A stretch of 64,000 nucleotides of DNA from Apoderus coryli (Eukaryota; Arthropoda; Insecta; Coleoptera; Attelabidae), in the NCBI GenBank assembly GCA_911728435.2, contig OU452205.1, positions 9,492,260 to 9,556,259 on the forward strand, written 5' to 3'. Position numbers and translations under genes: made by a program. Shown here piece after piece: positions 1-64,000 of the stretch. Within the stretch, counting starts at the first letter, position 1, and the number at the start of each line of letters is the position of its first letter. The notes under the pieces are model-generated. The model worked only from the letters and a program-made list of their open reading frames with translations, did not search any database and was not told the DNA's origin.

Positions 1-450
1 TATTACTATTTACATTATATATTTTGCAATATTATTTAGTTTTGTGTAAAATGTGTATGTGATATGTAAGTTTTTGGAAAACTTTTTTATTATTTGTTTT
101 GTGAAAAAATTTAATTTTGACAAACAGTTCTACATTAGTCAAAACTTAAAACGCAACCATAGATATCACCTTTGTTTTTTACAATTCAGAAGAATGCTAT
201 AGAGTAAAGTTATTTTGAATTAAAAGTTATATTCAAATATGCAATTACAGTCATTTAGCATGAAAATTGTTATTCTTAACTCTGATGAGATGTAATTAAG
301 TGGTTTTTAATAATTGTTTAACCATTGAATTTTTTATAAAGCTTTGGTTAATTTGATGTTAAATTAAGTAATTTTCTTAACAAAGTGATTGCATAGAAGT
401 TTAAATTCTGATTCTGTACCTAAATGGAGAATTAATGTAAGTATCTTAGT
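1..450. other. AT-rich stretch, no gene seen
   Basis: No open frame with recognisable protein similarity and no clear repeat boundary is visible. It is probably intron or decayed transposon sequence. Confidence 0.5.
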
Positions 451-490
451 CACTCATGATGAGCCCATGTGTCTCGAAACATATCTGATG
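451..490 (+). ncRNA. Hammerhead-ribozyme-like motif, degenerate
   Basis: The motif ATGATGAG is followed by a short possible stem-loop (GAG...CTC) and then CGAAACAT. This is the order of conserved boxes in hammerhead ribozymes (CUGAUGA, stem II, GAAA). The first box has lost its CU. It closely resembles the minus-strand motif near 14150. Penelope-like retroelements are known to carry such ribozymes; activity here is doubtful. Confidence 0.35.
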
Positions 491-1404
491 GATTGATGGT
501 TTTGTTCTAATTTAAACATATCTAATATATGATTCTTTTTTGATCTTCAAATTCATGAACCTCTACAATCAGACACCAATATGGATTACAGGTATATTAT
601 GCTAAATGTAAGCAATTGTCAAAGTATCAACAAAGACTTGCAAATCAGAAGAATAGAAAAATATTTTTACTGAGATGTAAAAGAAAAAATTTAACACCGA
701 AGTTCCTTCAACTAAATTTAGAATACCTAAAGTATGTAAAATGATATTGCTTAAAAAAAATTAATTAAATAGGAACATAATATACCTTGTAGAGATTAGC
801 GCAATTTATTCAGTGAGTCAGTTCTTTAACACTGACACGAAAAGCACAAGCAATGCTCCTTTACATTTTTTCACTTTTTTCATAAATATTTAATTAATCT
901 CACGCATGTTGAAATGCTCAATTCATATGCATATTTTTTAATTGGAAATAATTAAAGTTATTAAAATAATATGTTGGCTTTTATTTTCTATTATTCGAGG
1001 TTAGTTAAATTAAGGAAAATTTCCGCTACTACAAAACGGTATTTTCAAAATTCTGCTCCAACGTTGCAGGTTTTGTCACCATTTTGAATAATATATTTTT
1101 AACTGCTAACCAGGAGTTTTCTCTTCTGGAAAGAGTTTAAAATGAGGTATAACTCAGGCGGGTTTGTTAATGTTTCAGTACGGAAATAGCCATCATCAAA
1201 GTTTTTTCTTAATATGGTTCTGAATTATTGTTCTTACGGAACAAGTGTATATCTTTGTCGAAAATTGTGGGCAAGGTACCGAATGTATTAAGATAACCTT
1301 ACATATACGTGCTGGAATGATTGTTTGTTTTTAATAAATGCCATGTATTGGCATATTTACAAATTACGGAATTTGTTGAGATATCAAAAACTTTAATTCC
1401 TTCC
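491..1404. other. No gene seen
   Basis: AT-rich, with short chance frames only. No domain, RNA gene or clear repeat recognised. Confidence 0.5.
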
Positions 1405-1610
1405 ACACACTTCACAGTATAACACTGTCCACTATTTTTAATCAAGAAATTGCTCTTGGCAATTTCAAAACTCCATGAGATGGCCACCCTTAATATGTCT
1501 TCAACACAAGACTTCACTGTATAACACTTTATCCAATTTTTATTTTAATCAAGAAAATGTGCTTGGCAATGTCAAAACCTTGGAATGCTCGTCGGGGAGA
1601 CTGCCATCCT
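1405..1610 (+). repeat. Two-unit tandem duplication, about 108-bp period
   Basis: The unit beginning CTTCACAGTATAACACT near 1409 recurs diverged as CTTCACTGTATAACACT near 1512. Both continue with TTTAATCAAGAAA and CTTGGCAAT and end near GG(C/A)CTGCCATCC-like sequence. Overlapping short frames on both strands are by-products of the duplication. Confidence 0.6.
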
Positions 1611-2099
1611 CTCTCGTGTACGCTTTGTCGTTTAATCATCGTATAACTCATATACCTGTGAAAAATTACAGTCATTTTTTGAGGTCTACCACGTAATCCG
1701 GGTAATTTTACGGTTCTGAGTTTAACGGAGAAAAACGTCTTAATTATTATTTTTATCCACAAAACCGCTATATATTACATTGGGCTAAAACTATGCTCGG
1801 TTAAATGAAGGGTAAATTACATAGGGAAAGAAAGGAAGAAAAATATAGCGAAATGATAAATGAAATTAAATTTAATATTTTATTTTCTTTGACACATAAA
1901 AAGCACTGTTATATTTTTTTTGGTCTAGTCCATACAAATAAATAGTTGGCGTTTGAGAGATTTTATTATATTACAAGCGGTCAATAGTTCAACCTTAAAA
2001 AGAAATTGAGATCAAATGGAATATATCAATACATTTCTTGCATATCTAATAATGAAAGAAAGAATATATCGATACATTTATCGCACCTCTATGACCCAG
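1611..2099. other. No gene seen
   Basis: AT-rich sequence. The hexamer-like start AAGCGGTCAATAG near 1977 recurs at 22858 and 27650, so the left part of the dispersed repeat described at 2400 may begin here. Confidence 0.4.
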
Positions 2100-2206
2100 T
2101 TTATTGAACTTTTATTATTATTGAAATTGTACCCCGTCTGCACATATTGTTACTCGAACGGAGTCATTGAACGTTTTTTATTATTATTGAAATTGTAACC
2201 CGTCTG
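2100..2206 (+). repeat. Short direct repeat, about 42 bp x2
   Basis: Near 2101 and again near 2165 a segment runs from ATTGAAC through a TTATTATTATTGAAATTGTA core to CCCGTCTG, with a few differences. The two copies are about 64 bp apart, start to start. Confidence 0.7.
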
Positions 2207-2399
2207 GTGAGTACAGTAAAAAATCAATATTCGAATGCCAAATGTGTCAACATGTGTCAATTTGTCTCATTTAAAAACAATTCTGCCAAATTTAGTTCAT
2301 GTGAATAGTAGTAAAATAAAAATAAGTATACATTAGTTGTTTTTTTAGATAAAATAATATTTTAATATCTGTTATATTATTGTGGGAGTTGAGTAAATT

Positions 2400-2870
2400 A
2401 AATTTGTGTAATGTGTGGATTTATTGAGGAAAATGTGCTGGAATATGTTTATGGTGAAAATCTTCAAATAAAGTGTGGCACATCGAATTTCTCATTTTTT
2501 CTTGATTGTTGTCAGATTTTGAATGAATTGAATACAATGAAATAAAAATAGTATGGAATTTTTTCAATATCCAAGTTATTTTAGCAAACATACAATGAAA
2601 TAAACTTGGGGAAAGTAATTGTGTGTTTAAATAAGCATCTGCACGTGTGTCGAGTGTAAATAGATTTCGGATTAATTACGGTATTGCGCGAATAATGAGT
2701 ACGAGGTGTAGAATAGCGATATTTTGAAAAGCAGTCTGGCAGCCTTACATTGTAAGTTGGTATGTTGTTTAAGCAAGTAGATTCCATAAAAATAACACAC
2801 AAATCTCTTTTCTTTTCCAATGACTTTACTTTAATTGGCACTTTTTTGACCTGTTTGACAAAAGGCTATT
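2400..2870 (+). repeat. Dispersed repeat family R1, copy A (partial)
   Basis: This is one of four copies in the window; the others are 3250-3770 inverted, 22850-24130 and 27640-29195. Shared landmarks in order are TTTTTCTTGATTGTTG, a run near AAGCATCTGC, ATTGCGCGAATAATGAGTACG, TATGTTGTTTAAGC, AGTAGATTCC, and a TTTTCTTTTC tract followed by a TTTACT motif. It lacks the right-hand end seen in copies B and C. No coding function is evident. The family could be a Helitron or another non-autonomous element, but no terminal motif settles that. Confidence 0.7.
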
Positions 2871-3249
2871 AAGCCGAAAGAATTATTTTGATTGAATATT
2901 TAGAATTTTCAATAGTGGCGAAATACCCAAATAAGGAGCTTTAATAATTAATTATTATGCTTAAATTCATTGTCACGGTTAATATAGGTGAAAAAGCATT
3001 TCAATTGGCCCAATTATATTTTACATCAGAACCTCCACCAAGCAAGCTCCGTTGCCTTAGAAAGCATTTCGTGTTTGGCTGGCTTTTTATATTTTTATCC
3101 AGTATAGCGTATAATTTTATTTATGTTAACTGGAGAGGAAACATAAGTCTTGAAGCCCAATCGTTTTGTCAGCGTGCACTTTGTAAATTAATAATTTCAC
3201 AATATTTTTTATTATCAGAATCATAAAGGGTGAACAGCAATGCTTTTCA
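2871..3249. other. Spacer between inverted copies of repeat R1
   Basis: Unremarkable AT-rich sequence separating copy A from inverted copy B. No gene recognised. Confidence 0.5.
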
Positions 3250-3770
3250 GAATTTTCTATAGATTAACTATAATAAAACGCTCTTCTCTTATTCACTCTA
3301 ATCTTCAACAAAAACAGGGTAAAGTGCGGCATGGATTTCTGACAATCAAAACAAGTGTAAAATATGCTATGTGTGTTAGCATACGTTTAAATAGTCAGCG
3401 CAGGGAAACGTTTACTTTTGTTGAAGCTCCTTTGAAGGAAAACATTTTTAAAATAGTTCCCAAATCGTCACTTTTCTCATTCAAGTAAAGTCATTAGAAA
3501 ATAAAACATATTTGTGTGTTATTCTTATGGAATCTACTCGCTTCAACAACATACAAACTTACAATGCTATGTTGCCAGAATTTCTTTCAAATTATCTCTA
3601 TCCTACACCTCGTACTTATTATTTCCGCAATAGCGCAATTAATCCGAAATCTGTTTGGACCCGACACACGTGCAGATGCTTATTTAAACACACAATTAAT
3701 TTCCCCAAGTTTATTTTATTTTATTTTTGCTAAAATAAATAATTCCATATCATATCATATAAACGTTAAA
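3250..3770 (-). repeat. Dispersed repeat family R1, copy B (inverted)
   Basis: Read on the - strand this matches 23690-24130 closely: AGTAGATTCCATAAGAATAA, the TTTTATTTTC tract, GACGATTTG, CTTCAACAAAAGTAAACG, and the terminal GTTGAAGATTAGAGTGAATA. Together with copy A it makes a large inverted repeat (arms about 2580-2850 and 3490-3745). The similar peptides read from the two arms on opposite strands are a consequence of the repeat, not evidence of a protein. Confidence 0.75.
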
Positions 3771-3794
3771 TTGTTGACAAATGTCAATAGGCGA

Positions 3795-3885
3795 AACTAT
3801 TCATAATAACATTTACTTAAAATACAGATCAAATATTATTGCTTTTGATCCTCTAACGACGGGAACAGATTGGTTCTTGAAACGT
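3795..3885 (+). ncRNA. Hammerhead-like motif of a Penelope-type repeat
   Basis: TCCTCTAACGACGGGAAC is followed by GGTTCTTGAAACGTTAGGA. TCCT..AACG can pair with CGTTAGGA, and GGGAAC with GTTCTT using G-U pairs. This leaves a CUAACGA box and a GAAA box where a hammerhead has CUGAUGA and GAAA. The 5' flank (about 3805-3865) recurs inverted at 25318-25395, where the box reads CTGACGA, so this is a dispersed family. Confidence 0.4.
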
Positions 3886-6435
3886 TAGGACTCCATAAAT
3901 ATAAGTTTTATAATTTACGTTTTTGTTTACAAACCTTAGTGTACAACTTTATCTTGCTTTCTTTAGTGACCATTAATTTCCTTCTGATTTTTGCTTCTTA
4001 TAGTTTCATAACTTTTTCTGTTAATGCAAGCCACATACAAAGATCATTGTCCGATGCGTCTCCATTTTTTCATCCTTAATCCCAATGAGGAGTAAAAACC
4101 ATACCCCACTTAGCCGAATGTTGTTGTAGTAGGTATATAATAGCTTCCCGGTCTCTCAAAATGCTCTTTCGAATGTTTCTTTTGCACATACCAATGGGTG
4201 AAACACAGATAAATGTAGGTGAACATATAAATCACTCGGGCCTCGGGTGCCGCCCATGAAAAGCATCTCGCAGTTAATTTGTGATGCTTTTATCTGCACA
4301 CCACCAAAGTGCTAATGTTTTATCTCGTTGGGAAGGCGTTGCTGAACACTCTCTCTGGACACGTTGCTGCCTGCCTGCCGACTAGGCTGACACTACTGGG
4401 TGTGTCTAGTTAATAGATAAAATATATAGACAAAACTTACATATATCACAATATTCTATCCGATTCTAAAAATTAATAGATATATCGATAGACTAACTAC
4501 TTAGAATAAGAAAAAAATGTTGATAAAAATATCGGACCACCTTCTAGCTCAAAAGCAACCCAGTCGATATTTTCTTTTACGTTCCCTCGGCCGCCACCAC
4601 CACCAAATGATATTTAAAAGTCGTTCGTTTTACGTCAAAATCAACTCACATCTATTTAGTTTCAAGGCGGCCGATAACCAAAAATATATCGATCCGACCA
4701 AATGTTAACATTAAAGATTGACAGCTGACTAAAATAACAGTCCGACCTAAGGTGAACATCAATGTCTCACAGACGATTAAAAATAAAATACAATATCCAT
4801 CATATAATAAGCTTTGCAGTTATTTCTACTCTCTCAAGCACAAGGGCTACTAGAAAAAATAAGGATCTTCGACTTTAGGGAATGGGAATAGAGGGTCATG
4901 CATCACGGAAGTATATTGTATAATTTATATAAATAATATTTCAGGATTACAGTTACTCTTTTTACTGTTCTCAATGATTTACAGGTCATAAAACTTTATA
5001 ACAACAAAAATGCATTAGGCATATGATTTTCAGTTACTATTTGCGATTAATTTATGAACGTTGTTAGTCTATTGAACCTTTGTATATTTTTTCATTTAGT
5101 AATCATTAAATTTCTAGAAATTTCATTTTTTGACGGTTCTGGAACTTTTGAATGTAAATGTAAGTAATAGATAAAAAATATAATAAATAAAAATATGCAA
5201 GAAAAAAAACATGCACTTGAAGACAATCCTAGGCGGAACCGGACTATTGAAGGCATTCTGGCATTTGTTGATAAAATAGAGAAAATTATACTGGAAGCTG
5301 CTTGTATGAGAAGAAACGTAGAAGAAAAGTAGAATTTCGGTATTTTTATCTACAGAACGCATAAAACCTCTATCTAGGTATGTTTATCTTATGTTGAACT
5401 ATTATCAGAGTTTGTTTTGGTCCTATAAAATCTCTCAGACTTTTTTTATTTATTTTTGCAAAAATTAAAAAATAAGTGCATTATTAGCCATTTCTTATCC
5501 CTTTGCATTTGGGGAGTGGTAAAACCCTTCTAATTTCAATTTCATAACATTGAAGTCTGAGAAAAAAAATTGTATGAAACTATAGGGACAGACTATAGCA
5601 GCAACGAAAAATAAATAAATGTGCGGTCCTATTTCAGTCCCACAAATTCGCCACAATGTACACTAATTTTCAACAATAAAAAAATCGCATATAATATGCA
5701 CATACCATACAAAACCCAACGACTACATTAAGATTTATTACATGTCGTTTTCTTTGTGTTATATATTTTGTGTATGGTGGCAGCATATCTTCATATGCGG
5801 TACGTTAATGCCTCGGAATAAATCTGGATACGGTTTCAAGATACGTTAGGATTTGACACAACTACGTGGCGCTAAATGTAGCTCAGGATAATCCGGCTCA
5901 AAAAGCGGCAAGCGAGATGGAGGAATCTAGATTCAGAAGTAATTCGGGCGCGTATAGATGTTGTGTGATGTTTTCCTTTTGTTAGGCGTGTGTGGGCCAT
6001 CGTTCACAGTATATGATGGACAGGTGATTGCATTGATGTATCTTTCAGCTTTAGCTTGGAATTTCTTTAGTTTGTTTACGTAATTGAGTGAAATTTATTC
6101 TAAAATCAATAGATAGATTGGTATAAGGTGAATGCATGTTCATTCTATCTGATAGAAAAATTCAACATTCAATATGGTCATTTTCGGTTATAATATAGGA
6201 AGAAAAACTAACGAGTCTATCTTTAAAACAGATTTAAAATATATGATGAAATTAACATTTCCACAGAACAATATGAAACGTGGGAATTTTAGCTAAATTT
6301 AAATAGTAAACGATTAAAAATTATTATATTGTATCAGAGATTTATAATATTAAAATTATTTTCTGAATCTCTCCAAAGAAAATAAAACCTGCTTAAAAAA
6401 ACATATTTCCTAATTTAAAAACAAAAACACCTTTA
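3886..6435. other. Long stretch without a recognised gene
   Basis: Short frames only. Segment 5800-6040 is less AT-rich than its surroundings, but no frame there gives a recognisable protein on either strand. Nothing else can be supported. Confidence 0.45.
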
Positions 6436-6439
6436 CTAA

Positions 6440-6760
6440 AGAAAACACATCTGATATACGAAATATCATGTGATTGTAACGCAATCTATATTGGACAAAC
6501 GAAGCAAATTTTGGATAATAGACTAAACGGTTATAAAAACTCCAAAAATAAAACCGCTCTAACTAAACATGCAGATTCCAATAATCATACTTTTAATTTC
6601 AACAACACAAAAGTACTAGATACTGAACAAAACACAAAAAAAAAAAGTTTAAGGAAATGATTTACATAAAAAATAATAATAGTATCAATGCTAGAGTAAT
6701 ATCTATCATAAACTCATACAAAGCGGTTAGCACTCACGACATTTTTGACAAACCTCGTAT
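6440..6760 (+). pseudogene. Penelope-like retroelement, GIY-YIG endonuclease fragment (frameshifted)
   Basis: The frame reads LIYEISCDCNAIYIGQTKQ, then R at the expected distance, HADSNNH and a KVLDTEQ segment. This is the C-terminal GIY-YIG endonuclease of Penelope-like elements: a Cys-x-Cys pair just before the YIGQT signature. The frame then slips in an A-run at 6636-6646. After it, MIYIKNNNSINAR matches the family's closing motif in another frame. The reverse transcriptase part upstream is absent, so this is a broken 3' fragment. Known for the family: the endonuclease nicks target DNA to prime reverse transcription. Confidence 0.8.
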
Positions 6761-8148
6761 ACACAATAAAATTCTAATATCAATATCTATTAGTACCACT
6801 AAACTGCAAATTTTATATTATAGTGTCACACCCGGTATATTGTAATAAAAATTTTGCATGCGGTCAAACTAGCTATTTTACGCTGATATAATAATTTATA
6901 AAAGTTCATCAAAGTTTATACAAGTCATGACTTTAGCATCGGTATAGTACCTAATAGACAAATTGCAAACCTCAGCAAAAAACGACCGAGGCTAAGAATA
7001 GACAATTACATTGGTCGATATTCGAAAGAGTGGAGATAATCAAAGGTTATAAATTTTAACGCAACAGGAAAACCCAGGTCTTCTCTCCAAACTTCGGTGA
7101 AGTAAACTTCGGGTCCTAGAAGCGCTAATTCCCCCCATTGGGTATAGTGTCTTAAGATTTCTAGTTTATATAACGCGAATTAATATTATTAGTAGCTATA
7201 TTAAATGTTTATAATTTTAACCATTTTATTAACGCGAACGAAATACCAGCTGTGTCGTCAAAAATGATTGTAATATAAGTACGAACTTTTGATTATTATA
7301 ATTGTTGATTTTTTTTAAACTTGTACTTTTTTGTTAAATTGATTTTTTTACATTTTCTAAATAAGTAAATAAATAATAGTTAGTAATATTTATCTGACTT
7401 TTATTTTTAATATAGTTTCTTTCAATTTAATCAAATAACTATTAACTGAGAGACGCCGCTCAAATACAGGCCGTCACTCGGTTACGAGGGAGAATCAATA
7501 AGATCCTCTTTCGTGAGCGTGATGTAAGTGGGCAATTCTCGAGTAGCTAAACAAGCCAAGCAAGTAACTAAATTAATTAACATAACTTATAAAACTCAAA
7601 CCCTTTTTTAAACTCGCTATAAAGATTTAACTCAGTAGAGCATGCTTACCTGGATCTTCAAACAGTAAAAGACATAAGGGAGGCTCTACCCTTAATTTGT
7701 AACTCTCAAATTGGGACTAGGTGAAGGCACCGTTCCTATTAAATCCATATTCTTATATTAATCTCTTTCTTATTTGTGTGACATATAGATAAAATAGATT
7801 GATATTCTTATACATTCCCCATGCTGTTTGTGACAATAGCAAAAAAAATGAACATAGAAAGGAAGGGAAAAAACAATAAACATACTTCCAGACTTTTGTC
7901 AAAATTTATATTGCATTGAAAGTAAAAATATTTACAATTGACGAATTAAACAACATAATTTTAATAAATCCATTTTAACGTGTCAATATAAGTTTTTGTA
8001 AATGTAACATTACACAAATGCTATACACAATTTGTATGAAAAGTGATTAGTGAGCTTGGGTCAAAAAGGTAATTTTAAAAACGTTCAAAAATTATACTAA
8101 CTTGTATTGTAAAACTATATTGTTTTGGTTTCAGTTAAAAAAAACAAA
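6761..8148. other. No gene seen; possible Penelope 3' flank
   Basis: The sequence following the Penelope endonuclease may be its 3' untranslated part. At 7080-7150 and 7440-7740 base composition rises without a readable protein. Confidence 0.4.
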
Positions 8149-8185
8149 ACCTCAAGAAGTCGCAAATAATGCGACGAAACGTTGT
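8149..8185 (+). ncRNA. Hammerhead-like stem II with GAAAC box
   Basis: GTCGC-AAATAAT-GCGAC is a perfect 5-bp stem with a 7-nt loop, followed at once by GAAACGTTG. It is preceded by CTCAAGAA where an active hammerhead has CUGAUGA. This is the expected layout of a decayed hammerhead ribozyme of a Penelope-type element. The mutated first box makes catalysis unlikely. Confidence 0.5.
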
Positions 8186-8189
8186 TATG

Positions 8190-9120
8190 TAAATTTTGAC
8201 ATGGAAATAAAAATGAAATATTTTATTTTCTAAAATAATTGTATTATTATGTACAAACCTACATCCCCAAAAATGTAAACGGTAAAAATTAAAATTACCC
8301 AACCTGCGTGTATTTTCTTCTTAAGTCTAACTGACGTCCACTCTTGTGCTTTATTTATAAAATAAATACTCGTTTACCATTAAATCCTAATTATTATCCC
8401 TTTCTGCAGCTTTCCCTTAATCCACGTGCAAAACCTAAAATAATGGTTAACCTTAAGAATATTCTTTCTTTTTTCTTTCTTTCCCATGACCCTGCTCAAT
8501 AGATTCTTGGTGAAGAGAGGGTGTTTAGCCTTCAGCTTATTTGAGGCAAATATATTGGATTGCGGTCAGACTATGAGAACCAAATTTCATGTGCAAAAGA
8601 TAGTGATATAGAGACAATAATTGAGAGCATTGTACAGTTTTAACATTCCTTGCTTGCTGTTAGTTAATATTTTTATTCAATTGAAATCGTTGTTAAATTT
8701 TCTATAAATCTTTTGATATTTTCAATCCTGTAGTTGATAGCAACAAGCAAATATATGAACTGCGATCGCTGGCTGGGAATTTATACCTTGACCTTTTGAG
8801 CAGGGTGATGCCTGTAGGCAGTTGATTTAATGTCCTGTATGCTAACCATACAAATGAAAATTTTACGACAGTTTAAGAGATTAAAAATCATCCATTGGTG
8901 TTTGTTTTTCTGGTAATCTAACTTAATTATAATTTTAGTTACCGTAATTAACATTATCTAACACCTGTGCTACATAAAATATTCATAAAGTTTTTGTTAG
9001 AATTACATGTCATTTATTCACCACTTATTTGTTCTGTAGACCATAGACCAATATTTGAATTCGCCTAAACAACGTGCTGAAGAGTCTCATTTCTGTTACT
9101 TCTGGAGAACATAAACATTT
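8190..9120. other. No gene seen
   Basis: AT-rich, no readable domain on either strand. It may include the 5' portion of the decayed gypsy element that follows. Confidence 0.45.
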
Positions 9121-9124
9121 GTTT

Positions 9125-9650
9125 ATTAGTTATAAATGGTCTGTACTCATCACAGATTCGTCAACGTCTTTTAGAATTCCATGCACTTAAGTTAGATGAA
9201 ACTAATACTAAAGCTCAATCCTTAGAATCAGCCTCACAGCACTTAACCAAATTTATATCAAACACACCTTTAGCATCTAAAAGCAGTTAGAGTTACTATG
9301 TTCAAGATATCTCAATGTATCAAACAACAGCAACCCCTGAATCCAACCAGATGTTACTTTTGTGCAATAATCGTCATGTTAGAAGTGTTTGCTCAGTTTG
9401 AGAATCTCTCTGTAAGAGTTGTGGCAGAAAAGGTCATTATGCTCGAGCTTGTCGAAGCACATTATGAATAAATCCAAATACAGCACCTTCTGCACTTCCT
9501 GCAAAGTCAACATCTTCATCTGGGGTAATAGCTGTAGCTCCAAATTGCCTCTATTTGTTAAAGCCTCTTGTCAATAATAATCACGCTAATGCATTAGTTG
9601 GTGCTGGCAGTACTTAGTCGTATTTAAGTTTGGCTTTTCTCAATACTAAA
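9125..9650 (+). pseudogene. Ty3/gypsy Gag with tandem zinc knuckles and protease relic
   Basis: INGLYSSQIRQRLLEFHAL (about 9130-9190) matches the end of the capsid region of insect gypsy Gag. Two CCHC zinc knuckles follow. The first (from 9352: CYFC...H...C) needs a one-base frame correction. The second, CKSCGRKGHYARAC at 9411-9451, is intact. At about 9590-9640 a degenerate protease start appears: the aspartate of the D-T/S-G motif is glycine, and a stop interrupts the frame. Frameshifts and stops mark an old, dead copy. Unlike the intact element at 49 kb, this Gag has zinc knuckles and so belongs to a different gypsy lineage. Confidence 0.8.
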
Positions 9651-10230
9651 AACACACAAATTCAAGGATGCACAACTTCCTTAAAAGTGAAATTATACGA
9701 TATGAACTTATTTTAGACTCGTTGCATATCAAAAATACCAGTACCACACTATATAAATTTATTTTTTAAAATACGATTTTGTTGTAGTTTAACAATATTG
9801 AAATCCCCTTTAAAATACAAACCTACAATTTGAATAAACCCGATTTATTGTTAGAAATGCAAACAATTCATTGTTTCACTAGAACAGATTTAACAACATA
9901 AACATGGGCTCTTTCTATTTATCTGCAAAACATGAAATGAATTAAAAATATCTAGTAAATAATTAAAGCACGTAGGAGTTTCGAAAGATGTACTGTTGCT
10001 TCTATTTTAAATGGGATATGGCGTTACATAAATTAGTTTAAAAATCTAATTAAAACGTACAAATTTAAAAAAGTTACCATGATTGTTATGGTTGGTGATT
10101 CAGACATGAAACATGTGGTTAAACTATTACTAAAATGGATGCAAAAATGTATATTACGAGGGTTGTGCCATAGGAATGTTTAAAATATAAGGAGGATTGA
10201 CTTTCATTCCCGTTAAATCATCTTTTAACT
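9651..10230. other. No readable gene; decayed gypsy continuation
   Basis: It probably continues the dead gypsy element downstream of the protease, but no reverse transcriptase motif can be read. Confidence 0.4.
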
Positions 10231-10986
10231 TATACAGGGTGTTCACAATTCGTAACTACAATTTGTCGCCATTTATATGAGTTTAACTTGATTTTCTCAA
10301 ATTTCACTTTAACAAGATGCAAATTTTAGTTCTGCATGATTTTTAGTAAGGGTAGTCAGTACTCAAATTGCTTCATTTTCGCTCAAAATACGTTTAAGAT
10401 GTTAATTATTTTAATAAACAAAACATAGTTACACAAATTAAAATATCATATTATACAGAGAAAATGAAGCAAAATTAAAAGAGAGTGTGTATTTAATTTA
10501 ATTTTTTTTTTTTGGTTAGTTATTCATTATTATTTGATATTGGCATTAGTTTACTTTGATTTTGGTTATTATTATTATGGTTTCGTACTTAGTAATAGTA
10601 TTTATTATTTTTGTTAATTAATTTAGTAATAAGTAGATATTTGTTGATGTTTGGTTAATTTTTACTTGTTTGGTCATGTTATTGTATTTTTGTTAAATCG
10701 TAATTTGTATGTGTTTTGTTAATTAAAATAATTGAAATCATCTGCTTCACATTTTGGTTTTCAGCTTGCAATGTGTTTGAAGAAATATAAAAAAATCAGG
10801 TCAGTCTAATAGAAAAACGTATTTTTAGCAAAAATAAAGCAATTTGAGTACTGAAAACCCTTTATGTAGAATTTAAAATTTGCATCTTGGTAAAGAAAAA
10901 TTTACAGGGTGTTCAATTTCAGAAAATCAAGTTACTCTAATTGAAATGGCGATAAAATTGAGTTACTAACTGTAAATACCATGTAT
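10231..10986. repeat. Foldback/MITE-like element with about 170-bp inverted arms, CAGGGTG end
   Basis: The left arm (10231-about 10405) and right arm (about 10818-10986) are imperfect reverse complements. The shared blocks are AACTTGATTTTCT, AAGATGCAAATTTTA, AGTACTCAAATTGCTT and AAAATACGTTT. The left end begins TATACAGGGTGTTC and the right end is the diverged complement. The centre is AT-rich with no frame. A second CAGGGTGTTC lies in the right arm near 10904. The same end motif recurs in the palindromes at 59-62 kb, whose spacer holds transposase remains. Confidence 0.8.
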
Positions 10987-13620
10987 ATCTTAAAAGATGA
11001 TTGTTTATATCAATAATATAAATTAAGCCTTAACAGTTTTTCTTAAAATTCAATATAGGTGCAACAAATATTATTTTTTACAAATTGGAAATTTTTCTGA
11101 AAACAGTAGGATATAGGTATATTATGACATCTTATAGCAAATCGCACTTATTTTTTATTTACAATCAAAATACCCTCTTATATACATGCTGTTCTATTAA
11201 AAACACATAACTTTGATATGTATCTCTTTTTGGGCCACGCTGTATAATTGCAGTGTCTTGCAGAATGTGGAGGCATTAAATTTACATACATGTCATTGAT
11301 GAAAAAATACAATTTGCTACAGTTTTGATACAGTTAACCATATGTGAAAAATAAATAGAAATACGTAGCTAGCTATATTTGGCGCCATCTTACAAATTTC
11401 TAGAGACAAACGAATATGTTAGCTAAGACCAGCCCTAAAGTTAGAAGAAAATGATCGGGGAAAGAGTTGGTTTATGGCGATGTTACTGGGTTACAACCCC
11501 AATATGAAATCCGAATCCGAAAATAAAATTAAGGTTCAACTGGGTGTGTGTTTGAATGAAAGGCTTCGAAACATTGATAAATTTGGCTTACAATACCCGT
11601 AGAAGAAATCGTGGCATTCAAAAAAATTAAATAATATTAAATAAGTTAAAGAAATTAAGCACTCTCATAAACAAATATTTATGAATAAATTACATTCGCA
11701 TATGATATAAATGCGACCATCCCCCGTCTAACGAAGGAAGTTGATATATATAACTCGGTTAAATATTGCTTGTAAGGGCAACATTTTACAACAACCCTAA
11801 AAACCTTCCATATAGTGATATATTAGTGCTGTATAGATTTTTCTGTCAGTTGGATGTTTGCCTGCACAAAATTTATGAGAACTAAGTGTCCAATATTTTC
11901 TTTAAAAGCCGCAGATATGTAGCTGTCAAAGAGAGATTTTGTCTACGGGAATAAATATTTCCCATTATTTGAGTATTATCCAAAAGCAGGCTGATGCCAG
12001 TAACACAATCGAATTGAACTGCAAAAGATATTGGAATCTGTCAGAATAAAGCAGTTTGCATATCGGCAGTTCACAGAGCTAATCTATTTCCCATATTCTT
12101 TTGGATTTTCCTTTGGAATGTATGGGACTTGACGTACTTTGGGAATTTTTTGATGTGCCTGACAAATAATTGGAGGATAACTGTTAAAATCTATTGGTGA
12201 ATTACTATTTCAAATATAGCACCTGAGCTCACACTATACTGTTGATATTTAAATAGAGCTATTCAAAATTAATTTGAATTTCGGCAGGCAATAATTGGTA
12301 ATATTGTCGAAGGTTTTAATCAAGTTTTTGAAAAACTAAGGATTTGAGAGGCGAAAATTACCTTTCTTTTAAAGGGCAACAATTTTGCAGTAAATGGTTT
12401 CTCTTATATTTGAAAAAACAGCCCATGTCTATAATAATTATGTTTTTAGCTTTTTTGACTTTTTGTAAATTATATATTTTCAATTGAAATTATTAAACAT
12501 CATAAAGATAATAATCATCATTGTTTTAAATAATTTTTTATTCACATATTTATTCTCTGTTAAAAACCAAAGATATTTTCGACGGTAAATAATTAAGATA
12601 CCCATTTGGGCTCAGGCTTTTAGTGAGATATCTTTCTGAGTGTATACACCAGCGGCTAATTTGAATTGCCACATTATTTTTGGTGTCAGGTGTAGAAAAG
12701 TTTAGTTTAAATACTTAAATGAATTAGCTAGTCTCTTGGCTATGACCATATATATATAATTAGTTACTGAGTTATTTACAGATGGAGATTTAGTTAACTA
12801 AGGTTTTTCAGGATATTCCGTTATTTTTCCTTTCATTACGTTCTAGTTCTTATTATCACAGTGGCACTACAGTTTTTGCTTAAGTTGTAGTAAAGTATTT
12901 AAAATATCATTATATTATTTATATTAGTGCAAATTACCGAAAATCTGCACTGGTGCAATTTCAATCTGGTTGGTGTAAATCAGCAGTAACTAGTTGTCAG
13001 GCACGCACTAATACAATAACGTCATTTTTGAAAAATTTTTATTAGGCATAGATTTTTTTTTATATTTTAAAACGTTCGTTTTGAAGCTTCTCTTTTAAAG
13101 GTTAAGCCGTGTATTTAAAGTTTTCTATAGATATACTTGTAACTTCGAAATTAGTTAAGAAGGTGTTACAACAAGAAGTACATAAAGTTAAGGTATGTTA
13201 GTTATTAAGAGTACAGATAACTTAAAGGTTAATAGTTACTAAGAGTACAGTTGTTGAAGTTAAGTAGGTTGATATGTTAAATTGAAAACATTTCCCGGCA
13301 GTGAAATCTGGTAAACGTTAATTTTAGTAACAATTAAGTTATGCTTACTTTTACTCATATTTCAATAATTCATATTATACATACAGTTCAGGTTCGCGAG
13401 AATATGTAAATATCGTAAGCGCAGTCAGAAAGTACAAAACAACCATAATAAAGAACATTACACTATTTACAATAATTTGTGTATTAATTAATTGAAGCAG
13501 ATCTTCCCTTACGTTCATGAACCACACGCGCTTGGTCAGTATTAACAAGAGCAAGCAAAAAATACATTTCTATATGAAGAGCTATTCGTGCCTCAAGGAC
13601 TCCATTTTATTTAATCTTAT
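10987..13620. other. Long stretch without a recognised gene
   Basis: No protein domain readable. A short segment at about 13568-13605 recurs inverted at about 17972-18008 (shared GAGGCACGAATAGCTCT), indicating another dispersed repeat. Confidence 0.45.
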
Positions 13621-13624
13621 TTTT

Positions 13625-13672
13625 CTTGTCCTGATGAGGATTTTTAAAATAACTAAGACGTTATCCTAAAAT
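13625..13672 (+). ncRNA. Possible hammerhead remnant
   Basis: The box CCTGATGAGGAT is intact. Downstream, CTAAGACGTTATCC could be a mutated GAAACG box with flanking pairing (GGAT/ATCC). The stem II equivalent is poor. It is kept only because better examples lie nearby. Confidence 0.25.
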
Positions 13673-14134
13673 AAACTTAAATTATCAGGTAAAGTATGGT
13701 TTTAATTTTTATACTGACAAATCGAGACGAAAGTTAAATGGGATTTTTGTTTATTTAATATAAAAAGGTTGATTTTGGTATTTCGATTAAAAATCTTGTC
13801 ATTATCGGTTACATGATCTTCGAAAACGCCATATTGCAACAGTGAAAAAATAAATAAATAAATCATACAAACAAAATAGAAAATAGTGATTATATATTAC
13901 TTACTACAAATAGGTACTTCTTTAAATTGGCTTTAAAAAACCAGGGTGTCCCAAAAAGTGTAGCTAATACACTATTGATAGCTTTAATTTGAATTTGATA
14001 AAAACTCATAAAACGAACGAAAATTATTAAAAGTTTTTAAAAAGTTTAAAAATTATTATAAATTAATACAAATAAAACGCCTTTAGTTCCACAAAATATT
14101 AAACATGTTCAAATCACAACCCTCACAATAATCA

Positions 14135-14172
14135 AACATGTTTCGAGATGCTTAGTCTCATCATCAGTGATT
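14135..14172 (-). ncRNA. Hammerhead ribozyme-like core, best preserved
   Basis: Read on the - strand, CTGATGA (14167-14161) is followed by a stem-loop with a GAGA/TCTC pairing around CTAAGCA, then GAAACATG (GAAA at 14144-14141). Both catalytic boxes are intact. This is the canonical order of a hammerhead with a short stem III, as known in Penelope-like elements. Folding of stems I and III with flanks would decide whether it can cleave. Confidence 0.5.
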
Positions 14173-15189
14173 ACAATTCATAAAATTCAGTTGACATTAA
14201 AATATTAAGCTTTTTCTATCATAATATTCACTTACCTGTTAGAATAAAAGAAATTCTAATGTAGAGTGTCATCACGTAATTACTGAGGGTTACTGGAGAA
14301 CAATACACTAACATCTTTGAAAATTGACAGAAAATAGTATTGTATAGTAACAACATTTTGCAAATATATATAAAAATGTCAAATTAGGCAACAACAAACT
14401 TTCCCAATATTTTAGATAAACAAAAGTTCATCTGTCTCTAATACCAATAAAATAATTTGATGATTTTCCTGCGGACATTGTATATTGTATAATAAATATT
14501 TTTTTATGTTCTACTAACTTGTATGTAGCTACATGTCGGGAAGAGAGATAGGTGGCAAAAGAAAAACTTTGTTCCGGAATTCCTTAAGGTAAAAATAATG
14601 TTTAAAGTTGTACACGGCAGCCATGCCAAGAATTTTAAAATTATATTTATTGCTTTCTCGGAAAAAGTTGTGTATGGCCTCGGGAATTGTAAAATATGGC
14701 GTATCGATATTAGTTGTTGTCAACAAAATTCATGATGCAGAGCTTTATTGTCTTTTCTAAAAGATATTATATATTGTCTGAAGTTCAACAATGGATAGGT
14801 ATTTCCCAAATAGTATGCTCGGTTCCTTAATAAATTAAAAATTTGGTCATTGGATTTATCTATTTAAAAAAATAAATTATTAGAGGTCGAGCTGTTCTGG
14901 AAAAACGGGGGAGACTCTACTGTGTAAATTTTATGGAAATTTGTATTACGATTAACATTAATAAAACGTATCAAGAAGAATAATTTATCAATTGTTGATA
15001 ATTTATTTATTTATTTAGCCTTAGAATAATTTAGATTTTTCCACAAAGTTGCGTCGAAAAAAAAAAGTACATTTCATCATATAGAAATAAATGACATACC
15101 TATAGAAAAATTATAGCAAATACATTGTAAAAAAACAAACATAGATAACAAACACTACATAACATGAACAAGTATGACAATGTACATAG
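14173..15189. other. No gene seen
   Basis: One 65-codon minus-strand frame (14529-14726) shows no recognisable motif. The rest is AT-rich. The last part is probably 3' untranslated sequence of the minus-strand LINE that follows. Confidence 0.45.
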
Positions 15190-16620
15190 AAGTCTGGATC
15201 CGCTAAGCATCCATTAGGTAAAAGGTCTTTTCAGATATTCATCAATTGTATAGAAACAGTGTGTCTTTGCAAAAACTCTAAAACTGTAAATTTATAAGGT
15301 CTAGCACGCAACGCCCTGACCTGTGCAGGCAACAAGTTATATAAATGTAAATTAAGTGTATTTTTTATTGATTTGGTTAGTCTATAATAGGATGGCCTTA
15401 AATCGTTCCTATTTCGGGTATTGTAGCTGTGACCATCCGAGCTCGTTTCAATATTATTCACATTAGAGTGAATCTCCGTTAGAGTTGCCAAGATGTACAC
15501 ACAAGGTAGGGGCAGAACACCGAATCGAATAAAAATAGGACGGCAGGGTTCTCGATAGCCTACACCAGCTAGGATCCTGATAACTTTCTTCTTAATTTTA
15601 AAAATTTTGAAAGAATGGGGGCTATTTCCCCAGAAAATGACAGCATAAATTTAAATGGCTATGAAACAGAGAAAAATAACACATCCTCAAACACTTAAAG
15701 TCAATAAGAACAGACAATCTAAGGATCAAAAAGACCAATCTAGAGAGTTTGACAGCCAATGTGTCAACATGATCAGACCACAGCAAGAAGAATTACTGAT
15801 TTACCCTTCCTTGCATTTTTGTTGTTTGAAATAATTAATTGTTGGGTTTTACTATTATTTAGTTGCAGGTGATTGGCAGCAAACCGCTGGTCAGCAGTTT
15901 TCAAAGTCTGCTTTGTGATATGATGCAACTGATCGAGTGTTCTAGCATTAGTAACAATGCTAGTATCATCTGCAAACAGAGTTAATTTGACAGGTTTCAT
16001 ATAATTACGTAAATCATTAATGTAAACGATAAAGAGAAGTGGTCGTAGAACAGACCCCTGTGGCACTCCATGGGAGATTACCCTAAGCCTGAAGTGGAAT
16101 CTTGAAAGCAAACTCTTTGCTGTCGGTTTTTAAATAGCTTTCAATGAGAGATACGGGAACACCCCTAACCCCATAGTGCCTGAGTTTGTCCAAGAGTATG
16201 GTGTGAGAGACTCAGACAAAAGCCTTTGTCAGATCACAGAGTGACAAGACATGTAACTATGTCCCCCATAACCCTCATAACAGCCTTCGTCGTGGACTTT
16301 CCACACCTGAAACCATATTGGGAACTGGAAAAGGAATTATTGTTTTCAAAAAATTGATTCAGTTGTTTTTTTAAAAGCACTTCAATTAATTTGCTTGTGA
16401 TAGGGATAATGGAAATAGGTCTGTAATTACTTGTCTCATTTGGACTGCCTTCAAGATAGGTGTGACCCTACTTAATTTAAGTGAGTCCGGAAATATCTCT
16501 GTAATCTCAATTTACTTCAGGTAAACATTCAACAAAGTGACCAAAATCTAATACGGCTATAGATTCTCAGTTCTCAAGCATAGTTTCAATTATGCCTGCG
16601 GATGTATTCAACAAGTTGCG
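15190..16620 (-). pseudogene. Non-LTR retrotransposon (LINE), reverse transcriptase and C-terminal part, broken
   Basis: Reading right to left, the first RT block is IIPITSKLIEVLLKKQ. It is followed by SQYGFRCGKSTTKAV, then a TKAF...VSHTILLDKLRHYGVRG block. A frameshift precedes GVPQGSVLRPLLFIVYINDL and the catalytic LFADDTSIV (15773-16111), a FADD variant of YADD. A further segment (15231-15500) ends in a SYNTRNRNDLRPSYYRL motif typical of the C-terminus of insect Jockey/CR1-type LINEs. Stops and frame changes show it is dead, and it is 5'-truncated, as usual for LINEs. The clade assignment is tentative. Confidence 0.85.
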
Positions 16621-16624
16621 CAAA

Positions 16625-18110
16625 ATAAATATTAATTAAAATAATGTGACGAATATTAAAAATTATATGATGACTTGTAAGCAGCAAAAAAAAATACAAA
16701 TATGCATTGCAATTTCAGTTCTAAGTTACATACATTAATTAAATTATGTTTGTACTGCTCTTTTGTTTGAATTAAAAATTTGAGAAAATGTATTTATATT
16801 TTTGTGGTATCAGGCCCATCCAGTTTTTAAATATTGAAAATGATTAGTCTAATTCGCGCGCATAGTATTTTTGCAATGTTATTAGGTTTATTGACTCGCT
16901 ATGCGGCTGATAATTAGTAGGAAGGAGATTTTTTTATTGTTATGAATTGTTAATTTATGAAATAACTACCAAAAAACGGTACCTTTTCAATGCCAGTTGC
17001 CACTATTCAATTTAATTCACATAAGAATGCTTACTCTGTAAAATGAAGGCAGATGAAGATGAGGGACTAAAAGTATCTGATGTGTAAATAATGAGATTTT
17101 GGAATGCAGACTTTTACTGTTCATAGCGGGAGTTATACTTAAGTAAGTTCATACTCATGATCGATGGTTCTTGGAACAACAACAAAATAAATTATAGTTT
17201 TAACATCTATAATTCTATAACCTGAAACAAAGGCATTAACTTATCACAGATCAGCAATATTTGAACAATATTTTTCTTAGAACAGTTATTCTATGTACAA
17301 CCAAAATGATTTCTTTGTTAATTTTGTCAAATAAGTTTAACCCTTTATGTGGTAACTCTAATTTGAACTTTTTCTATTTGTTTCAAGAAATATAATGATT
17401 TGTAAATTATTTGTTCTATCTAGATATTTAGCACTTTTAATTCCCCAGAAACAAAAAAAAAACAAATATATGATCAAACATACTACTTGTGTTATACACC
17501 TGACAACACCACAGATATATATATTATTACTTATGTCATAAACTAATTTTCCAAAAAAGTATGGTCCTTACCAATTACTCCAGTGGCTAATACCACGATT
17601 TGTAAAGGATTACATTGGTACATAAGTTTTCTAAATAAATGATTTAGGTTAGTTTTTAAATAAAATTAGTTGAAAATGTAGGTAAGGTATGAGAGACCTA
17701 CTTAAATTATTAAAATAATTAACATATTTAAAATATAAAAAAAAAACCATTAACCCTCTTTTCTTTTGATGTTTTCATTTCAAAATATCATGTAAAACAT
17801 ATTTAGTTTATATATACCTATTAGGTAGCTACATCACTAAATACGTATTTTGCTTTTAGAATAGGAGTAAACAATCTCCGGTTCTGCTTTGCCGGAGAAA
17901 ACTGATTATGTCAGTGATGCATACCTAATTGACCCCACAATGCTTTCAGCGATTAACACTTAAAATAAACTGTTGCCCTCGAGGCACGAATAGCTCTCCA
18001 TATTTAAGTGTAAAAGTAATGATTTTATGACATTTATCTAAAATGTATATAGTTTTTTGGTTTTTGACATCAGTTATTTTTTTTTAAGTATAGGATTTTG
18101 TTCCTTTTTC
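16625..18110. other. No gene seen; one short hairpin
   Basis: AT-rich. A perfect 7-bp inverted repeat TCTCCGG...CCGGAGA lies at 17875-17898. At 17972-18008 sits the inverted match to 13568-13605. No protein frame can be supported. Confidence 0.45.
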
Positions 18111-18114
18111 TTCT

Positions 18115-18205
18115 CTTTGGAGGCACTAAATTTATATGTACATATTTTATATTTCGTCTCTTTGGAGGCACTAATTATACGTACATATTTTATATTTCAG
18201 ATCTT
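18115..18205 (+). repeat. Tandem duplication, about 50 bp x2
   Basis: TCTCTTTGGAGGCACTAA followed by TACATATTTTATATTTC occurs twice in succession, with small differences. Confidence 0.75.
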
Positions 18206-18239
18206 CTAGGTCAAGTTCTTGTACGCAAAATTGTTGATT

Positions 18240-19440
18240 TTTTTTAGTTTTATTTTTTTCTACAATTTACGAACGCCTATGTAAACAAAATGTTTCTGTT
18301 ATATTGGGGCAATTTTTTTTTGTTCGTTTTCGCCCCTTTTTTACACTATTTTCGAACGCTTGTATGAACCAGTTCATTAATGTAAAATTTTTTAGGTTAT
18401 ATTCTATCACAATTATGAAAAATTATTCCGTATTTCGAATAAGTTTAGGAAGTATATATTTTTTTATTTTGACCCCTTGTACCCTATTTACGAACGCCTA
18501 TGAAAACAAGTTATTTATAACACATTTTATAGGTTATATTCTATCAAAGCTATAAATAACTAGTCAATATTTCTGCTATGTTTAAGAAATATGTTTTTTT
18601 CTAACCTTTTTACCCCATTTTACACTTTTTTCGAATGTCAATGTGGTTTAATTGTTTAGGTTAATTATTTTAGGTTATATTTAATTAAACGCACAAAAAA
18701 TTATTCAATAGTTCGGATAAGTTTAAGAACTATTATTTTTTTAATTTTTGAACACTCTTTTAACCCCTTGCCTACGCTCAATGTTAGTCACCACCTATAA
18801 ATATCCTGTAGTATTTTCGTACAAAATGTGGTTAAAATCCGTTAAGTGGTTTTTGAGTTATCACGGATACAACTTTTTTCTGACCCTTTTATAGAATTTT
18901 CACGGACGCCTATGGTAGATTAATTTTTTTAGTGTATTTTTAACACCAATTCAACTAGTTAAATATAAAAAAATTTTACATTTTAAATATTTTGTAATTT
19001 TACCCCCTTTCCTACTATTTATGAACACCTATGTAAATAAATATTTTATGCTGCATTTTGTAAGTTATCTTATATCAAAGCTATATATAATTAGCCAATT
19101 TTTCTGGTATATTTGGGAAACATTTTTTTTTTTTCGTTTTTGACCCTTTTTTTTTAAATATTTTCGAACGCCTGTGTGAACCAATTCTTTTATGGAATAA
19201 TTTTTTGCTTATGTTGTATCACACCTATTAAAAATAATTCCAGATTTCGGATAAGTTTAAGAACTATGATTTTTTTTATTTTGAACCCTTATTTAAACAC
19301 CTTGCCTACGCTCAATGTTTCCGAAAATCTAACCCGCTCCTTGCCATATCCAATAGTATTTTTGTACCAAATTTGGTTAAAATCTGTTTAGTGGTTTTTG
19401 CGTTTTCGTGGATACAGACAGATAGACAGACAGACATTTT
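18240..19440 (+). repeat. Degenerate repeat field with two composite units and a transposon-like tail
   Basis: The motif TTACGAACGCCTATG and variants recur at about 18269, 18352, 18490, 18631, 18903, 19020 and 19166. Each is followed by TTATAGGTTATATTCTATCA-type sequence and preceded by a T-rich tract ending in GACCCCTT. A longer block from ATGAACCAGTTC to TTGCCTACGCTCAATG and GGTTAAAATCCGTT appears at 18360-18880 and again at 19176-19412. The second copy ends in a CAGACAGATAGACAGACAGA run. The GGTTAAAATC(C/T)GTT...GTGGTTTTTG tail resembles 3' ends of invertebrate retroposons, and 62790-62845 has a related tail. Confidence 0.65.
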
Positions 19441-20990
19441 TTTAAAACTACTTATTTCCGGTGAAATTAAAAAAAAAAATCATGACACTAATAGTCTCCA
19501 TATATATATTAGATATATGATATGGAGAGGATAAAAAAAGGGTTTACCTGAGTAACAATTTTTACCTATTAAGAAATACTTATTTAGTGGCTGCAATATG
19601 AAATTTAGTTGAAAACGTTCAGATTGAAAAAAAAATTGACCAACCTAAAATAAAGTGTTGAAACTGTTGAAGTCCTAGATTTATTTTACAGGTTTAATAA
19701 ATTGGTCAAATTAAGAAAATGAGGACATCAATTAAAAGGAAGGCATCGAATAAGCAAAGTCAGAATATTAACAAAATCAAGAACAAGAAGAAACTGACTC
19801 AGAAGATCATTCACTCGTGACAGAATATTTTTATCTAGGAGAAATTTATTCAGCAATGATAGATTTATCTTTCAAGGTGCAAAAATTAATTGATCGATTT
19901 CACAATTACAATTGTTGAGGGTACCCTGTCGCAGCTGTCCTCTACTTAAACCAAAATAGTTTCCTTTCTGTTGACATTAGATTCATTTAATTTTGGTATC
20001 AGGAGATACAATGTTGGCGGGGTTTATTTATTCACCAACAAATAATAGACAACGACTCGTTTATAACTATAACACAGCCCACTAAACAAAGCCACAGAAC
20101 GTAAAATATTTTGTAAAATGAACATTGTCATCTTGTACCTAGTATCATATTTCTCCAGAGTCTGCTAAAGCGGTTAGCTATGAGCGAGTAGATTAAACTC
20201 ACATTTTAATGACATGTATAATCTACCTAGCGTATAGAAAGGATAAAAAAGGTAGTATAAAGTTTTATTACACATATCTCGGAGGATGTCCTGCCTCGAA
20301 CACGAAAATTTAACTATATTTTTTTACTGTCGCATATTTTTCCTGCTTGCTACTGTATTAACAATATAGCAAATCATAATAATAAATGACTTTATTCTCC
20401 ACAACAAAGAACTACAGTAAATAATCAAATATCCACAGAAATTTTCTCAAAATTGGGAAACCTGGGGAAGTTCACAATAAGGTCCTCTATTGCCTACCTC
20501 ACCCTGAAATAATACGCTATGTTAGAAAAAAATTTTATATACACAGAATTGATAAAATCTTGATTGAGTTTAACACCTTCGGTTTTATTTACGTAGATAG
20601 CCTATTGCACCATAGCATAGACAAAGACACTTCGAATAAGACCGCCCCTTTCTATGTTGCAAAAACGATTATTCTACAACAATAACAGCACATTCAGCAC
20701 ATAGATGGCGTTACTAGAATTTCTGCCATGTGTGATTTTTTATTTAGTAAGGAAATCAACCAGCACGAAGATTACACTATGGATATGGGCAGCAGCCCTG
20801 TAATGGGCGTCCAGAAAAGAATATCACACGTGAAACTGGCTAAATACCCATTGGTGAAGGCCATTAACGAACGAAGGGACGAACTAACCTTCAAACCATA
20901 CGTGTATAAATTTGACAGCAATCCGACTTTTGAATGAATTTCGAGTTTTGAAAAAGCATTGCTTTTTGATGAAAAAAAATATATAGTGGA
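19441..20990 (+). other. No named gene; one unexplained frame at 20728-20937
   Basis: Mostly AT-rich. At 20728 a frame reads VKLAKYPLVKAINERRDELT. After one stop, it continues in the same frame at 20938-20995 into the mariner-like segment that follows. It could be the unusual N-terminal part of that transposase or a fused fragment of something else. I do not recognise it. Confidence 0.35.
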
Positions 20991-20995
20991 AACCA

Positions 20996-21225
20996 AACAA
21001 TGGCTTGATAAACAACTCAGCTCCATCGAGGCACATGATGAGCAGTGGATTGCTGAATTTAAACTTGACAGTACCAGCACAAATGATGCAGAGCGGAGTG
21101 GACGCCCAAATGAGGCTGTTATTCCAGAAAACGTCAAAAAATTTACAAATTGGTTATGAACAATTGCAAATTGAAGGTGCACGAGCTAGCTGACATTGTG
21201 ATGATATGTAAGGTTTTTTATCTAC
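20996..21225 (+). pseudogene. mariner-type transposase, N-terminal helix-turn-helix fragment
   Basis: KQWLDK, then QWIAEFKLDSTSTNDAERSG and RPNEAVIPENVKK match the N-terminal DNA-binding half of insect mariner transposases (the STNDAERSGRPNEAV signature is characteristic). A frameshift at about 21150 is followed, in another frame, by a KLKVHELADIV segment that continues the family pattern. The catalytic DDD domain is absent. This is a dead fragment. Confidence 0.75.
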
Positions 21226-21229
21226 TTAA

Positions 21230-21935
21230 TTTTGAAAATTATCATTTCAGTAATTTTCTGTTTGTATTGTTGTAACAATATAACAGCTTTCGTAATCATC
21301 TATCTTTTTAATATTTATTAATACTTACATTGCTGATTTCCGAAAACATTATCTAAGTAATTTCAATAAATAGAAACAATTATTATAATACTGGCGACTT
21401 ATAAAATATAATTTCATTATGTTGTATAATATTATATGAGTTAAAGCATCGCACCATATGATAATTCCACCCTCAGTAAGTTTGTTGTAGATTGTAACAT
21501 ATAATCCCCCAGACAGACTTCATAAGTAGGTCACATTGATTTTGATGAGGGCCAAGACGCCCAACAACAGAATCATTAAAGGTAGTTTGGTCAGTCCCCC
21601 CATCTTTCTTCTCTGGCCACCGTCCTATTATTCCCACTAGACGCCGGTCATTAATCTGAATTTCAAATTTTCGGTTTTGTTTTACTAGAGCTAGAGACTA
21701 ATAGCCTTTGTTCATGATGCAAGAAGATATTTGTATGTTAAAATTGTGCTGACGTTGTATTTTTGATACATGGTTAAAAAAATCTTATCCAAGTGAGTAT
21801 ACAGAGTGACAAGAGAATTTGGCTTGGGTTGATTGGGTGTTGTACACGTACCACCGACTTCAAGGCTATTTTTTAGCCTAACAAGTTATTTCAAACCAAT
21901 TCATATCTTTAAAAAAAATCGATCAGGTTCTGAAT
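21230..21935. other. No gene seen
   Basis: No readable protein. Segment 21480-21720 is somewhat less AT-rich but without a long frame. Confidence 0.45.
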
Positions 21936-21939
21936 TATT

Positions 21940-22080
21940 GTAGAGATAAGCGTAGCGTTGCTGGTACCCAAATATTTTGGGTGATGCAAGCAGAAGGATA
22001 AATGGTCTCCTGCAAGCGTTTGTTTACTGTATTTTTATTTTCTATTTTGACGGCTGGTGTTACCTATTAATTGGTGTATA
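21940..22080 (+). repeat. Dispersed repeat R2, copy 1
   Basis: TTGCTGGTACCCAAATATTT, then GCAGAAGGATAAATGGTCTC and CTGCAAGCG, with GGTGTTACCTATTA at the end. The reverse complement recurs at 32040-32160, and a same-strand relative lies at 58400-58500. Confidence 0.7.
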
Positions 22081-22084
22081 TCTC

Positions 22085-22849
22085 GTTGTGCTTAAATACA
22101 GGGTGAGTCCCGAGAAACTGTACATAATTCTACCATAAGTAGAGGCACGTTAGGGATTATCAAGTGACCATTAAAATATGTCTCCTTGTTTTGATTATTA
22201 ATATACAGGGTGAATTATGGATCTTCACCAAAACAATGTTTCGTCATATATTTTAAATTTTTTTATAAAAGTGTGTACTGGGGTCTGGCAACTAACTGAC
22301 ATATTGAGAGAGAGAGAGGTTTGATAATGTTTCGATTTATTTTCTAAATTCTGATTAGATGAGTGATATTATTATACCAACATTGGTTTATAAATCAAAT
22401 TTATACAATCAGCCAAAATATCTATTTAATAAGCTTCCTAGGGGTTGAGATATTGGGTTACTTCACCACACTTTGTAATACATATAATATTGTTAATTAT
22501 TAATATGGACTACATTATTTTATAAGGCATTTAACTTCTTTACTTTTATTATTATATTTGCGTTAGCATAAAAGACATTAATGGATTAAAATATCAACAC
22601 ACTAAACTCCTTTTAATAACATTTTACATATTTTAGTAATTCACTTGAAGAAATCCCTGTTTCAATGTGTTTTTGTTTGTTTGTTACAATTAAGAATTGA
22701 TATTATTTACACATAATTTGTATATAAATGAATGAGTAAAAGTATAGAACTTGGCGCCATCCAGTGGTAAATTACTGGTCAAGAGATTTTCTGCACGCAT
22801 TCAGAAAGAAGATTACAAATATTAATCTAATATGCTTGCTTCATAAAAA
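22085..22849. other. CAGGGTGA-ended modules, no gene
   Basis: Two ACAGGGTGA motifs (about 22100 and 22206) mark likely ends of small non-autonomous repeats. A short GA run lies near 22303. No protein can be read. Confidence 0.4.
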
Positions 22850-24130
22850 CATTAACCAAGCGGCCAATAGACTAAGTTGCAGATCTTGTGTGCCATTATT
22901 CTATCTCAAATAATATTTTAAACTTAAAGTTTTTGCCACAAATGTAGATTATTTAAAGAATCAAGAACACTATCGACATTGCACAATTGCTACCGTTTTA
23001 GCAGCATTTAGTAACAAGCAATGTTTTTCAGATATAAGCTGTAAGTTGCTGAAATCATTAATCATTTTTTCTATATTATACGTGAGCATACAACGATACT
23101 TAAATCAATAATTTTATAGCTTCTACCACATTATAAGGAAGCTACTATTCTGTGCTACTACTATGGAAGTATGGTTTACCTATGTAGAATGTATAGCCTA
23201 CCTATACCTACATCAATCGGATTTTGGCTGGTAATAATTAATATTAGGTATTAATAGAATATAGCAACCATAAAATCACCAATCTTACATTTGTGTAGAA
23301 TGATTTTAAGTAGGTACGTTTTTTCCATGTTTATACAAAGTTTAATAATTAAGCAAAAATTTATTTGCAAAATGTCACTCCATAGTCACTCGTTGTCAGA
23401 TTTAGTCTAAGCTAGTATGAAATATGAAATATATTTAACTGCGATAATATTTTCGTAAAAAAAAATCAAAATAAAGTATGGATAAATTAAGTTTGTGGAT
23501 TTCGGATTGATTGATTGATTGATTTCGGTATTAAGCCAATAATTAGTACGTGGTGGATGATGGTGAAACTTTTTAAATAAAGTGTGGCAACCGCGAATTT
23601 CTAATTTTTCTTGATTGTTGCGAGATTTTGAATTAAATGAAATATAAATAATATGGAATTGTTTTAACAACTAAAATATTTCAGCAAAAAATATATAAAA
23701 TACACTCTGTTAAATAAAGTTTGTGTTTAATTAAGCATCTGCTCATGTATTGGGTGTAAATAGCTGGTGGATTAATTACGATATTGCGAGAATAATTAGT
23801 ACGTGGTGGATGATGGAGATAATTTCAAAAAAAGTCTGGAAACAGAGCATTGTGAGGTAGTATGTTGTTTAGACTGGTAGATTTCGATAAGAAAAGCACA
23901 CATATCTTTTTTTTCTTTTCTAATGCCTTTACTCTAATGAAGAAATTGACGATTTGAAAACTATTTAAAACACATTTCCCTTCAAAGAAGCCTCAACAAA
24001 AGTAAACGTTGGATTGCGCTGAATATTTAAACACATGGTATATTTTACACTTGTTTTGAGTTTCAGAAACTCGACCCTAACTTAACCTTTTTTTCGTTGA
24101 AGATTAGAGTGAATAAGAGCTATTACGTTT
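22850..24130 (+). repeat. Dispersed repeat family R1, copy C (longest right end)
   Basis: It starts at AAGCGGCCAATAGACT and runs through TATTTTAAACTTAAAGTTTTT and TTATTTAAAGAATCA (shared with copy D at 27650). It then has two related internal units: the first at about 23505-23690, the second at about 23730-23900. Both contain ATTAGTACGTGGTGGATGATGG. The right end GTTGAAGATTAGAGTGAATA is shared with copies B and D. The internal duplication means the element itself contains tandem subunits. No protein is evident. Confidence 0.7.
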
Positions 24131-25317
24131 GATTATAGTAACTTTAAATCATTGCACAAAAAGACAAGATCCAACCAGCTTAATAAAATGAAGAAACTGA
24201 TTTATTCTGTTTTGTGCCAAGCGACGATTATCACTTTTCAAAATCCAAAAATGAATGGTAAAATGAATTATGGATATGTGGTTAACAGATTGACAGCTGA
24301 CAACCAAAAGACCGGAAAAGATAACATTGATGATTTGAAAATCATTAGCATTTAAAAATTAAAAAAGATATATCAAAGTAAAGATCTATTTGCTACACTA
24401 GCCAAAAAATTATGCTTCTTTTTATCGATGGCACGCACTTTGTTTTCACCTTTATGGTGTTATGTTAATGTTGAACCATAATTCATCATTTTATACATTC
24501 AATTTTTCTTTGGGTATTGGATCACAAATTAATTAAAAATGGTTTTAATACTAAAATATTCCTATTGTGTACTTTTAGTATGATATTTGTTTATTTTTAT
24601 ATTTCAATGTAATGAAAATCTGCACTCCTTGTTATCACTTATAATGTACAGAGTTCGCATTATTTGTATCAAATATTACAACATGTTGTATGAATACTAG
24701 AAGCTGTAAAGAAATAATAATAAAAATTTCAAAATAGCTACGAATTTCTTTATTATACTATTTACGGAAATATTTCATTCTGGAATTCGAAACACAACTG
24801 TAACGAACAAGCTCAGCAACTGATTTCTTTTTAAATAAAGTCCTAAAGCACTTTCTATTTTCTCTTTACATCCGGCAGATAAAGGTCGTTGAGCGCATAC
24901 AATCCGTCTGTTCATGATATTTTACCATATTCGGCAAGAAGGAAGTCGGTAAATGGTCCACCGGAACAAGAGGATGGTGACTGGTCACGCAATTGATTCT
25001 AAAATTTCCATATAAATTCAAACTCGTCCATCGAACAGACGGACTTCATGCCTTTCAGCATTCGAAAATCCGTCTAACAGTTCACTGAGTTATCATCGCA
25101 TACCGAATTGGATGTGTGTAGATATTTTCCATTTTATTTTCAGCATTTTCTCCCTTTCGTGTAAACGCTTCAACAATTTTGGACGTGTTTTAATATTTTG
25201 TTGAAATAATAAATGCATCAGATGTAGATTTTATTGGAATTATCTTTCTTTAAATGCATGTTTCAATTGGAGTTTGTTAGTTGGTAATGCAGTAGCAACG
25301 ATATTTCCATTTTTTTA
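24131..25317. other. No gene recognised
   Basis: Minus-strand reading across 24850-25110 gives short coding-looking pieces (for example GMKSVCSMDEFEFIWKF and AEYGK) broken by stops. I cannot assign them to a family. The rest is AT-rich. Confidence 0.35.
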
Positions 25318-25395
25318 CATTATATATTATGTTCCCGTCGTCAGAGGATAAAAAACAGTAATATTTGATTTGTATTTCAAGTAAATGTTGAATTC
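25318..25395 (-). repeat. Penelope-type repeat fragment, inverted copy of 3805-3865
   Basis: On the - strand it reads TTACTTGAAATACAAATCAA, then TATCCTCTGACGACGGGAAC, matching the plus-strand segment near 3810-3860 closely. The CTGACGA box is nearer the hammerhead consensus here, but the copy ends before the GAAA box. Confidence 0.65.
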
Positions 25396-25517
25396 TTTTT
25401 GCAATTTACAAATATTTGTTTTTTTTTTTTTTGTTAGAACAAGGTCGTTTATACGTACCTACTTGTTTGAAACGAAAATGTAATAAAAAAAATGTTTGTA
25501 AATTGAAAAAAGAATTT

Positions 25518-25553
25518 CTTGAAAAAGACAAGCTAAGTCTTGTCGAAACGTTG
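25518..25553 (+). ncRNA. Hammerhead-like stem II with GAAAC box
   Basis: GACAAG-CTAAGT-CTTGTC is a perfect 6-bp stem-loop, immediately followed by GAAACGTTG. The preceding CTTGAAAAA stands where CUGAUGA would be. The layout is the same as at 8149, so this is a second decayed member of that family. Confidence 0.5.
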
Positions 25554-25589
25554 AAAAAAAAGACGACGTGAAACTATTAAAGAAATAGT

Positions 25590-26209
25590 TCCAAGAAAAA
25601 TTAATGTATCTAATAATTGGAGGTCGTCCAGATTTAGCCTACGCTATAGGAGTAGTTTCTAGATCACTAGAACATCCTAGTCATGCTGATTTTGTTAAAG
25701 TTAAAAGGTACTTTTGACTCTGGTATAACTTACCAACCCGATTCAGATAAAAACATTATAGAATGTTTTACTGATGCAGACCCCGGAGGTGAAGAACTTA
25801 CGGGGCGAACGACATCTGGAGTTGTGTGTATGTATCCCGGAGGTGCAATATCTTAGATGAGTCAAAGACAGTCTTTAGTAGCAATTTCAACTATAGAAGC
25901 AGAAATTGTAGCTGCAAGTGAAGGTGCTCGAGAACTTGTCTAGTTAATGAGATTGTTCAATGAAATTCACGATTTGAAAAGTTTTCCAGTCCTATTCGTT
26001 GATAATGAAGCTGCAATCAAATTGGTGCAAAATCCAGAATTTCACAGGCGTACAAAACATATTAGAATTAGACATTTCTTTGTTCGAGAACTTGTATGTG
26101 ATGGTCAAATTCTGATAAAGAAGATAGATGGTAAATCCCAAATCGCTAATTTGTTAACTAGGCCATTATTTAAACCGAGACTGCAAGAACGTCGAGGATG
26201 ATTGGGAGG
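25590..26209 (+). pseudogene. Ty1/copia Pol, C-terminal RNase H region, broken
   Basis: LMYLIIGGRPDLAYAIGVVS opens the typical end of copia reverse transcriptase. A frameshift with a stop follows near 25720. The RNase H part then reads FTDADPGG, TSGVVCMYPGGAIS, VAISTIEAEIVAASEGAREL and DNEAAIKLVQNPEFHRRTKH, with the family's acidic residues. Two stops interrupt it. The final intact frame is 25947-26201. Reverse transcriptase catalytic blocks upstream are missing. A polypurine tract follows directly. Confidence 0.85.
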
Positions 26210-26430
26210 TGTTGAAGTTTACACTGTATATTTTCAAGTATTGTTACTGTTATATATTGTTGTTGAAAAAATATTGCCAGAATAGATTAATTGGGTTTTA
26301 TCACAAGAAGTTTATATTTCTTTTTATTCAAATATCCTTTCAGAATTTTTAAGTGTTAGGGTAGTTTGTTGAACTTTAACAAATGTTAGTATGAATAAAT
26401 TTTCGCACAATTCTGTTGCGCAAGTTTACA
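26210..26430 (+). repeat. Possible copia 3' LTR
   Basis: A purine tract GATTGGGAGG at 26200-26209 abuts TGTTGAAGTTTACACTG, a typical LTR start (TG) for copia elements. The right boundary is not defined because the other LTR is absent. Confidence 0.35.
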
Positions 26431-27639
26431 AAGAACTGAACCAAAAATTTCGTTTCTTATTTTCCTTCTTGTCGAGCACTATACCAACAGATTTGCCAGA
26501 AACGCAGACAAAACATCGACTTTCTGATTTTTACCGACAGGCGACGGGGCAACAAAAATAGTTGTCTAGAACTTTCCTATTTGCGTAACATTGCGTTTGT
26601 TGCTATGGTGTGGACTCGGCTTTAGAATTGCTATGAGAATTATCCTTTTGACAAACTCGAATAAAATAAACAACAAAAACGCTGTCGAGATTGTTCCCCA
26701 ATCATTTTCCATCTTCACGTAATGAACACAGTAATCTAATTTTTCTTGTATTTACTTGGCTTTGCTGAAAGCTAGCTTTACCTTTTTTTTTATAAAGTAT
26801 AAAGCACTGTTGTTTTAGTGCCAAAGGCAAAGAAAAAATGGGTAATGGAGAAATACCAAAAAACACATTCCCAAAATAGCGTATTCTTTCAATAGCAGAA
26901 GGATGAATACTATACGCGACACGTTACTTACACTCAATGAACACAGTTGGAGCTTGTCAGATACTGGACATGGAATCTGTTGAATAATTCATTAGGATAA
27001 CAGGAAATAGAATAAGATGAAAAATAGCATATTATATAGACCATTAGAAGTTTTATAAATTTTACGTTACAACGGTTAGTCAGCCAGAATCTAGGTGGAT
27101 ATAATGCTGCTTTTTCATACTATACTTTTTCAGACTATACTTGATTAGAAACAGCCCTAAGCATTTAGAGAAATTGTTTGGATTTTATATAATAATTATA
27201 AATTTTATTCTTCTGTAAGAAAATACATGTTATAGTTATATAAATAGCAGAAAAACAATCTCTCGCTAACAGGAAATTATAATTATTGTGGGTTCGAGAA
27301 TAATTTGTTAACTCCTGAGTTCCAATAACATTTAAATGACACCCTTAGTATAGCACTTAATTCCGTAATTTGCTATTCAATGTCATCTCATAGTTCCCTT
27401 CGAACTTTTAAGATACATACCAAATAATAATAAAATTATATCAACTTGTTCAGCATACGTCTAATCTTAAAGCAATCTTAACTTGAAATTTCATGTTTGC
27501 TTCTTATCAATGCCTACTTAAAAGAAATTCGAAGGTATTTTGGACAAGTGATTGAAAAACACGTCGATATTCCATAATTGCATATTATTTGAAAACCAAG
27601 AATTTTAAAACGTTTTATCAAGAACATCATCTTTTTTAT
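26431..27639. other. No gene seen
   Basis: AT-rich. 26440-26640 is slightly richer in G and C but has no readable frame. Confidence 0.45.
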
Positions 27640-29195
27640 ATAAGATACAAGCGGTCGATAGACTGTCATTATTTTATCTCAATTAATATTTTAAACTTAA
27701 GGTTTTTGCCACCAATATACCTGATTATTTAAAGAATCACAAAAACTCTCGACAGATTTATTACAACAACACCCCTACTGAGACATTATTTTCCCATATT
27801 TTTATTTGCATGATGGTAACATTGACATTGACTTCTGTTATCCTTCAACGTCAATATCAGCATTTTTATTCGTTGACAATTAAGTGAGGAGTTGCGTAGC
27901 AACTGAGCGACAGTTGACCGTATCACATGAGTTCAACTGAATAAAGAAGTGAGGCTAAGCTGTGCCAATTTAGTAGACTGGGCTTCGCATCTCTCAATTG
28001 TTCTACGCCTTGGTTTTCAAGAATAGCCACCCAGCTGATAACTTTTTCGGCGTTATCCTTCTTCGATAAGTATCAGCAATTTTCACTCACCGTTTCCTTT
28101 AACTGAGAAATTAACCTCACAATGCTTTATAGCAAATAATTATTTTGGCAGGTTGTGTTTTTGTGTCACCCTCCACAAATTCCAGATCACTAAATTTATT
28201 AAAATATTTTCCTCTCTAGCAGATAAATTAGTTGCTCTAACATTATTTTCCATAATTATATATTATCAATTTGTTTATATAATCTACCGATTTAATATTC
28301 AAAGACTACGAAAATACAAATTTAAAAAAAACTGAAAACATAAATATATTTAAAAAATATCTATTTTATGGGTTAGATTGTTATTTTTTTCTTCTCCACA
28401 TTTTATAGACTAGTTAAATGCTGGTTCAAGTAAACTTTTATTGGTACAACGCTCGAGACACTGAACTGAGTTCAAGAGTGAACTCATAGTGACCTGCAGT
28501 TCACGGGAACTAATGGTAAACCATCGTTTGTACAACCGGGCCTTAGTCTAAGCTGGTATGAAATATATTTAACTGCGATAATATTTTCGTAAAAAATGAA
28601 AATAAAGCATGGATAAATTAAGTTTGTGGATTCCTGATTTCGGTATTACGCCAATAATGAGTGGATGATGGTGAAACTTTTTAAATAAAGTTTGGCATAC
28701 GCGGATTTCTAATTTTTCTTGATTGTTGCCATATTTTGAATTAAATGAAATATAAATAATATGGAATTGTTTTAACAACCAAAATATTTTATCAAAAATT
28801 AAATTAAATATACTTGTTAAGTACAGTTTGTGTTTAATTAGGCACCTGCTCATGTGTTGGGTCTAAATAGATTTCGGATTAAATACGTTACTGCGCGAAT
28901 AATGAGTACGTGGTGGATGATGATGATCGTTTCAAAATAAGTCTGGCAGCAGGCATTGTAAGTTAGTATGTTGATAAGGCGAGTAGATTTCGATAAGAAA
29001 TGCACACACATCTTTTTTCTTTTCTAAGGACATTATTTTCGGATAAAAATTGATCAATTCGAAACTATTTTAAAAATGATTCTCTTCAAAGGAACCTCAC
29101 CAAAAGTAACCCACGACCTGACCTGAATACTTAACTGCATTTAAAAACTCATTTTGGGTGAAGATTAGAGTGAAAAAGAGCTATCATATTTTATT
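27640..29195 (+). repeat. Dispersed repeat family R1, copy D
   Basis: It shares the left block with copy C (AAGCGGTCGATAGACTG, TATTTTAAACTTAAGGTTTTT) and the paired internal units (28600-28760 and 28850-28960, with GAGTACGTGGTGGATGATG). The right end has GAAGATTAGAGTGAAAAAGA. Between left block and body it carries an extra segment (about 27760-28540) absent from copy C. That segment includes a short perfect inverted repeat (AGTTGC...GCAACT near 27890) and a GAGTTCAAGAGTGAACTC hairpin near 28460, which suggests a nested insertion. Confidence 0.65.
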
Positions 29196-30415
29196 ATAGT
29201 AACGTATTAGAAAAAATTTACACAAAATGTAAGGTAAGTAAATCAGTAGGCCCCCAGTATGTAACATTTGAACAAAATATGACTAATCCAAACAATTAGC
29301 AAAATTCGCTATAAAAAAACTACGTCACTCTTTATACCTTTAATAGTTGCAAAGAAAATGCCAAAAAACAATTATTATTGAGTCTTCTTGCAGGGGCTGT
29401 TACATATTCCGACTTGGTAAAATAAATTTATTTTTTGATTTACTAGACATTGTAGTACACATTTTTGAAACACCTTATATGTAAAGTAACAGTACGACAT
29501 ATTTACTGTAGAGAATCTGTTTGTTTTTTTGTCCGTAATTTTTCGTTGTCTGTTTAAAATTTCTATGTGAAGCTAGAGACCTTTTATTCACCTCAGTTTA
29601 CAGTAGACTACAGAGCTTGTGAATGACTGAAAAAATAAGCTACCGTACCGTAATATTTACTAACGAGAGTAGGTTTTGCTATTTATTTTACTAAAGAGAA
29701 TAGATTTAGCCAGACGTTCAGTTCGATATATATCATATGTTGCAATTATTTAAATTATCTCCAACGTACATTATTGTAACAACAAAATTAATAATACACT
29801 GTCTGGTTTTGCGATAGACATATTTTTGTGTAAAATATTTCATTTCAATACACAAGGCAAAAATAATTTGTCTATGTAATTTTATGATATTAATAGACAA
29901 AAACAAAATTGTGGTAATTTGTTTAATGATATGAAATCATAATTATCCATATATTTATATGAAATCAACGATTATATTAATTATATAGGTATAGATTATA
30001 TTTTAATATATTCCACATTGCAGTTAAATTTTAATATATCGCTTTCGCGTTATTCAACCTGATGCGGTTAAAATATAATTTAATAAATGATGATGATATG
30101 CCCGCCTGTGTCATCATGTATAGCATATTTTCTTTTCAAATCAACTTTTTATCACTGCGAATGGATGGATGGGCAATTCGTAGTGCAATTAATCGGGAAA
30201 TCAAAATAAAAAAACATATTATTCCAAATAAAGGTGCAATCAATATTGATGAACCATCATAAATATGTAATAGTAATCTGGCATTTATATTCTGAAATTA
30301 TATTAACACATGTGGCAATAAATAATATTTTAAAACACAATAATACATTACCATCGGTCACCGTAGTGGAAAAATATAATCTGTTATTTGCTAGCAGTAC
30401 TAAAACGAAACGAAG
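29196..30415. other. No gene seen
   Basis: AT-rich, short frames only, no motif recognised. Confidence 0.45.
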
Positions 30416-30419
30416 TTGA

Positions 30420-30550
30420 GGTTCAAGTATATTATGCTGATGACCTGGTTCTACTATCCCTGGCAGAATTGCTTCTTTCAGAACTCAAGCTACCCTGAAT
30501 ATGATTAAGGAATGGTGCCAGCGAGAGCAGATGTCTGTAAATCCAAGCAT
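30420..30550 (+). pseudogene. LINE reverse transcriptase fragment with YADD
   Basis: VQVYYADDLVLLS is the catalytic YADD block of a non-LTR reverse transcriptase. After a frame change, RTQATLNMIKEWCQREQMSV and NPS follow, as expected for the next conserved block. Only about 130 bp survive. Confidence 0.75.
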
Positions 30551-30564
30551 ATCACACCATTGGC

Positions 30565-30760
30565 GGCGATTTGAACCCTAGAGTAACTAACTTTCCATCA
30601 ATGCCGCTAACACGAATCTTTTCTCGAGCATGTTTAGTATAGATGCAGATGCTAGCAGCAGAGAGTCGAATGTATTAAACTTTATTTATTGCAATAGCTT
30701 TTATTTGATAAATGGCTTACCTTGGACAGACCAGCATGATTTAAATTTTGCAACTCTCAG
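30565..30760 (+). pseudogene. Possible LINE AP-endonuclease fragment
   Basis: GGDLNPRV, and later in another frame SRESNVLNFIYCNSFYLING, resemble the 'G-D-x-N-x-R ... LL-FC ... L-x-I-x-NG' stretch of LINE endonucleases. It lies downstream of a reverse transcriptase scrap, the reverse of normal LINE order, so it must be a separate insertion or a rearrangement. Confidence 0.4.
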
Positions 30761-31249
30761 GGCTCTGGTGTGATCGATAGTAGTCTCATTAACAAAATTG
30801 AAAACTTTAAAATTCTAAACTGCTTAACGAGTCATTATATTCTCCTGTTTCGCTTTATTTTAAACATTACATTAAAAAATAAAATGAATGAAATTATGAT
30901 AAACAATAAAACCCAGATATTGAAGTGGGACGAGATCAGCTTTACAAATTATTATTTGTGTTCAATTATATTTTGGACGAATTAGGATTGATTGAGACAA
31001 TCAATACATCCTCTCGCTTGTTGAACAAATCATGGCTCTGTAAAAAAACATATTTTCGCCGAGAAATTTAAATCAGAATACACAACTTCTAAAAATCAAA
31101 ATAGTAGTTCACGTAAAACAACGACAAACTATGAAAAACTTTTTTTTAAGGTACTCAGTCTAATTCAAACCAATCAAGTTATTAGAAAACAAAAAAAAAT
31201 ATTTTGTGACATTTCGGACAAAATGATTGTTTTTACCTGCAAAATGGAT
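30761..31249. other. No gene seen
   Basis: A 71-codon frame at 30770 is AT-driven and shows no motif. Confidence 0.45.
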
Positions 31250-31530
31250 TTGGTTTAATTTAGCAGGGCCTCAGTCTAATTCAGTAGAACCAGACCGAGG
31301 CATGGGTCGACAGATACTTACGAATTCGTTTCGCTCTTATTATAAGCTCGTGAGAATACCATAGTCGTACCCATCTGCAATATCGGCCTGCATTTAAGCA
31401 CAGTGAGATATACAACAGTAGATATATGTAAACACGTACCATCTACATACATAGTAATGCATATCCCACCATACAGAGGCCAAACAAATCTAATGTAGGT
31501 AACACCAGCCGTAAAAATATAAATAAAAAC
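31250..31530 (+). repeat. Dispersed repeat R2/R3, copy 2
   Basis: TTAGCAGG..CTCA..TAATT, then TCGTTTCGCTC, ATCTGCAATATCGGCCTGC and GTAGATATATGTAAAC occur in the same order at 58140-58400. The terminal 31436-31500 segment recurs exactly at 31975-32038. Confidence 0.7.
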
Positions 31531-31974
31531 GGAATGAGAATAGTGTAGTACAAAAAAAATGTTTTGTGGAGCAGACGTAGTTTTATTTGAATATTTATAC
31601 CAATATACTACTTTAAAACAAAAACTAGAAAATAATTCTTAAACAGTGAAAAATCTAAATCCAAAAACAAGTTAAAATATTTAAATAACTTTATAAAATT
31701 GGTACCTCTAGACCATACCAAAGCTAAAACGAATTTAACTTGAAAGTCCCGATTGTATTTCCAAAATTGCTTCATAAAAATGAGAAGTAGGTACTATAGA
31801 CTGAACATAGGCAATAAGAAAAGAGAATTGAACATACATCCCTATAAAATACAACTACAGGGTGGCAGCAGTTTACGTCTTAGAAATAAAATACATTTTT
31901 ATGTCGACCGTGATGATGTTGATTACTAAGATGTCTTATGTTGGAGATATTTCAGAAGATCAACAAGACAACAC

Positions 31975-32160
31975 TACCATCTACATACATAGTAATGCAT
32001 ATCCCACCATACAGAGGCCAAACAAATCTAATGTAGGTATAGGTAACACCAGCCGAAAAAATAGAAATGAAAATAGTGTAAACACAAAACGCTAGCAGGA
32101 GACCATTTATCCTTCTGCTAGCATCACCTAAAATATTTGGGTAACAGCAACGCTTCGGAC
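31975..32160 (-). repeat. Dispersed repeat R2, copy 3, with exact direct duplicate
   Basis: The first 64 bp (TACCATCTACATACATAG to AATCTAATGTAGGT) are identical to 31436-31500. AACACCAGCCG follows in both, after a 6-base ATAGGT insertion here. The remainder (32087-32160) is the reverse complement of 21940-22010. It contains the perfect inverted repeat GCTAGCAG...CTGCTAGC (32090-32120). Confidence 0.75.
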
Positions 32161-32334
32161 GGTAGTCTCCAAGCGTTCGGTTGTCGATCTTTAATGCCAA
32201 ATAATGAAAACTACAATATGAATTTGTGTCCGTAAATATAATAAAATGGAAATAATTTTGTGGCCACAAGCTTGCCCTTTCAGCGAGATCCAATAAATCA
32301 TCAACACCAGTAATTGTCCAATGCGTTTGCCACC

Positions 32335-32372
32335 TTTTGTTTTGTGTCTACTTTTGTAGACACAAAACAAAA
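32335..32372. repeat. Perfect 17-bp hairpin with TTTT loop
   Basis: TTTTGTTTTGTGTCTAC (32335-32351) and its exact reverse complement (32356-32372) flank a TTTT loop. No gene or element boundary explains it. Such a perfect stem would extrude or fold readily in RNA. Confidence 0.95.
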
Positions 32373-34535
32373 TAGAGTATTTTTTATTTCACAGCCACAA
32401 ATCCATCCGTATTTTTTATAAATGTTTTTATTACATTTTTTAAATAACTGCTTCCCCGGTTTATGGAAGACACTTTAATATTTAAGTAAGGCGTAGGCCG
32501 TCCAATTTGATTAATTACAAGTTTTACGTCAATGCTTAATCTTGATAAGTCCGTATACTTTGAAATTAAATCCACTTCCAATTAATAAAACTAAAACAAA
32601 AAGCTCACAGCTTACCTAAAACACTACATATCTTGAAATCCATTTTTTGTATATGTAATATGTAATCACCTCTTTCGGCATCCAAATTGAAACTTGTACA
32701 TTCAGCCTTTTTTTAAATCTGAGTCGTTGACATGTTTAGAGAGTGTTAACATAAACAAAAACTATGCAGAAAGTGCAGAGCCCTCACTGTTTAAGAATCT
32801 TGCGTCATTTGATATAATGATTGAAATATAACTAATAACACATTAAGTGTGTTAAAATAAATAGTTGCTAGTGATTTATAATAAATATTATAACATATAA
32901 CCTTGTAAACCTTAAGCTTAAGATACAATAAATGTTATTATGAAAGAACGGCATTGCTTATTACATCTCACCCTAACCTATATTTATTCACAAACGCGGT
33001 AACATTCGAAACTTTCCACAAGACGGTAACCTGATATCTAATGTATTTTTTAATATTATGTAAATATGTTTTAATATTTGGGACTTTCTACGGGAACATT
33101 CCGTATTACACCGTACTAAATTTATTGACGTCGACAATTTAGCCAACCGTTTATACAGCCTGACACAAATAATATTGTTTTGCTTATCTGCATGGTAACG
33201 TATTATGTCCATATTTCGATCGCACGAAAAACTGAGTCGATATTTGCCCTTCCATCCAAAATAATGTAACCAGTTTACGTTTACACACATACACTCACCA
33301 TTATAGCATAGGTACACATGCAAAACCTGAACATTTAAATCAAATTGTAATCTAGAATTGTGCCGTTTTCCATATTTTGATTGGCCCTGGCAATATGGCA
33401 TTGCATAAATCATAGAAATGAATTCGTTTATGTGCCGCCTGCATCGTTTTCGTTATTTGCAAAAATAGGAAAAAATAATCAAAACAAAAAAAAAAGAATA
33501 AATGGGAATAAAAAAGCGTTAAATGTGCAATATTTTGATTAAACGCCAAGGTGGATTTTCTTGCATGCTGTGATGGGGAATATATTATAGTTCCGTATGT
33601 GCGATAATAGAACATATTGGGATATCACAAAGCACTCCATGGAGTTTATTAATATATATACTTTAGTAAAAATAAGTAAGGTATGTTATTTCAGAACTAA
33701 ACATAGTATAACAAAAGTCCGTCCCTAATTTGTTGATTTCAATACATACCCGTGTATTTGCATAACAAATTGAAATACGTATTAAATAAATTCCTGTCGT
33801 TATTTTAACTTTGTTAATAATTGTGGCCTGTGGATTTTTGGGTTGTAAGAAGTTATAGAAATAGACTGACAGCTGATACTATCAATTTTTTGTGACAACT
33901 TGTATCCCTATTTGGGTGCTTTTATTTCCCCCAAAGTAGATACAGCAACTTAAGCAACCAAATTTTATATCGTTGCCGTTCTAGTTGTGTTAACATATTG
34001 GAACCAATTTTTTTTGTATATACTTTTGCGATCCATGAAGTATTGTGAAAATAAAATGAGATCAAAACGGATATAACCATCTTGAAACTTTCCAGATTCC
34101 GTTTCGTTATTGATTTTTTTATTAAATAAATTTACTCACACAAAATTTATCATAACTATTATAATCATAGTATTCACTTGGCAATTAATCCAAAAGCCTG
34201 TCTGCCTCAATATTAAATATAATAAGAAATTTGTTTGATCAGTATATAAAAATGAAGCATTTATCTTTTTTATTTTTATCCTGTACTATTTGCTACTAAG
34301 TACTTGAAAACGCCAAAAAGCAACATCACCATTTATCATGATGAAATAATTGCATAAAATAAACATAACTATGAAGTCCATCCATATACATATAGCATGG
34401 TCTACTATACAATTATATACTAGTATATGTACAACTAAACCATTAGATTTTTGTGTTGCTGTGTATAAATTTCCAATACAGGCCACTGTAATGAAAATCA
34501 GCAGCGGCATCTCTACAACGCTGTCCCAACTACGA
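32373..34535. other. Long stretch without a recognised gene
   Basis: The longest frame is 141 codons on the - strand (32988-33413). It has no motif, no plausible hydrophobic or repeated structure and no neighbouring splice context, so it is treated as chance. Confidence 0.4.
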
Positions 34536-34539
34536 ATGG

Positions 34540-35000
34540 TTGATTTTTTAATTGTTTATTGTTTCGGCCTCAAAATTTCTCATTACCTAATCCCACCCTT
34601 AGCCTTTAATTTTTACTACCAGAAACGTATTAGTGGAGATTTCCATCCACAAAAATATGTCTGTAATTTTGAAAAAATTACCAATGTTTGAACTCAATTT
34701 ATGAGTTAACTATTTAATCTTTCCGCTTGAAAATACTTCATTACCTAATCCCATATTTTGTGTTTAAACCCGTATAAAAATTTTTGCTAGCAGATACGTC
34801 TTAGCGGCATGCGCAAAAATATGCCTGCAAACCGAAATATGATGATTTTCTAACTGTGAATTTGAATTAACTATCCAATATTTCATCTTCAAAATACTTC
34901 AATACTTTACTTTACTCTTTATCGCCCTATCAAAATTTTTGCTACCAGATACGTTTTAGTGGAGATTACCATGCGCAAAAATAGGTCTAGCTGCAGACGA
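34540..35000 (+). repeat. Diverged tandem array, three units of about 155-170 bp
   Basis: Anchors recur: TCATTACCTAATCCCA at about 34580 and 34737, with a weaker match near 34900. ACCAGAAACGTATTAGTGGA at 34619, GCAGATACGTCTTAGCGG at 34791 and ACCAGATACGTTTTAGTGGA at 34945 are each followed by a CAAAAATA(T/G)G(T/C)CT segment. Units are diverged, so the array is old. It overlaps a chance frame. Confidence 0.75.
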
Positions 35001-35650
35001 TTGTATTCAAACGCCCCTCTTAAATAAAATGTATATGTTATATGTGTTATATTTGGATTAAAACGCAGATTTTCGAACAAACTTTGATGAGATAATAGGA
35101 TAACAAATTCACAGAAAATGTATTTAATTTAGTCTTAAGCGAAATGAAGCCTTTTCAATATGCTTCAACTATAAAATGCTATCTGTACTTTCATTCAATA
35201 TTATATTTCATTTTTCCTCCATACTTTGTTACAGAAACTCGAAACTAAAACTTTCCTATGAACTGATATCTTGCTTGTTATAACAAATTTTATGTAAGTT
35301 TGGAAGGAAAAGTATTTGGCTTTTAGAACAATGCATTTTATGAAGCATCTTTTTGTGCTATATTACAAAAGGAGCCCGAAAAACGGTTGTGTTGTTCTAC
35401 TTTAATCTTACGGGAAGATAAATTATTTTTCAACTCGTGTTTATGTTCGAGAACTTACGCCAAAGATTTTAATCTAGATACTCATTAAAGCATCGTAGTT
35501 TGATAAATAGTACAGGAAACCTTGATTTGTATTTGATATTTCTTTATAGAATATGGAAAATATTATTTATTCAAATTTGGTGTCATGGCTTTTTATTTGA
35601 TTTGGGCATACTAGATTATTTCATTTTACTGTATATCGCTCTTATAAGTA
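35001..35650. other. No gene seen
   Basis: AT-rich, no motif recognised. Confidence 0.45.
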
Positions 35651-35654
35651 CTTC

Positions 35655-36975
35655 TTCTTCTTGAAATTCCGCTCCTATCGGAGATTGGAAATCATCACCA
35701 CTACTCGGTTCTTATCAATCGCCCGCCTGAAGAGTTCTGCGGACATGCAACCAAACCACTCCCTCAAGTTGCGCAGCCAAGAGATTCTTCTTCTGCCAAT
35801 CGTTATCTTGCCTTTTAGAAAATGTCCTAGATATTCTAATTTTCTCTTTTTTATGGTGTTACTAACTTCTTTGATTTTATTCATTCGGCGTAGTACTTCC
35901 TCATTTGAAATCTTGTCAACTCATGGTATTCTCAGCATCCTCCTATAACACGACATTTCAAATGCTTCTATGTTCTTGATGTTTATCCAAGCCTCCATTC
36001 CATACAATAAAATAATGAATATATAGCAATTTAGCATTCTGTTTCTCAGTTCTAATGTTATATCTCGGCTGCAGAGTATTTTATTCATATTTATGAAATC
36101 GCTGCGAGCTACTTCAATTCGACACTTGATTTCTTTTGTGTTCTGCTGTTTCAGTTACCCATGTGCCGAGATATTTGTAGGAGGATCCCCATTCTAGGTT
36201 GTCGTTATTAATATTTATAGATGGTCTATTGTGATTTGTGCTTTGGTGCTCTTGCAGAAAATGCTTGTTAACTCATCCAGATGTTGTAGGTCTTCCAGAC
36301 TGTCGGCGAAGATATCTGTATCGTCTGCGTATCGCAAGTTGTTAATTCCTTCCCCGTTTATGACAATACCACCGGTTTCTTCTGACAGCACTTCTTCAAA
36401 GATGCCTTCACTATATACATTGAATAAGAGAGGCGCCAATACACATCCCTGTCTAACACCTCGACATATCTTAATCTCCTCACTCAGATCTTCTCCGACT
36501 TTGACTCGTGCGGTTTGGTGCCAATAGAGATTGGATATTATTCTTATATTTTTGCTATCGATGTTTTTTCTCTTTAGAATCTCTAGGAGTTTTGGGTTTT
36601 GCACTCTATCAAATGCCATATGAAAGTCGATAAAGCCGATGTACATATCATGATTCATATTTAGGCACCTTTGTCTCAGTACGTTTAGTCCGAAGAGCGC
36701 TTCTCTTGTTCCCACGCCTTTCCTGAAACTCATTTGAGTGTCACAGATGTCTTGTTCTAACTCCTTATAAATTCGGTTATGTATCATCTCTTTAAAAATC
36801 TTTTCAAGGTGTGACTGACTAGTGCAATGATTCTGTAGTCCGAACATCACATATGGCTTTATTTTTCTTTGGCATTGTCACCAATGTTGAGCTAGCCAAT
36901 CGCTAGGAATTCTGCCCTTCTCATAAATGTTGTTAAACAGGTTCTCAAATTTGTTAATCTGCTTTCACTGTTGCA
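35655..36975 (-). pseudogene. LINE (endonuclease-reverse transcriptase type), 3' half, broken
   Basis: From right to left: FENLFNNIYEKGRIPSDWL; after stops, the frame 36850-36215 with HNRIYKELEQDICDTQMSF, FIDFHMAFDRVQNPKLLEIL, CRGVRQGCVLAPLLFNVYSE and LRYADDTDIFADSLEDLQHL. These are the fingers-to-palm blocks, with a complete YADD catalytic motif. Further on come SCYRRMLRIP and a C-terminus with LEYLGHFLKG, SWLRNLREWFGCMSAELFRR and ending ISNLR. Stops separate the pieces. The 5' part, including the endonuclease, is gone. The motif set fits the RTE/BovB-like group of insect LINEs, but the clade is tentative. Confidence 0.85.
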
Positions 36976-38628
36976 CACTGCAAACACAGATCTTCTTTAT
37001 TGTGATCAATAATTCTTTATAATATCTGCATTCTGTGTAGAGCCTCGTTGATGGTTACAAAATTTTAAACAAACGCCTGTATGTCCACATTTTGGACGCC
37101 TCTATTTTGTTGACAGTGTCACTTTGGGTTATTAACTATTTTTCACTAAAATTACTTCAAATACACAATGGCACTTTCTAAATTTACTACAACTATATGG
37201 AATAACCATTTTATAAAACTACAATATACAACATCTTGATAGAAATTAATCTTAAACATGAAAATAGTGGCTCGACTATTAATGTAAACATAAACTATTT
37301 TGACAGAAGGAACTGTCAAGCAAATTATTAGAAAAATAAGTGACACCAACGTTAGAAAGAAATATTACCAAATTTTGACAAACCAACGAGCCAAAATAGA
37401 GAGATATGGTAGTTCTAAAAATAACTTCTACCGCTATTAACGTTAACGTTAATTTAACACCAACGATTTTAAATAGAGAGATATGGTAATCCTAGAAAAT
37501 GACGTCACCTAATGTGTCAACCATATTATAGGCAGCCATTTTAAGGCTAGCAGATTTAAAATACCTATCTAATATATTTATAGTAGGTATTTAGTATCTT
37601 CTTTCGTTTTAAAACAAATCATAAGGAAAAAAGGCATATCCGCGTAGAAACAATGATTAAAGGAATATAAGCTCATCAGCACTCGACTTTAGGCCCCTTC
37701 ATCACTTACCAACCACGGATCGACGGAAGTTTTCTGTCTAAAACAAACCTCATGTATTGCTTAATTAGTAAGTACTAAAAAATTATATTATAATGTGAAA
37801 CATTTAGTAATTATTTTATAATTTTTTATCTGAGTTATGCACAAGTTTTCTTAATACAGTTTTAATTTCATTGATGAAAAAATAACTAAATCAAAAATAT
37901 TATTTTTGTCAGGCCATGGTGACCACAAATATTCCTGTCCATCTAAGTTATATACCAAAATTTTAAAAAACTTTGACCCTTGTGTATGCAACAATTTAAA
38001 TTTAAAGTGAAACATATTTTTTTTTAATATATATTCGTGAGCGAAATTACTGACTGCGCTATTGTGTTCATCCCATGGTTAGTGTTCGGTTTTAACGCCA
38101 AAGGTTCTCTTGATCGACTATTAACCAAATATTTGCCGGACATTGTTGCATTTTCTTTTGTAATTCGCATTAGTTCAACAAATATGCGGATAGTCTTCAA
38201 ACTTACTTTTATTTAACTACTTTTATTTGCCTTATAATAAAACAAGAAATGGAGTTTTCCAAAAAAAAAAGCGATAAAATAAGTTTCTAACTAATCCAAG
38301 CAGACTATGTTACAAAAATATTTGCAAGAAAAGTTACACTATGATAATCACAAAACAAGAAGAAAAATTCAGATTTATAAAAACAGTAATTTTTTAACAT
38401 AGCAACTTTAATAATTGCAATTAAAAATCAGAAAAACTTTGCATAGATTATCTACTCCAAAAAAATAGTCAATTTACGAACATGTTGTCATAGTACAAAT
38501 TGAATTAATGAATAGTAAATAAAAGCTCGAATAAGGTTCGTTATTAGTTGATTACAACACTAAGGTAATTAACAGTAATCTTTCTCAAATTTAATGTAAT
38601 TCTGGTATACTAGGTATAATTATTACGA
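36976..38628. other. No gene seen; small tandem duplication
   Basis: At about 37396-37490 the segment AGAGAGATATGGTA occurs twice about 70 bp apart, in similar context. Near 37300 a short TGACAG...CTGTCA inverted pair is visible. Otherwise AT-rich without readable protein. Confidence 0.45.
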
Positions 38629-40045
38629 ATTTTATTACTTCCGACTCTCTCTAAAATCTTAGAAAAAATTATGTATAGGCAGATACTTAATCACTTAAAT
38701 AAGTATAATCTACTTCCTGAGAGGCAGTCCGGATTCAGAAAAGTGTACAACGGCGATGCTTGATTTAGTTGATGATATTCTTCATGATATAGACTGGGGA
38801 AGATCGACAGCCCTTGTACTTCTTGATTTCTCGAAGGCATTCGATAGTATCAATCATGAAATACTCTTCGCCGTTCTTCATTATTCTGGATTCTCAAATA
38901 ACTCGATCAATTTGTTAAATTCATATTTCGATGGTAGATATCAATTCGTTGAGACTTCAGAGGGCAGATCGGATCTGGGAGAGTTACTATGTGGTGTGCC
39001 GCAGGAGTCAGTCTTGGGTCCGCTAGTGTTTTGTTTGTATACCGCTAATTTACCGGAGTGTTTGCAGAAATGTACTGGATATTATTATGCTGACGATATT
39101 CAAATACGGCTTTCCTTCGATCCATCCGATGTGCACAATGCAAACATTGTACTTAATAATGAACTGGGTTTGTTTCTTGACCGATCTGCTCAACATCAAC
39201 TGGAAGGGAATCCCTTCAAATTGAAATTTGATTTGATTTGGAAAGAGTCGGAACACTGTTGAAGAGTCTCTTAATATTAGGATAAATAATCAGTCCTTGA
39301 TTTCAGTGGGATCTGCGAGGAGTCTTGGAGTTGACATGGATGTGGATTTGAGATTTATTGGTCATGTTACTCAATGTTTGCAGAAAGCCTACACCGTTAT
39401 GAAAATGCTTTATCCTCACATACATGTGTTGCAACAGGGGTTAAAATTTAAATTAACTGACACATTGTCACATTTCAACTATGCTGACGTAGTTTATCAT
39501 CCATGTTTGATGCTTGCTGGTAGGGCTTGAATACAAAGAGTTCAAAAATCGTGTCTGAGGTTCACTTATGGTATTAGAAAATATGACCCCGTCAGCCATA
39601 AATTATTAGATTCCAATTGGCTTTATATGGATGATCAACGTAAGCTTCACTCAGCATGCTTATTTCATTCCATTCTGTTGCGGAGGTGCCCCCCATATTT
39701 ATATAATAAAATTAAATTTAGGTCCGACGTCCACACAATCAACTTAAGGTTTAGAGGACTCATATCACCTCCTCCACACCGGAATGTAATTTTTGGCGTT
39801 CTATTGTCTTTATAATCAAATTACGTCGGAGATAACAGGCTTGAAACTATCATCTTTCAGAAACTCATACCGGAAAACTCTATTTGATGCTTTACAGTAG
39901 TGTTTTTTTCTATCCATATCCACATCGTGCTTTTCCACCAGATTGCTGCAAATAAACTGATTTATTATTATTAGCTGATTACAGTTACCAAGAACCATAT
40001 GCTCTTTGTCACTTAAGCAATAAATTGTATTAAATTGAAATGATC
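38629..40045 (+). pseudogene. LINE reverse transcriptase and C-terminal region, frameshifted
   Basis: LLPTLSKILEKIMYRQIL and ERQSGFRK start the reverse transcriptase. After a frameshift at about 38745 the frame 38756-39262 gives ALVLLDFSKAFDSINHEIL, LCGVPQESVLGPLVFCLYTA and GYYYADDIQI (YADD intact). The usual GVPQGS reads GVPQES. A second frame change near 39240 leads to 39297-39530 (SARSLGVDMDVDLRFIGHV) and then, past a stop, to a C-terminal segment ending near 39815 (QKSCLRFTYGIRKYDPVSHK, LHSACLFHSIL). It is 5'-truncated. It belongs to the Jockey/R1-like group of insect LINEs, clade tentative. Few disruptions suggest moderate age. Confidence 0.85.
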
Positions 40046-40684
40046 TTTGTATTAGTAAACGGAAAATTATAGCGGAACTTTAAGATCTAGATACGTGCGA
40101 AGAGCGAAAGCCTTGAACAAAGGTTGTCTTGCTTTTAGTGGTAAATGAAACAAAGGTATAACGTAGAAAACACGATAATTCTGTCTTAACTTCTAAATAT
40201 CATTTTCAAAATAAATGGCTTTCCAAAATATTCGTATAAATAGCGCTTCTTTTGAATCACCTCGTATATTTTGTGTTTAACGAAACAATATAAATATATA
40301 AAATTTTGATGATAATATAAAAAACATTTTGTGCACATTGTACAGTTTTTAGTTTTTACTGCTAAAGCTATAAAATATATTACATGATGTGCATATTCAG
40401 ACACAGTCAAATTTATAAAACTCTAGACCAATTATTTATGGAGTATTCATATTCACAGCTTAATGGCCAGGAAATATATATATAATATACATTTGTGGGT
40501 GTTTATATTGTATACAGATAACATTTCCATTTGCTGACAACTAAATAGTTTTTTCCCATAAATATGTATTAGGTAAATTTCCTCACATAATTTTAATTTT
40601 TACATTATTTTCTTATGATTCTACACATTGTACACTCCTAAAGGAATATCTAGTTTATATTGTATTGCAGAAAAGTCTAGTATT
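40046..40684. other. No gene seen
   Basis: AT-rich. Ends at the left target duplication of the SINE. Confidence 0.5.
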
Positions 40685-40697
40685 GAAGTGAACAATG

Positions 40698-40988
40698 GGC
40701 CGGGAGATGCCCACATGTGCAAGCGCGCATCGACGTGATCATGATACCGCAGTATCTGGTCGTGTGGATGTTGGTTGGATGGGTGGACGGCCCTCCCGGT
40801 CGAGTCGGTAGACTTGCCAATGTCATGTACTTATGGACTACATAGTCGTAGGTGCTGGCATCTGGCAGTCGATGACCGTGGTTCGGATTCCACGCTAAAC
40901 TGTAGGTCCAAGAATTCTCACAAATATATATAACTAAAGAAATGGCTAAATTACCTAGTTGTAGAGGCCAATAATATAGAGAGAGAGA
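40698..40988 (+). mobile_element. tRNA-derived SINE with perfect 13-bp target duplication
   Basis: The 291-bp insert is flanked by exact copies of GAAGTGAACAATG (40685-40697 and 40989-41001). Inside, GGTTCGGATTCC (40880-40891) is a near-perfect RNA polymerase III B box within a 5-bp T-arm stem (CGTGG/CCACG). An A-box-like GGTCGAGTCGGTAG lies at 40798-40811, farther upstream than in a normal tRNA. The 3' end is a GA repeat. It is much less AT-rich than its surroundings. A complete structure and intact duplication mean a recent insertion, presumably mobilised by a LINE. The roughly 100 bp before the A box are not tRNA-like and unexplained. Confidence 0.85.
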
Positions 40989-41001
40989 GAAGTGAACAAT
41001 G

Positions 41002-41140
41002 AATATATTATGGGTAACTGTGGAAGATCCGACTACTCGTGTAGGGGAAATACTTAGGTGGATCTCACGCTAAAGCAATCGTCAATAAGCGATTAGCAAC
41101 TAACAATTCGATATCCCTTGTCGAAGGCCGTGGCTATCTA
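41002..41140. other. Short stretch between SINE and DNA element
   Basis: Nothing recognised. Confidence 0.4.
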
Positions 41141-42918
41141 CACTGATAAAACTGTTTTAAAAATGGTCAAAGAATTATATATTTGATTTGTTTGGGTTAA
41201 ATAAAAATTACTTATTTAGAATAAATTTTGTTTCTTTAGAACATATTCACTTGTTTGAAAACCGGATGTAATTTGTTTGATCAATATTTATTTGAAATAA
41301 ATAATATCTATTTAATGCAAACAAGAGAATTCACGAATAATACGAATTTTATATCTAAATAAAAGATATTCAAAATAAGTAATCATTTGTTTGAATTAAA
41401 CAAATATTTATTTGTTTTAAGTGGCTAAAGGAACGGGTACGGGGTTTCCCTTTTTGGCGTTGCCAATACAAGAATAGTCTTGTCTTAGCATAGCGCAGTG
41501 AAATAGTGAGGCAGCGATATTATACTTATAGTGATCAACTTCCAGTCTAGTTTTCTAAATTAAGTTATAATATCAACTAGGTATATTATATAGTTATTCT
41601 TATATTAAAAGTAAATAGATACCTATTATTAATTAGGATAAAAAATATGAGTGAGATTACAGCTAAGGAAACTTGAGCATCTATGTCCCATTTTTGAATG
41701 TTAGTATAATAGAGCTTAATATAATATGTTTAATAATTGTTGTAATGTATTACAATATAAATTGTAAAGGTATAATTATTAGACCATGGAAATACCCACG
41801 TCCACTTAGATATCTTAATTTAGATTAAATTTTTGTGTCATAAAATATAATTAGAGGTTTGCGGATTATCTTGATACTTATCGTATACCTACCTAGAGGC
41901 AACAAATAATTATTTATTCGATTCAAATAAATATCAAATTCAATTATATCATACATATTTAAATGAAATATACAAATATCTAAATGTTAATATAGGTGTT
42001 TCTAATTTTGGAGAACAAAGAATAGATGAATTGGAACTGATTTTAAGTATTTAAGAAAACCAGTTTGACTTCCTCACAAGAAATGTTTTGGGAGATAAAA
42101 TTCGATTGAAAAGGGGTCTTGAGGAACTTAAGGTAAACAAAATATCCGTAAATAATTTCTAATGTAATTTTAATGATTAAGTAGTTTATCAGGAAAAGAA
42201 AGAAAATGATCAACTCATAAACAAAAAAGTCGATAGATCACGAAACCAATGTCGTTGATTTAAACACTAATGACGATATCGAAGTTTCTAACGGCAATAT
42301 ACAAACTAGTGAAAATATGCCAATTATATACAACCAATCTAACAAAAACGACGCACAGTGAAGCCTCTAGGATTATGGTTACGATAAGTTACGGTATATT
42401 AATAAAAAATGCTTAGTTTTAAGGATTTTTACATATATTTTATAGATGTTGCTTCTTTGCAATCAATATATCAAATGGCGAAAAAGTTTATCTTTTATTC
42501 TATTTGATACAATGTTTTGGGACATACTATATACTATGATATTACTTAATAGTATATTGCACATACAAATAAGTATATTGCACATACAGCAATATACATA
42601 AGTATATATACATAAGTATATTGCACATACAAATAACTGATTTTAATTGAATTGAATAAATAAATAAACTAAAACTAAACATTCAAGTATTTGAACAAAA
42701 TAAATATAATTATTGAAATTGAATAAGTATGTCTTTCTATTAATTGTTTCAATTATTTATACCAATCAAATATTAAGGATGTTTAAACAAATTGCATTTT
42801 GATCTACCAAATAAATTATGACTTTGTTTTAAAGAATTAATTTGTTTGCAGCATATCAAAACAATATTTGTTTAAGTCCACTGAATTTTTATTTGGTTCA
42901 AGACTTTTTTTTTCAGTG
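41141..42918. mobile_element. Candidate non-autonomous DNA transposon flanked by TA
   Basis: It begins CACTGATAAAACTG after a TA and ends in the complement of CACTGAAAAAAAAAG before a TA, the pattern of Tc1/mariner-type non-autonomous elements. Both outer 250 bp are rich in ATTTGTTT and AAACAAATA motifs in opposite orientation. The core holds a low-AT patch (41430-41520) and an AAGTATATTGCACATACA tandem repeat (42550-42640). No transposase frame is present. Boundaries rest on short termini only. Confidence 0.45.
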
Positions 42919-43016
42919 TATATGTTGAAAACCGATAGATCTTGCTTTAAAAATATATATTAAATAATACGTGGAAATGTATTTTTGTTATTATTTTTAC
43001 GAATATTTTGACTGCC

Positions 43017-43163
43017 GATCCAGCATTTAATATCAAATTTGTAAAATTAGTTGAAAGGCATGAGTGTATTTACGATTAGATTCGTAAAGATCACAGTAGA
43101 AGGAAAGCTGTTGAAAAAGCATGGAAAACAATCGGATCCGAAGTGAAATTACCTGCAAAATAA
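43017..43163 (+). pseudogene. MADF-domain fragment, probably the Harbinger accessory DNA-binding protein
   Basis: The frame reads FNIKFVKLVERHECIYD, one internal stop, then DHSRRKAVEKAWKTIGSEVK and a terminal stop. This is the helix arrangement of MADF/SANT-like domains (F..LVE.H..IYD ... KAWK.I). PIF/Harbinger transposons carry such a protein divergent from or convergent with the transposase; here it faces the minus-strand transposase relic at 43419. It is short and stop-interrupted, so dead. Confidence 0.65.
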
Positions 43164-43418
43164 CGATATTTTTATTATTTAATTTTTTACTAAACTTTAT
43201 AACACAGTATAGTTTCCTTGCCAAGGTAATGCATTTTACAAAATAAGCTTCTAAGTAATCTTTTAAGTCGTATGCCGTATTATTATTATTACTACTGCTA
43301 GATTGTATTATATTATTATACAAAGAATTTGAGATGAGGAACCGGTTCTCCTTTTGAAACCTGTGGAATCGAGAATTTACCTTCAGTTATTCTTATAAAA
43401 TTGTGCAACAAAGCTGCT

Positions 43419-44175
43419 TTAACAACTGAATGTGCTGTTTGCGCATGACATAAAACGTCCTTTAAAATATTCTAAATTTCGATGCCAGCATTCCACAATT
43501 TTTCGTGCTGTAGATAACCTGTATTTGAATAAACGTTTACTGTTGTCCAGAGTTCTATGCGGATATGGTCTCACGAGATTGTTTTTCAGTCGAAATGCTT
43601 CGTCTCTTACAAAATAGAATGGAAAACAGACGTCATCATTTGGTATTGGTATTTGTGCGGGAATATGAAGTTTTGCGTTATATAGTAATTTTCCAAGTGC
43701 AGAACTTTGGAAACCTGTGCCATCACTATTTCTTCCTGCTTCGTCTACATAGGCCACTAACAAATATCTGTTAAATGCGCGAAATTTCTGCGCACACATA
43801 TTACATACAACATTTTTTCTACAGCTGCAGATATTTCGTTTCATATTATTCTAAAGAAAACATATTATTTACTTTACAATTAATTATTTAGTACGTACCT
43901 ACTTATTATCGAGTTAAAGAAGCAGTATGCAGTATTTCGAAAATTAAAAGTGGTGAAAAAAGGTCACTCTTTTTTGAAATTTGTAGAAAAATAATATTTC
44001 TGTCGGACGAATAGAATCTCTGCAGTTTGTGTCTTGTTTGATTATCAGCGACTCAATTAAATTTAAAAGGACTTGGAAATTATTTGGGCAGTTCCGATAG
44101 TAGTTCCTGAATTGATCAGGATGGGCTTTTAGTTCTCTAGCAACATGAATACATCCCTAGAATCTGCTGTCTTCG
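43419..44175 (-). pseudogene. PIF/Harbinger transposase (DDE_Tnp_4 type), internally deleted
   Basis: On the - strand, an N-terminal piece at about 44165-43975 (CIHVARELKAHPDQFRNYYR ... SLIIKQDTNCRDSIRPTE) matches the helical start of Harbinger transposases. The middle, including the first catalytic aspartate region, is missing around 43850-43970. The frame 43844-43419 (141 codons) gives VAYVDEAGRNSDGTGFQSSA, ALGKLLYNAKLHIP, YFVRDEAFRLKNNLVRPYPH and KRLFKYRLSTARKIVE, the conserved C-terminal catalytic half (D of GRNSDG; GDEAF-like block reading RDEAF). The paired MADF fragment supports a former two-gene Harbinger. Confidence 0.85.
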
Positions 44176-44980
44176 TTTGTCAGTTATGTTTCTAGACACC
44201 CTATAGTTTTTTAGTTATTGATTTTTATCAAGCATAAGCCGACAAGTGAAATATGTATCCCACCATCATTAAAATTCGCACGTCATTTAAATTTTAGATT
44301 ACTGTAAACTTTTAATGGCACGTTGGTGTAGTAGGGATACCATTAAAATTCACTATCCATAATAATAAACACCTTTAAGTTAAAACTGTATAGATGGAAA
44401 AACGCGTATAATACAGACATAATCATATGTTTTTATTATTGTGAATTTTTCTGTAGGCCTCTGGCATTTATAATCTCTTACAAAGCTAGGGTACGTAGTA
44501 TAATAAATAAATATTCTGGAAGAAAAGCAGCACTTTTGAAAGTATAACCCAGGGGTGTTTTCTGTATGAAAGAATAGACACGTTGCGTTTTTAAGTGCTC
44601 TTAGCACGTGACTCGGACAAGTGATACGTGCATTGTACCTTCCCATATAATAAGGAGTGAGCTTATGTAAACGGACACAAAGGCACCCGGAGGATACATA
44701 TTATGTAAAAAAGTGGGGTTAGGTCAGATTTATATGATAGAAATTTTCGAATTATTTTACGTGGAAGTATTTTTGCGTCTGAGAAAATTTCTACATCACG
44801 TTCATATAACATAAAGTAACTAAATAACAGGGACCTATAGAAAAAATGTGTACAATAAACTTTGGTGTAGGTGAGCCGTTCAATAGAGAATACATTCCTT
44901 GCATATTGTGGGCATTTTATTAGGCACCTTTTCTCAGTAACTATCAACTATAGAGAACAAAATTAATACAAAAGCACTTA
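44176..44980. other. No gene seen
   Basis: Two minus-strand frames of 88 and 94 codons (44380-44947) show no motif. This segment probably includes one Harbinger terminus, but no terminal inverted repeat could be paired. Confidence 0.4.
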
Positions 44981-45902
44981 TTTAATAGACCAGATGCGTA
45001 GGTAAGCGCAAAACAGTGATTGAAACTCGATTTGACAGACTTATGTTGCCCACACCAATGCAATTACAAATTTGGGTTGTGGTATAAAAAAGATTGTCCG
45101 CACCAATAGATTTTTTATATATTTAAGATTTAATTTATTTGTTTATTTATTAATAGAAAGGACTGGCAGCTTAAAATTAGTATGTTATTATTTTTTTTAC
45201 TGTTAGTAAAAAATATAGTTGTATAGAAATTAAGAACGTAAATGAATCTGTCCTCGCTATCGAAAATGTTGTGTATAATATTAGAGAACAAGGCAAAACA
45301 ACTACTACACTGGCTAATAGCACGACTGAAATTGAATTACAAGCACCAATTTTCTAAATAAATAGCGGCGACAGATTGGTCTCACATCGAAAAAATCTAC
45401 ATTCACTTTCTTAATTAATATTTTTAGTAACAATAAAATATCTATACACAACATACAAAAATAACATCACACAACGTATGTTTTTGGTTTACTACACAAT
45501 AACAGAGAATATTGGCATCACAATTATTTTTGAACTGTATACTTTATGATTAAATTATATTGAGTCAAATATGAGCGACCCATCTGGATCACTGTTGGTA
45601 TTATTGCTACTATTTATTATATTATATTTCTCGTTTTCTTTAGATTTACAGTTTATATTATGTCCAATAGAAATGTATTTGTTTATTTTAAATAGGTCTA
45701 AATCTTTTTTAAAATAAGAATAAAATCCCAAACCACAATGTAATACATAATAACCCGCACTACAGATACCTCTGCACGTACTAGTCAACCGCTTTATACC
45801 TAGCATGAACCAAACTACCGGAGCTGGCACTTTCTCGGTAGGCGTGGTTTCAAAAAGAATTGAACAGGCGCGCTCGCTTGCTTTCGCATCTGGTCTATTA
45901 AA
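44981..45902. mobile_element. TIR element, about 920 bp, perfect 18-bp ends
   Basis: TTTAATAGACCAGATGCG at 44981-44998 is the exact reverse complement of 45885-45902. The similarity continues weakly inward (AAGCG on each side). No transposase frame lies inside, so it is non-autonomous. Proximity to the Harbinger relic suggests, but does not prove, that family. No clean target duplication is visible. Confidence 0.75.
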
Positions 45903-46518
45903 TCTGTGACAAAATGGTCTTGGATTTGAACATTTTTGTTATTTAAAGAAATAAAGGTAACTTTCAGAATTTTGTGTAATTTAGACAGAAATTAAAATAT
46001 ATTTTTGGTTAACAAATCGATGACTTTAGCAAATAATGTCTTGTGCGGCTCGTAGTTAAGATTATATGATAAAATTTCAGCAATAACTTAAAACAAAAAA
46101 ACTACTTCCTAACGGTATACCGAATCTAAGTGTTGTAAAAATATACAGGGTGTCGTAAATCATTGGATATATTGGTAAATTTTCGATTTGCAATATTTTA
46201 ATATTTTAATTGGGTACCTACGTGATATTTTGAATAAAATGGTTAGTGTGTGACGTTGGTTTATTGGAAATAATAAAAATAATATAAGTATAATAATAAT
46301 TATTAAAATTCTGTTTCATAACGCAGGTCATATATTATTGATTATATTATATCTTGTCGGGAAAGTTTGGGCGCGACACAATCGTTTTTTTTTTGTTATT
46401 GGATCAATAAGTGTAAATTTGAGTTGATTTTAAAAACTTTCATTATCAGAACCTGCTATGTGCATTATTAAACGGCAATTTTCTACTTAAAATCATGACA
46501 CAAAACAAGGGGTGACAT
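45903..46518. other. No gene; one CAGGGTGTC motif
   Basis: ACAGGGTGTCGTAAATCATT at 46145 resembles the ends of CAGGGTG-type repeats. The right part would be the 3' untranslated region of the antisense gene ending at 46519. No strong AATAAA was found on that strand (AATAAG and AATAAT variants only). Confidence 0.4.
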
Positions 46519-46702
46519 TTAAATTTTAAAGTTGGGGTGGCTCAACAGGTCTCCGAGGCGGTAAATCGTAAGAAGTGACTGTGTGGGTAATTTAAGTTCT
46601 TCTTCCCACACCCTATGCACTGACTCTGCACTTTCGTCTTCCAATAAGTCCTCAGGATCCAACGGTGTTGCTTCTCGCTCAGATATCCAGCAATCTATGA
46701 CC
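46519..46702 (-). CDS. Terminal coding exon of an unrecognised antisense gene
   Basis: On the - strand a pyrimidine-rich tract ending TTTTTTTTCTAG (AG at 46704-46703) precedes this exon. It has one leading base and then 60 codons to a TAA at 46521-46519. The peptide starts VIDCWISEREATPLDPEDLL and ends with LLTIYRLGDLLSHPNFKI. Base composition is clearly less AT-rich than the surroundings, and the sequence is acidic and non-repetitive, as in real coding DNA. The leading base completes a codon left open by the exon at 47746-47839, whose donor is in the matching phase. I do not recognise the family. It could be a host gene nested antisense in the neuroligin intron. Confidence 0.65.
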
Positions 46703-47745
46703 CTAGAAAAAAAATAAAGGACAAAATCAAGTATGTATATGTAATTATCTACCTATACTTTTGCACCACTGCGTATTTTCGAAATATACAGTATACGACA
46801 AGTTTTGAAATCTAATTTTAACTGTATAGTATTAGTAGAAGTTTATGTAGAATCCGATAATGGAATTAAACCCAAAGTGGTCCATTTAAAATAACCAAGT
46901 TAACGTAAACGTATGGCGGTGTTACGTAGGCTATATTATTTCTTTTGACAAGGTTATAATTGAGAGTACTCTTACCGAAATAGTCAAATTTCTACCCTAG
47001 TGTGTGATTACTGTGATATTACCTGGTATATCAGGTTCCAAAACACAGGTTTTGTAAGTAATATACTAAGAAAATACAATCAATAGTAATCTCATTGCTC
47101 CATCCTCCACCTAGTACAATTCTCCTGGATTTACTGTAGATATTTTCGTCAAACTTAATAAAAATACACGAGGCGACTAAAAGCCACGCATCCCCAAAAC
47201 AGAAAAATAAACATCATTCAAAGCAAATTGCGTAAGCCGAAGGGTCCATGATAATAGGCATATAAAAGACAGAAAAAGTTGCACCATGATATATATTTAC
47301 ATTATATGACTCCATACCCATAATACTAAATCTGAAGGAAAACGGTTTCACGCGTTGAAGCTATATATGTGTATATACCTAACATATACCATTAAGAGGA
47401 AGTGGTTGAACGCTGGCTATATGCGGTATCTCATCCGGACTGGATTTTAGGAAATTTTGACCGGAACTTGACCCAAAACCTTGAACAATGGTAGATAGTA
47501 TAATATAAATTATAGCTAAAAGCTTAAAGAATCTTGTTTTTGTGTAATCTAGCCTAATGTGGTGCAAAGAAATTATACCATTAAAGGGGATGACAGCAAT
47601 GATCTATGGGTTGTTATTTAGATATTGGTGGGGTTCGGTACGTTTAATTAATTCCAATAAAACACCAGATATACGTAATACATAATATATCTTACTGAAT
47701 CCATAAATATGTGGGCTAATGATAAAATAAACTTTATCCATACAC
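46703..47745 (-). other. Intron of the antisense gene
   Basis: Its donor is AAG|GTGTAT at 47746/47745 and its acceptor is CTAG at 46703. Inside it, 47400-47480 on the - strand also reads like coding sequence (SSSGQNFLKSSPDEIPHIAS), before a possible GTATAT donor. Its phase does not fit the flanking exons directly, so it may be an alternative exon or chance. Confidence 0.45.
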
Positions 47746-47839
47746 CTTATCCAAATCCCACAGTTTTTAGTCCAAGCTGTGATCAGTTTCGAACCTTCTT
47801 GACGCACCGAAACTACAAAACAATCAGGCACAGAAACTA
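47746..47839 (-). CDS. Internal exon of the unrecognised antisense gene
   Basis: On the - strand a TTTTCTTTGTTTAG acceptor (AG at 47841-47840) precedes 94 bp. These comprise two leading bases, 30 codons (VSVPDCFVVSVRQEGSKLIT, then AWTKNCGIWI) and two trailing bases, ending at AAG|GTGTAT. Joining to 46702 keeps the frame open to a stop 61 codons later. Splice signals at both ends and agreeing phases argue for a real exon. The preceding exon, which must end with one spare base, was not found; 48000-48220 has candidates, but none in the right phase. Confidence 0.6.
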
Positions 47840-47841
47840 CT

Positions 47842-48579
47842 AAACAAAGAAAATATGAGAAATGACATAACACAATAATATACGTATACATACTTAACAC
47901 TAATAAAAAAGATTTACAACAAATATATTTTGTGAAATAAAAACTGATAAATATTCATATACTAGTTTTATTTGGGAATTATTTTTGTGAGGTAATCTTG
48001 AAAATATTCTAGTGGTTCAGGAATAGGATAAGACAAGTTACGTCAAAAGAAGATGATATAGCGGATACAATGGATTTATCAGATTTATGGGGATTTTGGG
48101 TGAATCTAAGATACCTAAGACACTCGCTGTACAAAAATATATGTAATAATGTAACGACTAACGCTGAAAACTCTATGAAGTTAATGTTCACTCCCTCGTA
48201 TATTGAGACAAGCGTTAATTAATAACAGATGCGTCTAATGAAATAATTTGAATGGATACTGGTTCCGTTTCTTTGCGTCATTCGAAAATGTTTTAAAATG
48301 CGAATATTAAAGCCTAACACGTAACGACCAAGCTTAATGAAAATAAAACAAATTGTGTCGCAGTATACTGAAATCCTAGATTAGACTAGTCATTAATATC
48401 TAAACGAGACTGCCACCTAGAGTGTATCATTAATTAGCAAATATGTTTTTTTTCTCAATTTATTTTGTGTAGGATTCGTAAAATAATTAACAACGTGAAT
48501 GCAAAAAATTTTAATTAAAATTCCATAAATCGTAATAGAGTCGTTTATAAAAACAAAACATTAGGACATCTATAAGTAC
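47842..48579. other. No further exon established
   Basis: A minus-strand stretch near 48020-48140 has an acceptor-like TTTTTGTACAG and an open frame, but no phase-compatible donor. The remainder is AT-rich. Confidence 0.35.
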
Positions 48580-49026
48580 TCCTATGCACAAGGGCTGTGA
48601 TAAGGAACAAGCTTCAAACGATCGTCCAATTGCACTTCTCTCCACTCTATCCAAGATAATTGAGAGATTGGTTAAAAAGAAACTTCTATCATTTCTGCAC
48701 AAATATAAAAACTAACCACCCACGAATTTGGAGTTTTAGCCAACAAATGCACAAATAAACAATATTCTCTGTCTTCCACAATGTATACTCCAACGTGAAC
48801 TATACTCCACTCTACTGCATCAATTTTCTGTGATTTATCCAAAGCATTCGACTGTGTGAGTCATAACATCCTAATTAACAAGATGCAGCACTACGGAATT
48901 CGGGGGATTCCATTGGAATGGTCATATCTCAGCAACAGAAGTCGGTGTTAGGTTTAACCCGACTACATCCTCTTGCGGGGTTCGGTACTGGGTCATATTT
49001 TGTTATTGCTGTTTATTTACGACAGT
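48580..49026 (+). pseudogene. LINE reverse transcriptase, left part, interrupted by the LTR element
   Basis: RPIALLSTLSKIIERLVKKK (about 48625-48690) and FCDLSKAFDCVSHNILINKM with QHYGIRGIPLEW (about 48830-48925) are the first reverse transcriptase blocks. A GSVLGH..LLLFIYD block leads to the insertion point at 49026. The frame resumes at 55022 with the FADD block. Several stops precede the insertion, so the LINE was already decayed. Confidence 0.85.
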
Positions 49027-49232
49027 AGTTATATGATGGTCCACTCCGTATAAATGCTGACCAAGCGAGATCAAATGACACCGCAGTAAACATTATATAT
49101 AGGAAGAAGACGCTATTTTTCAAGTTCAGTTATAATAATTTTATTTGTTAATGTAAACCAGAAATATTGTAATTTTGTATTTTGAAAATAAAGTTTTTTA
49201 AAAAGGGAAACTCCGGGCTAAGAAAGTTAATT
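49027..49232 (+). repeat. 5' LTR
   Basis: 206 bp, identical base for base to 54816-55021. TATATATA at 49094-49101 and an initiator TCAGTT at 49126-49131 give a core promoter. AATAAA at 49187-49192 is the polyadenylation signal. This implies U3 to about 49127, a short R and a very short U5. Confidence 0.97.
49094..49131 (+). promoter_or_regulatory. LTR core promoter: TATA box and arthropod initiator
   Basis: TATATATA is followed about 32 bp downstream by TCAGTT, the arthropod initiator consensus, the spacing expected for RNA polymerase II. A second TATAAA lies at 49049-49054, too close to the LTR edge to be preferred. Confidence 0.65.
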
Positions 49233-49241
49233 GGCGCAGTC
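49232..49241 (+). other. Primer binding site, tRNA-Ser type
   Basis: TGGCGCAGTC begins with the last base of the LTR and is complementary to the CCA end plus acceptor stem of insect tRNA-Ser. Drosophila errantiviruses such as 17.6 and 297 also use tRNA-Ser. The one-base overlap with the LTR is usual for that group. Confidence 0.8.
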
Positions 49242-49512
49242 AGTCGGATTTTCGGAAGTGTGCGAATCAATCGTATTGCTTTTTCGTGTCAACGGATTTA
49301 CCGAAAATACGAACCTTTGTTGTGACGTTGGTGCGAGGGTGTTTTATAGAAGGGACTTTCTGGACATCGAAAAATCCCAATCTATCGCAGAACTATAAAG
49401 TGCTCTTGAACAATCGATCATCGGTCGATAGAATCAATATTGTCTATCGTCGCAAGGACTAAGTGATTGAGAAGGACCATCATCGCCTAATCAAGACTTG
49501 GAACTTATAGTA

Positions 49513-49545
49513 ATGGCCAGAGCGAACCTGATTGTATTAGTGTAA
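49513..49545 (+). CDS. Upstream micro-ORF in the same frame as Gag, spanning a splice-donor-like site
   Basis: ATG at 49513 encodes MARANLIVLV and then TAA at 49543-49545, exactly in frame with Gag, whose ATG follows at 49558. GTAAGT, a consensus donor, sits at 49542-49547 across the stop. In errantiviruses Env is made from a spliced RNA whose donor lies near the Gag start, and the hydrophobic peptide would suit the start of a signal sequence. However, the best acceptors before Env (AG at 53202-53203, 53250-53251, 53283-53284) do not restore frame from this donor. Function is therefore open. Confidence 0.4.
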   Translation: MARANLIVLV

Positions 49546-49557
49546 GTGATAAAAGTA

Positions 49558-52500
49558 ATGTCAATCAATAATCTTATCGAAAATTTAGAAAATCTCTCAT
49601 TGCAAACTCCTTCAACTGACTCTGCTATTTACGACCAAAACTTAGAAGTCAATATTAAAGATAATTTGAATGAAATTATTGCTTTAGATAATAGTAATAG
49701 CAAAATGGCAAATACTTTTAAACCTGAATATCTAAACTGTGTTCCTACCTTCGACGGTAACGCTAATGATTTAAACAGATATTTATCTACTTGCCAAACT
49801 TTGATTGATTCTTTTTACGACATAGCTAACCCAAATAATTTTCACAATATATACCTATTAAATTCTTTAATTGGCAAACTTAGTGGTCATGCTAAATTAG
49901 TTGTAAACATCCAAAATGTTAACACCTGGAATGAACTTAAGGACACCTTAAGACGTAATTTTGCCGATCAAAGAGACGAAACTTGTTTAAATAGGGATCT
50001 GGTTATGATGAGACAAGCACCTAATGAAAAACCTAGTCAATTTTACGACAGGATTTTACACATACTAAATCTTTTATGTTCTTTTGTTGATGCGCACGAA
50101 TTATCAGTTGCTGGTAAAACATTAAAAAGAAATTTGTATAACGACCTTGCCTTGAAAACATTCCTATCGGGATTAAAAGAGCCTCTGGGAACTACAATCA
50201 GATGTATGCGTCCCGCTACTTTAATGCAAGCACTACAATTTGTTTCACAAGAGGATAATATTCATTATTTTCAAAACCAAAATAAACCTAATATATCCTT
50301 TAAAAATAATACTCAAAATTTTAGGCCCATGCAACAAAACCTATATACGCGACCCTTTCAAACTAACTTTTCACAAAGACCTTTTAATTATCAAACTTCA
50401 AACAATGCTTTTCGAACGAATTTTTCTCCACAGTCGGTTAATATTCGACCTCGTTTTAACGGAACAAGATTCCCCACAAACTCGCAAGTTTTTGGCAGAC
50501 CAAATAACAATGGAACTAATGTTTTTAAACCTCAAAATGTAAAACAACCTACACCCACACCCATGTCTGGCATAGAAACTTCTCAATTTAAACCCTTTAC
50601 AAATCAACCTAATAATAATTATAACCCACCTAAATTCACTTTTGAAGAACTATACAATGTAGAATCACATGACCTACCTCAACAAGACTATTATTACGAT
50701 GAGAGCCAGTACAATGAACCTAACCAATATCAAGATTTCTACTCTGCATATCCTAACCAATACGAACACTCCTGCGATGACCTACCTCAACAAGAACAAC
50801 CAGTTAATAATCAGCCTGTAGAAAATGCTTCAAATTTTCGACAGGACGGCCAGCAAAACCCCGAACGGTTAGAAACACCTACAATATCTTTTAATATGTC
50901 CAACCCTAACGAATTATCCTACATTATATTTCCAGAAAATAACCTTAAAATTTTTATAGATTCCGGTTCAAGTAATTCATTTTTGGACCCGATTCTTGCC
51001 AAAAAGTTATTTCCGAATAAAATAATAGACGATCCATTCGTTGTGTCTACAGTATATCAGAAATCAGCTCATAGACATAGTGTTCTTATGCCTGCTTCAA
51101 AATTATTTAATTTACCCGAAAATAAAGATTTAAAATTCTACCTATTTAAATTTCATAATATTTTTGATGGACTTTTAGGTTTAGATAATTTAAAATTATT
51201 GCAAGCAACTTTAGACTACAATAACAACTATTTAGTTACACCGTACACGCATATTAAGTTACAATTCCAGAAAACAAGATGTGAACTAAACAATATAACG
51301 ATCCCACCGCGTGTCGAACAAGTAATTACGATTAGGACTTCCATAAAAAATGGTGATATTATAATACCACATCAAAAATTTCATAACTGTGAAATCCCAG
51401 AATCACTATCAACTGCAAAAAAAGGCTTTGCACTCACAACTATTTTAAACAATACCTGTGAATCCATTACGTTAGACCTATCAGAACCCATAGGCGTAGA
51501 ACAATTCAATTCTGAGGTAATGTCGGAAATAAATTTAAACAATATTGACGAATCCCCAAAATTTTCAAATAAACTTGACCTTTCCAAATTTCGTACAGAC
51601 CATCTAAATGAAGAAGAAAAAATAAAAAATTTAAATTTAATTAGAAATTATTCAGACATTTTTTATAATGAAAATGATCAACTGACGTTTACAAGTAAAA
51701 TCAAACATCGCATAAAACTAGATGAATATTTCCCTGAAATAAAGTACAAAAAAGGTAGATTAAATACTAATGCTGACGCGTTGTCACGCATCGAAATTCA
51801 CACTAAAGAAACGCACGAAAAATTTTCCCTAAAAGATTATATCGAAGACTTTAATAAACAACTAGAAAACGAAACAGCTGACCACAACACTGACCAAATT
51901 TCAACTATTGCCCAAGTGGACGACACTGACAACACTCGATACAACGACATAGAACTCCCAGTACCTAATGATGATGCAGCGAACAACGATAACATGACTA
52001 TACATACAAACGTAAACGAAGACCCCATAGTCGACATTCCAATACATGATATTCCTGTAAACTACGGTGCGAATCAAATAATTATACAACAAGTACTACA
52101 TTCCCCTGCAAAACCAAAATTGACAATCTTATTTGAAAAGAAACGCCGCTATATCATCCAAATTTCCAAAAGTAATTTTGATGTCGATATTTTAAATACA
52201 TTTAAAGAAATTATCGTGCCTGATAAGCAATATTACCTTTATTTTGAAAAATCAGATATTTACGAACCATTTTGCGAAGTTATAAGAAAAACATTCAAAT
52301 GGCCTTCACTAAAGTTAAGACGTTGTTTAAAGAAATTAATAGACGTTACCGATATAACTGAAATTTCTGACATCATAAAAATGTATCATGAATCAAAAAA
52401 TAATCATAGAGACATCGACGAAACCCTCGAAAGAATTAAACAAAAATATTATTGGCCAAACCAAAAAGACTCTGTACAAACCTATATAAACAATTGTGAA

Positions 52501-54795
52501 ATTTGTCAAAGAAGTAAATACGAACGTCACCCTATAAATATGCAAATGAACGTCACACCTACTGCTTCCCGTCTTTTTCAAATAATTCATATAGACGTAT
52601 ACACTTTAGAAAAAACCAAATTCCTTACAATAATCGACAGCTTTTCAAAATATGCGCAAGCATATGGCCTTCAGTCACTTGCAGCTTCAGAAATTGTTGA
52701 CAAACTATTAATTTTCTTTTCTCATCATAGTGTCCCAGAACAAATTATATTAGATAATGGAACTGAATTCAAAAATACGGTTGTAACTGAAATGCTAAAC
52801 CTCCATAAAATTAAAATTCATTTTTGCTCTCCGTATCACCCACAATCTAACGGGCAAGTTGAAAGACTCCATTCCACTTTAAGCGAACACATTCGCCTCC
52901 TTAATAATCAAGAGTTTTCAAAATCTCCAATAAGTCAAAAAATGGTTTACGCCATTTTAGCATATAATAACTCAATACATTCTGTTACGAAATTTAAACC
53001 TATAGACGTTATTAACGGCCATATTTCTGATAATGATCCATTCGATATAAAATTAGACCAAATGTTACTAACTGACTATATTAATAATCATAAAGAAAAG
53101 GCTCGTCTTTTATACTCTAATATAAATGAAAAACTAATTGGAAATAAAGAGAAGGTTATTTCTAAAATTAACGAAAACCGAGATAAACCCGATATTTTCA
53201 CAGAAAACCAAAAAGTCTACCCTAAGAAACACATAAGACAAAAACTTACAGACAAATTCCTAAAACCCACCAAAATCCTCTCAGTAAATGAAAACCGTAA
53301 AACCAATTCTTTAAATAAACATAATGAATATTTTAACGAAACATCTAACTATATAAAAATTCTTAATTTAATTCAAGAAAGAGTTGAAACCAAAATCAAA
53401 AATTTGATACCTCACCCCCAAAGGACCAAAAGAGGACTTATTAATGCAGCAGGCTCAGTTTTCAAACTCATAACTGGTAACCTCGATGGGTCGGATGGCG
53501 AACACTACGAAAAACTCATCAATAATTTAGAAACCAATCAAAATAACTTGGCAACAATTATCAAAAACCAGAATTCAATTTCAACAAGCATAATCCAGAA
53601 TTTCAACAATACTGTTCAACAAATTAATCAAAATGAAAAGCTAATAGAAAAAAGAATTAATCAAATTGGGCTAATTGTGCAAAGAACTACAATTCCCGAA
53701 AACTATAATTTTATTAAAGACATTATCAATCAAATAATCAGTTTCTATGAAATAATTGACTCTATGCTCCAAGACTTAGAAAATTCAATAACTTTTGCTA
53801 GACTCAAAACTATGCACACTAGCATAATTAAAACAAATAACCTTTTAACCGAACTAAAGAAGTTGGAACACATTGTAGGTCCTAATTCATTGCCTTTACC
53901 TATTAACTTAGAAAACATATTTTTGTTCGAAAAACTCATTGAAATAGATTGCTTTATCTATAAAAATAAAATCACCTTTTTATTACACATTCCTGTAACA
54001 TATCCAAATAAATTCGACTATTACCATTTATATTCTCTACCAGTCAAACATCAGAGTCTGTTTAAGGTAGTCATTCCGCGTAATACATATCTAGTAAAAA
54101 GTCAGTTACACTATTCACATTTTGGAACGCCTTGTACAATCGTACGTCCACAAACATTCCTCTGCTACAAACCAATGCTGAAAGAAATCGAAGAAAACAG
54201 CCCTTGTGAAGTACAACTACTAGGATCGACCAAAAACACCCCCACCTGTCAACAAACAGATATCACAGCAACAAAACCAATCATAAATCAACTAGACCAA
54301 TCAGATAAATGGATTTTAGTACTACCAAAGGAAACTATCGTACAATTAAAATGCCCTTTTCAAGAAGAAAACCAAAGGTTACTAGGAAGTTACTTAACGA
54401 CAATACCAACTGGGTGCCAAATAAAGACCGAAGATAAAATAATAATCAATAACCAAAAGGAAACCAATTCCAGTCAACAGCCAATCATTTTCCCAGATTT
54501 TAACGAAACCAAAGAGTACCTTCCACTCCTTAATTTAAGTATCCATCTGCAAGAGATAAATTTAGACAGTCTACACGAGTTACAAAATAAAATCATGAAA
54601 AATCAGCCATATACAATTTTTGACAGCATTTCAAAATTTCCGAGTCTATGGACAATTTTGATCTATATGTTAGTGTTTGGAATATGCTCATATATGGTAT
54701 ATAAGTGCATTATAGGACGAAAACTCAATGGAAAGAAGACCAACTTGGAAACTCAGACATACCAACATATCCAACTACCCCTAAACCAGGCGTAG
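49558..54795 (+). CDS. Gag-protease-integrase-Env single polyprotein of errantivirus-type element
   Basis: 1,745 codons from ATG 49558 (the in-frame GTG at 49546 is not needed). Residues 1 to about 420 are Gag: a capsid-like helical part, then an Asn/Gln/Phe/Pro-rich tail without zinc knuckles. Protease carries D-S-G at 468-470. At about residues 718-727 the frame passes from the start of reverse transcriptase (KIKHRIK) straight to the end of RNase H (KGRLNTNADALSR), so the whole polymerase is gone. Integrase is complete: zinc finger H944, H950, C980, C983 and catalytic D1013, D1066, E1102 (35 residues between the last two). Env follows in frame: furin-type RTKR at 1289-1292, a GLINAAGS-type fusion peptide, an Asn/Gln-rich heptad region and a transmembrane helix at about 1697-1719 with a short tail. 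No signal peptide precedes Env in this frame. Whether Env is ever made is unknown. Confidence 0.95.
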   Translation: MSINNLIENLENLSLQTPSTDSAIYDQNLEVNIKDNLNEIIALDNSNSKMANTFKPEYLNCVPTFDGNANDLNRYLSTCQTLIDSFYDIANPNNFHNIYLLNSLIGKLSGHAKLVVNIQNVNTWNELKDTLRRNFADQRDETCLNRDLVMMRQAPNEKPSQFYDRILHILNLLCSFVDAHELSVAGKTLKRNLYNDLALKTFLSGLKEPLGTTIRCMRPATLMQALQFVSQEDNIHYFQNQNKPNISFKNNTQNFRPMQQNLYTRPFQTNFSQRPFNYQTSNNAFRTNFSPQSVNIRPRFNGTRFPTNSQVFGRPNNNGTNVFKPQNVKQPTPTPMSGIETSQFKPFTNQPNNNYNPPKFTFEELYNVESHDLPQQDYYYDESQYNEPNQYQDFYSAYPNQYEHSCDDLPQQEQPVNNQPVENASNFRQDGQQNPERLETPTISFNMSNPNELSYIIFPENNLKIFIDSGSSNSFLDPILAKKLFPNKIIDDPFVVSTVYQKSAHRHSVLMPASKLFNLPENKDLKFYLFKFHNIFDGLLGLDNLKLLQATLDYNNNYLVTPYTHIKLQFQKTRCELNNITIPPRVEQVITIRTSIKNGDIIIPHQKFHNCEIPESLSTAKKGFALTTILNNTCESITLDLSEPIGVEQFNSEVMSEINLNNIDESPKFSNKLDLSKFRTDHLNEEEKIKNLNLIRNYSDIFYNENDQLTFTSKIKHRIKLDEYFPEIKYKKGRLNTNADALSRIEIHTKETHEKFSLKDYIEDFNKQLENETADHNTDQISTIAQVDDTDNTRYNDIELPVPNDDAANNDNMTIHTNVNEDPIVDIPIHDIPVNYGANQIIIQQVLHSPAKPKLTILFEKKRRYIIQISKSNFDVDILNTFKEIIVPDKQYYLYFEKSDIYEPFCEVIRKTFKWPSLKLRRCLKKLIDVTDITEISDIIKMYHESKNNHRDIDETLERIKQKYYWPNQKDSVQTYINNCEICQRSKYERHPINMQMNVTPTASRLFQIIHIDVYTLEKTKFLTIIDSFSKYAQAYGLQSLAASEIVDKLLIFFSHHSVPEQIILDNGTEFKNTVVTEMLNLHKIKIHFCSPYHPQSNGQVERLHSTLSEHIRLLNNQEFSKSPISQKMVYAILAYNNSIHSVTKFKPIDVINGHISDNDPFDIKLDQMLLTDYINNHKEKARLLYSNINEKLIGNKEKVISKINENRDKPDIFTENQKVYPKKHIRQKLTDKFLKPTKILSVNENRKTNSLNKHNEYFNETSNYIKILNLIQERVETKIKNLIPHPQRTKRGLINAAGSVFKLITGNLDGSDGEHYEKLINNLETNQNNLATIIKNQNSISTSIIQNFNNTVQQINQNEKLIEKRINQIGLIVQRTTIPENYNFIKDIINQIISFYEIIDSMLQDLENSITFARLKTMHTSIIKTNNLLTELKKLEHIVGPNSLPLPINLENIFLFEKLIEIDCFIYKNKITFLLHIPVTYPNKFDYYHLYSLPVKHQSLFKVVIPRNTYLVKSQLHYSHFGTPCTIVRPQTFLCYKPMLKEIEENSPCEVQLLGSTKNTPTCQQTDITATKPIINQLDQSDKWILVLPKETIVQLKCPFQEENQRLLGSYLTTIPTGCQIKTEDKIIINNQKETNSSQQPIIFPDFNETKEYLPLLNLSIHLQEINLDSLHELQNKIMKNQPYTIFDSISKFPSLWTILIYMLVFGICSYMVYKCIIGRKLNGKKTNLETQTYQHIQLPLNQA

Positions 54796-54803
54796 TTTTA
54801 TTC

Positions 54804-54815
54804 TAAGGAGGGAGG
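54804..54815 (+). other. Polypurine tract
   Basis: TAAGGAGGGAGG directly abuts the 3' LTR and follows the ORF stop by a few bases, as expected for the plus-strand primer. Confidence 0.85.
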
Positions 54816-55021
54816 AGTTATATGATGGTCCACTCCGTATAAATGCTGACCAAGCGAGATCAAATGACACCGCAGTAAACATTATATATAGGAAGAAGAC
54901 GCTATTTTTCAAGTTCAGTTATAATAATTTTATTTGTTAATGTAAACCAGAAATATTGTAATTTTGTATTTTGAAAATAAAGTTTTTTAAAAAGGGAAAC
55001 TCCGGGCTAAGAAAGTTAATT
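54816..55021 (+). repeat. 3' LTR
   Basis: Identical to the 5' LTR over 206 bp. AATAAA at 54976-54981 would end the genomic RNA. Followed by the second CAGT target duplicate. Confidence 0.97.
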
Positions 55022-55110
55022 CAGTATATGCCTGGATATCAGCGGTAAAGAGTGTCTGTTTGCTGATGACACTAGTCTCACTTGGTGCAATACAGTACTG
55101 TGGTTAGAAA
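55022..55110 (+). pseudogene. LINE reverse transcriptase, right part with FADD motif
   Basis: When one CAGT copy is removed, the frame from 49026 continues here into DISGKECLFADDTSLTW, the catalytic FADD block of a Jockey/CR1-like LINE. This fixes the pre-insertion sequence and the 4-bp duplication. The LINE breaks off near 55106. Confidence 0.85.
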
Positions 55111-55833
55111 CCGAAAACTATAATTATTTTTTTAACACAAAATGGCGGCGTCATAGGTCACAGTTTGAAATTATTTAGTTCAAAGTGTCAACGTGGACTC
55201 GGAATGCTGTACTTCTTAGGCTGTGGTATAAGCGCTTCGTAAATAGTGGAAATTTGAATCACATAGCCTGCCGATCACCACTGATGAGGTGTCTATCAAT
55301 GAAACGGCCTGTCTGGTAATAGCATTGTAGTGTGAAGTAAATTTTTAACATAACACGTCTTGTTAAAGCTAAATAAAATTGTCATTTTAGAAAACTTGAA
55401 TTCCAGTCGTGTTATTAGCCAGAGGAGTAGGTAGTTGTTTTGCCTTTTTTTTTTTATTTCGGGGTACAGGTTGGTCTCACTTCAAAAAAATTTAAATTCA
55501 CTTCACATTTTTACCAACAGTAAATGTAAACAAAAATATCATTACCTTTGCATCGTGGTTTGTATATGTATATTAGTGCCACTTGAGAAATTACTAGTAC
55601 GACCCCATTTCAATCCTAGAGTTGCAATACAACCCAGGTAATTCGTGTGTTAATATTACTTATGTCAATGACATTCTAGAAATAACATGATGTATTATAG
55701 CCTGTTGGGAAAAACCTAAACGTAAACAAAGCAACGTGTAGGGCAAACATGTTTTTTTTAATACAAAATAATAATTAATTTCACACTTTCACTATAAATA
55801 TATCTCCTAAAACATATACTCTATTTGTTTCAG
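55111..55833 (+). other. Intron end with possible hammerhead remnant
   Basis: At 55280-55307 ACTGATGAGGTG is followed by ATGAAACGGCC, the two hammerhead boxes at normal distance but with a weak stem II. The remainder up to 55833 is intron, ending in the neuroligin acceptor TTTGTTTCAG. Confidence 0.4.
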
Positions 55834-55980
55834 TGTCTCCAGAGAGTCGCCACCCTGTGATAGTTTACATTCATGGGGAATCATTTCAATGGAACTCAGG
55901 AAATCCATATGATGGAAGTGTTTTAGCTTCCTACGCAGATGTCGTTGTAATAACGTTGAACTATAGACTAGGAATATTAG
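55834..55980 (+). CDS. Nlg: Neuroligin, internal exon (cholinesterase-like domain)
   Basis: 147 bp between acceptor TTTGTTTCAG and donor G|GTAAGG. It starts with two bases of a split codon and ends with one. It encodes [32 protein letters not shown] and [15 protein letters not shown]. This is the beta-strand and oxyanion region of the neuroligin extracellular alpha/beta-hydrolase fold ([13 protein letters not shown]). Neuroligins are postsynaptic adhesion proteins that bind neurexins. The preceding exon must end in phase 1 and was not found in the 55.8 kb upstream. Confidence 0.93.
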
Positions 55981-56503
55981 GTAAGGATGTTCATTAAACG
56001 AGTAATTAAAATTTTAATAGAAGTAACTCCACCTTTAGATATGACACAACAACATTACTTACCTTTCAAAATCTTATGCTAACTACCAGTGAACACAGCA
56101 TCTTTACTTATGAAAGCATGAGAAGTGTAAATTCAATCAATAATTTTCCATCGGAGCCTCTAGAATTCTAGTATCTCAATACGAGTAATTTCTTAAGATT
56201 TTGTGATTGTCCTGGTGTCAGAAAGCACTGTTGTCAACTCATGCACAATTTTTTAAACGTACCAATGCTGGATAAAATCAGTAGAAATCTACCGTAGTGG
56301 TGCATGCTCGAAGGTCATAATTGGAATCTTCTAAACGGTAAAGTTGTGGGGGAAGTTTAAATTTAGTTAAGTTATGTAATTTTATGAACAAAATTATGCG
56401 TAAAAAATATATATTTTAGGCATTCCAAACATTTGTTGGAATACCTGAAATTTTTTGTTTCTATTTTGCCTTGGAATTTTTTAAATATGGATAATAAAAC
56501 TAT

Positions 56504-56578
56504 AACAATGCTTCTGGATAAATTCCGCGTCAAGTTTATAATCGCTAACGTTTCGCTTCTTTATCCAGAAGCATTGTT
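56504..56578 (-). repeat. Perfect 19-bp inverted repeat with hammerhead-like core
   Basis: AACAATGCTTCTGGATAAA (56504-56522) is exactly complementary to 56560-56578, with a 37-nt loop. On the - strand, GCTTC-TGGATAAA-GAAGC forms a stem-loop immediately followed by GAAACGTTAGCG, the same stem-plus-GAAACG arrangement as at 8149 and 25518. No CUGAUGA box is left. Confidence 0.8.
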
Positions 56579-58089
56579 TGATAAGTTTCATTGCCTGTAG
56601 AAGTTTTCATTCTAAAATTTGGCATTTAGTGTGGAACTACTAACAAGTTTGTGTTTATTAACGAAAGTTTCTTAAATATAATTACTCAAATGAAGTTTAA
56701 GTGTAGGTACTTATTTATTGTTCATGGGCAATGTGACAACACTATAGACAGAAGAAAGTGTAATGAAACTTATCCTATCACACCAGGCAGCGTTAAAGTA
56801 GCCAAAATATTATTTTGTTGTCTTCATCTGAAATCATAAGCTTCGGTAAAGATCGTTTCGCTTGCAGTTTTGATCCAGGAAATTATTTTGTAATACTGTA
56901 AATTTTCTGTTGTTCATTGGTAGTAAATCAGGATATATTTCATTAGACTTTCTGAATGTTGTTTTCTTAATTTTGTCCTATTTGCCCATACTAAACACGC
57001 CATTAAAATTTAATTTTCAGTTTTTTTCAAGAAACTTTCGTTAATCAATAAATAGTATATTGTGCAACAAACATGAAATGACATATATTTCATACAAGTA
57101 GGAAATGGTCATTTCATGTGAGTTTCCCACTATACTTTTTCTGCGACTGTTTTAATGCTTTTGAATAAATTAAACATAATTTTTAGGAAAATATTTGTTT
57201 TTCGAAAATTACCCCTGTTTGCGTAAGCCTAAATACGATAAGGTAGAAGTATTGAATTGACTAGGTGGTGTTAAACTATATTCACTATCACTGTTTTTCA
57301 TTATATAAATAGCTTTGTCGGCGTTGCTATGGTGATTTTTCATTGCCGACGCTACTTTTGTCATTATCAGGAAATTGTTATTACGCACGGATAAATGAAA
57401 AACAACATTACAATGTACGACATTTTCAAATCATGATTCAACATATAAAGGCATTTAAAGACAGTCGTAGAAAAAAAGTGTTACTACATTGTTACGTGAT
57501 GTTTAATGGCGTTTACCTAACTAAACTTTACCGAATTAATCCAATGTTTCTACGAGTACAAATAATATATATACAAAATAATGAATTTTTCTAAGATCCT
57601 ACTCGTAAATAACCTTCAAAATTTCAAGAGGCTATTTCAGGTGACGAAATGACACATGTGTAAGGTCAAAAAATTCAAAATAAATTAATTATATAAAAAC
57701 AGTTGAAACCCATAAGGAATCGGAAAATATAATTATATTTTGGATGTTTCGTTTGGAATAAACAAGTTATTACATTATTATACACTGACTGCTTGATCTG
57801 AGAAATCACTGAAATTTTCGGGACCATCGTATTTAAAACTTCGAACGTACTATCGACCTAACAATTACCTTGTATACCTAATGATGGAGCGAAAAAATTT
57901 CGAAACAAGTAACTTTTTTAAGTAAATGTACGAAGATTAAACTAGTGGAGACGACGAATATACTTTTCTTGGGTAATGATATTACACTCCACTCCATCAG
58001 AGGCATTACTCCTTTAATTTATAAAAAAATGTAGTTAGTGAAATTAGAATTACTGAAATAATATTTGTCAGTAAATAACTATAGTAACA

Positions 58090-58500
58090 TAAATAATTTT
58101 GTGGCATAGCGGACAGAATTAGTGGGTCTACCTATCCACGGAATTTTGCTTAAATTAGCAGGATGTTACTCAAATTTAATTGAAGCAGACTGAAACAATA
58201 TCGTTTCGCTCAAATTATGAGTTAGTTAGAGTACAATAGTCATGCTCATCTACAACATCGACCTGCCTACAAGCAGAGTGAGGTTATATCGGCAGATAGG
58301 TATATGTAAACCAATCAATCCACACAGCATTATTCACACCACGGCACGCAGAAAGACCCGACACTTCCAATTTAAAGGTAACACGACACGCCAGCAGCTC
58401 AATATGTGGGCGATGCTGGCAGAAGGATGAACTAGTCTCCTGCTGGCGTATCTTTTTTCACTTATTTCTGCATTATTATCCTATACTCCTGGCGTTACCT
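58090..58500 (+). repeat. Dispersed repeat R2/R3, copy 4 (longest)
   Basis: It shares TTAGCAGG, ATCGTTTCGCTC, ATCTACAACATCGACCTGCC and AGATAGGTATATGTAAAC with 31250-31440. GATGCTGGCAGAAGGATGAA, GTCTCCTGCTGGCG and GGCGTTACCT match 21990-22070 and, inverted, 32040-32120. This copy joins the two blocks that are separate elsewhere, so R2 and R3 are parts of one element of about 400 bp. Confidence 0.75.
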
Positions 58501-58602
58501 TGTATGATAGCATTTCAGAAATAAAGAGCATGAAATAAAAATTTAAATTAATATAATATACTTCACCTAAAACTGTCAACCATCATTTTGCTTGTTTTAC
58601 AG

Positions 58603-58859
58603 GTTTTTTAAATGCGAATCCGGCGCCTCATTTAAAAGCCCGAGTAGCCAACTATGGCCTAATGGACCAAATAGCTGCCCTACATTGGATCCAACAAAAC
58701 ATTGCCCTTTTTGGTGGTGATCCCGGCAATGTGACGTTGGCCGGTCACGGTTCGGGGGCGGCGTGTATCAATTTTCTGATGATTTCACCGACAGTAATGC
58801 CGGGGCTGTTTCACAGAGCCATTTTGTTATCGGGTTCGGCGTTGTCTTCCTGGGCTTTG
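58603..58859 (+). CDS. Nlg: Neuroligin, internal exon with the inactive nucleophile elbow
   Basis: 257 bp between acceptor TTGTTTTACAG and donor TTG|GTAAGA. Two bases complete the split glycine codon of the previous exon, and the exon ends in phase 0. It encodes FLNANPAPHLKARVANYGLM, DQIAALHWIQQNIALFGGDP, then GNVTLAGHGSGAACINFLMI and SPTVMPGLFHRAILLSGSAL. In active esterases the elbow is GxSxG; here it reads GHGSG with glycine at the nucleophile position. This is the hallmark of neuroligin rather than cholinesterase. NYGLMDQ, LFGGDP and RAILLSGS are family blocks. Confidence 0.95.
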
Positions 58860-59049
58860 GTAAGATTACCGTTTAGATTGCTTTTTCGAACGAATGATGT
58901 TATATAAACGATTATTGATTTTTTATACAGGGAAAATCAAACAATTTTTGGTGGTGTTAGGTAGCATTAATCTATATTTTCTGAAATAATCCATTGGGAA
59001 GAGGAGTGGGATGTATTCGAAATCAAACCATGCTACGTCTACTCCACGA

Positions 59050-59505
59050 AATTCGAGGCGAGTGTGCCACACATGTTTCGGAAAATATTCCATCAGTGGA
59101 ATAAAATTTGAATGTTACATCAATATACAGTCGCCTGGCCAATTGGTTGGTGTATGGAATTAAACATCTATCTAAACACCCTGTGGAAAATGTTTGTTTA
59201 TTTAAATTTTAAATTTCAAACATAAAACAGGGTATAAACTTTCTAAAAAATGATATAGATACAAAAGGAAATACAATGCATAATAACTATGTCAATGTTA
59301 ATTTTTTAATGTGGAAAAGTTTGTTTTATGTTTGATATTTAAAATTGAATTCAAGACAACATTGTTCACAGGGTGTTTATATAGATATTTAATTCCATGC
59401 ATACCATCACCATTATACTTATATTTATGTAAAGTCAAATGTTATGCAAGCGAAGATGAAATAACTTCCGAAACATGTCCGGGACACTGGTCTCGCCTAG
59501 GTGTT
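59050..59505. repeat. Palindromic MITE-like element, about 456 bp, in neuroligin intron
   Basis: The outer arms AGGCGAGTG..ACATGTTTCGGAA (left) and TTCCGAAACATGT..CTCGCCT (right), middle arms ATGGAATTAAACATCTAT..ACACCCTGTG and CACAGGGTGTTTATATAG..AATTCCAT, and inner TTTCAAACATAAAAC-type arms all pair in order. A loop remains near 59250-59290. Pairing is imperfect but continuous over about 180 bp per arm. No coding content. Confidence 0.8.
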
Positions 59506-60439
59506 AAGCATATACAGGGTTATTCACGCCATACGACACGGAGTAGTGTGGCTAAACTATTTAATTTCCTAAAAGTTTTATTTATGGGTTCGATAAAAAT
59601 GATTTATCTCTACATTTTAAAGATACTGTGAATCTCTACAGGGTATCCCAATCATAAGTAATGAACCGTAGTTGTTTTTTTTAAATACAATGACCTGTAT
59701 ATGAATATATTTTTAGATTACTCGCTCAAAATAAACCTACCTTTCATTAAAGTATATCTCACCTAAACCTCACAGTTTTTTGAAATATTTTAATTTGTAT
59801 AAAAAAATAGACATAATTTGAATGAAAAAATTCACATCTATTGGTGTGTTCTTTTTAAGCCAGTCTGGGCTAATAAATAACCCTCTCATCACTTGTTACG
59901 CCACATATAAAAAACTCTCAATATTAAATACAGGCTGTCTAATAATATAAGTTATATGAACGTAAAGTTTAATTCTAAATAACTTGTTTATTTCAAATGG
60001 AACACCCGGTATATGCGGTCAAAATTAGAAGCACAAAGTAATTATCTGTCAAATATTATAATACTTTCCTATGGATAACTCTTGACGTTTTCGTGGAAAA
60101 TGCACATATTCATAATATTAGGCGAATTTTTAATTGAATCTCTTAGTTTCATGTAGACCACCCTCTATTTGATGATGCAAGAACTAAAGTTAGAGTAAAA
60201 TTTCCCTATAGATATGTATATCTTCTATTTTGCATGAACGAGGCACACATATTGGTAATAATAGGAAGAATTTTCAAAATTATATTATTTATCAAGTCCG
60301 TCATGAGAAGACAGAATACATTTTTTTTAATTTGATATTTACTGTCAAATAGTTGAAAATTCTTACCTAAGAGTCGCGAATTTTTTTTTATAGTTTTTTA
60401 TCTGTGACATTTGATTTAATTGAATTAATCACAACTGCG

Positions 60440-60575
60440 AACCTATTCCAAAAGAGAAAGAATAGACATGATTTTTCTGGAGAATGGTCCAAAAACGCTT
60501 TACTGGTATCGCGAGTTTACGCTCAAAGGTTGCCGGAGCAAAATCATCCCAAAAATGCGAGAGACTGTTAAGGCA
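60440..60575 (+). pseudogene. DUF4817-type helix-turn-helix, N-terminus of a transposase
   Basis: FSGEWSKNALLVSRVYAQRL and PEQNHPKNARDC then stop resemble the DUF4817 domain (G-E-x-x-x-N-A ... A-x-x-Y-x-x-R-F/L-P-x-x-x-H-P), found at the start of many insect DDE-type transposon proteins. Its place is in the spacer of the palindrome. Confidence 0.6.
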
Positions 60576-60699
60576 GTTTAACGACAGATACCACCCAAAC
60601 ACTGCAACTGCATCAAGAACTTCTCAATATTAATTTTTAATCGTATTGAATTTTGTACATGGGCAGGAACAAAATCATAGAAAATTAAAACTTTTTTAA

Positions 60700-60835
60700 T
60701 AGAGGAGATGAAGGAGCAAATAAACAGAGCGTTTAGAAGCGTTACACCAGGTTAAAGTTCTTGAAGGATTTAAGAAAAGGATTCAAATGTGCCTTGAGTC
60801 CAATCATTTTGAACATTTATTATAAAATTTATCAG
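60700..60835 (+). pseudogene. C-terminal end of the same DDE-type transposase
   Basis: MKEQINRAFRSVTPG, a frame change, then VLEGFKKRIQMCLESN and a HFEHLL ending directly before a stop. The RR/KR..MC(L/I)E.NG.HFEHLL ending is the usual C-terminus of DUF4817-associated insect transposases. The catalytic centre between the two remnants is deleted. Confidence 0.7.
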
Positions 60836-61580
60836 TATTTATGTATATCTTGTTATTTAATTTAAGTTAAAAATGTTTTTATTTATGATGTTATTGTTTA
60901 AATATACGGTTCGTCAAATTCTCATGGCTGATTTGCCAAATATTATAATTTTGAAAAATTCTTCCTGTTACTACCAATACCTATGTGCTTTTTCCATGCA
61001 AAATTAAAAATATACATATCTATAGGAAAACCTTATAGTGATTAATACATAAATAATTTCATCATCATCAAATACAGGGTGGTCTACATGAAATTAACAG
61101 GTTCAAATTAAAATCGCCTAATATTATGAATATGTGCATTTTCCACGAAAACGTCATGAGTTATCCATATAGAAAAGTATTATAGTATTTGGCAGATAAC
61201 TACTTTGTGCATCTAATTTTTATCTCATATACCGGGTGTTCCATTTGTAATAAACGCGTTAATATAACTTATATTATTGGACACCCTGTATTTAGTATTG
61301 GGGGTTTTTTATATTTGGCGTAACAAGTGATGAGTGGGTATATTTATGAGCCCAAAGTGGCTTAAAAATAACAAACAAGTTTTTTCATTCAAATTAGTTA
61401 TGTCTATATTTTTATAAAAATCAAAAGATTTAAAAAACTGTCAGGTTTAGGTGAGATGTACTTTAATGAAAGTTAGGTTTATTTTGAACGGGGAATCTAA
61501 AAATGTACGAAGAAGATTCAGTGGATTGTATATGAATAGTGTTAATTAAATGTACGGGACCATACAAAATCCAAATCTAA

Positions 61581-61924
61581 AGTCTAATAAATAATATACT
61601 AGTCCCCGCACTTGAACATATGCAGCCGTTTTGCCGTTGGTATTTAGCGCCCCTTCCCCGACCCTCTCTTGTCGAGAATTCTGGTGCCCAGAATGTCTCT
61701 TCGTTCTCTACAATACACAGTCGACCAAGTAAGCGTAGGGATTTAAACAACACCAAACCATGATTTCACCGTTCGCTACTCTCCTTTTCTCATTTCTCTC
61801 ACCCGTATCCGTACAGTTTATTTGTGCTGGCCCTACAAGTCCTAAAATCGGCGGCACGCTTTAAATCGCAATATAACAAAGAATTTACTTACAGTGCGGG
61901 GACTATTATATTATTTATTAGACT
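61581..61924. mobile_element. MITE, 344 bp, 32-bp terminal inverted repeats
   Basis: The first 32 bp (AGTCTAATAAATAATATA... to TCCCCGCACT) and last 32 bp are reverse complements with one mismatch. The interior is markedly less AT-rich than the intron. No frame. It lies within the 715-bp interruption of the palindrome's right arm. No unambiguous target duplication was found. Confidence 0.85.
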
Positions 61925-62425
61925 ATGCCTTAGATGCTGGTTGCTCAATTATTATAGGGGCCCGTTTTGTTCTCCACACAAATAACTCATACACACACGA
62001 AAATGTTTATGATACTTCGAATTAATATTATTATTAATATAGCGACACTGAATTATTTCGGCAGTTTTGTACTGTGCGGCGATAATGGCTGATGTGATAG
62101 CAGGACATGCGTATCGTGTACATGTGCCAGGATTAGTCTCTGTGTCGTTATTCCACGAAATTTGAATTAAAAGTAAAAATTGAAATACAAATAACTAATT
62201 TAAGACTTGTTGGTACAAAAAATATATTCATATACAGGGCATTCCATTTAAAAAAACACAACTATGGTTCATTTCTTATATTTGGGACACCCTGTATAGA
62301 TTCACAATATTTTTAAAATGTAGCCATAAATCATTTTTATCGAACGCATGAATAAAACTTTTAGGAAATTAAATATTTTAGCCACACTATTCCGTGTCGT
62401 AAGGCGTGAATAACCCTGTATATTT

Positions 62426-63789
62426 ATATATAAATAAATTTATTATTTATTATTAATAAAACGTTTAAAAAAATATATTCGAATATTGCAGACATTGTAT
62501 TTTAATAAATTTTTCGTCCCTTCAGGATACCTTTACTGCGAACAAATTATAAATATTTTAGTAATCCTTTTGGAAACTTTTTATCTGTGTGTACATTTAT
62601 TGTGGATCGCAGAATTTTTTGGTCAGATTCTATTGACGAAAGACAAATTGTCTCATTTTATATTTCGTCTAGTAAACATGAATATTTTTATCGTTTACAC
62701 ACAAGAGGGTCAACATCCGTACATACGCCTTACGTATTCCAGAATCTAATCAGTTCCTCATGATGTGCAATAAAGTGTGTATACTTAATTTGGTTAAAAT
62801 CCGAGTAATCATGTATACACACCGACAGACAAACATACAGTAAAAAATAATTGCTTATTTATATCTAAATTACCGAAAGCGAGTTTTTCCGGTCAAAAAC
62901 ATTTTTTTTTCCCATCAATCCAAAAGCTTTAAAAAAAAGCTTTATTTTACTTTTATAACTATTTTTTTACTACGCGCGTTGAATAAACGCGCGTTAATGC
63001 CACTGCAGGCGGCATTAAAATATTTATAAATTATACCAAAATGTAAAATTGGTCATAGTCAAGTGAATGTAATTATTTAGTTTCCTTTCTGAATAACCGA
63101 TGTAGAAAAGTTAGCCGAAAAATGTTTGTTGTTGCGATAGATTATCTCCAATGTTTGGAGCGTAAAAATTTCTAAATCTTAGCTTTCATAAGAACTGACA
63201 TCAACCGCATCGTTTATTCAACGACTTATCCGTTTGTTCATTTACAACAGCAGAAAAAAGCAACTTTTATCTGGATGCCTCTTTCGTGCTTTATCCCCTG
63301 TTGAATTTAAGATGTTTTGGAATACATAATATGGCAAAATGGACAAAGTTGAACAAAAGATAAAAAGAGCGCCTGCTTCATTTGAAACCCAAAACAATGT
63401 GCTGAATCTTTTTTTTTTCTTGCTCCTATCTCGCTATATTTCTGTTATGTTGTTTTTATAAGAATAGCGCTAACTTTAGAATGGAAGTAATTTTGTGAAA
63501 AATTTGATGATGAAAATACTGAAATAGTTTTTATGTAACTTAGGAAATTACTTTTGAATTGTTGATGGAGTCGCTTGACTTGCAGGTATTTAAATAATAT
63601 TTTGTAGCAAGATGAAAACAACATAAAAATAATTTGTATTCACTTATATAGGGATATTCACACAACCTGTTCATTAAAAGTTTACGGTCAAGTCGGTTCT
63701 TTTGAAATTTGTTACTTGTAACTTAATTTTTTCAGTATAATAAGTATTGAAGGTGCCAACATTTAGAGTGTGTCTCTGTCTACTTTTAG
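62426..63789 (+). other. Remainder of neuroligin second intron
   Basis: Contains a retroposon-like tail (GGTTAAAATCCGAG ... ACAGACAAACATACAG, 62790-62845) and a cluster of short perfect inverted repeats at 62922-63017: AAAGCTTT pairs, ACGCGCGTT/AACGCGCGT (62972-62994), and TAATGCC/GGCATTA (62995-63017). It ends in the acceptor CTACTTTTAG. No gene otherwise. Confidence 0.8.
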
Positions 63790-63987
63790 GTAGAAGATCC
63801 AGTTAATTATGCTGTGAAACTAGCCAAAGAGGTCAATTGCTCCATTCCAGAGGATGTTGGAAAAGATCATGAGCAAATAGTTGATTGTCTAAGGGAAACT
63901 CCTCTAGACGAACTACTTCAGGCAGATGTAGAGCCACCGGCTTATCTAAGCGCTTTTGGGCCAAGCGTTGATGGAGTTGTAATTAAG
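63790..63987 (+). CDS. Nlg: Neuroligin, internal exon
   Basis: 198 bp, 66 codons, phase 0 at both ends, between acceptor CTACTTTTAG and donor AAG|GTACGT. It encodes VEDPVNYAVKLAKEVNCSIP, EDVGKDHEQIVDCLRETPLD, ELLQADVEPPAYLSAFGPSV and ends DGVVIK. Cysteines in VNCSIP and VDCLRE form the conserved disulphide of the esterase-like fold, and FGPSVDG is a family block. It follows directly on the previous exon (SSWAL|VEDP). The gene continues beyond the window. Confidence 0.95.
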
Positions 63988-64000
63988 GTACGTCGATTAT

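What the first reader, a model, noticed from the sequence alone, without database searches (positions are those of the whole stretch)
49558..54795. Gag, protease, integrase and Env fused in one open frame with the polymerase missing
The ORF has no stop or frameshift over 1,745 codons. Known errantiviruses use a Gag-Pol frameshift and a spliced Env. Here all parts share one frame, and every catalytic residue of protease and integrase is present while reverse transcriptase and RNase H are absent. It could be a successful non-autonomous lineage that still supplies particle, protease, integrase and perhaps Env, parasitising a full relative's polymerase.
Basis: partly seen in the sequence, partly recalled or inferred. 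Interest (0 to 1): 0.9.

Follow-up and report, generated by a model that had tools for sequence, protein, structure and literature searches.

The report
Polymerase-less retrovirus-like element with fused genes
In what is probably a beetle genome, a family of virus-like jumping genes has repeatedly thrown off copies that lack the copying enzyme, and many of these copies, like the one in this window, have merged their remaining genes into one long reading frame and still spread, apparently by borrowing the enzyme from intact relatives.

Summary
ORF 49558-54795 encodes Gag, protease, integrase and an Env fragment in one frame, between identical 206-bp LTRs with a CAGT target duplication. RT and RNase H are absent: 1203 bp are missing, with a 7-bp direct repeat at the junction.

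This exact junction was seen in no other copy. But of 43 family copies found, 25 keep the RT segment and at least 18 lack it, through five different deletions; three of these occur in 8, 4 and 4 insertions. All 18 RT-less copies have LTR pairs and 4-bp target duplications; 15 of 18 LTR pairs are identical. So polymerase-less forms have transposed repeatedly and recently.

All nine deletions over 100 bp seen in RT-less copies are multiples of three. Integrase and Env are fused in 16 of 18 RT-less copies against 2 of 23 RT-bearing ones, Gag and Pol in 11 of 18 against 2 of 22, everything in 10 of 18 against 0 of 23, by several routes.

Best reading: trans-mobilised, IAP-1Δ1-like parasites under selection for one uninterrupted frame. 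The Env part lacks its N-terminus and is probably no working envelope. No expression data were available.

The parts
49023..49026 (.). target-site duplication CAGT, 5' copy
49027..49232 (+). 5' LTR, 206 bp
49233..49250 (+). primer-binding-site-like stretch directly after the 5' LTR (GGCGCAGTC...)
   Evidence: read; its match to a tRNA is recalled, not tested
49558..54795 (+). single ORF Gag-PR-IN-Env fragment (stop included)
49558..50850 (+). Gag (end approximate)
   Evidence: Pfam Retrotrans_gag; relatives
50832..50838 (+). AAATTTT heptamer in the phase of a -1 slippery site; an N-F pair as encoded here lies in the last 30 residues of 106 of 120 Gag relatives
   Evidence: function inferred
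50890..51290 (+). protease (limits approximate); DSG at 50959-50967
51709..51715 (+). junction of the 1203-bp RT/RNase H deletion; 7-bp direct repeat present at both ends in RT-bearing copies
52360..53265 (+). integrase (H2C2 and rve), last ~25 residues lost
53301..53310 (+). junction of the 288-bp IN-Env deletion, which removes the IN stop and the Env N-terminal part; repeat of 4 to 10 bp by scoring
53314..54792 (+). Env (Baculo_F) fragment; RTKR at 53422-53433, hydrophobic stretch about 54646-54714
54805..54815 (+). polypurine tract
   Evidence: read
54816..55021 (+). 3' LTR, identical to the 5' LTR
55022..55025 (.). target-site duplication CAGT, 3' copy

Best explanation
This is a young, non-autonomous insertion of an errantivirus-like (Metaviridae, env-bearing gypsy-type) insect element. 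During reverse transcription of an RT-bearing parent, jumps between short direct repeats removed RT/RNase H and the IN-Env border (inferred from the microhomology). Such RT-less RNAs are then copied and integrated with RT supplied in trans by the intact copies (inferred from LTRs, target duplications and coexistence). In RT-less forms, selection favours one uninterrupted frame from the Gag start to close to the 3' LTR. I think the main reason is that the fused Gag-PR-IN product helps its own RNA in cis, as reported for mouse IAP 1Δ1. A second possible gain is that a frame without early stops spares the RNA from decay. RT-bearing copies can hardly take this path, because they need the Gag:Pol ratio and a separate Env. 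Shown: deletions, insertions, frames and their association with RT loss. Inferred: trans supply, cis help, RNA protection.
For: RT census: 25 places at 98-100%, the other 15 of 40 scored at 70-71% (162 candidates). Window junction spanned by the window only (1 of 40 rows). Shared RT-less junctions: A 8, B 4, C 4, D 1. LTR pair plus 4-bp duplication in 17 of 17 fetched RT-less copies and in the window; LTR pairs identical in 15 of 18. RT deletions 1203, 1464, 1398, 1506, 1713 bp with 7, 9, 5, 5, 3 bp repeats; IN-Env deletions 288, 408, 156 and an Env deletion 180: 9 of 9 multiples of three. End of IN and Env in one ORF: 16 of 18 RT-less; RT-bearing 0 of 21 scored, 2 of 23 once L037 and L010 are added. 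Gag-Pol in one frame: 11 of 18 against 2 of 22. Whole ORF: 10 of 18 against 0 of 23. PR-RT-IN open in 17 of 23 RT-bearing copies. Changes seen in at least two RT-less copies and no RT-bearing one: 4 N, 7 S; private ones in RT-less copies 27 N, 6 S (118, 122; Fisher p 0.008). Two further RT-less PR-IN proteins with other junctions in relatives: P0026, P0088. IAP 1Δ1 precedent: passages in PMC6466679 and PMC7411935.
Against: Copies are related and recombine (L047 joins a C-type RT junction to a B-type 3' part), so the Fisher values overstate independence. L017 (class A) and L048 (D) transposed without an IN-Env fusion; 7 of 18 RT-less copies keep the Gag-Pol frameshift layout. Fusions also occur in RT-bearing copies: L037 (IN-Env), L022 (Gag-Pol), L010 (both, with the C-type 156-bp loss; its Pol frame is broken). 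Private breaks exist in RT-less copies L031, L027 and L042. No RNA, protein or polymorphism data. The window itself was picked for its long ORF; without its two deletions 7 of 7 remain in frame. The first ~440 bp of gag were not compared for deletions in the copies.
Confidence: 0.72

Rival explanations
1. Passive hitch-hikers: RT-less copies are ordinary deletion products that keep LTRs, primer site and packaging signal and are copied by chance; in-frame deletions and fused frames are accidents or shared ancestry, with no gain from the fused protein.
For: Copies are young and related, few independent events; L017 and L048 moved without the IN-Env fusion; the frameshift Gag-Pol layout persists in 7 of 18; fusions also turn up in RT-bearing L037, L022 and L010.
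Against: 9 of 9 deletions over 100 bp in RT-less copies in frame (chance 5e-5); several separate routes to the same fusions; fewer amino-acid changes among shared than private differences; the out-of-frame large deletions, L010 305 bp and L036 698 bp, were each seen once.
Confidence: 0.2
2. Translation protection only: a frame open to the 3' end keeps the RNA from decay triggered by an early stop and a long 3' untranslated part; the protein itself does nothing.
For: Env stays open towards its end although its N-terminal part is lost in the window and the IN-Env border is deleted in classes B and C; a further Env deletion of 180 bp in L044 and L045 is also in frame.
Against: Shared changes in RT-less copies are mostly synonymous, 4 N to 7 S; PR and IN catalytic residues kept in 17 of 18 RT-less copies, L031 being the exception.
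Confidence: 0.3
3. Unique deletion or assembly artefact of this locus.
For: The window's exact junction was seen in no other copy.
Against: Target duplication and identical LTRs, a frame restored across the empty site, a contig of 20.5 Mb, and four other RT-less junctions, three of them in several insertions.
Confidence: 0.03

Closest known systems
Mouse IAP 1Δ1 (intracisternal A-particle deletion subtype)
   Same: Internal deletion makes one gag-pol fusion ORF; needs gag and pol in trans; the fusion protein is reported to act in cis; causes most new IAP insertion mutations (passages in PMC6466679 and PMC7411935)
   Different: There one 1.9-kb deletion in gag and pol; here several deletions that remove RT/RNase H and keep Gag, PR and IN, often with Env joined as well; insect Metaviridae, not a mammalian class II ERV
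Errantivirus-like insect ERVs (gypsy, ZAM, 17.6, 297 type; names recalled)
   Same: LTRs, Gag, PR, IN, Baculo_F-type Env; related proteins in the database are separate gag, pol and env ORFs
   Different: No RT/RNase H; single frame; Env N-terminal part lost
Plant LARD, TR-GAG, BARE-2 type non-autonomous LTR elements (recalled)
   Same: Depend on a relative's enzymes
   Different: Those have lost most or other coding parts; here Gag, PR and IN stay coding and in one frame
RT-less PR-IN proteins P0026 and P0088 from related elements
   Same: RT/RNase H missing, PR-like and IN parts in one ORF
   Different: Other junctions, other sources; DNA context not read

Membership tests
Errantivirus-like Metaviridae | LTR pair with 4-bp target duplication, PBS-like stretch, PPT | tested here: met
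   (the primer tRNA itself was not tested)
Errantivirus-like Metaviridae | Gag-PR-RT-RNaseH-IN order with reverse transcriptase | tested here: not met
   RT/RNase H absent in the window; present at 25 other places of the family
Errantivirus-like Metaviridae | Env of the Baculo_F type as its own gene | tested here: not met
   fused and N-terminally incomplete in the window; separate from IN in 21 of 23 RT-bearing copies read
Errantivirus-like Metaviridae | integrase groups with RT-bearing elements of the kind | tested here: met
   sister of P0003 in a 103-row IN tree, SH-aLRT 91
Errantivirus-like Metaviridae | spliced env RNA | not testable with these tools
   no RNA data
Non-autonomous LTR element mobilised in trans | several independent insertions of forms without polymerase | tested here: met
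   classes A, B, C: 16 insertions with target duplications; the window's own form: one
Non-autonomous LTR element mobilised in trans | RT supplied by an intact relative | tested here: inconclusive
   candidates exist (PR-RT-IN open in 17 of 23), supply not shown
IAP 1Δ1-like cis-acting fusion | fusion protein helps its own RNA | not testable with these tools
   only indirect:

The most novel reading that the evidence does not exclude
Loss of the polymerase opens an evolutionary route that autonomous elements can hardly take: once RT comes from outside, the RNA is selected to be one uninterrupted reading frame (frameshift and internal stops removed by several independent routes), so that the whole genome of the parasite becomes a single translated cistron that outcompetes its helper for packaging.
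Probability: 0.4. Interest if true: 0.85.

Novelty: new variant of a known kind. Interest (0 to 1): 0.7.

Why it matters
One genome holds 25 RT-bearing and at least 18 polymerase-less copies of the same, very young family, at what look like successive stages (RT lost only; RT lost plus IN-Env fused; everything in one frame). That makes the question of how parasites of retrotransposons arise and win directly testable, in an insect system; the closest precedent I saw is the mouse IAP 1Δ1.

Tried and rejected
Assembly artefact: rejected (see rivals). Spliced-RNA origin of the deletions: not favoured, since deletion ends share 3-9 bp; splice signals were not scored. A first idea that the Gag-Pol fusion arose in this copy alone was dropped when searches showed the same state in other RT-less copies. 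My first impression that all other copies keep RT was wrong; piece-wise reading of 40 places showed the other RT-less classes. Viral-contig scans gave one weak relative (L001) and nothing for P0088. An Rfam scan of the window gave nothing at gathering score. Paper searches for RT-less or single-ORF elements showed no such insect case in the rows listed, which are only the top 10-20 where more matched; PMC2413153 is not held. In one search I translated the Gag end in a wrong frame; one search repeats it correctly. In one search L010 was labelled as partial RT; one search shows that its 305-bp loss lies before RT and one search lists its RT segment, so it is counted as RT-bearing.

Rows dropped or not seen: two of 25 RT-bearing places (C18:9503k, C16:12795k) were not read; L036 lacks the Gag-Pol region and was left out of that count (22 instead of 23); L037 lost the motif used and was scored. 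The class C junction search did not complete, so C rests (two of its four also show). One search scored 40 of 77 candidates, so the number of RT-less copies is a lower bound. One search scored 7994 candidates and listed 120 of 137 hits; one search listed 120 of 128. Of two RT-bearing copies whose LTRs were read, L014 has identical LTRs and a duplication, L013 has a shortened 3' LTR match and no duplication. In one search the Env tail differs at 4 of 69 near-invariant positions, above the middle half of relatives (22 of 29 are as good or better).

Full report
What is there. The ORF is real: 1749 codons from 49546, ATG at 49558, stop at 54795. The element runs from 49027 to 55021: 206-bp identical LTRs, a PBS-like stretch, a polypurine tract, CAGT on both sides. 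Removing it from the flanks (one duplication kept) gives a frame that reads, by eye, as LINE-type RT, so I take it as a true insertion into an older LINE remnant. Pfam on pieces gives Gag, a weak protease match, H2C2 and rve integrase and Baculo_F, no RT or RNase H; PR D-S-G and the IN H2C2 and D-D-E residues are present.

Relatives. Database relatives, named ones mainly beetles, the rest unnamed, are separate gag, pol of about 1225 aa with RT (closest P0003, 73%) and env proteins. In 106 of 120 Gag relatives an N-F pair lies in the last 30 residues, in most of the 60 tails printed about 10 residues before the end, at the place of the AAATTTT heptamer; this fits a -1 frameshift (inference). 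In the window the frame runs from Gag straight into protease, RT/RNase H is cut out between the pre-RT tail and the RNase H tail, and the end of IN joins an Env without its N-terminal part. Near-invariant residues of Gag, PR, IN and Env tail: 2 of 86, 0 of 34, 2 of 121 and 4 of 69 differ, within the range of the relatives, Env at the upper side. Two other RT-less PR-IN proteins, P0026 and P0088, have other junctions and sit elsewhere in the IN tree; the tree needs 3 changes, starred branches force at least 2.

The genome. The window lies in a 428-Mb, 129-contig assembly. A 901-bp RT piece finds 25 places at 98-100%; the other 15 of the 40 scored are at 70-71% (162 candidates). The window's RT junction is spanned by the window alone (40 rows, 40 of 80 candidates scored). 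I read 40 other places in pieces: 23 of the 25 RT-bearing ones and 17 that lack RT. The 17 have four other junctions: A in 8, B in 4, C in 4, D in 1. Junction searches confirm 8 for A and 4 for B; the search for C did not complete. With the window that makes 18 RT-less copies, a lower bound. All 17 have LTR pairs and matching 4-bp duplications, with different neighbouring bases; LTR differences are 0 for all of A, C and D, and 2, 0, 1, 2 for B. These are separate, recent insertions.

The deletions. Against RT-bearing L013 and L014 the RT deletions are 1203 (window), 1464 (A), 1398 (B), 1506 (C) and 1713 bp (D), with 7, 9, 5, 5 and 3 bp of shared sequence at the ends. A, D and the pair B/C overlap without nesting, so at least three events are independent; B lies inside C, and the window's deletion lies inside all the others, so a stepwise enlargement cannot be excluded for those. 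IN-Env deletions are 288 (window), 408 (B, and L047) and 156 bp (C, and RT-bearing L010), and L044/L045 lack 180 bp in Env. All nine kinds seen in RT-less copies are multiples of three (chance 5e-5; 7 of 7 without the window's own). The comparison covers window positions 50000 to 54816, not the first ~440 bp of gag. Large deletions in RT-bearing copies: L010 305 bp and L036 698 bp, both out of frame, and L037, where the frame stays open from Pol into Env. Smaller private breaks occur in RT-less copies L031, L027 and L042.

The fusions. In 19 of 22 RT-bearing copies (L010 aside) IN and Env lie in one frame with a stop between them. The end of IN and Env are joined in 16 of 18 RT-less copies: class A by loss of the stop without an indel (7 of 8), B, C and the window by the deletions above; in RT-bearing copies 2 of 23, L037 and L010 (Fisher 4e-7). 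Gag and Pol are in one frame in 11 of 18 RT-less copies, by at least two different length changes, and in 2 of 22 RT-bearing copies, L022 and L010 (Fisher 7e-4). One frame across everything: 10 of 18 (window, L016, L021, L026, L033, L039, L040, L044, L045, L047) against 0 of 23 (Fisher 4e-5). These tests treat copies as independent, which they are not. Class A shows possible stages: L017 has lost RT only; L018, L019 and L024 also have IN-Env joined; L016, L021 and L026 have all joined; L031 is broken. L047 combines a C-type RT junction with a B-type 3' part, which implies template switching between co-packaged RNAs (inference).

Selection. Differences found in at least two RT-less copies and no RT-bearing copy are 4 non-synonymous and 7 synonymous; private ones in RT-less copies are 27 and 6, in RT-bearing copies 46 and 23 with 2 stops; the expectation from the integrase piece is about 3.2 to 1 (shared against private in RT-less copies, Fisher 0.008). 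So the protein seems to matter in the RT-less lineages, with the caution that numbers are small and some shared changes may come from unsampled parents.

How it works. Shown: RT loss, repeated recent insertion, in-frame bias, association with fused frames. Inferred: jumps of RT between short repeats made the deletions; RT comes in trans from copies with open PR-RT-IN (17 of 23); the fused product helps its own RNA, as reported for IAP 1Δ1 (passages read in PMC6466679 and PMC7411935), or the long frame protects the RNA, or both. Env is translated as a tail without its N-terminal part in the window; passages in PMC12992720 describe insect Env as made from a spliced RNA with an N-terminal signal peptide, so I do not expect the window to supply Env.

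Novelty. The kind (trans-mobilised deletion derivative) is known. Repeated RT-specific deletions that keep Gag, PR and IN, with convergent merging into one frame inside one family, I did not find in the held papers (top rows of the listings, and passages of three papers, only).

Noticed in passing
55797-55979 (+): Exon-like stretch matching neuroligins (best PDB hit neuroligin-4, E 2e-13), about 0.8 kb downstream of the element; the element probably sits in an intron of, or next to, a neuroligin-like gene, in the same orientation.
   Followed up: partly
48960-49026 and 55022-55080: The two flanks together read as a piece of a LINE-type RT (GSVLG ... FADDTSL; by eye); the element seems nested in an older LINE.
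   Followed up: partly
36215-36850 (-) and 38756-39262 (+): Two further RT (RVT_1) ORF fragments, perhaps LINE remnants.
   Followed up: no
P0113 (relative, Diabrotica gene model): RT and RNase H followed by Baculo_F without an integrase match: the mirror-image fusion, but possibly a gene-model artefact.
   Followed up: no
L037 (G000:C1, about 36.81 Mb): An RT-bearing copy in which the end of IN and the start of Env are deleted and Pol runs in frame into Env.
   Followed up: partly
target duplications of the 18 RT-less copies: 14 of 18 4-bp duplications read pyrimidine-purine-pyrimidine-purine (such as CATG, CACG, CGTG, CATA; the window's CAGT does not), which suggests a target preference.
   Followed up: no
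G000, other families: At least 15 further places at 70-71% identity in the RT piece: related families in the same genome, not examined for RT-less forms.
   Followed up: no
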